Below are positions 1-64,000 of a stretch of 64,000 nt of DNA, one piece after another. Each line of letters starts with the position of its first letter. Positions within the stretch are counted from its first letter, which is position 1. The translations under genes and the position numbers were made by a program. The notes under the pieces are model-generated. The model did no database searches, was not told the origin of the DNA, and saw only the letters and a list, made by a program, of their open reading frames with translations. The stretch covers positions 24,940,097 through 25,004,096 of the forward strand of contig CM073324.1 in NCBI GenBank assembly GCA_037043015.1, read 5' to 3'. This stretch comes from Bryum argenteum (Eukaryota > Streptophyta > Bryopsida > Bryales > Bryaceae).

Positions 1-137
1 TGGGCTTTCAAGCATGTCATCATTACACTCCTAACCCCGAAGTGTGAATATCTCATAAAGTAACAATGAAGAATTTTGGAGCATGAATAGTCTTAGAATC
101 ATACTTAGAGTGAATATATCAAAAACTAGACTTTTGA

Positions 138-715
138 CCCCTAAAGATCCTTGGGTGTTTTTGGGAGCTTGAAACCTCAAAACTCCAATTCTCTACCTCT
201 ATGCACTTCAAGGGGTGCGAAACAAATTTTTAATTTTTTTTTTTGACTTCCAACCGTAAGATCTTGTACCTAAGCCAATTTTCAGTTTCTGATTGAAAAA
301 TTGACCGTTGGATGTTACCATCTGAGAGATCATAACATCCAAATTCTGTCTACGAAGTTTTTTAGGGCAGTGTCGAGATTATTTTTGACACTTTTAGAGG
401 CTGAAATTGTAAAATTGGTACTTTTTGTGACTTGGGCCCCTTTGGAACTTAAGTATTGATTTGGTCATGAACATGTTTCCAAAAACAAATCTCAAAAAAT
501 TACTAAATTTAAACTGCCTTAGTTTGGCTCGCAAACCAAGAATTGTCGTAGAAGACTCAAAAATTGGAATTTGGCTTTGCAAATTTTACCACATACACTT
601 TGCAGTATAGAGAGCACCCATTAAAAAAGTTAGGCAAAAATATTACTTTTAACCTATTCATCTAGGCTGCCCAAAATAGCAAAACGCCGATTTGGTCCTC
701 TTGGATCTTTAGGGG
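138..715. mobile_element. TTAA-flanked non-autonomous DNA transposon (piggyBac-type), copy A
   Basis: The two ends are inverted copies of each other for 13 bp (CCCCTAAAGATCC). The right end abuts TTAA; the left flank is TTGA, one change from TTAA. Element ends in CCC(C)T and a TTAA target are the hallmark of the piggyBac superfamily. No transposase is encoded. The right half is similar to the copy at 7,464-7,868, for example in the stretch ending GCAAAAATATTACTTT. A separate element (720-1081) sits directly on the same right-hand TTAA. Confidence 0.7.
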
Positions 716-719
716 TTAA

Positions 720-1081
720 CCCTTAAACGCCCAAGCAAGCCCGAGGGGCATGATTCCAACAGAATCTTCCCTGTAGCTCTCACTGTACTCAACATTTCAC
801 TCATATTTTGATGTCAAACTGGTCACCATCTTCTGATGCATTCAAAAAGTGAAATTTCACAATTCAAATCACAATTTGTATGAATGATTTTGTGCTTTGA
901 AAGGATTGTGGTAGGTAGGTTGGGGTGGTACATAACCTTGTAGGAGGTTGCAAGCTCATCATTGATTGGCCTATTCATGATGCCCAAGTTCAAAAAGTGC
1001 ACTATTCATGATGCCCAAGTCCAAAAGATGCTGTGATCCAATTTTGGGCTGCCCGTTTCAGACCCCATGGGCGTTTAAGGG
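720..1081. mobile_element. TTAA-flanked MITE with perfect 14-bp terminal inverted repeats
   Basis: It starts CCCTTAAACGCCCA and ends with the exact reverse complement, flanked on both sides by TTAA (716-719 and 1082-1085). At 362 bp with no ORF it is a MITE, probably moved by a piggyBac-like transposase. Its left TTAA is also the right TTAA of the preceding element, so the two lie head to tail on one target. Confidence 0.85.
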
Positions 1082-1085
1082 TTAA

Positions 1086-1808
1086 GCTGATATGTACCTC
1101 CTAAGAAGTTGAACCTATGTTTCTCTCCAACGGAGCATGAATGGAAAAACCCCACAACTTGCAAAAGGTGCACTTTTATGGTGTAAATTAAGAACTTGAG
1201 CGACCACAATATGGCTCTTTTTGACTTAAGATGTTAATAACAAAATCAAGAATAATATCAATTCTAAACAATAAAACGGTGCAAAGTGCTTCCACATGCA
1301 TGGGTGATGTGTCATGAAGTAACTCAAATGATACATAATCAGATAATTTTTATTTTTAAAGATAAAACATGCCTAAATTTCACTATTATTTCGTGTAATG
1401 ATTGAAATGGGCACGGTCTCCAACAAAGTTGTTAAAAAAACTGGCTCCCTTAACTTAACATTATGAAGTTGATTGCATAAGTGAACAATCTGTAGCTTGC
1501 AAATGCGAACAACTCCTTGGGGAGGGGGGGGGGGTGGAAATTCCTTCCCTTTTGGGGCAAAAAGTGGGCAACAAATGGCCGAAATGGAGAGTTTCAGGGG
1601 AATGCAGGCAAATTGGAAGCGATGGGGGTGCCTTTGACGCAAGCAAGCACGGATGATGTATGTATGTATGCCCAAGTGAGTTGTCAACCGCGGTAGGGCC
1701 TTCCATCATCACATGCAATGCGATGGACTTTTCCACTCCTCCAATTGTGCGCGCGCGGGTGCCCATGTTCGTTGGACATTCTGTTCCTGTCTGGAATCGA
1801 CCGCGGAA
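1086..1808. other. Gene-free stretch
   Basis: Mostly AT-rich, with a short G-run near 1,519 and a more GC-rich patch at 1,550-1,800. Open frames here are short, overlap on both strands and match nothing I recognise. No RNA gene or element ends were seen. Confidence 0.5.
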
Positions 1809-2727
1809 TAGTCAACACCACGGTTGGTTTGGACGGTAATTTGCGGAGTTTGCATTTGACGGTTTGTAGGGACGAAAAACAACATTCTTAGTTGAGATTT
1901 TATTGCAATTTTCACACTTGGAGCTCTGTAGCACCATAGTCAACACGTTTTGGACGGTAATTCGTGGAGTTTTAGATACAATCCTTACGTTTGTTTGCGC
2001 GGAAAATAACATCTTTGTCGAGATTTTCACACTTGGAGGTATGTAGCACCAAATCGAGGGGTATAAGAAGAACAACACTCTTAGTTGAGATTTTATTGAG
2101 ATTTTCACACTTGGAGGTATGTAACACCATAGTCAACATGTTTTGGACGGTAAGTCGTGTAGTTTAGATACGATCCTCGCGTTTGTTTGTACGGACAATA
2201 ACATCTTAGTCGAGATCTTCACGTTTAAGATTTTCATACTTGGAGGTATGTAGCACCAAATCAAGAGGTATAAAAAGAACAACATTTTTAGTTGAGGTTT
2301 TATTGAGATTTTCACACTTGGAGCTTTGTAGCACCATAGTCAGCACGTTTTGGACGGTAATTCGTGTGGTTTTAGATACGATCCTCGCATTTGTTTGTAC
2401 AAAAACAACAGTCTTAGTTGAGAGATTTTATTGAGATTTTCACACTTGGAGCTATGTTGCACAATAGTCAATATGTTTTGGACGGTAATTCGTGTAGTTT
2501 GCATCCAACACTCCGGATTTGTTTGGACAAAAACAACATTCTTGGTTGAGATTTTATTGAGATTTTCACACTTTATTGAGGTATGTAGCACCATAGTCAA
2601 CACGTTTTGGACGGTAATTCTTGTGGTTTTAGATACAATCCTCGCGTTTGTTTGTATGGAAAATATCATCTTAGTTGAGATTTTATTGAGATTTTCACAC
2701 TTGGAGGTATGTAGCACCAAAGCGAGG
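1809..2727. repeat. Satellite-like tandem array, 8 units
   Basis: The phrase TTTTCACACTTGGAG recurs, with small variations, near 1,908, 2,024, 2,102, 2,231, 2,308, 2,437, 2,563 and 2,692. The spacings are about 116, 78, 129, 77, 129, 126 and 129 bp. Long units carry the block ending ...TTTTGGACGGTAATTCG; short units lack it and carry GCACCAAATCGAGG instead. Early long and short units alternate, giving a higher-order period near 207 bp; the last three are simple 129-bp repeats. Open frames inside are only translated repeats. Confidence 0.85.
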
Positions 2728-5700
2728 GGGAAAAGAAAGTGTGTGTTCATACATGGGGAGGTCATGGACCATTACCAGGTTGGGTGGTTGGGTTTGGAGC
2801 TCACAAACCAAGTAGCCCTTTGCTCAATAGTTTAGGTACCGGAATATGCATCAACAATTATGTTGTTGACTACTTTTATTATTTTAGAATTTTCAGTAAA
2901 AATGATGACACTAAATCATCTATTCCTAAGTAAAATCCCCCAATCCATAAATGATATTAAGTTTGATGTATATTTGGTCCATACCTTTTTTACATTGAAT
3001 CTATGAAAAGAAAAAGAACTCCGCACCTTTTTAAGGTTGGCGTGAATAGATTGTTCAATTCACCTATCCTTGGATGTATGCCCGAATGTCATCAAACCAA
3101 TGGCGGGACTACTTTGAGGGTCAACACTATCCTAATTCCTATCTAGCATAACTACTCAAGGCCATGGATTATGGGAAAATCATCCACATTACGGATCGAA
3201 TTCCTCGCTGATTAATCATGTTCATCATTCATACTTGCGGGTGTTTATGTTGGGAAACCCCCCGCCTCCTCGGATGATAAAAAAAAATCTCCCTCCCGTC
3301 AAACTTTGTTAAGGATTTATTTTTGTATCACCCTCATCATAGGGGTATTATCCCATACAAGAATTTACTACATTATTGTACGATAAAAATTTCAATGATT
3401 CACATTCAATTGCATGTATAAATTAACAAGGAAAATAATGATTGTAGGCTAAATAGACCCCATACCTAATAGTGATTGAGAAATAAGACTTGAACATTTA
3501 CTTTGACTTTTGACTTTTGTACTCCAATATCAATACTCAATCAATAATGATAAAGTAAAAGAAAGGATGTTGGGATGAAATCAAAAGCATTTTGCAAACA
3601 TTCAAAAGTAAAAGTTATCCACCTTTTACATTATAACCAAACCACCCATGTAAATATAAATAGAAAGAAATACCTATAAATTACACATGTAACCAATAAA
3701 TCTCTTGAAACACCGGAAGTGATCTTTTCCCAAATATTGCAAGAATATCACCATGGATTGTCCTTGTAATTTCAAGAGTTTCATGTTACCAAAATTGGAA
3801 TTTATTAGTGGAAAATGCAAAAAACACTTTCCTTTGTGCCATATTTGGTACAAAGCGTTTCGAAGGGGCTTCAGAGTTTGACCTGCTAAAGATTCAAGCA
3901 AAGGAATTATGAACAAAATAGTTCATAAAATGCTCATGTGGCAAGGCATAGAAGAACAATGTAAACCACAAAGTGATAGCATTGAAAACAAAAAAAGAAA
4001 AAAAGAATGGAAACCTTACGAATCCAATGTATATAGAGCGTTAATTTCATTCCTAATTCCAAACACTATTAATACATCATGCGGAGAATTATAGAGGTAA
4101 TTTCACTATGGTTAAGAAGTAGGGTATTTTTTTTCAATTTAAGAATTGGAGAGAAAGAAAGGAGCATGGGGAGAAGAAAATTGTGGAGCGCGACTTTTAG
4201 ATAGCCAAATATAATTATTGCCTTCATTAAATGATAACTATCTTGTGGGTTGTCAAAATTTTAACCTTGGGATTATATTTGAGACAAAGTACACCTACAA
4301 GATAATTATTATTATGAAACACATAGATTACTTGATTGTAATAGGTTTCACAACTAAGCTGAAGAGTTATTAAATTAAGTGGAGTACCTAGTTCAGTTGC
4401 CGTCTCACTTTAAAATGTAAACCGCCACCACCACATTTGTGAATATCAAAACGCTTTGGTTTAAAATAACTATTGCATACGATATCTAAATTTCATGTTT
4501 TTTGATACATTGAAAGCCTCTGTCAAGCATACGCAAATATTCAAACATTCAAAAATAAATGCACTAGCAAATAAGTGCCCCTACTCTATAGCAAGTGACA
4601 AACATCACTCTTTCCTAATATATACAAACAACTTGACCTTGAGTCTTAAAAAATTGTAAGCAACACTAATAAAATTCTAAAGCTTATGAAAGAAGCCATA
4701 TTATGCATAAAAATCTCAAGCTTATGAAGGAAGCCATTATGCAAGTAATCATTGAATCATTGAAGACAACCCAAATATATCATGAAGGAGGAAAATGGGT
4801 ACGTATACCATTTTTTTCAGGAACAATGTGCTTGAAATTCTCAAAAATAATTTTAAACTTCAATTTGAGGCTATCCCAATCATATGTTCCTTCAAAGGGA
4901 TATTCAAACCACAAGGCTTTCCTTTGAAGCTACCTTATTCCACAAAATAAAATTCCCCAAATCATGGGGTACCTTAAAACCCAAATTCTCTAGACTATTT
5001 TTGCGCGGTGGTATAAGTTTATTTATACCCACAAAGCTTCAATTGTACTACTCCGAGTGCATGGAAGATGCCCGACATGCCGCTCATCATCGTAGAGAAT
5101 CGAGCACTTGGGCTACGAACGAACTTCAAAAATCTCCTCTTATTTGTTATGAAATTGTAGTGGGCGCCCCACATGTTTGTTTGGCGGTTGCTCGCCATAC
5201 ATGTGTGTTTTGCGGTTTTATTTTTTTTTATGCATTCGCGTGTTTTCATATAGCGGACAATTATGTAGCGGATGTGGTGGGCTAATATGTATGGATGTTC
5301 CTAAAGTTTATGCTTTGGTCAAAGTGATACTGAAGCCCACCAGGAATTAAGCATGCCAATGTTTTTTTTATAATGATGGGAATTTACATTCTAAAACAAC
5401 AAAATTCGCAGCCTTATTTGTAAGGTCACTTTGTGGCTCTAATTTTTCTTACTTTTTCTAAAAAAGAGACATTCTTATGCTTTTAGAATATCGAGAAAAG
5501 TTGACATGTGAATTTTTCGGTTTTTTTACTACGGAGGAAGCAATGGCGGTTTTACGAAACGGCTCAAACTCCGGCATGCTTTACGTCTTAGGAAGGAAAA
5601 AAGGTGGAGGGACCGCAGTACGGACGTAAAATGAAATAGATGAAGGTTGGGGACGTTTATTCCGTGGAATTTTTCGTTGAAAAAAGTTAGTATGAATGTC

Positions 5701-7463
5701 TAGTGCTACCAAGCTTTTTTGGTAGGAGATAGCCATTTATGCCAACTTAAAGGTGAAAACTTCGAAGATGCATAGAAATTTTTTTATTCATAAATTATGA
5801 CCATCAATCCCATTTTGACCAACTTCTACCAAAACAATTGTCTCGCTTTGTCGAACAAGGACTTCATGGTAGGTGGCTCAAAACCTACACAACACCCCAG
5901 TCTGCTCATAGGCCAATTCAAGCTAGGAGGTACATTATAGCCTCTTGTTGCAAATTTTATGTACTAATGGTGAATTGTTTAGTTTGAGTGATTTTAGCTA
6001 CACCTACAAATTTCACTTCCAAAGTCATAACTATTTCAATTTTAATCCAAATTAAAGATTCCAGCTCGTCCAATCTCATACATACTTCACCCATCTGCAA
6101 AAAATTAATTCATCTGCCCAGTTACCAATGAGCTTGCCAATTTGAAAATCGAGCGGTTTTTGAGCCACTTACTATAAACCTTCGTACTTTACCAACTTCT
6201 TATTAAAAAACTAATCAAACTCTTTTTGAGAAATAAAAAAGTGTTTCTCTAAATACATGTACCTAATGATCATTCAAATGATTTAAACTCTAAATAAAAA
6301 CAGCTGTATGATTGTCTTTTTGGCAAGATTATGCCGACCAGAGAATTAATCAAAACTCTAATGAAGGGTTCTAAAGATTTGGTCTTAGATTTTCACTGTG
6401 CCTAATTTAATTTAGTGAAGCTAATATTGCATCTGAAAAAGGATTAATTGTTGCGGCGCTATTTACTATAACAAGATTCAACAAGACTGTGCATTCTCCG
6501 GGCATGGATGCTATGGACCAAATATTTGGTTTCTCAATAATACATTGGCTTTGTTTTCAAAAAACATAATTAAAAAAATAAAAAATAAAAAAATATACTT
6601 GTTAAAAAAAATTTGAAATTTTGAGATTTTTCAACCAATCATTGAGTATTTGAAATTTTAAATGTGGAATGAAGTAATTTGAACTTGCCATCATGTTCTA
6701 CCTTCATTTCAATAAACTCTAGTACCCAAAAGAAAAGCATGAGAAACATTTCTTGGCACGAATCAAGGCCTTGTAATTATGACAACTTCCCCATGAAAAG
6801 ATTCAAAGTAAATTCCTTGCTCTAAAATACACGCCATCTATTGACAACATTATAAATCAAGGTAAGAATTAGATGAGGATGGGAATTCAACTCAATGTAA
6901 TTTTGATCCTCAATTGAGAAAATACAACTTCTCAAGGACCATGGTGGTAGGTCCCTATTTGGGTTATGGTAAAAAAATAGGTTCAAGGAGTGGTCAAAAT
7001 GGGTCACTAAGAGCCTTCAAGAGAAAACTCTAGTGGTAGTCTTACCGTCTACGATAGCCTAGTTTAAGTGCGTACAAAGTTACGTAGGTCTTCAAGTGTT
7101 GCTCTGCAAGATCTTCATTGGATTTAAAGTTGCTTGGAAGTGAGTTTGCAACGTCGATACTCTCTTTGTTGCCTCTATGCATGGTTTAACGAAGAAGTTC
7201 CACCGTCAGTCTAGTGCCTTTCTCAGGGCCTCGACCGTCTAATTGCTCAAAAGAAGTGCTCATCGCACCCTGCAAAGACTACTCACGAACTTTGTGTTTT
7301 TATTTACTATTTCAAAGTTAGATAAGTTACAAATTTGATACCAAGATAATTTGAGACAAAAATATTTCCAACCGACAACTTTCTGAAATTCAACTTGTAT
7401 ATCAAAAATCATTTAAAAAACCCCTTTAAAAACTATGTCCATGACCATGTATAAATTCATTAA
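2728..7463. other. AT-rich intergenic DNA without recognisable genes
   Basis: No coding exon, tRNA or rRNA is recognisable. Around 3,005-3,135 lies a copy of a dispersed repeat (containing GGATGTATGCCCGAA) that is found in reverse orientation near 10,905-11,035. The rest is AT-rich with short chance open frames. Confidence 0.5.
3005..3135 (+). repeat. Dispersed repeat, copy 1
   Basis: This stretch (AGAACTCCG..., GGATGTATGCCCGAA.GTCA, AATGGC.GGACTA) matches the reverse complement of about 10,905-11,035 with moderate divergence. It has no terminal repeats that I can define. A shorter related piece (GCCGGCCTC) appears near 51,997 inside another element. Confidence 0.5.
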
Positions 7464-7868
7464 CCCCTACAGGTCCAAGCATTGTTTGGATCTCCAAACT
7501 CCAAGAGTGCAATTTTTGACCACTCCGTGGAGATTGATGTAAGGCTAAAGTTTTTAATGCTTTAGAGGATATTCAACCGTAAGATCTCAAATAAAAATAC
7601 TATTCGAAATGCCATGTCAAATTTCGACCGTTGGCTTTGCACCAATTCATGCGAAAAACTTTTGGGCATTGTCTAGTAGGACTTGAAACCTAAAATTTCT
7701 AAATGACGGTTTTGAAAATGGAGTTTGTTTTTGCAAATTGCACTTCATACACATTGAAGGGTAAGGAGCTCCCTTTAAAAATATCACGCAAAAATATTAC
7801 TTTAACCCCTTAATTTCAACTACCCAAAATTGCACAAACCAATTTTACGTTTTACAAACATTTAGGGG
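7464..7868. mobile_element. TTAA-flanked non-autonomous DNA transposon, copy C
   Basis: TTAA at 7460-7463 and 7869-7872 flanks a 405-bp element that begins CCCCTACAGGTCC and ends ATTTAGGGG. The terminal repeats are short and imperfect. Internal sequence (CCGTAAGATCT, GACCGTTGG, TTTGCAAATT, GCAAAAATATTACTTT) is shared with copy A at 138-715, so the two belong to one family. Confidence 0.75.
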
Positions 7869-7872
7869 TTAA

Positions 7873-10800
7873 TAGTCTATGGTGTATTGTAAGTGTTTTT
7901 AATTTTTAATTTTATTTTTATATATAATATAATAATATTTAATTTATATAATTTGGAATACACGTTGTACATTACCCACCAACAAGTTTAAGTTCATAAC
8001 TGGAACAGAAGAACACGCCACAATCTACAAATAATTGCCATGTTCACATATATAACCCAAATTGTTAACCACGGATTGTACTAGAGAGATAATGTGGTAT
8101 TTTATACCATCATTTGTAGAAGTTCTAATAAAAACTAAAAATTCTATTTTCATATACAACTTTTAAACATATTATTTACTATTTACCCTTAGCTCTTATT
8201 ATGAGCTACTTTTGTTGTGGGATGACACAAGTAAAAACTTCAGCCATCTTTAAAGAAATCTATTTCGATAGACTTTCCATAAATGCAAGTGCTTTAGAAA
8301 AAAATTGAATTGTACTCCCCTCCCCCCAAGAAGCCCAATGTTGAACTTTTGTACTCTAAGTAAATGTGATGATAAACAAGAGCAACTTCAAATGATCATA
8401 ACTACCACCTCAAATAACCAAATGCCATGAAACTACCACAAAATTCCCGAAATGTAGCAAATGTCATCAAAACTATCTCTTTCATGCTAATCCAAGCCTC
8501 ATGTGTAAAAAAAATCCATGAGCAATCAACGCACTTTAAATTTTGTGTGTAATTTTTTTAACAAAAGACAACATCAAGGTTTCTTACACCAACTCAACTC
8601 GATATTTGTGTATGTAAGCCACACATATATGTAAAGAGCATCAAAAGAGGTTCCTCAAAAGATATCAATACTCTCTTTCTTAACAAACCTTACCATGAAA
8701 TAGTCTTCATAACAACTAAAGGTAGATACTAAATAGTAAGTTAAAATATATTAAATAAATTTACACTTTTTACGGAGCATTTTCATGCATTGGTAAAGAA
8801 AAATGCACTACCTTTCTCTCATTCTTCATAATTTGCAATTTGGATAGTTTTCCCAACATGGTGCTCATTTGAAAGTCGAAGGTATGTTATCACTTCATGC
8901 TTAGAAAGTGGGTACCTTACATCACATTGTAACTTATCGAAGTTATTATGATTATTGAAGCGAACAATAGATTCAAAATTCCTTAGCTAATTCAATCAAA
9001 CTTAGAAAGTACATAGAATTTTTTTCTTCATAGTACTAATTTGCCATCCATGGAAACATGACAATAAAACCTATACCCATATGATTATCATGGTAACACC
9101 ACCTCAACTTCTAATTGCTATCACTTACTCCTTTTCTAGCTTTTTTTTGGAAATTCAAAAAGGGTTAAAAATTTACATTTGGAGAGCTCTATACCACAAT
9201 GCAAGAAACATCACCTTGTTAGTCCAAAAAATTACAAATGAATGTGATAAAATTAGGATCAAATTGTCGGTTTTAGAAAGCTTCTACGCTATGATATAAC
9301 ATTGGACATAAATTTAAATCGTCCATAACTTGACTCCATATTTGCATTGACAATCGCGGCATGCCAAGGTACGGACCAAAGGGCAATGGGCAGGTTAAAG
9401 TACACATTACAAGCTTGTAAAGGAGAGCTCGAGGGGGGGGGGGGGGTCCTTGACTGACATTTTTGTATGCGACTCTAGAAACACATGAATCACACACATG
9501 TGGCCACTTTGTACGTTGCAATGCACCAAATATTTTTTTAGGATTCGGAAACGATTTACATGGATGATGGTGTCGGCCAATTTTGGCACTTGTATATAAA
9601 AGCCAAACTAAGAAGGTATTTGCACGCTTACATGCAACCTTTACATGCATGCAACTTTCTTAGTTGCATGTAACACCTTTTGTATGGGATAAGACAACCC
9701 TATCTAACATAACTTGCGCAAATTCCAATGATCCTTGATGCAAATTTGTCATAAGTATAAAAAACTGACCTTCTTCTACTTCACGCCCAAAAAAAAACCC
9801 CATCTAAGCATTATTTAGAAGATTCAATGTCAAAACTGAACCATTATTTGTGAAATCATAATGGTCAAAGTTGGCTAAATTATGCTCATGCAGAAAAAAA
9901 CCCATTTTGGCTTTCTTGAATCTCAAGGAGTGCAGGGAAAGACTAGGCCACGTAAAATGAGTATTTCTGAACTCTCTTGCCAGATTTGCTATGAATTTTT
10001 GAAGGTAGACTTACAGGTGATTATGCATGGGGAGTAAATTTTTGGACACTATTTCTACTAGTGAAGATGGGTTACTATTGAGATGTCAGCAGGTACGATA
10101 TTGAATTCATCTGGCAGGTAGGGTACTTGGTGGAGCAAATGAAATGAGTGCGAGTGCGCTTACTTGTAGTGCACACAACGTCGTCGATTTCGCGCTTACT
10201 TACACACGGCAATCAAGTTTGGAGTGTTGAACGTGTTGACGCAGTCAACGGAATTGAGCAACTGCCACACTCTTCCCAGTACTACTACTGCACTACCATT
10301 ACATTGCCTCCTGCCATACCTCAGCTCCATGCGAAAAAATATCCAAAAAAAATCAATTTACCGCATTCTAAAAAAATAAAAATAAAGCATTATGTTGCAT
10401 GCATTTTATTTATTTTAAATCATAAAATCAAACAATGTATTAAACGTTTGAGAAGAATCACATGGCGGAGATTAGCGATATATGTATGTACAATAGTAAG
10501 ATCCCAAACAAGCGAGCATCGTGCAAATCACTAGAAAGAGACGCTAGTGTTTGATAAGGAACAAGTAACCTATGGGCTATCTAGTGTCATTGACAATTAT
10601 ATGTATCCTCTAATGACCAAGAAACGTGGAGTAAGAAGTAACCAATAGCTCACGGGTGGGGATAGTCATCCTAAAGTGCTTAGAGGAGGTTTTCCCCCTT
10701 TCTAGAGGAGTTGTAGCTTCCGTTTAGTTTGTTGCAATCTAAGGTACAATCACTTTTGGAAATGAAAGGACTTGGTGAAAGTGTTGCCCCACATGAACTC

Positions 10801-13034
10801 ATATCTTGATTATTGCATGTAGACTGTTAGAATGCATGTCATGTTGATAGTACATATCGTTGACATTGGTGCCATACTTATGGTAAGGAACTAGCATAGT
10901 GTTCACTCCAAGAGGAGGTGTTAGTCCTGCCATTCATGTTCTGACGTTCGGGCATACATCCGAGGATAAGTCAGACGGACACTCTTTACAAGCCGGCCTC
11001 AAACAAGGTCGGAGTTCTTCTTCTTCTCCAACGAAGTTAAGATGATATTGCTAAGGGACAATGCTCAAAAGTGGAGGGGTTCGAACATTGTAGTACTAGG
11101 CTTATAAACACGAATATACATAATAGCTTCCTCACTCACCAATAGCATGTACTCACGACAACCATTATAGCATGCAAAATTAGGAACACCTATAAATTCA
11201 CCTTCAAAATTTCATTCCAAAATCATAAATCCACTTTGACTATCGTTCCATTTACTTTCCCCACACATGAAAATTGCTTCCATTTACGGGATACCTAAAA
11301 TTTGCGCCATTTCTAAGCACTCTCCCTATAGTTCTCAAATACTTCAATATATGAATTTGAAAGTGGACTAAATTCATTCCTATCTCTAATACCAAGAATA
11401 ATTGAAAAGAAGGAAATTTAGCATCCTTGCATTGAAGTTCCTCATTTCAAAAAGTGAATGATTCTTGATGAATTACAGTACTGCATCCCATGCAATTAAC
11501 CAAACTTGCTAATTAAAAAAAAGGATGAAAAGGACTAAAGTATCATTATCCTTGTCATCTTGCATGTCCCATTACTCTTGGAACATTTATGATGGGGGAC
11601 ACATTTGTGACCCACGTTTTGTTTATAATAGTGCCATGTCAGTATTTTATTAAAATAAACTATTAAAGTTAAAGTGCCTCCAGCAGTGAAGGAAATATAT
11701 TTGGGCTTTGGGAATAGCCGAAAAGTTATGGCTTATTTTTAGGAACTTAATTGACCTTCTAATTTTTAATTATTTGGTTGATTGGGAGAATATTTTTGGG
11801 ACCTTCAACAATTAAAGTTGGTGATATTTAGTTAATTAAATTGGAAGTTCATTAAATGAGTGGTATGATTGGGATTAGTAATATTGGTGCACACTAAATC
11901 TCTCACATGAATCTTTGTTGCCGCATTTATTAATTATTATAGAAAGAATTATTTTTTGAGATTTTATGTTTAGATGCATGCATGTGCTAACAATTGCTTA
12001 GATTGTATTGAAGTAATTTATTGGGATTTCTGAAGTTGGGAATTAAGTTTGGTGAGTTGTATGGGTGGCTTAAAGTTCACATCGTAGTTTTTGGAGCTAA
12101 TTTGCAATACTATTTTTATCATGCATTATTTTGCAAGTTCAAAATGCATTGAATAAGAAGACACCACATTAAATATTTCTCAACACCAACCAAGAACTTT
12201 CTTTCTTATTTGTTGAGATCTTACTCATCGTAATAATTTTCTTACATACATTGGAAGCTTATAATTTACTTCGTATGATAGTTACTAATAGAAAGTGTTT
12301 TTTTCTTTGTAAACGACTAGTGCTTGCAAAATTCTAGATTTTTTACCTATTTAAAAGTCATTCATAAGGTTTTTTTATTGATAACAATAGTTTAACCCGT
12401 GCAATACTCCCTTCATTGTGCAAATTGGAAAATGAGCCCCTCACTTATTGCAAAGTCTTTGGACCCTCTCTCTATTGGAGCTAAGAACAATTTTGACCAA
12501 TAGGATTAATCAAAGTCAAACGAGATCAAATTTTGAGCTCTCCTATCAACTAGTGTTCTTTCCTTCATGGGAAAGCGAAAGTGGTAATGGTTGTGGTCGC
12601 TTTCCCAACTCTAGTGTAAAATCATGGTCATTGAAGTACTTGTGTCATGAATATTTTGTACAATAACATTTTTCTTTGTACTTGGAATAGCATGATCATG
12701 AGTATCTGTAATTACACAAATTATTTTTCAGATATATATAGTTTCAAGCATAATTATGTATTCAAAAGTTGAAAGTACTCCAGTAACCTTGGTGTAAAGT
12801 GTTTCCCTCTTGTCCAACATAGGTCCGGGAAGTAATTTCATCCCTACCGCCTAATGAACGGGTCCGGTTTTTCATGAAACTATTCCGACAATTGTTTCAC
12901 AATGTAATAAGAATATAATTGTTTGTAATTTTCATCGGATATTCCCTAAATATTTCTATTTCATTAAAAAATCCCAAAATCAACCGACCAACTTGTAACC
13001 ATATGCCGATAGTCCGCGCTCGATGAAGGGATCA
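7873..13034. other. Gene-free AT-rich stretch with repeat relics
   Basis: No gene recognised. About 9,830-9,925 resembles the sequence just left of the element at 23,744 (AATCATAATGGTCAAAGTTGGCT) and is probably a relic of the same TTAA family. A G-run lies near 9,434. A reverse copy of the dispersed repeat lies near 10,905-11,035. The frame at 10,148-10,534 has no recognisable protein features. Confidence 0.5.
10905..11035 (-). repeat. Dispersed repeat, copy 2 (reverse)
   Basis: The reverse complement of this stretch matches 3,005-3,135, including GGATGTATGCCCGAA and AAGAACTCCG. Confidence 0.5.
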
Positions 13035-13305
13035 CTGTAAATCCGTGCTACAATTGTTTCTCGGGGGCAAGGGAGGGGGAGGGGGTAAAGAGCCCCCTAA
13101 TTTTTTAATGTATAGGCATAAAACATCATGAAGTTAGCTATCTTGACTTGATTGGGACCCTATACCCCATTTTTGATTTCAAAATTATCAAAAAAATGGC
13201 AGTCGGGGAGTCGGGGGGTCCAAATCGAAAATTCCAGGGATTCTGAAGAAAAAATCCCATTGGCTGATGGGTGCTCCGAGAAACGCTGGTAGCACTCTTT
13301 TACAG
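13035..13305. mobile_element. Short TIR element (MITE-like), copy 1
   Basis: The ends are inverted copies: CTGTAAATCCGTGCTAC...GTTTCTCGGGGGC on the left, and the reverse complement of the right end reads CTGTAAAAGAGTGCTAC...GTTTCTCGGAGC. A second copy lies in reverse orientation at 22,444-22,639. No clear target duplication and no ORF. The superfamily is not settled. Confidence 0.7.
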
Positions 13306-14167
13306 GCGCCCTGCCCTGCCCTGCCCAGCCCAGCCCTGGGGGAAGAAGGAAGGAAGTGAAAGGGAAGGAAGGGAAGGTGAAAGAAAAGCCAGAAGCGACG
13401 GGATTCCGGTGTCGGAGGACAGAACTCCCAGGATTACACCAGCTAAATCCTGGCCAACGGAAGAGGAAGAGGGCTGCATTCAAGGTTCCTGCCTTCGGCA
13501 ATCATCACGCCACCAGTCATCGACGACGACGCCATCCCCCGCCTGCTTTTATCCATCATTCAGTATTATTAATCCCAGGCAGAGAAAAACTGCTTTTCGC
13601 CTCATTCACCGGCACATCCCCATGCCCTTTTTCAATCGTTTTCCCCAGACATGCCATGCCCCCCATGCATCATTGCCTACTTATATCCCGCTCCCTTGCA
13701 TTTGTGATTCATTGCCTGCCTGCACCACAACTGCCGTGCTCGCTGCTACAGCAGGTTCGCTTTCGGTTACACTAATCGACTGTGATCCCTAATTTAGCAC
13801 TAATCGCCTTTCTCTCCATGATTGCGTTCTAGCGTGTGATGCGAGTAACATGCGCCACTAGGGCGGGCCCGGATTATTCATCAATTTCTCTCTTGAGAAG
13901 GAATGCGAGGAGGAGGAGGAGGGGGAGTGCGGATTTAAATTTGCTAACGGACTCGTTGTTCTGTACCTTGCGTGTGTTAGGGTGTGAAGACGAGTGTTAC
14001 GGCACGTTGATTGAGGAGAGGAAAGCGACAGTGGTAACGGTTGTGGTTGTACCGACGCGATTGTAATTCACGAGCAGAAATGAGACTTGAGAGACGGGGA
14101 GTTGAGCTGCTGAGAAACGTGGAGGCAATTTGATTCGAGAGTGTGTTCTTGGATTAGCAGATTAGCG
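13306..14167 (+). promoter_or_regulatory. Upstream/5'UTR region of the cereblon gene
   Basis: After a short CCCTG/CCCAG repeat (about 13,307-13,336) the DNA becomes GC- and purine-rich compared with the AT-rich DNA to the left. This is typical of a plant promoter/5'UTR. No convincing TATA box was found. Long open frames here run on several frames at once and have no domain features, so I treat them as chance. Confidence 0.4.
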
Positions 14168-17100
14168 ATGGACGAAAGAGATGTTGGAAGTGTAGACAAC
14201 TCTCTGGCGAGAGTGTTTCGTCTTTTAGATGAGAGCGATGACAGCAACACGGGCTCCCGCAACGAGCTTTTGCAAATGCAAAGGATACGTGAGCTGGACA
14301 TGGAGCCTTTAGTAGAAGAGGAGGAAGACGATTCTGAATCAGCGGAGAATCCTAATAGCTCAAGGTTTCTTCATCAGTACACCTTTTGTGTTGACAGCAG
14401 TCAATCTGGTCGTTTGTTGCGAAGTGGTGGAATCTGTGTCGTTGTCGTTCTATTGCTCTTGGCTCGTGTTGTGTGCGGGACTTGATTTCCGTGAGTTTTC
14501 AGTTAAGCTTGTGACGATCTGTTCGGAGGGGCAAAGTTGTGAGCGTCCATTTCTGAGGCTACTAGTGTCCCTTCTTCGCGGACTTTTCGTTCTGGAGAGG
14601 TGTATCGTTGATTTCGTCAATTGGTGTAGCTAGAAGTTGCAGTGTGTTTCTATGTTTGTTTTCTGCCTTTGTTGTTGACTTCGAATACCGTTCGATTCTA
14701 TTCTGTTTAGGGAGAGCCGAGACGTGCGGTTGTAGTGCTTACAAGTTAGTTAAGTTTTTCAGTTGATCGTACTTCGTGTAACTTGAGACATCCTTTTACT
14801 CTATTTATGCATTTCAGCAGCCGGTGGCAGATGTTAAGTACTTTGTCGCAAGTGTAGGGCGCTCTATGATCGTGAAGGACCCGTTGTAGAGAGCGGCAGA
14901 TTGTGACGGTCACAAGTCGCTGATATCTATCTAACTACTGATTGTAGAACTTGAGAGCTTAGTCTGTGTCCCCTGGGGGAGCTCAGCAGGGTATCAAGGT
15001 CAATGAAGTTTGTGGTTTCGGCAAGACGAGATGGGGGTTGTATGCAAGTCACTGTAGCTTAAGTCTTGATGAATGTAACTGAGGAGAGTGAGATGTCTGT
15101 AGACGGAGTAGCGGGTTTTGGGGAGGTTTAAGGTGGTGATGGAATTAGCAGAGAGTAAGTGTTGATACAGGCAGATGGTGTTGAGTTCCTCAAGAAGTCG
15201 TTTCAGGCTGTGGCTGAGATAGGTTGATCGATCATGTGTTAGCTTGGTGATTCATTGTGAGGTCTATTATTTCAGAGATTGTGATCGAGTGAAGCTAGTC
15301 GAGTATCAGTAGCGGCTTAATAAGTCGTTTCCAACCCGATCGAGGTTTTTGTTGAATTGCCTCTGTACGGTTTCTGAACCTGGTCGCAATCTAGGTGTTC
15401 ACGTTCATAGTAGTGTCCTGACAGGATTTTGCAACTCCAGTCGTTGTTTTCATTTTTCGGTACTGTTTGACAGCTTCGGTAGAGGTGGTAAATAGTTTGG
15501 AAGACTTATGCAACATAGTCACAAATATATTTTGAATTAGAAGGCATTCTGTAATGCATATGCTTTCTAGGTGCAGTTGCGATGATGTTATTTTGGTGCT
15601 TTCGTTGTAGTTTCTCACACGAGGTCTTAGATGCAGATGAGGAGCACCACCGTCATAGTTCTACCTTCTTGTCAGCACAGTGCATACGTAGATCGGACTA
15701 CATACGTAGATATACACTTACGATAGTAACCGTTCATATTAGTTGTGCACAGCTCGTTGATAAGTTTATAGTTCTGTAGCTATACAATGATTCACATGGT
15801 TCATTTGAAGCTCGTAGAGTTCAACATTGTGACTCAACGGATTTTTGGAGTGACTTCTTTTCACCCACACTTGCTGGATGTCTTCTAAGAATGCCTCCGC
15901 GAGACTCATCTAAATGTGTGAAGGAGTTGAGAAGTAGTGGTCTGACATTCGATCTTGCTTGTGGTTGGCTTCAGCGCGAATGCGCGAGAAAATGGTTTCA
16001 CCTCGAGCACCGGTGGCCAAGTGGGTGGATTCACCTTCGACACCAACTTGGCTTCTATGCACACTTACTTAGGAGGTACACCTCCACTATGTGATGATGT
16101 GAACTTAATTTGTCAACTGTATGACAATTTGTCCTTGTCGAGAATAGTGTTTTGTGCTGGGTATCTTTACCTAGATACTGTGGGATCGCTTAGAATAGTA
16201 TGTGGTTTTTTTGCAAGTGAAATAGAGGCGTTCTCATGTGTTCGTGAGATCGAAGGATTCGTTCTTGCCGTTTCTGAGCTTTAATCTTAGAAATTTGTCG
16301 TAAATCAACCGGCTGACCTTTTCTAGCTCTGACCAGCTTCTCCTCGTTGTTGCTGTGCACAGAAGTCGAGGACGTGCACAGTAATCGCCCCTTCGTTGAT
16401 GGTGGGGCATATCTTACGCTGCCAATGTTTTATCTGGAGGGTAAGCTCCTATATCATAGCCTGAGGAATCCAATCTCTGAGAATCTTAATTTGAACTAAC
16501 TCAACTGCGATGGACTTAATCCCTTTGCTGTAAGAAGTGGCAGCTTTTACTTGTGTGACGACTGTTCTGATAGTAAACGTACTGCTACATTTACTACTAA
16601 TATTGCTACATCCTCTACTATTATACGTTTTTTATTGCAAGAAAAGTACGGTACGATTGCTCTGCCCAGTCCCGCCGAAAGCAGGGGAGCCAAAGCGCTC
16701 ACTGAGTTGCCTAATTCTAATCTTATGTATTCGTACTTGCACATGCAGGTATAGTACTATTTCCGGAAGATACGCTCCCGCTCCGAGTGCTGCAACCGAG
16801 ATTCAAGGCCGCTGTAGATAGAGCCATGCGAAACGATGAAGCTATGAACACGATTGGTGTGATTCATGTGCGAGCAAGAGATGGACACGTCCATGTTGCA
16901 AACATCGGAACAACTGCCGAGGTAGGCAGTGGAGATTCCCCCCTTCCAAACATGTCTTCATGGTTGTTTGCGGATGGAAGCTATTCCAAAATAGCGGCTG
17001 AACGATGTTCTGCTGTCCATATTGCAGATTCGTCAATTACGCCATCTCACTGATGGCTCCATAAATGTGGTAACGAAGGGCCGCCAACGGTTCCGCATCT

Positions 17101-19702
17101 GCAAAGCGTGGACCGAAGCTGATGGGGCAGTAAGTAACCTGTTGACTACTCTTTATGTTCGTTCATGTTATGAGTATTGCATAGGGCAACTTCTGAATGA
17201 ATCGACTTTACGTAACACATGATGTTTCCTTTCTGGTTATTTCACTGGTCATATTATTCTGTCAAATCAGCAGTCTACTTACTACTGGTGTCGTTAATGT
17301 TCTCTTATTCCTCTTTCAGCGTCCTCATATTATCATGTGAATATTTCAATGTTAGCTCCTTAATTTACCACAGTTCTATTCAACCGAATGACTATCGTAT
17401 TTTGATGGCAGTAGTATTAGTACTAGATGGTTTGTCATAACAGGTACATGGTTCAGAATTAGAATATAGGAAAGTGTAAGATGTTTCAGTTCCTATTGCT
17501 CATGAAGCAACTCATGAAATTGGCTCTATGTGTGAATTGCAGTTATTTGCTCAAGTTCAAATTATTGAAGATGAAACTCCTCTGCATATTCCTAAGGATG
17601 CATTCAGCCAATTAGCCGCTGTGCCTACCTTTCAGAGTGGTAAAGTCCCTCGTGCGGCTGCTACTTCGCCACTTCCGTATGAACTCAGTGACGATGAGGC
17701 AGGTCTTCAGCCGGACGTTGACGACTATGATGACTCAGAGTCAGAGTCTGGACTTGAGGAGGAAAGGTTAGTTGTGTGCACAATGTTTGTAATTCTTTTG
17801 GATCAGTCTTCAGATGATTCTTTACAGAAGTTTGCATATGATTGATCAAAGAATCGCCTTTTTCGTGTCTATCTCCAGCTTAGTCCATTAATCAGCATAA
17901 AGGCATCTGGTTCTGATTAGAATTTGTACACAACACTAGTGGCTTACGTGGGAATATTCCTACTCGTTAGTAGCCCTTGTGGATCAAAATTCCTGGCTTT
18001 CTGGAGACACCCGTATGATCTAGTTGTAGCCTGACTTTTGCTGGTCCTGCTCGCGATGAGTTTAATATCGTGGTTCATGTTGATGCTTTATTATCGCTGC
18101 CTAAAGTCCTCTCTGCTGTGTAGGTCCACACGATATGCAAGTGAAAGTGATGAACTTATTGGAGTTCTAGAAAGGGGAGTAGGAGATGATGAAAGTAGTG
18201 AGGAGGAGGAGAGGTGGTCGCGGAGAAGAAGAGTTCGTCAAAGAGGAGTTAATAACTTTGACCTTGAAGAAGGTGATGAACCTCAAGCCAGCGGAGAAAT
18301 TCAAACCGGAGATGTATCACAGTGCAGCGAACAAGCTGGGTACCCTGGAGAGTCGTCTGGAGTAAGCAATGAACCTACAACAAGAGGAAAAGGGCCTCCC
18401 GAAGGTGGTCGTGGTGGTTGTTGTAAAGCCTGGGCTGCTGACGCAGGAAAATGGAGGAATCGAGCTCAACGCTCTGCGTGGCCACATTGGGTGTACCGCC
18501 AGTTCGATGCTTATGACTTGGCAAGACGAGCTGCTGGTAAGCTTGTACCACCAATCCAAGCTTTGTGATCTTTGCTAATGAAAATGTCTGCAGAAGAAGC
18601 CAAATCCGTATAAGCATACGTCATGTTCGACTTTTGCAAGTTGTCAGTCCTTGGACTGTTGTCTGATTCTGGTCAGAGTGTGAGATTGTGCGACTCAATT
18701 ACGACGTGGACTTTTGCATGCTAAATTTGTCGGCATTCTAGCTCTTACTCTGACATTATTGTTTTATTTACAGACATGTTGAGACAGATGGCTGATCTTC
18801 CCCGGATGGAAGCTATGGTCCGTACACCTTCTATGCTGTCTTACTACATAGCCAGCAACATGCCTCTTCAGGATGCTACTCGTCAGGAACTTCTTGAAAT
18901 TGATGGAACCGTGTATCGACTGCGGCGGGAAATTGAATTGTTGGAGTCAATGGATCAGCTTCGATGTAAACGATGCTTGGTGGGTCAATATACTTCGATA
19001 TACTTCTTGGAATTCGCACACATAAGAAAGTCTCAGAATCAATTGCCCATAGTTGATCTTGGTGAAGGAAGAAGCCTGAATTAAAACTCCTTGGGTTTGC
19101 AGCGTCTAATGAAGACGCGGCTTGGCTTGTTTAATCTGGAACGCATGCATGCCCTTGAGCTGTGATGAAGAGAACGCTCGAAATGTCAATTCTAACTGGT
19201 ATTTATCTGTTGCCAGGACATAAAAGCTAGGCGTAGTGACATGCTCGTAATGTCAGCAGATGGGCCAATCAGTGCTTACGTAAACGCCCATGGCTTTGTA
19301 CATGAGACGCTCACGTTGCAACGGGCAAGCGGGCTTGTCTTGGCTGGGCAGCCTCAGACTGCCAACAGCTGGTTTCCTGGGTTAGTCATCCTATTCTCAA
19401 AGACTTCCCCTTCTATGTATTCCACATTCTGGGCATCAATTTCATATGATCAGTAGGTCAATTCAAGCTGTTAGAAACTTCCTCTCGTCACTCGCTGTTG
19501 CTTGCATGGATGTTGATCTTGGTGGCGAAGTACCCCTTACCAAGCGTTTTTTTATTGGGTTTGCAGGTATGCGTGGGTGTTGGCCGAGTGCGTGAAATGT
19601 ACCGAGCACATGGGTTGGCGATTTACAGCTGTTTCTAAAGAGACTAGACCAAAGGCTTTTTGGGGCATCCGGAGGTCGCAGCTGGCTGATAACAGCTCTT
19701 GA
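14168..19702 (+). CDS. CRBN: Cereblon orthologue (LON + CULT domains), 9 exons, 571 aa
   Basis: Cereblon is the substrate receptor of a CRL4 (DDB1-CUL4) ubiquitin ligase, expected in nucleus/cytosol. Exons: 14168-14364, 15975-16075, 16749-16921, 17028-17129, 17543-17766, 18124-18536, 18774-18979, 19217-19380, 19567-19702. All junctions are GT-AG and the phases sum to 1716 nt. An acidic N-terminus is followed by FDTNLASMHTYLG, the conserved lead-in. The LON-like domain starts near residue 100 (FPEDTLPLRV). Acidic and basic low-complexity runs lie at about 235-330. The C-terminal CULT domain has zinc ligands C468, C471, C535 and C538, and the three-tryptophan pocket W524, W530 and W544 (SWFPGYAW...GW), the site that binds thalidomide and degron ligands in animals. 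The protein is longer than human CRBN (442 aa) because of the middle insert. The start is the first ATG in frame. Intron 1 is 1.6 kb. Confidence 0.93.
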
Positions 19703-21094
19703 ATTTACAGTGAGCCACCAGATAATAGGTATTTAGTTACTCTAATTGCCAGGCTTAGCTACATGTAGTTATGTGGTGTACATATCATCGTAGACCAGTG
19801 CTTAAGATATATGCAGGAGGTTTCATCTTTATCCAATTTTGCTTCCATATACGGGATCGATTATTTCGACCTTATAGTGCTGATGAAACTAGGATGCGTT
19901 GCAAGCTATTGTAGAAATCCCTAATTTAGAAAGAGAGACCGACTCTAGGATTCAGCTCTCCACATTGTATACTTGTCCTGAAGGCAGTATGATATTTCCC
20001 ACCAGATGGGTTGTTCAGCCGTGATATGTATTCAGCACATGCTCTGAACATGATACATTCTTTGACGTAATTGCCATCTGAAGCTACAAGTTTCAGCATT
20101 TCAGAATCGTACCTCTCTTCTACCACTTGTATCTTGCTAACAGTTCCTTGTCACGGGCTCCATGACATGATGCAGATTCTCTCCAAACGGCGACTGATCA
20201 ATCTGATATGGAACGAGCACTGGGTACAAAATATTCCCACTTGCTGTAGACACTGCAGCTATTTAACGCCTACCATTTACGTAGACACTGTAGATATTGC
20301 TTCTAGATTTTGAATATGTCGAAGTATTGCCGCCGAAGTCACACATTTTTACAATAGGACGGTTGTGGCTATGGGCCGAAGGCTCTCCAGGTTTGCGTAA
20401 GACCCGCCAGGACATCGGGATTTCGGCCATAGATCGACTCGAAAGTCACAAAAGCTGAATCACTGCTGCCGTGAAAACAGTCACCGGTTGAGAAAAACGA
20501 CACACCGCTAGTATTTGCGGGAAAACAATAAGCGATGCGGAACCTTCGATGAATTAGAGGGGTGTTTGGATGGATGCCATCGTGAATGCACTGCTCGGAT
20601 GGATGCCACGGCCGGGATTAGCTGGAGTAGCACCATTCGCGGACAAGCCCCACCCACTAAGTCGCGTTTGGCGGACAATATTAAACAAATAATCGTTACG
20701 CGCTATGGCTGGAGCCAGCTTGGATTTCCCTCCACGCAGGTAACTTGCATTATCACCATTTTTCCAAACCTCGGACGGAATTCAATTGATCGAGCACCAC
20801 ATTGCCCGAAAAGGGAATTTAACAGCACTTGCATCTCACCAAAAATTCGAAATTTGGAAACGCTGGAAGGTCTCCCACTTCGAATACCAAGCAATCTACC
20901 TGGAGCAGTGAGTGGAAGGAACCCAGCTGGGCCGATTTTTGCGGCTATTTTGTCTCCAGCATTAGAACTCTCGGAGCGCAGGGCGTTCATCGTCACCAAC
21001 TTCCCTCCTCTAGCGCCATTCGACTTGAGTCTTCTTGTTGGGTTAGAGCTTCTTAGTGTTTGTGGTGCACCCCAGGGTGCGAGTTCTTGCAGCG
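19703..21094. other. Intergenic DNA between cereblon and RALF
   Basis: Contains the 3' flank of the cereblon gene and presumably the RALF promoter/5'UTR. A long open frame starting at 20,515 overlaps the RALF gene in another frame. It has no signal peptide, domain or familiar motif and is probably not coding. No TATA box is obvious. Confidence 0.45.
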
Positions 21095-21382
21095 ATGGCG
21101 ATCAGGAGCGCTTTGGTTGTGATGTTCCTCGTGCTTGTTTCGGTGGCGCATACACAGGGGCAAGTTCCGCTCGCACCTGCACCCACTCCGATGGCTATGG
21201 CACCTGGTCCAGCCGCCCCGGCTCCCTACTACATCAGCTATGGAGCTTTGAGCGCCAACAGGGCTCCATGCCCATCCGGAACCGGCCAAAGCTACTACGC
21301 CGCTAATTGCACGGCGCAGACAGGCCCCGTGACGCCCTACACCCGGAGTTGCGACACCATCACGCGCTGTGCTCGCGGCTGA
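21095..21382 (+). CDS. RALF (rapid alkalinization factor) preproprotein, 95 aa, single exon
   Basis: RALFs are secreted cysteine-rich peptides sensed at the cell surface by CrRLK1L receptor kinases (FERONIA type); they regulate wall integrity, pH and growth. Residues 1-23 form a signal peptide (hydrophobic core VVMFLVLVSV). A proline/alanine-rich linker (about 24-44) follows. The mature-type domain carries the diagnostic YISY motif (46-49), then ALSANRAPC, and four cysteines at 59, 72, 86 and 92 in RALF spacing, ending RSCDTITRCARG. No RRxL-type S1P cleavage site is visible before YISY, as in short RALFs without a long pro-region. I chose the ATG at 21,095 because it starts the signal peptide; an in-frame ATG 13 codons upstream would place charged residues before it. 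Confidence 0.9.
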   Translation: MAIRSALVVMFLVLVSVAHTQGQVPLAPAPTPMAMAPGPAAPAPYYISYGALSANRAPCPSGTGQSYYAANCTAQTGPVTPYTRSCDTITRCARG

Positions 21383-22443
21383 GAATGCTGATGGCTCCCT
21401 GCAGGCAAGCAAGCTCTTCATCAGGATCATCTTCTAGTTAGTAGGGATGCAATGCAGAGCTCGGCAAGCAGACTTACTTTTTCAACTAAGTATCAACTGT
21501 TGCATTGAAGCTTTTTTTCTCTCTCGTTTTCTTCCCAAGGTGTATGTGCCTTTCCAAGTTTGTGCTAGTGGTGGGTTCGAGGCTCTCACATCAAAATGAT
21601 TCATCTTTTCCCTCTCATTCGGAGGTTGTAAACCCAAACATGATGAAGCCTTTTATTTCGATTTTCCCTTCTGAATGCTCGTGCAGTGGCGGAGATTGGA
21701 GTTCTTCAACTGCTTGGTGGGAGTTGGGATCCCAGAATAGTGATTTTTTCAAATAAGCTCCCGATTGTTTTCTTAATAAAAAAGACATTTTTTATCAAAT
21801 GTACGTACTTCGCATTCCACTATCTCATGATGGATGCCTGTTCATGTGCCATACTCTTATCTCATTCTCTGCGATCTAGGGTTTCGATGGTGAATTGATG
21901 ATGTGCTCAGATTCAATCTTAGATCTACTCTGTGAGGTGCTTTCCACACTTCTTCCCGTGGGGAGAGGGATGGTGAATCAGGATATAAGATTGTCTTGGC
22001 CGTGGGCATATCGATAATGTAGTGCATGTACAGATGTGCTTGAGTTTTCAGAGATTGAACTTTCAAGCTAGGTTTGCAAGAAAATCCAACGTACTTCTGT
22101 GATCATTTCAACTTTGCAATCAATGGTACGAAGGCAATACTTTTTGTTGATGCCAACCTCTGAGTGAAAAAATGTCTGCCCTAAAATCTCAAAATGGCAC
22201 AATTCAAGGGTGACCTCCGTTTGTCTGCATCAACCCAACCGTGGTTGAGAATGTCTGCATCAACCCTGGTTGAGAGCAAGAGTGACCTTGACCTAATTGA
22301 AGCGCTTGGAGAATAATGTTCTTACCGTTTACGAAGACTTGTTTTTATAATCCTTGGATATTCTCTTGGATATTCCTTGTGCTTGCTTACTATAATGGTC
22401 AACCTTGTTCAAGCCCTAAAGTCCCTACCAATTTTGTAGCTGC
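21383..22443. other. 3' flank of RALF and intergenic DNA
   Basis: A possible poly(A) signal region (TTAATAAAAAAG) lies near 21,772. No further gene seen. Confidence 0.4.
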
Positions 22444-22639
22444 CTGTAAAAGAGTGCTACCAGCGTTTCTTGGAGCCCCCATCGGTTAATGGGATTTTTT
22501 CTTCAGAATTCCTGGAATTCTAGATCTGGACCCCCCCCTAAAAATGGGGCATGCGCTTGTAAATTACCTTGGGAGGTCTTCTCCTTAGTCTCCTCCCCCT
22601 CCCTTGCCCACGAGAAATGCTCGTAGCACTTATTTACAG
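22444..22639. mobile_element. Short TIR element (MITE-like), copy 2, reversed
   Basis: It begins CTGTAAAAGAGTGCTACCAGCGTTTCT and ends with the inverted counterpart ...GCACTTATTTACAG. The sequence is the reverse complement of the element at 13,035-13,305 and about 75 bp shorter in the middle. Confidence 0.7.
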
Positions 22640-23110
22640 TGATTCTTCCTAAGCGGAAATGAAGTTATTCAAATCTTGAAGTACACTTAGTGTAGGTCAT
22701 GTGGGTCAAATTTGGAGGCTTGAGGCCTTGTAGATTGTGAGATCATAATATATTTGTACTTACAAATGAATCCGAAATTTCAGCATTTTCACTTTGAAGT
22801 GGAAATATTATCAACAAACCAATTTCAATCAAAATTTCACCAACAAGATAGATGTTCACCTTCATATCAAAATCACTCTTGAACTTACACTAAGGAAAAA
22901 TTCTTGGCTCAAATAATAACTTTGCAATGGTGAAAATTGCCTCGTCCTTTATGAAGGAAGAACAATCCAAATCTTAACCTCTTGCACTAAAATCATGTCT
23001 TCGAAGCATCATGGATGACATTAAGTCTTCTACGACATGAACTAAACTTGAACTAGATTCCAACCAAGAAAATAAATTGAAATCTAATAGCATATATATG
23101 AGATACAACT

Positions 23111-23274
23111 CCTTGAAGACCATGCATTTTTTGGGTTCACTTTTTGAACCTAAAGATGCTTAGGGGTTAAGAACTATCCTATGTTTAATGGTCCTTGAAG
23201 ACCATGCATTTTTTGGGTTCACTTTTTGAACCCAAAGATGCTTAGGGGATAAGAAGTATCCTATGTTTAATGGT
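23111..23274. repeat. 82-bp tandem duplication
   Basis: Two adjacent 82-bp units begin CCTTGAAGACCATGCATTTT and differ at only a few bases. Each contains AGATGCTTAGGGG, which resembles the right end of a TTAA-family element, so the duplication may include an old element end. Confidence 0.8.
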
Positions 23275-23743
23275 GTGAAATGATTATGCTTTTCCAACTT
23301 GACTTTTCAAAATGATACTATGCATGCCTCCTAGATCTAAATGGAAAGTGAAGAATTGTAATCCCTAGATTGGATTTAATGAGGTCATGTTATATTGAGG
23401 CACATCCATATGTTACATTTTTCTATTGAATGGATCGATTCCATACAAAGTTGAGAGGAACTTATGGAAACCATGTTTCTTATGTATCACTCTTAACCCC
23501 TAAATTTCCTCGTTGCAAAACGGTCTAAGTCACGAAATTTGACCTTCCTTTAGATTAAGCTCAAAAAATCTCAATCTGAGCATTAATCAAAAGATTCAAC
23601 CGTCAAATTTCAAAGTTCACTTGACATTCTTCTCACATACAAATTTTGAACCGTTCATTCTTCCTCATTTGTGAGATTATAATGGTCAAAGTTGGCTGAG
23701 TTTTTCTTTTGCAGGAACCTCCAAAATCCGTTTCGGGTTTTAA

Positions 23744-24713
23744 CCCCTAAACTTCCCTAGTGTCAAAAAACGACATTTTGGATGAAGGGCAGAAACTTTG
23801 AAGAGCCACAACTTCTTCATCCAAACTCCGTTTTTGACGAAATCGCTTGGGTTAGGTCAAAAATCAAGTCTAGTTTATTTAGTAAAAATTGCGGACTCAT
23901 AAAATGAAGTATGAATAAATGGCATGGATTTTAGTGAAGGCAGCTTTTGTTTTTGGGTATTCAAACATTTGGCACGTTTTACCATTGCAAGCCAATTATG
24001 TGAAATCTGAAATAGTTTTTCATGAAATTTTTTTCATAGGTTTGATAATTAGATTCATCCCAACAACTTTGTAGTTGGAAGTTTTTGATCTAGATAACTT
24101 TGGTATTGGCTTTGCAATGATGTTTCTACGATGAAAAAAGTGAAAAAATGGATGATTTTTGAAGAGCTAGATCTCCTGCATCCACCGTTAGATTTTGACT
24201 TTATTTTTAGGGATGGATTCCAATTATAGTCTATTTTTGGTGGTAGAAACCTTGACCCAATCGAGGATATATTGAAGAAAAGGCATGGATTTGAGTGCGA
24301 GGGGTCTAGTTTTGGACTATTTTTCCTTTGTAAAATCTTTAGCAGTTTTCACGACTACAAGGCTACTATTTGAGCCAAGATTTTTTTTGATAATTTTTTT
24401 TGGTACAAGAGTGTTTTTGAGATGAAAATGAACAACTTTCTAGTTGCTGATTTTTTGACTGCAAATTTCATATTGGTAGTATTTTCACTTCAAAGTGGAA
24501 ATGATGGTATTTTGTAGCTTGTTTTGCGCACTAATATGTTATGATCTCGCAATCTATGAGGTCCCATGGGTCAAGTTTTGGTTCACATGATCTACTACAA
24601 GTCTATTACAAGTTTGTACAATTGAGATTTGAATAGCTTATCTTTATTTTCATCTATATCACTGTTTTTGAAAATGAGTTTTTAGCTAAAAATACCCCAA
24701 GGACGTTTAGGGG
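23744..24713. mobile_element. TTAA-flanked DNA transposon, copy D (970 bp)
   Basis: TTAA lies at 23,740-23,743 and 24,714-24,717. The left end is CCCCTAAACTTCCCTAG and the reverse complement of the right end is CCCCTAAACGTCCTTGG. No transposase-like frame. Internal sequence is clearly shared with copies E (25,839) and F (51,067): GACATTTTGGATGA, AATCAAGTCTAGTTTAT, TTATGATCTCGCAATCTATGA. Confidence 0.85.
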
Positions 24714-24916
24714 TTAAAAATTTGATATTTTTGAAATTACTTTGAGGTTTGAAAATTATAAAGGTTAAATCAATTAGAAAGTGTATAACTGAAAATAGTC
24801 ATAAATGAGGAATCATGTGTGCATAGTGTTAGCTTGAGTCAGAACTAGACAATAGACAAACAAACAAAATTATAACTCACCATCTTATTTTATTGTATTT
24901 TTATATAAATAAGACT

Positions 24917-25010
24917 ACTAATCCCAATGTCGGGATTAGTGTATATAAAATGACTGTTTGACCTACTCTTGTATAAATAAGGACACTAATCCCAATGTTG
25001 GGATTAGTGT
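24917..25010. repeat. Two near-identical hairpins in direct repeat
   Basis: Hairpin 1 is 24,917-24,940 (9-bp stem ACTAATCCC, 6-nt loop AATGTC). Hairpin 2 is 24,983-25,010 (11-bp stem ACACTAATCCC, loop AATGTT). Both follow TATAAATAAG, so the whole roughly 66-bp block is duplicated. The loop base differs but the stems are perfect. Confidence 0.7.
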
Positions 25011-25300
25011 GAATGGATAATTGACCGTTTAACCTACTCATTGACAATATGCCTTCAAGACCTCATACTCCATTCATACATTCAAACTACAGTACTACAC
25101 TATTCACACAAACCTTTAAATAAATTTTGACGTTCTACGTCTTCGCAAAAGACTACAACTATTTCATAGTGAATCTATAAGAAAATCTTCAAAGAAGTAT
25201 TCTTTTGAAGTTTGCACGATTGTTGAAGCAATATACGACAAAGTTATTTCATAATCCTTTTAAGTTCAGTCAAATTTTAAATGGAATTTTTTGAAAATTA

Positions 25301-25398
25301 GGCAAATTTAAATTTGATAACTTCTAGCCGAATTTAAATTTAATTACTCCCAGCCAAAATTAAATTTAATTACTTCTAGCCGAATTTAAATTTAATTG
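25301..25398. repeat. About 30-bp AT-rich tandem repeat, 3+ units
   Basis: Units of about 30 bp around AGCCGAATTTAAATTTAATTA follow one another with a few substitutions. Confidence 0.75.
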
Positions 25399-25809
25399 GT
25401 TTTTGCCGCAACAAGCAAGGCAAAAGAGGCAAGGAGAAATTCAAACGTCGACTTGGTCAATGGGAACGAGAAAAAGAGGGAAACACGGGAACGGAAAGAG
25501 ATGGAGTGCCGCTTTCTTCGGAGTGGGGCTTTTGGGGACGAGGGGCTTGGCGCAGGCCTCAGCCAAGCAAGCAAGCAGCAACACAGATTCAACATCCAAT
25601 CGACCGACACCAACTGTGTCGAAGCCACCTTAGCCAGCTCGAAACAAACGATGTCCTACACAGCGCACGTCGAAGCAGTAGAATCTTCATCAAGGAGCTG
25701 AGCAACAACAAATTCTCAAACCAAATCGCATCGCATCGCATCGCAAGCTCAGCGGAGATATGGCATCTCTTATGACTTTTATGATTTTTTTCTCTACGGC
25801 ATCTCTTAT
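25399..25809. other. GC-richer stretch of unknown origin left of the GPAT9/plastid patchwork
   Basis: Base composition changes sharply from the AT-rich repeats on the left. Short frames exist on both strands without any familiar motif. It could be exonic or UTR debris carried with the neighbouring GPAT9 fragment, but I cannot assign it. A GCATC repeat lies at about 25,727-25,744. Confidence 0.35.
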
Positions 25810-26489
25810 GACTTGCTGGACATTTCGGGAGTGCTTAACCCTTAAGCGGGCCGAATGTCGAAAAACGACATTTTGGATGACACCAACTTTGGAGAGCCAT
25901 AACTTCTTCATCCGGACTCCGTTTTGGACGAAATCACTTGGGTTGGGTCCCAAATCAAGTCTAGTTTATGTAATAAAAATCTCAGACCCATACAATGAAG
26001 TATGAATTAATGGCATGCATTTCAGTGACAGCAGCCTAGTTTTAGACATTTTTTCCTTTGTAAAATTTAGGGCAGTTTTCACCATTGCAGGGCCATAATT
26101 TGCACAAAGAAATTTTTCTCATGGTTTTTTTTTTGTTCAAGGATGCTACTGAGATGAAGGTGAACAACATTCTAATTGGTGACTTTTTCATTGCAATAAG
26201 TCTAATGGTAGCATTTTCACTTTAAAGTGAAAATGATGAAATTATGTGATCATTTTTGAGTATTAATACATTATGATCTCGCAATCTATGAAGCCTCATG
26301 ACTCAAAATTTGACCCACATGATGTTCAATATGTCTACGACAAGATTGTACGGTTGAGATTTGGATAACACACTTTTACCTCCACCTATGACAATGCTTT
26401 TGAGGATGTGTTCATTTTACTACAAATGAGTCAAACCATTTAGGGGTTAATGAAGCAGGCAGCGCCATCATCGATGTAAACCCCTAATC
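25810..26489 (+). pseudogene. GPAT9 exon 2/intron 2 fragment, split by a transposon
   Basis: 25,810-25,838 plus 26,451-26,489 together match the complete gene at 28,546-28,612 (most of exon 2, its GT donor and the first bases of intron 2). Between them lies the TTAA element 25,839-26,446. The fragment then passes directly into plastid 16S rRNA sequence. It has no start codon and cannot make GPAT9. Its continuation (intron 2) is found inverted at 27,504-27,601. Confidence 0.9.
25839..26446. mobile_element. TTAA-flanked DNA transposon, copy E (608 bp), inserted in GPAT9 fragment
   Basis: TTAA lies at 25,835-25,838 and 26,447-26,450. The left end is CCCTTAAGCGGGCC and the right end is ATTTAGGGG. 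Internal sequence is shared with copy D. The complete GPAT9 exon 2 (TTAA at 28,571-28,574) and the inverted GPAT9 copy show the same site without the element, which proves the borders and the TTAA duplication. Confidence 0.92.
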
Positions 26490-26766
26490 ATGCCCGAAGT
26501 CGTTACCCTAACCGCAAGGAGGGGGATGCCGAAGGCAGGGCTAGTGACTGGAGTGAAGTCGTAACAAGGTAGCCGTAGTGGAAGGTGCGGCTGGATCACC
26601 TCCTTTTCAGGGAGAGCTAATGCTTATCGGACATTTTAATTCTACGCTACTTAGACCTAAAATACTCAAATTTGAAATAAATAAGTCAAGATTCTTGGGT
26701 CAAGATATGGGTTTAGTTTTTATAGCAAGCATGGTCATATATAATGCTCCTTTTCATTCATTATAA
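26489..26766 (+). pseudogene. Plastid 16S rRNA 3' end plus start of the 16S-23S spacer (nuclear plastid insertion)
   Basis: CATGCCCGAAGTCGTTACC through GGCTGGATCACCTCCTT (about 26,604) is the last ~115 nt of a plastid 16S rRNA, with the anti-Shine-Dalgarno core CCTCC. The plastid-type spacer (TTTTCAGGGAGAGCTAATGC...) follows. The rest of the 16S is absent here; the adjacent upstream part lies inverted at 27,602-27,745. Confidence 0.9.
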
Positions 26767-26790
26767 AAAAAAAATTAAAAATAAAGAAAA

Positions 26791-27061
26791 TTAACAAATT
26801 TTTAATTTACGAATACTTAATTTATTTATTAAATTTCCATAACTTGTTAAATTTGTTTGTGATAAATAACTTAAAAGACGCTTGCGTTTTCCCAAAATTT
26901 TCCATAAGCCTCTTTGAGATGAATAATCTTTTCCATGCCATTTTAAATAGTCTGTTAACTTTAAAACCCTATTATTTAGTCAAGTGAGAGATTTGAAATT
27001 CTACAGATCCTGTCTGTTCTTTAGAAAATGACGATGAACCAACAAATAATTTGTTGGACAT
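26791..27061 (-). pseudogene. rps15: Plastid rps15 copy (nuclear plastid insertion), one frameshift
   Basis: On the minus strand ATG at 27,061 opens MSNKLFVGSSSFSKEQTGSV; the rest reads ..LTDYLKWHGKDYSSQRGLWKILGKRKRLLSYLSQTNL.., the plastid ribosomal protein S15 family, with a stop at 26,791. The length is 271 bp, one more than a multiple of three. The extra base lies in the AAATAAT stretch near 26,971-26,977, and otherwise the frame is intact. It lies downstream of ycf1 on the same strand, as in plastid genomes. A fragment in the nucleus without plastid promoter is not expected to function. Confidence 0.9.
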
Positions 27062-27243
27062 AAAAGTATTGCTCCTAAATTATAAAATTTCATTATTTCA
27101 AAATAATTGATAATAAATTATAAGTCTTTATTATTATAAATAAAAAAAATAGTAAAAACTTAAAATTTGAAATAAATTTTCAAAAAGTATAAATAATGAG
27201 AAATTTTTGGTTATAACCAAGAATTTCTCAACAATTAAAAATT

Positions 27244-27503
27244 TTAAGTGTACATACGAATTCTTAACATAGTAAACCGACTTCCATTATTTGTATTAAA
27301 CCAGAATCGATTAATACATGCTAAATCTTCTAATCTAAAACTAGGCCAAAGAAAATGTTTAATTATTACATTTTGATTTTGATTTTTAATTTTTTGTAAT
27401 TTTATTAACTTTTTATCGTTTTTTTTTACAAAAGATTTATTTAAATTTAAACTTTTATTTTGATTAATTTTATTTTTATCCAAATAAAAAAGATTTAATA
27501 CAA
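27244..27503 (-). pseudogene. ycf1: Plastid ycf1 (TIC214) C-terminal fragment (nuclear plastid insertion)
   Basis: The minus strand encodes a lysine/asparagine-rich tail ending [37 protein letters not shown], the conserved C-terminus of Ycf1. Only about 85 codons are present. The upstream side stops abruptly at 27,503, where GPAT9 intron sequence begins. Confidence 0.9.
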
Positions 27504-27601
27504 ACTTGGATCCAAACCCCATAACCAATGCAGAATGTACTTTCAAATAAAGCCGAGTGATGTAAATACATGTGATGCTTTCGAGGTAAGAAGAAGAAGA
27601 G
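27504..27601 (-). pseudogene. GPAT9 intron 2 fragment, inverted
   Basis: The reverse complement matches 28,632-28,730 of the complete gene (intron 2 up to TTGGATCCAAGT), with the CTT-rich tract shortened. In the intact gene this piece directly follows the fragment at 25,810-26,489, so the two were separated by an inversion. Confidence 0.88.
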
Positions 27602-27745
27602 TGACGGGCTCCCATAGTGTGACGGGCGATTACTAGCGATTCCGGCTTCATGCAGGCGAGTTGCAGCCTGCAATCCGAACTGAGGCCGGGTTTTTGAGGT
27701 TAGCTTTCCCTCGCGGGGTCGCCGCAACCCTTTGTCCCGGCCATC
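27602..27745 (-). pseudogene. Plastid 16S rRNA fragment, inverted
   Basis: The minus strand reads ATGGCCGGGACAAAGGG ... GGAATCGCTAGTAATCG ... CCCGTCACACTATGGGAGC, plastid 16S sequence near E. coli positions 1240-1420. An internal stretch of about 55 nt between two CGCC motifs has been deleted, consistent with microhomology. Its 3' edge lies only 4 nt from the 5' edge of the fragment at 26,489 in an intact 16S. Confidence 0.88.
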
Positions 27746-28165
27746 CTCGCCTCTAAGGGCGGGACAGTGAAGGACTTGCGCCTTGCTGCCCGCGAGGCCT
27801 CACTGCCCGCCCGTCAACGAAGCTCGGAGGGTGTTCGTCGTCCCCGGCAGGCCGTCGCCACGTCGGACGGTCCATCCCCTGTAGGGTTCGAGCCTCCGCT
27901 CTCGCCTCCCACACGCGCTCCCACGGCTGCACTTCCCAGCTCCCACACTCGTCCTGCCTCCGCGCACGTCTCCAATGTCCTCGCAGCTCCTCGCAACCTC
28001 ACAGCTTGCGACCTTGCGTCCGCTTCCGAGGAAGTTCGGAGGCTCAAGACCTTACTGTCACGAAACACGGTTTCTTCTATCACGCAGGTGTCAATCGAGC
28101 TGTATTTTCCTCGAAGTCTGCTCCTCCCGCTGGAACCCAGTAATTCAGTTTTGATTGCAATTGAC
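27746..28165. other. GC-rich insert of unknown origin inside the 16S rRNA fragment
   Basis: About 420 bp interrupts the 16S copy exactly between CTACAATG and GGCCGGG; ATG is present at both borders, a possible 3-bp duplication. It is far more GC-rich than its surroundings. Long frames run on both strands, as GC-rich DNA often shows, and none resembles a known protein. No terminal inverted repeats seen. Confidence 0.6.
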
Positions 28166-28236
28166 ATTGTAGCACGTGTGTCGCCCAGGGCGTAAGGGGC
28201 ATGCTGACTTGACGTCATTTTAACCTTCCTCCGGCT
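28166..28236 (-). pseudogene. Plastid 16S rRNA fragment, inverted, abutting GPAT9
   Basis: The minus strand reads CCGGAGGAAGG..ATGACGTCAAGTCAGCATGCCCC..GGGCGACACACGTGCTACAATG, 16S near E. coli positions 1175-1240. It lies only about 60 bp upstream of the GPAT9 start codon, where the gene's own promoter would be expected. Confidence 0.9.
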
Positions 28237-28260
28237 ACCTCGCCTCTTGATTTATGTCAA

Positions 28261-29002
28261 GAGAAAAAGAGTCTTCTTGTAGGGTTTGGCGGTTTCATGG
28301 GTCCTGGGCAAGCCATGGAGCTTGAGCGGCATGAGAATTCGGGAGTGACGACAACGACAAAAGACAAGATAGCTGACGTTGTGAACGATGACTTTGTGGA
28401 CGCGCATCCCGAGGAGGAGGATCACTCTTCCGTCGCCTACCTCGACAACAAAATGCAATTGTTAGTGTTTGTGCGCTATTAATCCATTCATCGCAATCCT
28501 CGCATTATCTTGTACTCAAATGATTCACTCATTTCCTACAGGCGCGACTTGCTGGACATTTCGGGAGTGCTTAATGAAGCAGGCAGCGCCATCATCGATG
28601 TAAACCCCTAATCCTCTTCTTCTTTTCTTTTTCTTCTTCTTCTTCTTACCTCGAAAGCATCACATGTATTTACATCACTCGGCTTTATTTGAAAGTACAT
28701 TCTGCATTGGTTATGGGGTTTGGATCCAAGTCTTATATGCTTTCTGGGCAGGATTCGTTCACGAGGTGCTTCAAGTCCAATGCACCTCAACCGTGGAATT
28801 GGAACATATACTTGTTCCCACTGTGGGTGATGGGCGTAGCTGTGCGATATCTCATCCTTTTTCCTATCAGGTTTGTTTCTTATCACATTTCCTTTTATCC
28901 TCGTGGTGTTTTTGCATCCAAGCTTACTGACCGATCATCATCACTGACATTTATTAGTTGGTATGAAACAGACTTACGTTTCTGGCAATCGGGTGGATTA
29001 TT
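28261..29002 (+). repeat. Left arm of a 742-bp inverted repeat (GPAT9 exons 1-4)
   Basis: This stretch and the reverse complement of 31,745-32,486 are identical in length and sequence apart from one base seen near 28,275. Both exons and introns are copied, so the duplication was made from DNA. The arms are 2,742 bp apart. Confidence 0.93.
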
Positions 29003-30695
29003 TTTCTAGGTCTCTTCTTTCCTATTCATGCAGCGTTGAAATCTCACGACCGTCTCCGACGTCAAATCGAGGTGAGTACAAGTGTGGCCGGAGTAGCAAA
29101 AGCTCATCGTTACTATGAGCTGTTAATAAGATGGCATGTTGGAATGGTGGCCGCCTCCTGATTTCGTTTACTTCTGTGGCTCTGGACAGAGGGGCTTGGT
29201 AGAGTTTATGTGTAGAGTGTTTGTAGCCTCGTGGCATGGCGTTATCAAATACCATGGACCAAAACCGAGTCGCCGTCCCAAGCAGGTACTCCTGCACTTT
29301 CTCAGTTTTAGTGACGCAATTCAGCATGGACTTTTGCAGAAATTTAATAAGCTTGTATTCATTCCTACCCTGTAGGTGTTTGTGGCAAATCATACTTCAA
29401 TGATTGATTTTATCATCTTGGAGCAAATGACCGGGTTTTCTGCGATCATGCAAAAGCACCCAGGGTGGGTTGGTGAGTCGTTTCTTTCCTCATAACCAGC
29501 AGTTTGATTTCGGATGTCACTTGCACCTTCTCTATCGTGAGTAGCCGAGTTTGTCTTTTAACTGTTAGTTATTCTGTGATGCAGGATTTTTGCAGACTAC
29601 TGTGCTTGAAAGTCTTGGATGCATCTGGTTTAACAGGACAGACATTAATGACCGGCATGCAGTTGCAAAAAAGTATGTTCCTTCCACTTAAGAAGGTTGC
29701 TCTAAGAATCATCGGAACGATGCGCCGTCGAAACGAAAGTCATCTGAGCTGTTGGTAGTTCTATTGCAGGTTGAAGAAGCATATCGAAGACTCAGAAGCA
29801 AATCCGCTACTGATATTTCCTGAAGGCACATGTGTCAACAATGAGTATTGTGTTATGTTCAAGAAGGTAAGCCCTCTACATCAAGCTGCTCTATAGTTGT
29901 ATTCACCATCTTGCGATCCTGTGTTCTGACCCAGTTTGTTATGCAGGGAGCATTCGAGCTCGATTGTACTGTGTGCCCCATAGCCATCAAATACAACAAG
30001 ATCTTTGTGGATGCTTTCTGGAACAGCAAGAAGTAAGCGCATTCTCACACTGACTATCAATCCTCCATGCTAAACATTAACTTCTTCTTAGTGCTGCCAC
30101 TTCAGCTCTTGTCTGATGTCTTTATCATATCATATATATATGCTTGTGGTCATGGATCTTTTATGGTTGGCGCAGGCAGTCCTTCACAATGCATTTGATG
30201 CGATTGATGACTTCGTGGGCAGTAGTGTGTGATGTCTGGTATCTAGAACCTCAGACGATCAAACCGGGTGAATCTCCCATTGACTTCTCCGAAAGGTACG
30301 TATATCTCTTATTCAAGTTGTCTTCTGAAACATAAGGAGACTGAAGTTTCTCTCTTTCTACACGAACTATGCTAGTTAGAATGGACTTTTTCTCTGAGCA
30401 GGCTGTATTCATTGCTTAGTATGGTTCTTCGGGATGATTGGCAGGGTGCGCGACTTGATTTGTTCGAGGTCAGGGATCAAGAAAGTACCGTGGGATGGGT
30501 ATCTGAAGTACCACAGACCAAGCCCGAAGCTCACTGAGAAGAAGTAAGTGACAGCTTCTCCTTCTGTGTGCGCTTTGTTACTGTTGCATTTTGAGGGTTG
30601 AGGGCTAATGATTCGATTATTGCTGTGGGTTCAGGCAACAGAATTTCTCTGAAGCTGTAATCCGTCGGCTGCAGTCAAGTACTCCCGGCCAGTGA
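28297..30695 (+). CDS. GPAT9: Glycerol-3-phosphate acyltransferase GPAT9, 12 exons, 394 aa
   Basis: GPAT9 is the ER membrane enzyme for the first acylation in glycerolipid/triacylglycerol synthesis (glycerol-3-phosphate + acyl-CoA to lysophosphatidic acid). Exons: 28297-28460, 28542-28599, 28752-28870, 28972-29071, 29190-29285, 29376-29472, 29585-29672, 29770-29866, 29947-30032, 30176-30295, 30445-30543, 30635-30695. All are GT-AG and total 1185 nt. The sequence contains RDLLDISG, DDSFTRCFKSN.P.PWNWNIYLFP, membrane segments near 95-135, the acyltransferase block I NHTSMID (H185, D190) and FPEGT (257-261), and ends like plant GPAT9. Length matches the family (about 376 aa) with a variable acidic N-terminus. 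Foreign DNA replaces the usual upstream region: plastid 16S ends 60 bp before the ATG. Regulation is therefore unclear. Exons 1-3 and part of 4 recur inverted at 31,745-32,486. Confidence 0.95.
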
Positions 30696-31235
30696 TTCCA
30701 AAACAGACAGACAACCTCTTACTTAGTAATAAATACAAATGAACTGTTAAGTTGCACAAATGGAATTTGGGAATTTTCTCAACCATTTACTTACTTGTGT
30801 ACGTGTTGTAAAGAAATTGGATATTACCTCTCCTTCAACTCCAATTGTAATTTTGTAACTCGGGACGTCATTTCTGTTATCAAAGTTGAATGATTCGTGC
30901 ACGAACAGTATCTTTGGACTCGTTGCACATGTTTTGTTGTAGTCCTTGCATGTGCTATGGTACATGAGTTTTTGTTTCAAAGGATCACTTTTACCGGATT
31001 GTTTGAGTAGCAAATTGTTGTTTGGATTTTGTTCCATTCGGATCCTTTATTGAGTTGAGTGCCCATGGACAAAATATCTGTTTTCTAAAGAATAGTATGA
31101 TTTTACTGCATGTTATTTTACATGAGTATCCATCTTCAAACCCTAACCCTTAAAACCCTTCTGTACATACAACCCACCTTTGGGAGGACAGGTACCCTTT
31201 TTATAGCTTGCCAAACAACCACTTTACAAGAACCA

Positions 31236-31381
31236 GACTACTACTCTATTCCTTATTTGCCTCTTCAAACCCATAAGTCCTTCCAAAAGAAACCAATACA
31301 CGAACCAAGACTACTACTCTATTCCTTATTTGCCTCTTCAAACCCATAAGTCCTTCCAAAAGAAACCAAAAGTTATCATGT
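31236..31381. repeat. 73-bp tandem duplication
   Basis: Two adjacent units contain CTACTACTCTATTCCTTATT through CCTTCCAAAAGAAACCAA with almost no differences, in the 3' flank of GPAT9. Nothing else recognisable lies between 30,700 and 31,744. A short GGGCCGTGACTATATACACGG palindrome-like stretch near 31,667 joins the inverted copy and is of unknown origin. Confidence 0.8.
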
Positions 31382-31744
31382 CCTCTTTTATTTTCCCTCA
31401 TACTTATCACCTCTTCACAATTACTCTTTTTATTACTTCTATAATATAAAATACAAAACCATCTATTACACAATAGGGGGTAGAAAAGAGCGTTTTATTT
31501 TTGAGATTTTTTTGAATTTTTCTTTGGAAATCTCTCAACACTATAATAGAAATTTAAGACGTTTATGTGAATTTCCAATTCTTATGAGCCCATCACAAAG
31601 CTCGTAGCCCCTCTAAAAGATGAAATTTACCAAAAAGTACTTTATAAAGGCGGTGAAAAAGCTAACGGGCCGTGACTATATACACGGCATGAAGAGTTCC
31701 GATATGCACGGTATTTTATTGTTACTAAGATTTTATCCGATCCT

Positions 31745-32486
31745 AATAATCCACCCGATTGCCAGAAACGTAAGTCTGTTTCATACCAACTAATAAATGT
31801 CAGTGATGATGATCGGTCAGTAAGCTTGGATGCAAAAACACCACGAGGATAAAAGGAAATGTGATAAGAAACAAACCTGATAGGAAAAAGGATGAGATAT
31901 CGCACAGCTACGCCCATCACCCACAGTGGGAACAAGTATATGTTCCAATTCCACGGTTGAGGTGCATTGGACTTGAAGCACCTCGTGAACGAATCCTGCC
32001 CAGAAAGCATATAAGACTTGGATCCAAACCCCATAACCAATGCAGAATGTACTTTCAAATAAAGCCGAGTGATGTAAATACATGTGATGCTTTCGAGGTA
32101 AGAAGAAGAAGAAGAAAAAGAAAAGAAGAAGAGGATTAGGGGTTTACATCGATGATGGCGCTGCCTGCTTCATTAAGCACTCCCGAAATGTCCAGCAAGT
32201 CGCGCCTGTAGGAAATGAGTGAATCATTTGAGTACAAGATAATGCGAGGATTGCGATGAATGGATTAATAGCGCACAAACACTAACAATTGCATTTTGTT
32301 GTCGAGGTAGGCGACGGAAGAGTGATCCTCCTCCTCGGGATGCGCGTCCACAAAGTCATCGTTCACAACGTCAGCTATCTTGTCTTTTGTCGTTGTCGTC
32401 ACTCCCGAATTCTCATGCCGCTCAAGCTCCATGGCTTGCCCAGGACCCATGAAACCGCCAAACCCTACAACAAGACTCTTTTTCTC
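31745..32486 (-). pseudogene. Inverted partial duplicate of GPAT9 (exons 1-3 and start of exon 4)
   Basis: It is the right arm of the inverted repeat. On the minus strand the copy holds the start codon, exons 1-3 with intact splice sites and the first 31 nt of exon 4, then breaks off into unrelated DNA at 31,744. It lacks both acyltransferase motifs. Its upstream side (32,487 onward) differs from that of the complete gene and may be the original GPAT9 promoter. Confidence 0.92.
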
Positions 32487-35417
32487 ATAATGGTCATACT
32501 GCGCAACCTTAGATATCACTTGCAAATGTCAACACTGACTTTCAATTCTGATGTGCACGACACATGCTGTTTAGACGAGAGAGACGGTCCTGAATGCTCT
32601 AGCGAAGTCGGATGAGCAAGCACATCGAGCGATCGATCGCTGGGATAATGAGTTTGAATATCTGTATAAATTTAATACATAACAATGTTAGGGTAGAACG
32701 CGTTGCCGTCAGGCGAGCACCGGATTAACGCACCGGTTGTCCTTCCACTGTCGGTACGGTAGAATCCTCGGGCTTGGGATCGAGAGGTCTCAGGTTCGAT
32801 ACTTTCTGTCAATCGAGTCATTACTGCGCTATGAACCGGAGGTGGCGCACCGGTCCCGACCGTACCCGTAACTGGGCAGGCCATCGGTGCAGAGCTTCAA
32901 CCACTCTGTGCTTTTGCTTCTGCCAGAAATTAATTCAGTTCACCATCCTCATTTTCCTTGTGTCGGCGGTTGAATGGATAGAGCGACCATCATCCTGTTA
33001 GAGTCGGTCACCAATATGCCATAGCTGCTGCGCTTTCACTGTATATACTGCAATCATGTTGGGAACTTGTACCGTGATCAGGACTACTGAGCCTTGCAAT
33101 CAGGCACTAGCTGAGCATCGAGAGTATTTCTCAAAGTGAGGTTTATAATCATCTGTAGCTTGTAACATCCATGACTTCACTTGTACATTGCGATCACGAA
33201 TGTGCTCGTGTCTTCTCAACTGAAGCTGAAACACTGTATCGTCTTGGCAATGAAGGAAAAGCTTGTTTACTGCTTGAAACGGGAATAACGAAATATTCGG
33301 AGGACTTGCACACATCCACTTGGCGCTACTGATGACTGTTTGCTTCAACGACCTACCAACATACAAACTTACCAACAAAAACCTACCAACCTACAAACTT
33401 ACCAATCTACCTACCTTATTTATGTTTTTTTTCATTATGTATATAGTTTATTTACTTGTTTAAAAAAATTATTGTTTGAGGAAATGGTAAACACATGGTA
33501 GTTTTTTAAGAGCTTCTCCGTCGAGATGACAGGGACCTTAGTCACCTTACTAGTATGTTCATAATAAAATCACTAAATTTATAGAGGGTGGACTCTAAGT
33601 ATGTCTTCATTCTTGGAGAATCCCCTAAAGGTTTCTCAAATTGCACATATTGTAAATAAAAGAGTGTGATATGAATCTCAATTATTGCTTTATGAATAAA
33701 CACATGAAGTGCAAATGTTGTTGAAAGAAAAGTTCTTGAAAGACAAATGTATAAAGAGATGAAATGCTTTTCACTCAAGAATAAGTAGATTAGATAACAT
33801 ATTCTTTGGATAAGAATGACGCATTAATTAAAACTAAGACTTTAATTAAATTCCAAATAGTCTCAACACATTGAAAACTTGACATTAAACTTGTCTCAAA
33901 ATTACCTAAAACAATTCCATCATGTATCATTCTTTTTGAGTTTAGAATTGTCATTAGGAGCTATGGTTGTAATTTTGTCCACAACCTGAGATTATTGTAA
34001 CCTCACTAGCTAAAATAATTTCTTATCACACGTGAAAACAAAGCTACAAAATGTTATTAAAGGCTAATATGTAAAAATAATTATAGTTGACATTTATGCA
34101 GTCAAGAAGTGGAGATCATAAGTGTGCTTTGAATATGACTTATGTTCATCATGAATGTCATTTACATTTTTAGATTCCTCTTAAAACAAGATCTTTTCCA
34201 ACCTATTTAATTCCATTGTGGTTTTAAGAGGAAAATATTTATATACTCAAAAAAATATTTAGATCTAATATTCATTTACTATTGCACAAGTGACCATTAA
34301 AGCTCAAGATATGGGATGAAACATCAAAAAGCAGGAAGATTTTAGATTTGAAAGGAAAAGTTTGCACTTGCAACCTCATGACAATAACAACTCTTAAGTT
34401 TTCTACCACCATTTTTTGTTACTTGAAAAAGGCATCTCAAACTAAAGAACTATTTTTATTGCATCGTTTGGAGATTCTTGACTAGAAGTAATTATAGTAT
34501 CACAAATTATGTATATCATTGTAGTATAAGAGATTTTTCCAATAAATTATTTGTAAACTTTAGGATCATGACAATCAAAATGAACTGAAGGACTATCTTC
34601 TAAAATATTTCTTTGACTATGTTGTTTGGCACTTGATAAATGATGAAAAACAAACATATTATTCTTTATCAAAATTTGACTTATCTCTTGACAAAAAGGT
34701 AACAACCACATGTACCAAATAACAAAACCACAACTAAAACTTAAGTGAGGAATTGCTAAATAGAGTCAAGCCTCTTTTCACAACACAATTAATCATGATG
34801 ATTCCTTTCAATTGTATGCTCCATAACACCATGATTCAATTCAATAAACTTCCTCAAGTGACAAGCATGAAGAAGCATGGTTTCCCTTAAATGTTGTGAC
34901 CATTGAAACTTCCAATTCAATCATAGGTAGTGACACAATTCTCAATCTCTCTTCACTTCACAGAGTTCTAATTATATGAAGGTTGATAACCCTTACCTCG
35001 AAACGATAGAGAAATGGCACCTTACAAAACTTTCCCTTGACACTTTCAATCAGCTTTGACATGTAGATTCAAATCTCTAAATTTTCAAAATATCACGCTA
35101 TCATACAAACTTCACAAAGGTATACGTGAGAACTTAGTGAGTCCACATTCCATTTGCTTCTGGTAAAAGACTTAGATCAATGAAACAACACAGAAACATA
35201 TGTAAAAAATTCACTGACTTCAAAAAGACATGACCACTGCTTGAATGACTTAGACATGGAAGGACGTACAACAGCACAGCGCACAGATGCTCCGAAGATG
35301 CGATTTTTGTAACCATCAATACGAAGGTAACAGATCTTCAAAATCCATTGAAAGATCCAATTCACCAGCTGATTGCAAATCATGAAATCAAACAAAATCA
35401 ACCCTCTGATGATCCAG
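32487..35417. other. Intergenic DNA, mostly AT-rich
   Basis: 32,487-33,400 has near-normal GC and may include the former GPAT9 promoter (upstream of the inverted copy). After that it is AT-rich, with a short ACCTACCAAC/ACTTACCA repeat near 33,350-33,415. No gene or element ends recognised. Confidence 0.45.
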
Positions 35418-35425
35418 TATAAAAA
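35418..35425 (+). promoter_or_regulatory. TATA box of the S1-family gene
   Basis: TATAAAAA lies 124 bp upstream of the ATG, in the position expected for a core promoter with an 85-95-nt leader. Confidence 0.6.
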
Positions 35426-35456
35426 CACATACTGTCCATGCAACCTCAGTCATCGA

Positions 35457-35540
35457 CGATTCTTCAAGCTTGTTTGCGGAGCTAGCGAGCGAGCAGCAAC
35501 GATTCTTCAAGCTTGTTTGAGGAGCGAGCTAGCGAGCGAT
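35457..35540 (+). repeat. 43-bp duplication in the 5'UTR of the S1-family gene
   Basis: CGATTCTTCAAGCTTGTTTG plus a GAGCTAGCGAGCG tail occurs twice in tandem, ending directly before the start codon. Confidence 0.8.
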
Positions 35541-35541
35541 C

Positions 35542-35931
35542 ATGGGTTCCAAGGTGCTGGTGGCTGCGGTGGTGGTGCTGGTGGCGATGATGAGTTTGTG
35601 CTTGAAGGTGCGAGCAGACACGGTGACCATCTACAACGACATGGGGCCGGGGGTGGCACTCGCAGTGAAGTGTTACCACGGCTACGGCAACTTAGGCTAC
35701 CACGCCATGCCCCCTCGAGGAAGTGTGAAGTTGGAGTTCCCCACCAGCCCGATGGGGCTGGATGTGGTCGAGTGCACTTTCTACTCGCAGGGAATGCCGG
35801 CCAAGAAAATGCACGTCTACGAAGGCTTCAACCTCCACACCTACTTCTGTCGGTGCCGCGACTGCCACTGGTCCGTGGCCAAGTCTGGACTCTCGTGTGA
35901 GGGTGGTCAGTACACGGAGAAGTGGCAGTAG
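35542..35931 (+). CDS. Secreted plant self-incompatibility S1-family protein, 129 aa, single exon
   Basis: The product belongs to the S-protein homologue (Plant_S1) family: small secreted beta-sandwich proteins, known in poppy as pistil S determinants and elsewhere mostly of unknown function. Residues 1-25 are a signal peptide (VLVAAVVVLVAMMSL, cleavage after VRA). The mature part has the family pattern: TVTIYNDM, a first cysteine in KCYHG, LGYHAMPPRGSVKLEF, VECTFY, VYEGF and C..CHWSV. Family members usually have four cysteines; this one has seven in the mature part (KC, EC, the CRCRDC cluster and SC), so an extra disulfide or metal site is possible. The ATG follows a duplicated leader. A role in self-incompatibility is not implied. 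Confidence 0.85.
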   Translation: MGSKVLVAAVVVLVAMMSLCLKVRADTVTIYNDMGPGVALAVKCYHGYGNLGYHAMPPRGSVKLEFPTSPMGLDVVECTFYSQGMPAKKMHVYEGFNLHTYFCRCRDCHWSVAKSGLSCEGGQYTEKWQ

Positions 35932-36113
35932 ATCATCATTCACTGCTTTTTCATAGTCATACTTTGAGAGTCTAGTATGTTTTAATTTGCTCCGTTATGC
36001 TGAAAGGACAAGTCTATGATTGCTTAAGTATGATTCTAGAGTTTGGGATGTAACCGTGGCTCTTGCCGGTAGTGAGGAGGTTTTAGTGCCGAGCTTGACT
36101 CTATCTACTGCCA

Positions 36114-36119
36114 TAATAA
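36114..36119 (+). terminator. Possible poly(A) signal of the S1-family gene
   Basis: AATAAA in CCATAATAAAAATTG, about 180 bp after the stop codon. Confidence 0.4.
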
Positions 36120-36658
36120 AAATTGAATCAAAGAGTATTGAGCCATGTAGTGTGTGAAATATCGTGATGTGTGTGTGTTTGAAAATAATCTGAGTGTGGT
36201 AGCTTGTCTCTTGCTCAAGAATGGTCTTGTTTGTGGTGATAATGTTATGGCGTCTGGAACCTATCGAGATTGAGACTTTAAGAGTCAACATTCAGTTTCA
36301 TTTGTGGAGTACTTATACTTAATCCCATATGTATCCCTTCACCATTTATTATGAAATTAGTCATGGTATCATTATACTCAAACTTATTGTTGGTATCCTA
36401 GTATGAATACTTGATACTTTGACATTTTAATCAAGTAAAGGTTTGAAAAAAATGACAATATAGTATACCATTATTGGAGCATAATTTAAGGCCTCACGAG
36501 TCTCAAGTGCTCATTTGTTGTGGAAATATGCCAATGCTTTTTGAACGAACAAACCACAAGCACTTCATTCAATAGAATCTAACTTAATGTGGGTAATGAC
36601 TTACTTTGCATCAAATCCTTTTGTCCAGGCTTGAAGTTGAATGCAATTATTCTAGTAC

Positions 36659-36894
36659 AAGTCCTAACCTGTGTCCCCCGTACACGGACATCAAAAAGGT
36701 AAGATCGAAATTTATGAAAACATGTAAAAAATCCAGACCTAGGTATAAAAAATAATTATACCCTATTGAGAATCCTCCAACTACGTATTTTTTTTAATAC
36801 CTGAGTTTAAATTTTTAGTTTTTTACGTGTTTTGAAAAAGAAAATTGATCGGCCCTTTTTGATGTCCTAGTCCGAAGGATATAGGTTAGGACTT
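36659..36894. mobile_element. MITE with ~45-bp imperfect terminal inverted repeats
   Basis: The left end AAGTCCTAACCTGTGTCC...GGACATCAAAAAGG pairs with the right end (reverse complement AAGTCCTAACCTATATCC...GGACATCAAAAAGG). The inside is AT-rich with no ORF. No clear target duplication. Superfamily unknown. Confidence 0.75.
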
Positions 36895-36964
36895 CTATAT
36901 ATCGATGTCCTTTGGACAAAAAAAATAAAAAAAAATAAAAAATAGTATTCAATTAATTGGTGAG

Positions 36965-38095
36965 TAAGTTCCCCTCGTCCCATGGGTAAGCACTTTATTT
37001 GGTGCTCTTCAAAAACTACACCCTATCCTCGGTTCCCTCGTAAATGGTCTTCCTACTTTTTAAGATTTATAGCATGTCCTACGTTCCCTTTTTCTGGGTT
37101 ACCCATGCTTTGGCCCGTTCCCCGTTCTCATCATTTTTTTTGTGTTTCAACAACTTTCCTTTTTGGTTTCCGTCATTTGTTCCTAGTTTCCATCATTTTT
37201 ATGTAGTTCCCATCATTCGTTCTTGGTTCTCATTATTTGTTAGTAGTTCTCATCCTCCTTTCGTAATTCTTATCCTTTAATCTCGATTCCTGGTTCCCCT
37301 CCGATGTTCCCTTGATCTCCCCTCAAGTGACTCTTTCTTTGCTCCCGTTTTTATGTTCCATATTCCTTGTCTCTTTAACTCCTTGTATTTTTATTATTGG
37401 GATCTAATAAACTCTTAATAACAACCACATACCATTTAGAGAACTCTTCAAAATCTTTAGAACAGTTACTCTTTATGTTGTGTATACATGACCAATTGAT
37501 AATGGCCATGACCATGCATGTCTTTGATTAATTTCTCCCCCTCATCCCGACGGATGAGCTTTTTATTTGGTGCTCCTCAAGAACTGACCCCTATCCTTGA
37601 TTCTCTCGTTGATTGTATCTCCTTGCTTTATAAGAATTTTAGGATATCCTTCATTCCATGGATCCCTACTTCCCAGTTGTCCTCTGTTCTATTCTGGTTC
37701 CCCATTCTCGTTTTCTTTACTAATCACTCCCAACCTCTAATTTTCCATTCGTGGTTTCCATCCTTTGTTCCCGATTCCGGCTCCCCCATCCGGCCATCCC
37801 CCAATTTCCCTTCTTGGTTTCATCATTTGTTTCCGATTTCCATAATTTGTTCCCAGTTCCTATCATACATTCACATGTGGTTCTCATTATTTGTTTTGTT
37901 CCCATTCTTCGTGCCCAATTCCTAGTTCTTGTTCCATGTTCCGTTGATCTCCTCTTTACTCCTTACTTTGCTCCATTTTACATGTTCCACATTCCTTGTC
38001 CCTTCGACTCTTGTTATGTTAATGAGATTTAATATATTCTTAATAACAATCAAGTACCACCTACGGAAATCCTTCAAAATCTTTAAAACTCTTCA
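36965..38095 (+). repeat. Old direct duplication of ~500 bp, pyrimidine-rich
   Basis: About 36,965-37,460 and 37,530-38,095 run parallel: CACTTTATTTGGTGCTCTTCA against GCTTTTTATTTGGTGCTCCTCA at the start, and TCTTAATAACAA..A.GTACCA..CTTCAAAATCTTTA at the end. They diverge by roughly a quarter. Both are rich in TTCCCATCATTTGTTCC-like runs. Open frames here are by-products of the pyrimidine bias. Confidence 0.7.
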
Positions 38096-38163
38096 TACCG
38101 TGTATACTCTCATGGGCAAACCACCTTACTACCGGGAAGGATCACCAAGGGCAAACAGAGAAA

Positions 38164-38212
38164 ACCGGCTGCATCAGGTCGGACAACCGGCTGCATCAGG
38201 TCGGACAACCGG
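38164..38212. repeat. 22-bp tandem repeat, 2.2 units
   Basis: ACCGGCTGCATCAGGTCGGACA occurs twice, followed by a third ACCGG. It stands out as GC-rich in AT-rich surroundings. Confidence 0.8.
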
Positions 38213-41196
38213 AAAAGGGTCGCTAGCAAGTAATCGTATTCTTTTATTAATATAGATTCTTAGTAATGAAAATGTGAGAAGCTCAAGTTTGAGTATTCAA
38301 CATTATTCCTAAACTCTCACAAGGTCAAACATATAATAATAGCAATTTCATTATATTGAGATTATTCTAAGTTTGTTGATCTCAACAATCTCGTAAAAGA
38401 ATGGTTTGTAGAGAATCTAAAATTAATAAAAATGCCCATTTATAGTGGACCGTTTTACGTCACATTTTTATTTGGTCTTTTTCAATGTTCAGCTTACGAG
38501 GGCTCTCAATGGTAAAGTACTAATTTTCTTAGAGTTTGTAGTGAGGGACCTAGTGAATTTTGATAACCAATCGTCCCTTTGTTCCAAAAGGATTAGGGAC
38601 CTATATGTAAAAGGTATATCTCTCTACTATGAAACCATGTCATATTCTCATTAAGATTTGCCAAGAAATTCACATAAGTACCAAAATCATGTCATATATA
38701 AGAAAGAGAGTTCTAACTTCTAAGTGCTTGAAAGCATTTCAAATGCATTTTGATTCCACGTTGTTGCATTGAGAAAAATGAAATTGTGTTATATAATTTT
38801 GCTCTCAAAGTGCTAAACCTTTGACATACTATAAGTTAGTGCAGCAAATGTTTCTTTTCAAATTCATACACTAATTCAAATACATCTTTCTTTTCAAATT
38901 CATACACTAATTCTTATACATCAAGTACTACCTTATAAGAATCAAATATTTGAATTGCATAAGAAGTTTATTTGTTTGAATTCTGCCAAATAATGGTTAA
39001 AAATCTTGAAAAACTGTAATTGTTTAGAATTTTTGATGGCCATAAGTGGTCCACCCTAGTTGGCTTTCACCCCATAGTGGAAGTTATTGAATAAGATTTT
39101 AACCTCTCAATATTCTGCACACATACCTTGTAGTATAAGATATATCCTCTTAGTAAATCCTCTTTAGTAGGCAAAAATATCAAAACTTAAACCCTTTATC
39201 TGGATTTTCCCAAATAGCAAAAAAAAAAAACTCTTGCTTTCTTGAATCTTTAGGGGTAAACCTCTAAAAACGATTAAGGCAAACTTTATTAGGGTTTAGT
39301 TAGTATCTACTTACTAAATTTAAATTGCATGAAGCTCAAACCTTTTGTTGGTTGTAGAGTTTTTCTATACCTTTCAAGAAACCATTCATGCTTTAAGATT
39401 CCTCATACTTTAGGAGATATTTGCAGTCAAAGCACAGTGAAATATGCTCAAATCTACCGTATGCTCATTTATTCTCAAAATATGTCTAAATCAATCAAAT
39501 TACAGAAACTATTGTTATTCACAAAAAATTGAGATCTTTACTTTCAAGGTTTGTTTTTAGTACATGTAGAAGAGGTACCAAGGCATGTCCGGATGTCCAA
39601 TGCAATAAGTTTTTACATTGCCTTTTTTGTTGTCAAAGACTGGTCTTTGTATTGAATTTTTAAAAACTCTGTGTGAATAATCAAGCATTGCTATGAGTTT
39701 TGTATGTCCTATTAGGAAAAAAATTGCATAGATATATTCCTAGCTCACCTAAGAAAAAGAATGAGAAGAGCCTTGGTTCATATCTACTTCCAGATATGGT
39801 CGTTTCGGCCCTCAAAACATTGCACACCCTTTCTACAACAAGAGAGAAGAACTCGTTCTCCAACTTTGAACTTTACGATCTCGCAAGTTGATGAGGAATT
39901 TCAATTCAAGATTTGATACACATATACACATAAAAGTAAGGTACTAAATCCTATGGTTACATATCAGAAATTTAGTAAAAAATTAAGAGTTTTCACTTTA
40001 CTTTAAAAGAGGGCATTTTTTGAGAGTGTGCGACAGTTTTGAGATTATTTGACTTTAGACTTAGGCCCATTTTACATTAGGTCTAGGGCTGGATAGAAGA
40101 TTGGCCAGATTTGGCTTCTCTCCATCCCCAAATTCTTTAAATTCTTCTATCCAACCTCAAATATTATAAAAAAAATTTTGCTCTTCAAGAATCTCCTTGT
40201 TGAGGTGCATTCAGAAACATGGTTATTTTTTCTCATAGAGTTTATGAAGAGGTTGCTATTGGGTATCTTTGGGTCCTGAGGGCTTGCAAACAGGTTCATT
40301 TTCCGAAAAACTTCCAAATAAAATTCAATATATGAACCTCAAAGTCAAATTAGTATGCCTTCTTGGCTTTGACACATCCACAACACTTTAACTATGTCTG
40401 TCTCTGTCTTTGCTACATTCTCTGTCCCCACTATCGTCCTAAATGAATAGTTTTTGGGACTTGTAGGTCCATATTTGTAATTTTGTGATTTTTCTTAGGC
40501 TCCAATCAACATGATCTCCCCGTAGATGGGTTTTTCTTGTTCTTATGCTCATTCTAAAGTTAGATCAATTCCGTAATGATATTAGTTGCTACATTTGTGC
40601 TTTTGCCATCATTTCCTCTAACAAATACTTTAAATGGACCTCAATTTCAAACAAGGTACAATCAAAATCAAATTTCCCGGTCATGTTAAGCCAATTCCAA
40701 GATGCCACGTGTCACATTCGAAATGAGTGCATGAAGAATGAAGCTGCATTCGTGTGCGGGAGCCATAATAGTGACGGCCATTGATGACCAAACCCGCGGT
40801 CATAGGGTCGTCTCTTCCGGTAGTATAGCAGCTGCCCAGGAAGCCTCGCGGTAATCAAGCCAGCATGAGAGAGAACAGGGCGGGCGGGAGAGAAGGAGAA
40901 GGAGAAGGCGGGACCCGAACTCGAAGAAACTGGATACAGTCGCAATAGCAATTAGTCAAGCTAAAGGTAATAGCAGCAGAAAACCTAAATTCAGCGGAGA
41001 CGACGATGAAGACGACGTGATCATTTCCATGGTCCCCTACACTATCGCACAAGACACCGCACGAGCCATCGTCGAGCTCACAGATCCCGGACTTGCGCGC
41101 GCCGCTTTGAAACTGAAGCGAAGCATGCTTGCTCGGTAACTCAAGCGCGGGGATCGTTTTCGCTCGCGTACTAGCGCGGGAAATCGTTTCATCACC
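38213..41196. other. Gene-free stretch upstream of the deacetylase
   Basis: AT-rich. Around 39,180-39,257 the sequence (CCCAAATAGCAAAA ... GAATCTTTAGGGG) resembles the right end of TTAA element copy A and is probably a relic. 40,740-41,196 is GC-richer and likely the HDA9 promoter/5'UTR, with a GAGAAGGAGAAGG run near 40,890. No TATA box is obvious. Confidence 0.45.
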
Positions 41197-44100
41197 ATGC
41201 CTGCCAAAGACCGCGTCTCCTACTTTTACGACGGTGAGCTTCGGCATTTTTGATTTCTCGCTTTGCCGTCCGCTCTATTCAAGAGTTTAGGGTTTCCGCT
41301 CGCACAGGAAGGCGTCAGCATTTTTTCTTCAACGAATGGAGTCATCGGCGTTTGTAACTTCTGATATGGAATTGCATTTTTAGCCTAGTTTGATCGTCTT
41401 GCTCTGATTTAGGGTTTTAGGTTTCACTGACGTTGAGTTGTGTTTGATTAGCTCAATTTGAGACTCGTTGCTTTTCTGTTTTTTAGAATGCTGCAGCAGA
41501 TGCTTTTCATGTTGTGGTTAGACTAGGGTGTCGGTTTGTGTTCGACGGTTCGAGTTATGTGTATTGTTTGATTTTGTTACGTCCTGATTTAGAATGCAGT
41601 GTTCTAGGCTTATGTTGCGAAATCTGATATTTGCTTCTTTTGATGTGTAGGGGATGTGGGGAGTGTGTATTATGGGCCGAATCATCCCATGAAGCCGCAT
41701 CGGCTTTGTATGACCAATAGTCTTGTCCTTGCTTATGGCCTCCACAACAAGATGGAGATCTACGTAAGTTGTATTTGAGGCTCCTTTAACTATCTCTGAG
41801 GCCTTTGTTTAGGTTTTTATGTAGAGGTTTCAGTATTTATGTTCTTCTCCTGAACTAGTCGTCATTAATTGTGTGGTGTCTGTTGCAGCGACCTCATAAA
41901 GCGTACCCTGTGGAGATGGCGCAGTTTCACTCTGTAGACTATGTGGAGTTTCTCGGACGAATCACCCCGGAATCGCAGGACAAGTATGCTGCAGAGTTGA
42001 TACGATGTACGTTCTCAGCCTTTAGTAGTGGATACGGAATAGCATCCTTTAGTTATCTTGCCGCTGTTTTCTAGTTTCATCCAGTTTCGAGCATATAGCT
42101 GATGATCAGTTGATGGAATGCAGATAACATGGGAGAGGATTGCCCGGTATTCGACAACCTTTTTGAGTTCTGTCAGATTTATGCTGGTGGTACCATCGGT
42201 GCGTCCTTCACTCTATGTTTACTATATGTAATGGAAAGTAGCTAATCATGCGATTACATCGATGTGAGCTCTTTTTGCAGTTTACGAGCTTGATTATATG
42301 CTGTATAAGTGTGTACGAACAATTTTCGGCGTTTCTTATTTCGTACTGGAACAGTGTCAAACCTTCACATAGTATCCATTATTGAATGCTCATGCTTGAG
42401 GTGGGGTGGATGTTACATTGACACAGACGCGGCGCATCGTCTAAATCATGGATTATGTGACATTGCCATTAATTGGGCCGGCGGGTTGCATCATGCGAAG
42501 AAGTGTGAAGCCTCTGGATTCTGCTATGTTAACGACCTGGTCTTGGGCATCTTGGAGCTCTTGAAGTATCATGCACGAGTGTTGTACATCGACATCGATA
42601 TTCACCATGGAGATGGAGTAGAAGAAGCTTTTTATCTCACTGACAGGTACAGTGCTTAGAACTATGGCTGTTTTTGTCTTGTAAGAGTAAGTCGGTTAAA
42701 CAGGACCTCTAGCAGTTAAGAGTATGTCACGTTGGAACTTTTTTAGTCCAGATATCAGATAAAAATTGAAATGTGAAAATCGCTGAACACACGCACATAA
42801 TTTCGGTGATATAGAACTGGTCCCATCTTCACTAAATTTTTTCTCAATTTCATCTGTAGTAATGCTCATTCTGGAATTATGACCACGTTGGATGTGAAAG
42901 GTGTTGTTGTACTGGCTCAAGAACACAACCGTCAGTCGTTGAGGATGTTGTCAATGTGTTATTGTGCAGAGTAATGACCGTCAGTTTTCACAAGTTCGGC
43001 GATTACTTTTTTCCCGGTACCGGCGATGTGAAGGTAAAATATTGAGTCTTCTCATTGAGTTCGCATTATTGCAACTCGGACATGGAACTGACAGTTTTGG
43101 ATGTTAGTGTTACCTCTTAACAACGTAGGCAAATTTCCGTTGCAGGATGTTGGCGAGAAGGAAGGAAAATATTATGCCATCAATGTGCCATTAAAGGATG
43201 GTGTCGATGATGTGAATTTTGTGCGCATGTTTCGTGTGGTAAGTATCAGTGTGACGAGGTTCTATTCTTTGTGTGGAGTAGACAATACTGGCATTACATG
43301 AGGTTACCTCCTTGTACATTTGTGGGTTATAGGAACCAATGGAATTTAAGTGCTGTTCTTCAGTAGCTAAGTTGCTCTAAGTGATATTGTTACTACTGCT
43401 AATGACAGGTCATTCAAAAGGTCGTGGAAGTCTATCAGCCTGGTGCTATTGTCTTGCAATGTGGAGCTGATTCACTTGCAGGGGATCGGTTGGGTTGCTT
43501 CAATCTTTCAATCGACGGTATGAACCTGTAATGCCGCACGAGTACAGTGATTACTAAGAAGCCAGAGAACTGGATTCTAGGGAGCTAAAAGAAGAGCCTA
43601 GTAAAATGTTCTTGATCGTCTATTTCTTCCGTGCTGTTCTAGAAGACTCACAAGGTTCATTGGAAAGCAGCTACATCTGGATCATAAATATTGAGGAGAT
43701 CCAGAGTACACGCTTTATCTGCTGTAAAGACCATTTAAATTAGTTAAGTGATGGCTTGAACATGTAATATCTGATATCAGAGTTGGTTAGGTCCATCTTC
43801 ATTACTAACGTCTTCTACTGAACCTGAATGGTACAGGACATTCAGAATGTGTCAAGTTTGTGAAGAAGTTCAACATCCCTCTCCTGGTAAGAATGGAGAT
43901 TCAAATGTCCTTTCAATTCATGTCGCTGTTTTGATTCTTTCTTAGCAGTCTTCATCACGATTTAGAAACATGAAAGGGAACGAATTTGAAACCATGGGTT
44001 ATGTTGTCCTTTAGATCGTATAGGTTCTTGCTCCTTATCTTTTGTATCTACTAGATTCATGGTTTCCTTTTTGGCTTCTTCGATGGGAACCTGTTGGCGT

Positions 44101-45402
44101 ATAAGCTTATTTGTTTCTGATTGGAGATTCTGCGTCCGTGTTTGTTCCATATTCAGGTTACAGGTGGAGGAGGGTACACAAAGGAGAACGTTGCACGTTG
44201 TTGGACAGTGGAGACTGGTGTACTTGTGGATACTGAGCTGCCAAACGGTATCCCTGCACTACTCTTACTTTGGTTTATAAATGATCCCATGACTTGGTTG
44301 GTTTATTTGAAACTTTACCGATGCTTGATGAAATATTGATCGCTTAGCCCTTTTGTCTTCGCATCTTGGGGGTTGTAGTCATTTTGACGTTTGTCCAATT
44401 CTTGAATTTAAATATAGATTTTGGATATTCCCTCCGACTTTTCTTTTGATTTATGCTGACGACTTTCAGTTTTGACCTGCAGAAATTCCTGATAATGACT
44501 ACCTGAAGTACTTCAAACCCGATTGCACTCTGAAGACTACATCAGGGAATCATATGGTATGCACTATTCTGTTCATCGATTTTTCTGGATTGGTCAATTG
44601 CATCTTTTAGAATTTGAGCGGGTTCAACTCTCTACTAAGTTAAAACTCTCCTTCGCTATTAATGCTCAGAGCCCCTCGACATCCTGTAACATTGAAATCT
44701 TGAAAATTACATCTTGGTAGGATGGTAGAATAACTTCCTTGTTTCATTCTTGCAACAGGAGAACTTGAATGGAAAGACGTATCTGAGTACCATCAAGCAG
44801 CAAGTTATGGAAAATTTGCGAAGAATCGCTCACGCACCAAGTGTTCAAATGCACGAGGTACAAGGCTATCTTTTTTGAGCCCTGGTTACCAGTAGCAGTT
44901 AGTTCACTTGTGCTTAGTGATACACCCTCAATTTGTTTTTTCTTTTGTTCATTCCAAATTAATGGTCATCAACCAATTCTACTGATGATACCTCTTGTTC
45001 CTGCTTCTAATCAACAACATGCCGGTGCTGCATGGCTCCTTGTTTTTATGTTTTACCTTCTGAAAGTCGATGCTTTTGTTGAGCAGGTACCTCCTGATAC
45101 GTACATCCCGGAGTTTGACGAGGATGAGCTGAATCCCGATGAGCGCATGGATCGTAAGTATTCTTCATTGTTGATTCGTATTTACTTAATTGCAGACCTA
45201 GGCTATTCTGGAAGAGTGGGTGACCTAGCCAAGTGTTGGCTGTAATCTAGAAGATTCCCACCCTGTCAGTGGACCATAGGTCTTGGAGCTCATATTGTTG
45301 CATATCGTGACTGCAGAGCACACACAGGACAAGCACATCCAAAGGGAGGAGGAATATTATGACGATGACAATGATAACGATCATGAGATGGATGACTCAT
45401 AA
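41197..45402 (+). CDS. HDA9: Class I histone deacetylase, HDA9 type, 14 exons, 431 aa
   Basis: A zinc-dependent RPD3/HDA1-family lysine deacetylase, nuclear, removing acetyl groups from histone tails in co-repressor complexes. Exons: 41197-41233, 41651-41763, 41889-42006, 42124-42198, 42427-42646, 42970-43033, 43146-43238, 43409-43517, 43837-43886, 44157-44247, 44483-44556, 44759-44857, 45087-45153, 45317-45402; all GT-AG, 1296 nt. It opens [21 protein letters not shown] and tracks Arabidopsis HDA9 (426 aa) throughout. Visible active-site residues: H136/H137, zinc ligands D172, H174 and D261, and Y300 in GGGGYT. The tail is strongly acidic ([18 protein letters not shown]), as in HDA9. All catalytic residues are present, so the enzyme should be active. 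The 3' end faces the COQ2-like gene. Confidence 0.95.
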
Positions 45403-45639
45403 TGTTTCTTAGTCTTGAAGCCATATTCTATATTGTACACTAGATTTTTCCTGTACAGTACAAGCAAACCCCATTGAATGCAAGAGTTCTTTACTTGGGT
45501 AGTCGTCCTATTTTGACATCTCATGTGCTCACCATGTGACTAAGTTTGGTAGGTCCAACATGGGAGACATCCACTACAATGGATCTAAATCGCTTCATGG
45601 AAATCTTTGTGTGAACTAGTAGTAAGTCCTTTTTGTTGT
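45403..45639. other. Shared 3' intergenic region of two convergent genes
   Basis: Only 237 bp separate the two stop codons, so the 3'UTRs of the + strand deacetylase and the - strand prenyltransferase must nearly touch or overlap. No clear AATAAA was seen on the plus strand. Confidence 0.6.
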
Positions 45640-48632
45640 TCAAGCAAGAAGTTTCCCGCCTACAATCGCTCCAAAAACGGCTGGTCCAGTGAACAACATG
45701 ACGGAAAGAAATCTGTCACAAAACATATGCTATCAACATTAGTGGTTCAGAACGGATCTGATCTCCATGCAAGATAGTGAAGTCCATCTTATGCGTATTC
45801 ACTACAACAGTTGAATGAAGAAGTTTCTACAATAAATATATGAATTCGGTACTTACTTGTCTTTACAGTCAATTGGATTATCAAGATCCACACTTGCAAT
45901 TTGCTGAGCCACATGCCTTGCAAGTATTGCAACACCTATATAGAATGGCCACCCTGTTGTTTGCCAATGAATGATGTTAGATATCAAGTAAAAAAGGTTA
46001 AAGACTTACAAAGATATGCATTCTCAAAGTATTTTTTCATTTGGAACAACATAGATGCTAATATTCGAAATGCTAAGTTTCTATTATGTTGCATTTTAGA
46101 AACACACCCTCACAAAATATTGCACAATTATCCCTTTTGTTGATATATTAAACTTCATATCATCTTTAACCAGAATCTCCAAATCTTAAATGTTTACTAA
46201 ATGTTTACTTGTACAATGTTGGAGTACTTAAGTGTGCCATATTGTGGTAGAAGAAGATAAGATTGTAAACTAATTATTAGTAAAATACTGAATGAACTTA
46301 TTAACAAATCTTGATTGTTGACGGAAGAATCATGCTTACCTAGCGATGCACTGTAACCTGCACAAGCAAGGTTGGCAATTTGTGCAACAGCAAAGCCACT
46401 GATCCATAGTTTGGTGGTATCTCCAAACAAGAGAGCCATAGACTTAACTCCGGCAAAAACATCATCTTTCTTGTCTTGGTGGGAATAAATAGTTTCGTAC
46501 ACCATGCACGAGCACCAACTTGCAATGGCAGCAAAGAGGAGACTTGGACATGCCAAATTTATTGTTCCTTGTACCGCTGCCCATCCAAGAAAGATACTCC
46601 AATTTATTGCCAGTCCCAAATACGCTGGCGTCTACCACATACACATCCACAATAAGTAATATACACTTATTAAAACATGAATTGGTATGTATAATTGTAT
46701 ACATATAAACTATCAAACTAATTGTATACATGATGATATCACAAATAGTGTTTAATATCGGACAAGAAATAAATTATGAATGTTTGAAGTTTGTCCAAAA
46801 TACATTCCAAGTTCACATATTTTAAGAAGTGTTTATTCTTGTTGAGCATTATGGATAAAGGTCACAATATTATGTCCCATACACTAAATAATGTTCATAT
46901 TGGGCCACCTTAAGTTGTTCTTCAACTATGATAATGTTTAAGTGTGACATTTAAGAATTGGGGAATTTTTTCACAAAATAAATCTTTGGATCGTATTCAT
47001 CATTGAGTGACCAATGCAAAAATTGTTTATTGAGTTTCCATGTGGAATCAAGTGACAAGTGAAAAGAGATGGTAATAGGGAAGTGACTCACCCAATACGT
47101 GAAGCGTTTTGAAAGAGGGTATGTAAAGTTGAGCAGCAATTGAAGAGCAAGATAGACTGAGAGCTCACTCCAAGCACTAACACAACAAGGACACAACACT
47201 CAAGGCTTAGAATGGCTCAAGCACTAACACAACAAGGACACAACACTCAAGGCTTAGAATGGCTCAACAGACCTTGACATGTATTCAATCAAATTGGAAA
47301 ATAGACTAATTGGACAATTTTAAAGTAATTTTATCATGGGTTTTTTTATCAATATGAACTTGGGAGATCGTTTTGGGTAAAATAATTTTGGGATCAAAGC
47401 TCACGGTTCATAGATAGTGTAAAGTGCTCTTAAATTTTCTTGAGTGTTTCTGGGAGCTTGAAACATCAAAACAACTTGCAATTTTCTACCTCTATGCACT
47501 CCTGAGAAGAAGAAATGTGCACCTGAGAAGTGGTAGGCGAGTTAAAATTCCTACGTACAAGACAGTCAGAGCTTTCACAAGAGTCCAACCTTGAGCCTCT
47601 GTCACCTCCCCTGTTACAATGGGCCTGTTCTTCGTTCTCTCTACCTGCACACACATATCTCCTTAATAAGTTTTCTCTCACTATCTATACCCCACCTAGA
47701 TTGTAGAGGCCTTCCCACTGTCTCCAAGTTTTCTAGGCACATGAAACTCCTACTAACTTTGTTTTGTAGCAGTGGACATATTAACAGATATTACTTATTG
47801 TAATGCACAGGTCTCACCTTACCTTTAAAAAGGAATCACACTACTGAGAGAATATACGACTTGACTCTGATCTTACGCATAAATATGAGAATAAATTGCA
47901 TTCTTCACAGAATTCTGATATCCAGTGTATCCATGACACTAATTGCATATATAACTAGTATATCCACAAAAGTATTGTGAGTATACCCAGCATGAAACTC
48001 ATTAGAAATCGACCCAGTATATCCATAACACTAAATGCAAATGCAAGTATAAAGGAAGACAAAGTTGATGCAATGGATGCAAGTCTGTTTGCCGTTGATC
48101 GAGTTTTCATGATCAAGGAGAACGAGATGCTTGCCTTCGCATCGAAGTCCTTGTCGAACAAGTCGTTGACGACAATTGCAAGAGTTCGCAGAGTGGTAGC
48201 CGCCACGGCACATACAGCAAGGACTCGCACATCAGGTGCACTTCCGTTTTCCGTTGCCAAAGCAGCTCCCCTGCAGCACACCGAAACCCACATTCATGAA
48301 TCAACTCCGCAATCCGAGAACCCTTCAGTGATGATCGAGAGCATAGATATATACCAAGTGAAGGGCCAGTAAAACCCCGCCAACGGCCCACGCAACCAAT
48401 CCTTATCGAGCCGCGCCAATCGCAAAAACGGCTGCACTGCTTCCATGAGACTCGAATCTCGTTTGGCAGTTTCTCCCTCACGGTCTCCCACTACAGAGCA
48501 TCTGATCGGCCGAGCTGGGACTCCCGTTCTCAGCCGAAGACTGGAGCTAGTACCACGTCGGAGCTGCAGTATCTGCCGAGTACTCGAGCTTGCAAGTCGA
48601 AGTGGCATCTGCAAGCTCATTGTCATCGCCAT
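45640..48632 (-). CDS. UbiA-family polyprenyltransferase, COQ2-like, 7 exons, 360 aa
   Basis: Likely 4-hydroxybenzoate polyprenyltransferase, an integral membrane enzyme that attaches the polyprenyl tail in ubiquinone synthesis (normally inner mitochondrial membrane). Exons (minus strand): 48632-48355, 48270-48135, 47644-47523, 47176-47092, 46631-46340, 45953-45857, 45712-45640; 1083 nt. The N-terminus is Arg/Ser-rich, a transit peptide; RCSVV could also suit a plastid. RLARLDK is followed by the first Asp-rich motif NDLFDKDFD (128-136), then VERTKNRPIVTGEVT, YPLSKRFTYW and the second motif YETIYSHQDKKDD (252-264). Intron 2 appears to use a GC donor (AAG|GCAAGC). The intron 3 acceptor lies in a tandem duplication. 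Related UbiA enzymes (homogentisate or other prenyltransferases) are less likely because of the YxxxYxHQDKxDD signature. Confidence 0.87.
47174..47267 (-). repeat. 47-bp tandem duplication covering a splice acceptor
   Basis: Two perfect adjacent 47-bp units (47,174-47,220 and 47,221-47,267) each contain, on the minus strand, TTGTTGTGTTAG followed by TGCTT. The unit next to exon 4 supplies the acceptor used in the model (phase matches). Using the upstream copy would bring TGA in frame at once. Confidence 0.85.
47330..47510. repeat. Relic of TTAA-family copy A sequence in COQ2-like intron 3
   Basis: GGGAGCTTGAAACATCAAAA...TTTTCTACCTCTATGCACT matches copy A around 164-210. It has no complete ends and lies just downstream (on the gene's strand) of exon 3. 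Confidence 0.6.
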
Positions 48633-49924
48633 AGTTGATCGATCCGCTCACTCACAGCAGTCCTCGATCGATGGTTAGTATCTGGAGCCTTCAGGAGCAA
48701 CAGAGGCTGCTTAAATGCACTCCTTGTGATTAATTATGCTGTTGCGCACATGCTCTACTTTCGTATGTAAGCAGATTCCAAGGAAACTTCGGTAGAACTG
48801 ACTAAGTGTATAGAAGCGGCAGTTGAACGAGTGTGATTTGGCACAGAAAAGTCAACCTCTAAGCAAAGTGGCGTTTGTGATTATGTCAAATGCCAAATGT
48901 TCGTGAAAGCCGTTATCTACTGAAAAAAGCCAGTGTCTTAGATTGAATCGCAACCATACGTGTACGAGATTCTCTTGACAAGTATGAATGTGTGATGTAA
49001 GTTGGGTATCATGTCCAACCATCCTCACAGTCATCCGTTAAACTGGCGGTATTGCAACGCCAATTTGTCAACACCTAAATATAGATGTGGTATGCCTATG
49101 ATTATATTCTGCAGTCGAATTCTGTAATATCACTCTCACTCAAGATTCTATTACCGCTCCAAACTTTGGAATATCACCGCGTTTCACAGTCCTGAAAGTT
49201 TCGGGCCGCCATCTCTGCAAAATATGGCTATTTTAACGGGATTTGCTGATAAGTTATTACCAATATCACTTGAATATGTTTGCATGAGTGGATTTCACCC
49301 TCACTGCGAAATACCAACAATCGCAAATCTGTAAGTATTTTGAGTGCATCGATTCTCTTGAGGGGAAACGAGAACATGAGAGTATACGAATTACTTTTTG
49401 CACAGCATAATTCACGGTCACGGTGGTCTTCATGCATATACTTTAAAATAAAAAAACAAAAGCTTTCACATGGGTGCAAGATGGGATGGAAGGATTCTTG
49501 TGGTACGGCATGCTTCGACATCAGGTTTTAATACTATTTATGTAATCATGATAAAGTATTATACTCTTAAAGTGATCAACTATTCATGGTAGCAGACTCT
49601 GACGTCAGGGTGGCTGCGCCTTTGTTTTATATAGCTCAAGTCCGGTCAATGCTCGGCATCGCAGCCCCTCCAAGCAACCCGCCGGGGTTCGAGAAGTTTG
49701 AAAGAATTAATGGGGAGCCCCACCTAGAAAACTCCAAATTGATGTGACCTACCCATATTCCAAGGTGGCAGTCTAAGGCTCCTCAGGACCCAACTATCAA
49801 GAAAGTTCATTCAATTCTCACCATAAAAACTTAAAAAAATCTTATTTGGAACTTGGAAGGAAACTTTTGAGTTTAGTGGGACCACTGGACTATTGAGGAC
49901 CAAGACCATTTCGAGAAGCAGTAG
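48633..49924. other. Upstream region of the COQ2-like gene and intergenic DNA
   Basis: About 48,633-48,720 is probably 5'UTR/promoter of the minus-strand gene. The rest shows no gene. A GC-richer patch at 49,590-49,740 has no recognised identity. Confidence 0.4.
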
Positions 49925-50019
49925 CCTAAAGGCGGGCACCCTAATTATGTTTGCATGAGGTACATGCAAGGGAGGTTAGATCTTTATGAAAGAAAGAATC
50001 TTGGGTGCACGCCTTTAGG
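49925..50019. mobile_element. Very short hairpin element (95 bp)
   Basis: CCTAAAGGCGGGCACCC at the left pairs with GGGTGCACGCCTTTAGG at the right (one mismatch). TAG stands directly outside both ends, a possible 3-bp target duplication. Too short to code; either a tiny MITE or a hairpin remnant. Confidence 0.55.
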
Positions 50020-51066
50020 TAGGTGCCCGCTTGTAGGTGGTTTCACCATAGTTGCCACTCAAAAGTAGCTTTTTCGGGACTAACAAGAGATGGAGTGTAG
50101 CATGTTTTTGTCAAAGCCCCTAGATACTGGCTTTTTAGGGGAAAATTTGCCAGTGTTTCGCGAATGCTCTAAGCACATGGAACGATAGAGAGAGTTTAGC
50201 CTTTGGCAGAGAAGCATGAGCACACAGTTCTTCCTATTCTATAGCTTCCTGTCATAGATACCAAAAGACGGAGGACTGAGTCTTTATTCAGGGGGATTAG
50301 TAGGGATTCCTGTTCTCTTTCTTCACTACTAGAAATTGACCCCATTGCTATGACAAAAAAGTAGCTTTTTAATCTTATTTTTTTGCTAATGCCATAGAAA
50401 ATGTTGTCCAAGCTATTCCAAAAACTGTTGATTATGTAAAAGCCTTCATGGTTGGGAAGTAGATTACGCTACGTTTTTCATTTCATGAGAACAAGGGTTC
50501 TTCCTCTAAAGATTGTTCCCAATATATCCTATTTTTTTGATGGTTTGATGTGTAATTGGTAAAGATTGATGAAAGTTACTGAATTGGTAACATTGGCAAG
50601 AATTTATATTGGTGAAAACTTATGAATTTGTAGTACTTGTAAATTCACTCTCTACTGCATTAAAATATAAAGCATGATGATTATTATAATTATTTTTGTA
50701 TATCAATACTAACACATTGGTTTGATATGTGCATTTATTTTTGGCAATTTAACAACAAAAATGAAGACATGAAAAGCAAGATGCAATTTGAGCCGCCTAG
50801 TAACAAAGTGCTCCTGGATTGCACACTGAGAGAAGTATAGAGATGCACGATACGATTAAATCGACGCTAGAGATACTTTGCTAAAGCTTACATGACTATA
50901 TTGCTTTGTTAGCTAATATTTAATTTTACAAATATACATCATCAAAATGACATTAAATTTTGCTATCAAACATCATCAAGAGAAAGCACTCACAAAGAGG
51001 GATAAACCAAACTTGCAAAGTAGGGTTACAAGCACCTGCAAATGGAAAACTTACGACAAATATTAA

Positions 51067-52146
51067 CCACTAAACATCCCTAGTGTTGAAAAATGGCATT
51101 TTGGATGAAGAGCTAGAACTCTGGAGAGTCATAATTTCTTCACCTCGACTCCGTCTTGGAAAAAATCATTTGGGTTGGGTGACTTGGGTCACAAATCAAG
51201 TCTACTTTGTCTCGTTAAAATTGGAGACCCATAGAGTAAATTATATATAAATGGCATGCATTTTAGTGAAGGCAAGTTATGTTTTTTGATTTTCAAATTT
51301 TTTGCATGTTTTACCATAGCAAGCCAATTATGTATAATCATTTTTTAAATTTTTTTTGAATTTTTGAATTTTTTGGCTTTTTTTGCATAGGTGTAATTTT
51401 TAGGTGCATCCTAGCAATGTAGTTGGATGATTTTTGATCCAAATAACTTTGGTATTGGCTTTGCAATGATGTTTCTCTGATGAAAAAAGTGAAAAAAATG
51501 GATGATTTTTGACGAGCTATATCTCCTTCATACATCGATAGATTTACACTTTATTTTTTGGGATGGATTCCAATTACAATCTTCTTTTAGTGGTTGAACC
51601 TTGACCCGATCAAGGATATATTGAAGATGAGGCATGTGTTTGAGTGCAAGTTCTAATTCTGGACTATTTTTACTTGGTAAAGTGTTTGGCAATTTTCACC
51701 ATTGCAAGGCTATTATTTGAGCTAAGAATTTTTTTTTTGTGAGTTTTTTGGTAAAAAGGTTTTTTGAGACAAAGATAAACAACTTCCTAGTTGGTGATAT
51801 TTTGATAGAAAATTTCATGTTGGTAGTATTTTTACTTTAAGGTGAAAATTAAATGATGATATTTTTTAGCTTGTTTTGTACACTAATATATTATGATCTT
51901 GCAATCCATGAGATTCCATGAGTCAATTTTCGGTCTACATGATCTAGTGTCCATTAAGATATTAGCACTACGAACAGACACTTCATTCACGCCGGCCTCT
52001 TAGAAAGGGACAAGAGTTTCTATCTATCTATCTCCACATGATTAATACAAGTTTGTACGGTTGAGACCTAAACAAATTATTTTCATTTAGAAGACTTTTT
52101 TTTAAAATGACCTTTTGGCTAAAAATACCCCAAGGGTGTTCAGGGA
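51067..52146. mobile_element. TTAA-flanked DNA transposon, copy F (1,080 bp), nested in the CACTA-like element
   Basis: TTAA lies at 51,063-51,066. The left end CCACTAAACATCCCTAGTG and most of the interior follow copy D (ATTTTGGATGAAGAGC, GAGATGGATTCCAATTA-like parts, TTATGATCTTGCAATCCATGA). The right end is ...GTTCAGGGA with TTAT, a decayed AGGGG/TTAA. About 51,955-52,045 is extra compared with copy D and includes a TATC run. Confidence 0.75.
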
Positions 52147-52784
52147 TTATGAGACCTTGTACCCTAAGCGCTCAAGGCCTACAATAAGGAATAATTTGAG
52201 AAGTAGACAAGTAGATTAATATCACCCGAAAGGAAAGTACGTTACAAATGAGGATTGTTATGAATTTTGACTTACTAGAATCAATAGGGGTTATCACTGA
52301 AAGAAAATGGCACCAAAAGTGATGTCTGTAATAACACAATGTGCCTCTTCCAATTGTTTTGAATGTCATCATATTCAATTATTAAATTTGTCACATTTCT
52401 TTAGATTTTAGTTTGGATGTATAAGCATATTATAACCTACTAGAGTAGTAAACTATGCTATAAAAAGTGACAAGTTTAATGATATATTCTTATGTTATTA
52501 GAAGCACAATTGAAACATGCACTCTATGTCATTACAGACAAGTCATCAAGACGTCATTATCAGAAATTCGTTCATTTCTCTTGTCTTTGAGCACGTTAAA
52601 ATGTCCAAGTAGACGAATGATATGCACCATGCTCCATTGTCTTAGGACATCCTTGGCAAATGGGAAGCATGCTGTTAAGCACTGTTTAACAACAGTTGCC
52701 TCAAAGTGTGCAAGAATTGTAAACAAAAGCATGTCTGCAATTTTTTCGCATAGATTGTAAGGCAAGTGGAAGCATGGGGCTGCC

Positions 52785-52808
52785 ACAAAAAAAAAAAAAA
52801 AAAAAAAA
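52785..52808. repeat. Poly(A) run
   Basis: A run of more than 20 A residues inside the CACTA-like element. No retroposon structure was recognised beside it. Confidence 0.7.
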
Positions 52809-53074
52809 TTTTACAGATCTATAAAGATTATAAGAGTTTGTAAGATGTATGTAGATTATAATAGCAAGCATCTCTTCTAATCTTGAATTAACTACGTTAA
52901 CCTTTGAGAAAGCTAACATAGTTACTTACAAAAGAGAGACACCATCGACGTTTTATTGACATCTTGTAATGTCGCCGCTGTAATGTTCAGTAAGGTAATA
53001 TTAGCACATAAGTGCTACTGAAATTGAACGTAGACTTTGCTGCAGTATTTTTGGTACACCATTTTCTACTAGTG

Positions 53075-53431
53075 TAAAGACCTAAAAGTGCATTGATTGG
53101 AGATTGACAAATACAAAATTGGTATAATGATGTAGATCTGTCATGGACTTTGCTAATAATTACTCACTAAGCACCGCAAGCCTCTCTTGCAAAGCACCAA
53201 CTTAGAATTTGAGATTATTTCTCCAAGGGATGATCCACCTTCCCCTTCACTCTATTGTACAAAAACTTGTTATCTCAGTGTTTTTGGTTTTCACAAAAAA
53301 CAACCTTCACCAAACTTTTTGTGCAAAGTATCTATTTGGTTATCGGAACGTGAGTTCAAGCATGAACGTAGCTTGAACATAGCTTTTAACAATGAATTAT
53401 AGTTGAATCCAAGATAACGCGGCCGGACACT
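53075..53431. other. Gene-free stretch
   Basis: AT-rich. No gene, element end or RNA recognised. Confidence 0.4.
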
Positions 53432-53546
53432 CATGATCTGGCCTATTTGAATGGGTAGTCATAATCTGGCCTATTTAAATGGACAGTCATGCTTTGGCCT
53501 ATTTAAATGGGCAGTCATAATCTGGCCTATTTAAATGGGTAGTCTC
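53432..53546. repeat. 28-29-bp tandem repeat, 4 units
   Basis: ATCTGGCCTATTTAAATGGG followed by (T/C/A)AGTCAT recurs four times with single-base changes. The units abut, without spacers, so this is a minisatellite. Confidence 0.85.
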
Positions 53547-54930
53547 AAAAGTTTTTGAACTGTGCTTTATGACAGGTAAGGGCATAACAACTCGGGCATT
53601 CTTGGTTTTGAGGAGCTTGCACTTCGATGTCGGGCAGAGGTAGCGTTTACAAAACAAACTAATTTTCGCAGCTTTATTACCAAACCTGCTGCCCAACTAC
53701 CGGCCCCTTGATAATTTTTGCTGCCCCGGGATACCCAACTGCCCAGGGAAGCCCGGACAATGTTTGCGTGCAATACTTTGGTGCACATCTTTGGCATTTT
53801 GTACTTAACTTGGCCTGTGACAGTTGAAACCATTGCCTCATTTGCTCATGTTGGCGATTAAACTCTCGTACATTTTCAGACCTTGTTTTCATTAGAGTTT
53901 TACAGAGATCTGAGAGCGGTTGTTTTAGGGTTTCTTGTAGGTGTTGGGGTGATGGCTCCGTGGCCTTCAAGTCTTCTAGCAGGGATGAAAGTGAAGTTTT
54001 TTGGAAGCACTAGAAACAGTTCTAGGGTGGGGAAATATTTGATGGAGTCTCCTCTGTTTGGATTGATGGTTTGTTGCAGTTTGACGTCACTCACATTCCT
54101 TAGACGCGTTTGGAGGGATTGATGTCCTTGCCTGCAGCGCCGGAGCACTCTATGGCTACGGTGACCTCGCCGATCACACCCTGTGCTCTTCTGAGATCAA
54201 AGAAGAGGAAGACCCTGAGTTTTGTGAGTGGTGCTGTGCCGGCGAAAAGGAGAGCTTTGGAGAATGGCGCAAGTGCTGTGATTTGACGCTGGTAGGAAGT
54301 GTTGGCCGCAAAATACACTTGGGCAGAGGGGGTGTTTGACAATGCGGGTAAGCTTTTTACTTGTTTTAATTAAATTTTTTTTTCTTAGCTATTTTGTAAC
54401 ATTGTGGGGTTGTTTTGGGATGCAGGTAACATTGTAGGGGTGTTGTGCACCACCTGCAGGGCACATGTACACTAAACCAGTACAAATTGTAGTCAGAGGG
54501 CAGATTTCAGGAGTGAGTTGCACAAAATTGTATGTCAAATAAATTATAGAAAACTATAGGGGTTTAGGATACAATAATATGGTTGTAGACACAATTTATC
54601 ACCTATGTTTGATGTTTTTATTTTTAGAATGTGCTTGAAATGAACACAAAGAGTATATTTATATACTAGCATATACTTGTCACAAATCTGAATTTGACAA
54701 AAATATACTTTTTTGGGCAAGAAATATTGTACAATCTAAGCTCAACTCATCAATTATATAATGCATGCATATTCTCTAATTACGATACATCAACCAATTT
54801 GCAACCTAGAGTATAAATTGTCATTTATAGAAAGAAATGCCTTATTTTACTCAGCACAAAAAAAAGCAAGTGAATAAGTTTTTATGGTTGAAATTTCTCT
54901 ACGTACTATTTAATGTCTACAACATCTAGG
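53547..54930. other. Unassigned stretch left of the retrotransposon
   Basis: 53,580-54,350 is richer in GC than its flanks and has overlapping open frames on both strands (up to 97 codons), none with a motif I recognise. It could be remains of a gene or element. 54,350-54,930 is AT-rich and contains nothing recognisable. Confidence 0.35.
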
Positions 54931-54950
54931 TGTTAGGGACATAGGCTCCG

Positions 54951-55118
54951 GAACCTTCTAGAAGGAAGTCTCTAGAAGTCTCTGGAACCTTCTAGAAAGA
55001 AAGTCTCTAGAACCTTCTAGAAGGAAGTCTTTAGAACCTTCTAGAAGGAAGTTTTTAGAACCTTCTAGAAGCTAGTCTCTGGAACCTTCTAGAATCTAGT
55101 CTCTGGAACCTTCTAGAA
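54951..55118 (+). promoter_or_regulatory. Array of heat-shock elements in the 5' LTR (7 perfect trimers)
   Basis: GAACCTTCTAGAA, a perfect GAAnnTTCnnGAA heat-shock factor site, occurs seven times, with further TTCTAGAA half-sites downstream to about 55,218, all upstream of the TATA box. HSF binding is inferred from the consensus only. Confidence 0.75.
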
Positions 55119-55218
55119 GCATCCTAGCTGGTAAAAGTTCTAGAAGCATCCTAGCTGGTAGAAGTTCTAGAAACATCCTAGCTGGTAGAAGTTCTAGAAG
55201 CTTCTTGGGTTCTAGAAG

Positions 55219-55226
55219 TATAAATA
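55219..55226 (+). promoter_or_regulatory. TATA box of the 5' LTR
   Basis: TATAAATA. A start site about 31 bp downstream would fall at 55,250, the first base of CAGTCTCGACAA. Confidence 0.7.
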
Positions 55227-55388
55227 GGAGTCGAGGCTGAAGAGTTCTTCAGTCTCGACAACACATCTCTTGGAGCTCTAGCTCACCTCTCTTAGTGTTG
55301 TTCGTGTACTCTTCTTGTTAATTCAAGCTCTTGTCAGTTTTCGTTAGTTTCCAGATATTCTTGTCATCTGTTTCGTGTCCCTGACAGT

Positions 55389-55400
55389 TTGTCGAGACTG
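55389..55400 (+). promoter_or_regulatory. Probable self-primer binding site
   Basis: TTGTCGAGACTG, two bases after the 5' LTR, is the exact reverse complement of CAGTCTCGACAA at 55,250-55,261, the predicted 5' end of the transcript. No tRNA-type site (TGG...) is present there. In Tf1 of fission yeast the mRNA 5' end primes reverse transcription in this way. Confidence 0.65.
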
Positions 55401-58400
55401 CCTTCTCACAGATATCAGATATAGTCCCTTCTTGTTGGAGAGAGTGGATTACCCCTCTTCTTGGAGTCTTTAGACGTTTTAGAGGTTGCGGAGTACCCTC
55501 CTTTAAACCAATATTGTTCTCTTGTCAAATTTTTTCTTTTCATTCGTAGATTTGGTCAAAGATCAAGACGTCAATATGGCTGAAAATTTGGAATCCAAAT
55601 TGGACGCCATCATGAATCGCTTCTTGCTACGTTATCACAGACAAGCGGAGATAGAAGGAGCCATGGCAAGATTTCACAATGATGGAAAGATCCGGGATAA
55701 CATCATCCGCGATTCACCAGTCTCAAGCTACTACACCGGAGGAGGCGACTACACTTTTAGTTTAACAAACCCAATGATTCAACAACGGAAGGAGCCTAGA
55801 GTTAGTCTTCCCGACAAGTTCGACGGAACGCGTTCCAAGTTTCGAGGTTTTGTCAACCAAATCGGTTGATAACGATTTTACAAATGAAACGATATCCGAC
55901 GGAGGAGGCGCGTGTTGAACTTGTTGGAACTCGCTTTACAGACAAGCTCTGCCGTGGTTCGCCCCTTGTTCGGTAAACGATCGCCAATTAAACGAAGAAC
56001 TTTGAGACGTTCTTGGAAGATTTGCGAAGATTTGGCGAATATGACAAGTTCGATGGGCTACAACAAAGATCCGCTCACTACGACAAGGACGCGCTCTGCG
56101 GCGGTCTACGCGATCGGATTTGCACAACCGGCTAGTGACATCAATCAATCGAGGAAGAAGCGTTGGTGAGTCGGTTTTATTGGGGTTTGAGGATGATGTG
56201 AAGGACCTACTTTTATCCCTTCCCGATCCGCAAACGCTCAACGGCCCATAAGCCAAGTCAGTCAGTCGACAACCGTTTATTCCAAATCGTCAAGACCAGC
56301 CCCAAAATACCAAACGAATCGCTACATCACGAGTATGTTGGCAAACAATTTGAGTTCTCATTCGGAGGCGAGGCCACGCAAATCGACGCAACGTGTCGGA
56401 GGCCGTTAGCCTCTTACCCGAAAGGCGTAAAAAAGAAGGACTTCTGTTTGACTGCTGATCATGAGAAGAAGGCCACAAGGTTGAAATTGCCCCAAGCGAG
56501 AAACCGAGATTGTTAAGACTAGAGTGCGGTGATCCCGAAAACGACGATCTTGCGTGCACAAGAGGAACCGTGCGGGCTGGGCGATTAATCCGCGACAACA
56601 ATCGTGTTCCTCTTTCTCCGCCCAACCCGCCCATTGTTTTTCAATTCCCTGTCTCTCTTGGTCCTCAAAAACACAAAACTTTAGCGCTATTAGATTCGGG
56701 AGCATCTACTTGTTTTTAGATGAAGAATTTCTTAAGCGTCACGATTCGTCTAAAGACAGAATCCAAACCTGTTCACGTAGAGGTGATAGATGGACGACCT
56801 TTATTGTTCTGCAAAGATCACCCATGAATCGCACCTATAGAGGTGGCGTTTAAGGACCATAGTAGTTACGTTGTTTTTAATGTCATTAACCCCACAAACC
56901 CTCGTCATCCTGGTCTCTCCTGGTTAGAACAACATAATCCTACCATAGATTGGAAGTTGCGGAAAATGACTTTTTCCAAAGAACATTCCAAGAACCAACC
57001 TAAGAGACATCCCAAGATAGGGAAACCATTGTTTATTGGAGCAAGGGCGTTCAGACGATCATCCAAAGAAGGAGCACCCTTCGTCATCTATGCAAATTTC
57101 ACTAAAGACGGAGAAGAAGAGTTCGACGGCAAGATACCAGAAAGAATACTGAGATTTTGAGACGTGTTTGAAGAAGAACGCGACATGCTACGAAAATCGG
57201 CCATACGATCCGCGCTTATAAAACCTCGCTAGAAGGAGCACAACCGCCTTTTTGGCCCAATCTACAATCTCTCAAACGGAGTTAATGGAAATTGCGAAAA
57301 TACATTGACGAGAATCTAGCGAAGAACTTCATTCGTCATTCAAAGTCGCCAATGCAGACCGATCTTGTTTCAAGAAGAAGGATGGCTCCTTACGAATGTG
57401 CGTGGACTATCGAGGCCTCAACAAGGTAACTAAGAAAAATCGTTACCCGCTACCCCGATCTCTAGTCTCTTGGAGCAAATTCTCGGGCGTCAAAAGATCT
57501 TTACAAAAATGATCCGGGGGAGCTTACAACCTCGTGATTGATCGAGGAAGGAGATGAGTGGAAGACAACGTTCCGCATAAGGTATGGCCATTTTGAATAT
57601 AATGTCACGCTTTTGGCCTTACCAACGCCCCTACTGCTTTTCCAACACATGATGAATGACATCTTTCGGGAGTACTGACGACTTTGTTGTCATCTATCCT
57701 GGATGACATCCCGATATTTTCCAAAAACGAAGAGGAGCACGAGAAGCACGTTCGCCTAGTCCTCGAAAACTACGAACGGCGATCGACGCCAAGATGGAAA
57801 AGTGCCTATTCCACCAAAACCGAGATGGAGTTTAGGGTTCATTGCGACTACGAGACGGCTTGAAGATGGACCCCAAGAAGGTGGAAGCAATTGTATCGTG
57901 GGAGGTTCCGAAGACGGTTAGAGACGTCTGATGTTTTCTTGGATTTCGCAACTTCTATCGGATCTTCATCAAGAATTATTCTCATGTCACTCTCCACTCA
58001 CCCGATTGACGTGTAAGGACAAGCTAGAATGGGGACCCAAGCCGAACGAGCATTTCAAGATCTCAAGACGGCGTTTACTACGGCTCCCAATCTGCTGCAC
58101 TCTGACTTCAGAAAGGCCTTCTATTTGGAGACCGACGCTTGATTTTCTTTGAGTCGTCTTTTTCGCGAGATGGCGCAGACGGGAGGCTTCATCCAAATTG
58201 CGTTTTTATTCTCGGAAGTTCTCTCACGCGAAATTAACTACGAAATCCACGATAAGGAACTCCTGCCATAGTGGATTCCTTCCAAGAGCGGAGACACTTT
58301 CTCGGCGCCTTACAGATCCGGTGACCGTATCACGGATCACAAGAATTTGAAAGACTTCATGTCGGCTCGAATCACGAATCGACGCTGCCTCGGTGGAATA

Positions 58401-60534
58401 TGTCGTTGTCGCGATTTGATTTTGTTATCACCTATCGGCCCAGGAAGCGCAAGGACTATCGATCGTTATCGAGGAGATCGTATCTCACGCCTAAGACCGG
58501 AGAAGAAGCATTTGATCAACAATGCACTACATTGTTGAAACCGGAAGCGTTTTAGAATTTGCGTCATTGCCGCGCTAATTGATGCGACTTCCTCGACTGC
58601 GACGCGACCGTAACAACCAAAGATTCTCAGCTCTTGAGATCGAGAAGCGTCTGCGCGATAATGACAAGTTGAGTGGGAGGAGATCTTTTGTATTTTGAAG
58701 AAATGACTATATATTCCAAAGGGACCAACACGACTTGAGTTCTCCAATCTCGCCACGACTTTCCAAAGAAGGGGACATTTTGGATACAACAAGACATTGG
58801 AGCTTATTTCGCGAGATTTTTGGTGGCCTCAAATGTGGAAGGATGTGAAGGAGTTTGTCCTCTCTTGTGATATTTGTTCAAGGTCAAAGAACCCTCGGCA
58901 TCGCCCCTATGGACTTCTGCAGCCATTGCCTATTCCGCATCGACCATGGTCTTCAGTTTCCATGGACTTCATTACGGACCTGCCGCCTTCAAACTCGTTC
59001 GACAGCATCTTTGTTGTGGTGGATCGGCTTACAAAGATGGCGCATTTTATTCCTTGCAAGAAGACATCGTCAAAGCAAAAACAAAGTGAAGACTCTTCGA
59101 TAATATATATCGTTATCTTGGCTTGCCAGATGACATCGTGTCGGATCGAGGAACTCAGTTCGTCTCCAAATTCTGGAGATCTCTTTTCGAGATTTTGAAG
59201 GTGGATATCAAGCTTTCTTCAGCCTTTCATCCTCAAACTGACGGTCAGACGGAACGGGTAAATCAAGTCTTGGAGCAGTATCTACGCTGCACCATCAACT
59301 ACCGATTGGGCCGAATATCTACCGTTTGCCGAGTTTGCCTACAACAACACCCTTCATGCGTCGTCTCAACAAACACCGTTTTTGCCAATTATGGATACCA
59401 TCCGAAACTTGATTTGTTAAATCCAGTGGCCAATAACAACCCGGCAACAGAAGGCTTTGTGAGACAAATGATCGGAGCTTCAAGCTACGTTGCGACTTCA
59501 ATTACAAACCGCCCAAGAGTCTTACAAGGCGTCCGCAGATAAATTTCGAATAAGGCACCTACTTTCAAGATTGGAGATAAGGTATGGGCGCTTGACGAAA
59601 CATCAAGACCAAGCGGCCATGCGACAAGTTGGACTATCAAGATTGGGGCCGTTTGTCATCGGTAAGCAAATCAATCCAGCCAAGCGTATCGGCTAGAGCT
59701 ACCAAACAAGCTATGAAGGTACATCCAGGTCTTCCACGCGTCCTTGTTGGAACCCTTATCGAGTCTACTTTTCCCGGAAGAGTCAAAGCCCGCCACCTAG
59801 TGTCGAAATCGAGAACCATGAGGAATACGAGGTAGATAAGATACTAGATTCACGGCGAAGATGGGGAAAATTAGAATACCTCGTGCATTGGAGCGGCTAC
59901 GATATTAATGAACGAACATGGGAGGATGCCGAAAATCTCGCAAACGCGCCGAGAGAAGATGCAGGAGTTTCATCAACGATATCCTCGTAAACCTGCCCGG
60001 TTCGGCGATAGCTTCTTTCTCGACGCTTGTCCACCTGCGAATACGAATGGAGGAGCGCACCACAAAAATTCATAGTTGATGTGGTTATTTTGTCTAAGAT
60101 TGAGTAGAAATTTTCTAGTAGCCATAGTTTAGTCTCCTGATATGGATAATCAAGAGATAGAAAGTATGTCGATTATGTCATCTCAACCAAAGAAACTCAC
60201 GAAGACGACCTCGAGATGAAGAATCACTGCATCACCGCGACAACGACGAAGGATACCAAGAAACCGATCGGCGGTGATTGTATTCGAAATGGAGTCTGCG
60301 TTCAATGGTGTGCTGTAAGGCGTGTTTGCGGGACAATTTCACAAATGAAGACACGGAGGTTCATGCTTGGTCGGAAGTGGAAGGCGTGGGCCACTACCGT
60401 TGGCTTCAAGGACCAATGAACCACTTACCTCGTGAACAACAATTGGAGTTCATTGCAGACGTGATGCGGCAGATCTTCATTTTTCTGCGTTGGTATTAAC
60501 TCACAAACAACATTTCTTCTGAGACCTCGAAGCT

Positions 60535-60545
60535 AAAGGAGGGGG
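60535..60545 (+). promoter_or_regulatory. Polypurine tract of the chromovirus
   Basis: AAAGGAGGGGG lies just before the 3' LTR, the expected site for plus-strand priming. Confidence 0.8.
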
Positions 60546-60548
60546 TGA

Positions 60549-61100
60549 TGTTAGGGACATAGGCTCCGGAACCTTCTAGAAGGAAGTCTCTAGAAGTCTC
60601 TGGAACCTTCTAGAAAGAAAGTCTCTAGAACCTTCTAGAAGGAAGTCTTTAGAACCTTCTAGAAGGAAGTCTTTAGAACCTTCTAGAAGGAAGTCTTTAG
60701 AACCTTCTAGAAGCTAGTCTCTGGAACCTTCTAGAATCTAGTCTCTGGAACCTTCTAGAAGGAAGTCTTTAGAACCTTCTAGAAGCTAGTCTCTGGAACC
60801 TTCTAGAATCTAGTCTCTGGAACCTTCTAGAAGCATCCTAGCTGGTAAAAGTTCTAGAAGCATCCTAGCTGGTAGAAGTTCTAGAAGCATCCTAGCTGGT
60901 AGAAGTTCTAGAAGCTTCTTGGGTTCTAGAAGTATAAATAGGAGTCGAGGCTGAAGAGTTCTTCAGTCTCGACAACACATCTCTTGGAGCTCTAGCTCAC
61001 CTCTCTTAGTGTTATTCGTGTACTCTTCTTGTTAATTCAAGCTCTTGTCAGTTTTCATTAGTTTCCAGATATTCTTGTCATTTGTTTCGTGTCCCTGACA
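60549..61100 (+). repeat. 3' LTR of the chromovirus, with 11 heat-shock-element trimers
   Basis: Same ends as the 5' LTR. GAACCTTCTAGAA occurs 11 times between 60,569 and 60,832; TATAAATA lies at 60,933-60,940. The longer array explains the larger size (552 against 456 bp). Confidence 0.93.
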
Positions 61101-61105
61101 CTAGG

Positions 61106-61499
61106 TAGGCCACTAATTCTAAAGAATGATTATTATCATTTTTGCATAGAACGCCTCAAATCTTAAAATGGTGATGGGGACATATATATCTTAATACGAT
61201 ATATATTTTACGTATATATCTTATATGAACTACATCCATATACTTAGTTGTGCAGGTAGCCTAGGAGAGCTACACGTGTCCAACTTTATGTTGAAATCTC
61301 GGATTGAAATGTCAAGATTGGATGGCAGTCCATGGTCATAGGGGTACCCACATCACTTAAAAATCCATATCAAAGTTGAGGACAACCCAGGTAAAAATAT
61401 ATTGTATATACTGTATATACTTGCCCATTTTGTACCCGGTTTAGTGTATAATTGCCCTGCACAACTTTGGATGGCCGGAGGAAAGAGATGGTGTCTAGA
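61106..61499. other. Flank between the chromovirus and the hAT remnant
   Basis: AT-rich with TATATAT runs near 61,185-61,215. No gene recognised. It may contain the 5' side of the hAT element, but no terminal repeat was found. Confidence 0.4.
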
Positions 61500-64000
61500 G
61501 ATGATAATGTGGAGAAGCATGAGAGGAAGAGGGCCTATCGACAAGAAGGTGTTTCTTTGCCTAGGATAAAGGTGGGGAATTCCTACACCTAGCTTAATTG
61601 CAAGCAGGTGAAGAACTCAAATGTGTGGGCGGGGCGGAAGCACGCTGGCTCTGTGGTGGAGCACCTATCTAGAAGTGTGCTCGTAGAAAACAAACAGAAG
61701 GGAGTACAACTTGTCTCCTTCTTTCAAATTTTGAGTCATGGTCGTCTTATGGTGGATTATGAGAGGTGCCATGCATTGTTTGAACATCTAAGGGCAAAAA
61801 ATATGCCTAAGAAGCATTGGAGTGAGTCAATGAGATGGAATATTAGTGACCATATGCACATGAGTATTCTAAAGGCTCTGAAATCAGTTGTGCATGGTGT
61901 TGATGTGTTTGCAATTTCAGCAGATGAAGTTTGAACGATTCACAATTTGGCCTGGTGTAGTGTGCATGTGTACGTTGTGAGCAACTGAGAGAGGGTGCCG
62001 CATTGTCACGGACGTGCCATACCGGGTGTCATCCGCACGCATGAGTTTACCGTGGTTCACTTGTGTTACAAGTATTTTCCAGATTATGTTTATCTAGTAG
62101 TTAAGTTTAAGGTTAGTTCTAGAACCTTCTAGTAGTTGTTAGAAGTTCCTATTAAATATAGGAAGCTTCCGCCGCACAATCCTAGATTCCCAAAACATCT
62201 TAAGCTTCCGGAAAATCCTATGGTTGCTTCATGAGTCTTACCCTGGAAGCTTCTTAGATTCAGGAAGCTTCCGCTTTGCCTTCCTAGATTCCGGAAGCCG
62301 CCTAAGCCTCCGGAAAGCCCTATAGATGCTTCCAGGATACTACCACGGAAGCTTCCTCTAGCCTAGTATATATAGAGAGCTTGAGGATGTTGTTCCTCAC
62401 TCTCTTCAACACCAGTTGTATCTATCCTCTTGTTATCAATACTACTTCTCCTTGTCTTCTCCCAAGTACTATCTTGAGTCTTCTGTGAGGAATCCCCTCA
62501 CTTCCATTCTATCTTCGTCTCCATTTGAGGTCTCCCCTCAATTTAGTATCGAGTCTTGTCTTTGAGTTGCGGTCCGCAACACTCATCTGCTGCACTTGTC
62601 TTGCGTTTCGAAGGACGGCAACTCCGATCACCTAACACTGGTGATTCTCAATGAACTTCTCATTGAAAGTCGCTTGACCTGAAAGGAGGTGGTGTCGAAG
62701 CTGGTCTCTTTCGGCGCTGACGGTGTGAGTACGTTCAAGGGCACTCACTCAGAAGTCATTGCTCAGTTGAAGCGCATAGTGCCCTTCATGCTTGGAATCC
62801 ATTGCACTTTCATAGGACTAACCTGGTTGTCCAAACATATTCTAACTTTCCTATCATTTTTTGTTTGGAAGGCATGTTGGCATCTATCTACACCTACTTC
62901 TGCAGGAGTAACAAGAAGCATCCTGAGCTCCAAAAGCTGGCCAGTGTCATGGAAACTAAGGAAAACAAGATGTTGAGGAATGTGACCACGTGTTTGATCA
63001 AACGCGAAGCCCAACTCTTCGTATATTTGATGAGTACAAGACCCTAGTAGTGAAGATGGGCTTGGACATGACAGCCCTATCTTGAAAATAAGCTTGTGCC
63101 ACAGCCACCCATAATTTCAAGACGTTGGTTGATATGGAGGTCTTCCTATGTTTGTCGATAGTGCAGCCATTGTTCTCCTGTGTTCATCTGCTTTGCAAGT
63201 TTTCACAATCCCGGGACATGTTCATATGTAATTTCTTAGAAGTTGTGAAGGTGGCACATGGTGAGCTTGCGGCAAAATACATTGAGCCACAAACACCCGT
63301 TGGGGAGCATGACTTTAAGGAGTACCACAACTTGCATGCTTTAGAGTACAAGGCAATTCCAATGGCGTGGAAGGAGCTCCCCGGCAATAGTGGAATCGAG
63401 TACATGTACTTTGATTTTGGGACGATTGATGTCTTTGCAAATTGCCACCATAAGAGCACTGGTGAGCTCCTGTTTGTGACTGAGGAGCAACTTCATCGTT
63501 GCCAGTTGAATGTCGAACGTCAAATTTCAGGTTCTTTTCTTGCTTTGTTTCCCATTCTTGTTTTGTTTTGTTTCTTTGTTCAAATCTATTCGACATGCTT
63601 GCTGATGTTTGAAGCATGCTTGCATCCCTTGGTGATGAAACTGAGGAGTGGGTATTTGGTGTGCAGAGATTGCCCAAGCTCTTTCCGATGAACTCGATTG
63701 GAGGTTTCCCCATCAAGAGGTGTTGGATGCCTTTGGCACAATATATCCTCGGTATTGGATGTAGGAAGGGGCATACAAGAGCTTCCAGAAGTACTTGGAG
63801 ATTTTGAAACAGTTCTATAGTGGCGACCGGGAACTGAAGGATGGAAAGGAGGACGGGAAGTGGAGAACGGGAAGCCTTACACTGTCTCTGAGATGCTCAA
63901 TACATCAAGACTTGATACACAACAAGGTGTTTTAAAGATCAGCATGAAGGCTAATTGTGAGGCAGCCTTCGCCTCTCTCTTGGGAGTGAATCCGTTGATC
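61500..64000 (+). pseudogene. Decayed hAT-type transposase copy (ZNF862/C17orf113-like), interrupted by a solo LTR
   Basis: Blocks in order: QLVSFFQILSHGRLMVDYE, MHMSILKALKSVVHGVD..ISADEV, ERVPH (to 62,003), then after the solo LTR LLHLSCVSKDGNSDHLTLVI, KLVSFGADGVSTFKGTH, HRTNLVVQT.SNFPI, LASIYTYFCRSNKKHPELQKLA..METKENKMLRN, and SRDMFICNFLEVVK. This layout is that of hAT-derived transposases (DUF4371/hAT dimerisation type). Decay: stops at DEV* (61,934) and SN* (61,987), a stop after ESRLT (62,680), frameshifts near 62,810 and 63,000, and a stop near 63,084. A GT..AG interval at about 63,530-63,665 may be an intron before IAQALSDELDW-like sequence. The copy runs off the window end, so its termini are not seen. 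Confidence 0.75.
62004..62581 (+). mobile_element. Solo LTR (different family), inserted in the hAT transposase
   Basis: The borders TGTCACGGAC...GTCCGCAACA form an inverted terminus. The flanks are CGCAT and CTCAT (a 5-bp duplication with one change), and the transposase reading resumes right after (VPH | HLLHLSC). No internal region remains. It contains TATATATAG at 62,367 and several GAAnnTTC motifs, including the perfect trimers at 62,117-62,129 and 62,259-62,271. Confidence 0.75.

What the first reader, a model, noticed from the sequence alone, without database searches (positions are those of the whole stretch)
55250..55400. Exact 12-nt complementarity suggests self-primed reverse transcription in a plant chromovirus
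Seen: TTGTCGAGACTG right after the 5' LTR is the perfect reverse complement of CAGTCTCGACAA, which starts 31 bp after the beginning of TATAAATA, i.e. at the predicted transcript 5' end. No tRNA 3'-end complement is visible. Known: Tf1 and relatives (fungal and vertebrate chromoviruses) self-prime with the first ~11 nt of the mRNA; plant chromoviruses usually use a tRNA primer. Inference: a self-priming lineage in a plant.
Basis: partly seen in the sequence, partly recalled or inferred. Interest (0 to 1): 0.9.

Follow-up and report, generated by a model that had tools for sequence, protein, structure and literature searches.

The report
Self-primed retrotransposon in a moss-like plant
This is a damaged copy of a plant retrotransposon that, instead of borrowing a transfer RNA, very probably starts copying itself with the first eleven or so letters of its own RNA; the trick was already predicted for such elements in mosses, but here several versions of the start and its landing site have changed in step, which is strong evidence that the pairing is real.

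Summary
Observation confirmed: CAGTCTCGACAA (55250-55261) and its exact reverse complement (55389-55400) lie 31 nt after the start of the TATA box and 2 nt after the 5' LTR of a broken Ty3 chromovirus (54931-61100, TSD CTAGG). In near copies the shared match is 11 nt, as in Tf1; 29 of 40 keep all 11. The covariation test succeeds: seven primer types, each complementary to its own site in the same two places; for the six compared, swapped R/PBS pairings share at most 5 nt against 9-11 within a type. None of 38 tRNAs of this genome matches better than 8 of 11. Self-priming is well supported; transcript start and primer cleavage are inferred. The novelty claim is weaker: the plastid contig carries chlB and chlN, so the host is not a flowering plant (probably a moss), and self-priming was already predicted for Tcn1-clade chromoviruses of mosses and club-mosses (Neumann 2019). 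Added here: covariation evidence, a Tf1-like duplex beside the site in four types but not in the window's own, and heat-shock-element arrays in the LTRs of the window's lineage. Verdict: new member of a known kind.

The parts
54926..54930 (.). target-site duplication CTAGG (left)
   Evidence: read directly; same 5 bp at 61101-61105
54931..55386 (+). 5' LTR, TG...CA
54951..55204 (+). eight perfect three-unit heat-shock elements (GAAnnTTCnnGAA or TTCnnGAAnnTTC) in U3, in and beside 24-bp and 27-bp tandem repeats
55219..55226 (+). TATA box TATAAATA
55230..55240 (+). U3 arm GTCGAGGCTGA, inverted repeat of the R start (55249-55259); possible U3-R hairpin around the start site
55251..55261 (+). predicted first 11 nt of the transcript (R start), the proposed self-primer AGTCTCGACAA
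55387..55388 (+). 2-nt spacer GT between LTR and primer-binding site
55389..55399 (+). primer-binding site TTGTCGAGACT, complementary to 55251-55261 (one further pair, 55250:55400, in this copy)
58797..59198 (+). integrase fragment (H2C2 zinc-binding domain) of a broken pol region
60535..60545 (+). purine run AAAGGAGGGGG before the 3' LTR, likely polypurine tract
   Evidence: read directly
60549..61100 (+). 3' LTR, longer by additional tandem repeats in U3
61101..61105 (.). target-site duplication CTAGG (right)
   Evidence: read directly

Best explanation
The element is a defective copy of a Ty3-type chromovirus family that primes reverse transcription with the 5' end of its own RNA. Transcription would start at A55251; the first 11 nt pair with the site 2 nt after the LTR; the element's RNase H would cut after nt 11 and the 11-mer would prime minus-strand strong-stop synthesis; integrase would later remove the 2-nt spacer. 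The complementarity, its position and its covariation are shown by sequence; start site, cleavage, extension and spacer removal are inferred from Tf1 and general LTR-element biology.
For: Position: in the six types compared the match begins 28-32 nt after a TATA-like box and the site 1-2 nt after the LTR CA; for F4, F5 and F6 the LTR ends are confirmed by LTR pairs (98-99% identical), for F5 and F6 also by 5-bp duplications. Covariation: within a type 9-11 nt (first 13 nt of each side compared), between types at most 5; F1 and F2 differ at three paired positions, all compensated; a seventh type (L146) differs from F4 by one compensated pair. Conservation: 29 of 40 near copies have 11 of 11, 2 have 10, 6 have 9, 2 have 8, 1 has 5. 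No tRNA: best 3'-anchored match 8 of 11 among 38 distinct tRNAs; none of the six sites begins with TGG. Internal control: two distant loci show TGGTATC 2 nt after a CA, one of them the full TGGTATCAGAGC that I recall as the initiator-tRNA-Met site. In the integrase tree the 10 self-priming rows plus L103 (primer not identified) are split from these two at 100/100.
Against: No transcript data: +1 is predicted. 11 of 40 near copies have an imperfect match, no compensated change was seen inside F1, and the R start is not more conserved (0.959) than the 28 nt after it (0.981). Of 39 diverged loci, 18 pass the filter and are accepted and 2 more carry the F1 motifs (L071, L098); 3 show one part only (L072, L075, L086), 2 have the tRNA-Met-like site and 14 show nothing I could accept. 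F3 lacks a recognised LTR pair. In F2 the match runs 2-3 nt beyond the predicted +1 (13-14 nt). Unconstrained folding forms the primer:PBS helix in the minimum-energy structure only in F3 (pair probabilities 0.66-0.99); F1 0.23-0.62, F2 0.22-0.28, F4-F6 0; forcing the helix costs 1.5 kcal/mol in F1, nothing in F3 and 4.3 in F5. Pseudoknots are not represented there. The Tf1-like flanking duplex is not significant in F1 or F2.
Confidence: 0.9

Rival explanations
1. A tRNA or half-tRNA primes at this site and the match to the R start is incidental.
For: Two related loci in the same genome have a tRNA-Met-like site at the same position; six amino-acid classes of tRNA were not tested.
Against: None of the six sites compared begins with TGG; best 3'-anchored tRNA match 8 of 11, longest run anywhere in a tRNA 6-7 nt, against 9-11 for the R start. 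An incidental match would not recur in seven types.
Confidence: 0.03
2. The inverted match is a structural element of the RNA leader (dimerisation, packaging or translation control), not a primer.
For: Covariation shows pairing, not its purpose; the pairing also closes the leader.
Against: One arm sits where a primer-binding site is expected, 1-2 nt after the LTR, and the other begins at the predicted +1 in most types; no tRNA-like site is present there.
Confidence: 0.06
3. Chance, or a by-product of the U3-R inverted repeat.
For: F1 has a U3-R inverted repeat using the same letters.
Against: Hits in 14 of 28 loci against 0.3 expected; F3, F4 and F5 have no significant U3-R repeat yet keep the R/PBS match.
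Confidence: 0.01

Closest known systems
Tf1/sushi chromoviruses (Tf1, Tf2, Tj1, Tosmo1-3)
   Same: First ~11 nt of the RNA match a site just after the 5' LTR (PMC7175516, passages; PMC4600332, passages); chromodomain integrase; in F3-F6 also a duplex between U5 and the sequence after the site, like one of those in the 'pretzel' of PMC10085805 (passages and part 1 of section 28).
   Different: Plant host; the window's own type F1 and type F2 lack a significant flanking duplex, and the second flanking duplex is significant in no type; cleavage not shown.
Tcn1 clade of moss and club-moss chromoviruses
   Same: Self-priming predicted for the majority of members (PMC6317226, passages); group I chromodomain (PMC3350952, passages); nonseed host.
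   Different: No reference sequences were at hand, so clade placement was not tested; PMC2864245 (passages) found neither tRNA nor self-priming evidence for SM-Tcn1 of Selaginella.
TAR lineage of plant Ty1/copia (Houba, Osr-1)
   Same: Predicted self-priming in plants (passages).
   Different: Different superfamily.
ONSEN (heat-activated copia element of Arabidopsis, superfamily recalled)
   Same: Heat-shock elements in the LTR (PMC8376061, passages).
   Different: Different superfamily; heat response of the present element is untested.

Membership tests
Tf1/sushi-type self-primed chromoviruses | RNA 5' end (about 11 nt) complementary to the PBS | tested here: met
   11 nt in F1, 11 (13-14 with the bases before the predicted +1) in F2, 9-10 in the others; +1 itself predicted
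Tf1/sushi-type self-primed chromoviruses | PBS just after the 5' LTR and not matching a tRNA 3' end | tested here: met
   1-2 nt spacer; 38 tRNAs, best 8 of 11; six amino-acid classes not in the set
Tf1/sushi-type self-primed chromoviruses | primer and PBS stay complementary between families (covariation) | tested here: met
   swap matrix of six types: 9-11 within, <=5 between
Tf1/sushi-type self-primed chromoviruses | two further duplexes between PBS-flanking sequence and the LTR ('pretzel', U5-IR) | tested here: inconclusive
   downstream duplex in F3-F6: shuffle P 0-0.0075 with a 22-nt flank, 0-0.06 with a 70-nt flank; not in F1 or F2 (P 0.68-0.85); upstream duplex significant in none (P 0.19-0.98)
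Tf1/sushi-type self-primed chromoviruses | RNase H cut after nt 11 and extension of the primer | not testable with these tools
   needs RNA or cDNA
Chromovirus (Ty3 with chromodomain integrase) | pol order RT-RNase H-integrase with C-terminal chromodomain | tested here: met
   RVT_1, RT_RNaseH, H2C2, rve, SH3_Tf2-1, Chromo in relative L025; of three window frames scanned only one gave a hit, H2C2
Tcn1 clade | group I (classical) chromodomain with the Y, W, Y/F cage residues | tested here: met
   L025 aligns with CDYL and HP1 chromodomains with Y, W and Y in place (residue roles from PMC3350952); a relative, not the window copy; group I is not unique to Tcn1
Tcn1 clade | nonseed plant (or fungal) host | tested here: inconclusive
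   contig C12 has chlB, chlN (in two frames) and matK, which excludes angiosperms (recalled) but not gymnosperms by itself; genome size of 259 Mb speaks for a bryophyte
Tcn1 clade | RT/integrase phylogeny with Tcn1 references | not testable with these tools
   no named reference sequences in the held collections

The most novel reading that the evidence does not exclude
In this plant the primer and its site act as a fast-changing private lock and key for each retrotransposon family (seven versions found), so families replicate without priming one another; the window's lineage additionally carries heat-shock-factor promoters and has replaced the Tf1-type flanking duplex by a U3-R hairpin that hides the second copy of the primer sequence near the RNA 3' end.
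Probability: 0.15. Interest if true: 0.6.

Novelty: new member of a known kind. Interest (0 to 1): 0.42.

Why it matters
Self-priming in land-plant chromoviruses rests, as far as I saw, on sequence prediction, and one study found no evidence for it in a Selaginella element. A set of co-varying primer/site pairs in one genome turns it into a tested inference and offers a natural series for studying how the primer is made. The heat-shock-element arrays suggest when such elements would be transcribed.

Tried and rejected
Scan of the window for the 12-mer with 2 mismatches: 7 hits, not above chance (mean 4.64; 22 of 100 shuffles reach 7); only the exact ones matter. Hits rejected as unrelated: L083 85-197, L147 (a 22-nt inverted repeat, perhaps another element) and L150 (AT-rich, no LTR seen). 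L081: a family beside F6 in the integrase tree (98/97), but no LTR pair or primer pair was recognised. Of 39 diverged loci, 14 show nothing acceptable (L077, L081, L087, L089, L093-L097, L147, L149, L150, L154, L156); apart from L081 I did not check whether their stretches contain a 5' LTR end. RNA folding gave mixed support. The upstream 'pretzel' duplex was significant in no type. The U3-R hairpin is strong in F1 (0 of 300 shuffles in two of three examples, P 0.04 in the third), weak in F2 and F6 (0.08, 0.07), absent in F3-F5. The RT tree places the tRNA-Met rows beside F1/F2 on a long branch, unlike the integrase tree; both are unrooted. Clade placement against named references could not be done. 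The protein search gave no organism names. In one search three minus-strand copies (L004, L006, L007) were aligned in the wrong orientation; corrected. One search compared a piece with itself and only served to show its letters.

Full report
What is there. The window holds a Ty3-type LTR element at 54931-61100, flanked by CTAGG on both sides (read). The 5' LTR is 54931-55386 and the 3' LTR 60549-61100; the latter has extra tandem repeats. TATAAATA starts at 55219. The 12-mer at 55250-55261 and its exact reverse complement at 55389-55400 are real, the second starting 2 nt after the LTR. The coding region of this copy is broken: only short frames remain, one with an integrase H2C2 domain, and it shows 73 gap openings over 3.3 kb against a related copy.

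Near copies. A DNA search of the own genome (258.8 Mb, 25 contigs) scored 40 of 412 candidate copies of the LTR-to-leader region. All 40 were read. 29 of 40 have a complete 11-nt match AGTCTCGACAA/TTGTCGAGACT, 2 have 10, 6 have 9, 2 have 8, 1 has 5. The twelfth pair of the window copy is seen in 4 of the 37 copies that one search aligned in the right orientation, so the family feature is 11 nt, the length reported for Tf1 (PMC7175516, passages). Mean column identity is 0.991 in the site and 0.959 in the R start, against 0.942 over the whole stretch and 0.981 in the 28 nt after the R start; so the site, but not the R start, stands out.

Covariation. I searched the genome with a piece of integrase (150 of 1775 candidates scored) and read stretches upstream of 39 diverged matches (8, 20, 11). 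With a filter requiring a TATA-like box 20-36 nt upstream and CA 1-2 nt before the right arm, 14 of the first 28 loci gave a >=9-nt match, against 0.3 in simulated sequence; of the other 11, six passed against 0.28, of which I accept four (L146, L151, L152, L155) and reject two (L147, L150). Two loci outside the filter also carry the F1 motifs (L071; L098). Of the remaining 19, three show one part only, two have a tRNA-Met-like site and 14 nothing acceptable. Seven types result: F1 AGTCTCGACAA; F2 ACTCTCTTCAA; F3 ATGTAAACCT; F4 ACGCAACCT; the L146 type ATGCAACCT; F5 GTGTAATAT; F6 ATCTGGTATT. Each has its exact complement 1-2 nt after a CA. For the six named with F numbers, the R start of one type and the site of another share at most 5 nt, against 9-11 within a type. 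F1 and F2 differ at three positions, all compensated; F4 and the L146 type at one, compensated. In F2 the match runs on for 2-3 nt before the predicted +1. LTR ends of F4, F5 and F6 were checked against their 3' LTRs; F5 and F6 also show 5-bp duplications (CGGGG, ATACC), F4 does not show matching flanks, and for F3 no LTR pair was found in the stretches held.

tRNA priming. Of 64 listed tRNA matches in the genome I read 40, nuclear and from contig C12, giving 38 distinct tRNAs. The best 3'-anchored match at any of the six sites is 8 of 11, the longest run anywhere 7 nt. Met, Val, Pro, Cys, Trp and Glu tRNAs were not among them. None of the six sites begins with TGG. Two distant loci, L148 and L153, show TGGTATC two bases after a CA; in L153 the full TGGTATCAGAGC is present, which I recall as the initiator-tRNA-Met site. 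I did not confirm their LTR pairs. So tRNA-primed relatives seem to live in the same genome. The integrase tree splits these two from the 10 self-priming rows and L103 at 100/100; the RT tree does not clearly do so.

RNA structure. Tf1-type self-priming needs duplexes beside the site ('pretzel', PMC10085805). A 13-14-position duplex (with mismatches in F3, F4 and F6) between U5 and the sequence starting 6-9 nt after the site has shuffle P 0-0.0075 in F3-F6 with a 22-nt flank and 0-0.06 with a 70-nt flank, but none in F1 or F2; the upstream duplex is significant in none. Folding without pseudoknots forms the primer helix with high probability (0.66-0.99) in F3, with 0.23-0.62 in F1, 0.22-0.28 in F2 and 0 in F4-F6. 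F1 has instead an inverted repeat between U3 and the R start, meaning unknown.

Host and clade. Contig C12 (114.6 kb) carries chlB, chlN (in two frames; one of the two pieces passes an NCBIfam cut-off) and matK, and a frame that I read as atpA by eye: a plastid of a streptophyte that is not an angiosperm (recalled). The related copy L025 has RT, RNase H, integrase, an SH3_Tf2-1 domain and a classical chromodomain with the three cage aromatics. Together with self-priming this fits the Tcn1 clade, which could not be tested by phylogeny; PMC3350952 (passages) reports group I chromodomains also in green algae and in Galadriel-like elements of Selaginella.

What is known. Neumann 2019 (PMC6317226, passages) predicted self-priming for 12% of the plant LTR elements surveyed, names the Tcn1 and TAR lineages, and contrasts Tcn1 with all other plant chromovirus clades. 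Beta chromoviruses use tRNA-Met (PMC3605345, passages). Novikova 2010 (PMC2864245, passages) found no evidence of either in SM-Tcn1. Searches of the held library for self-priming with chromovirus, Tcn1, moss, Tf1 and bryophyte terms listed no paper that, from the titles and the passages I read, reports primer/site covariation in plants; subscription journals are mostly not held, and supplementary files could not be read.

Heat-shock elements. U3 of the window copy has eight perfect three-unit heat-shock elements, against 0.014 in simulated sequence; eight F1 and F2 relatives have 4-7 in 320 nt, one example each of F3-F6 none. In Physcomitrium a Ty3 family, RLG2, is induced by heat and RLG1 repressed (PMC7466625, passages). 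Whether the present family responds to heat is untested.

Conclusion.

Noticed in passing
54951-55204 and 60564-60933: Dense arrays of perfect heat-shock elements in the LTR U3 of the window's lineage (F1, F2), none in the F3-F6 examples: a candidate heat-driven promoter.
   Followed up: partly
55230-55259: Inverted repeat between U3 and the R start around the predicted start site; strong in F1, weak or absent elsewhere.
   Followed up: partly
54931-61100: Internal region has many indels (73 gap openings in 3.3 kb against L025) while the two LTRs differ little apart from repeat number; the copy may have moved in trans, or the LTRs were converted.
   Followed up: no
26460-27744: Two fragments matching bacterial-type small-subunit rRNA, on opposite strands; perhaps organelle DNA inserted in the nucleus.
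   Followed up: no
L148, L153: Related Ty3 elements with a tRNA-Met-like primer site seem to coexist with self-priming ones in the same genome.
   Followed up: partly
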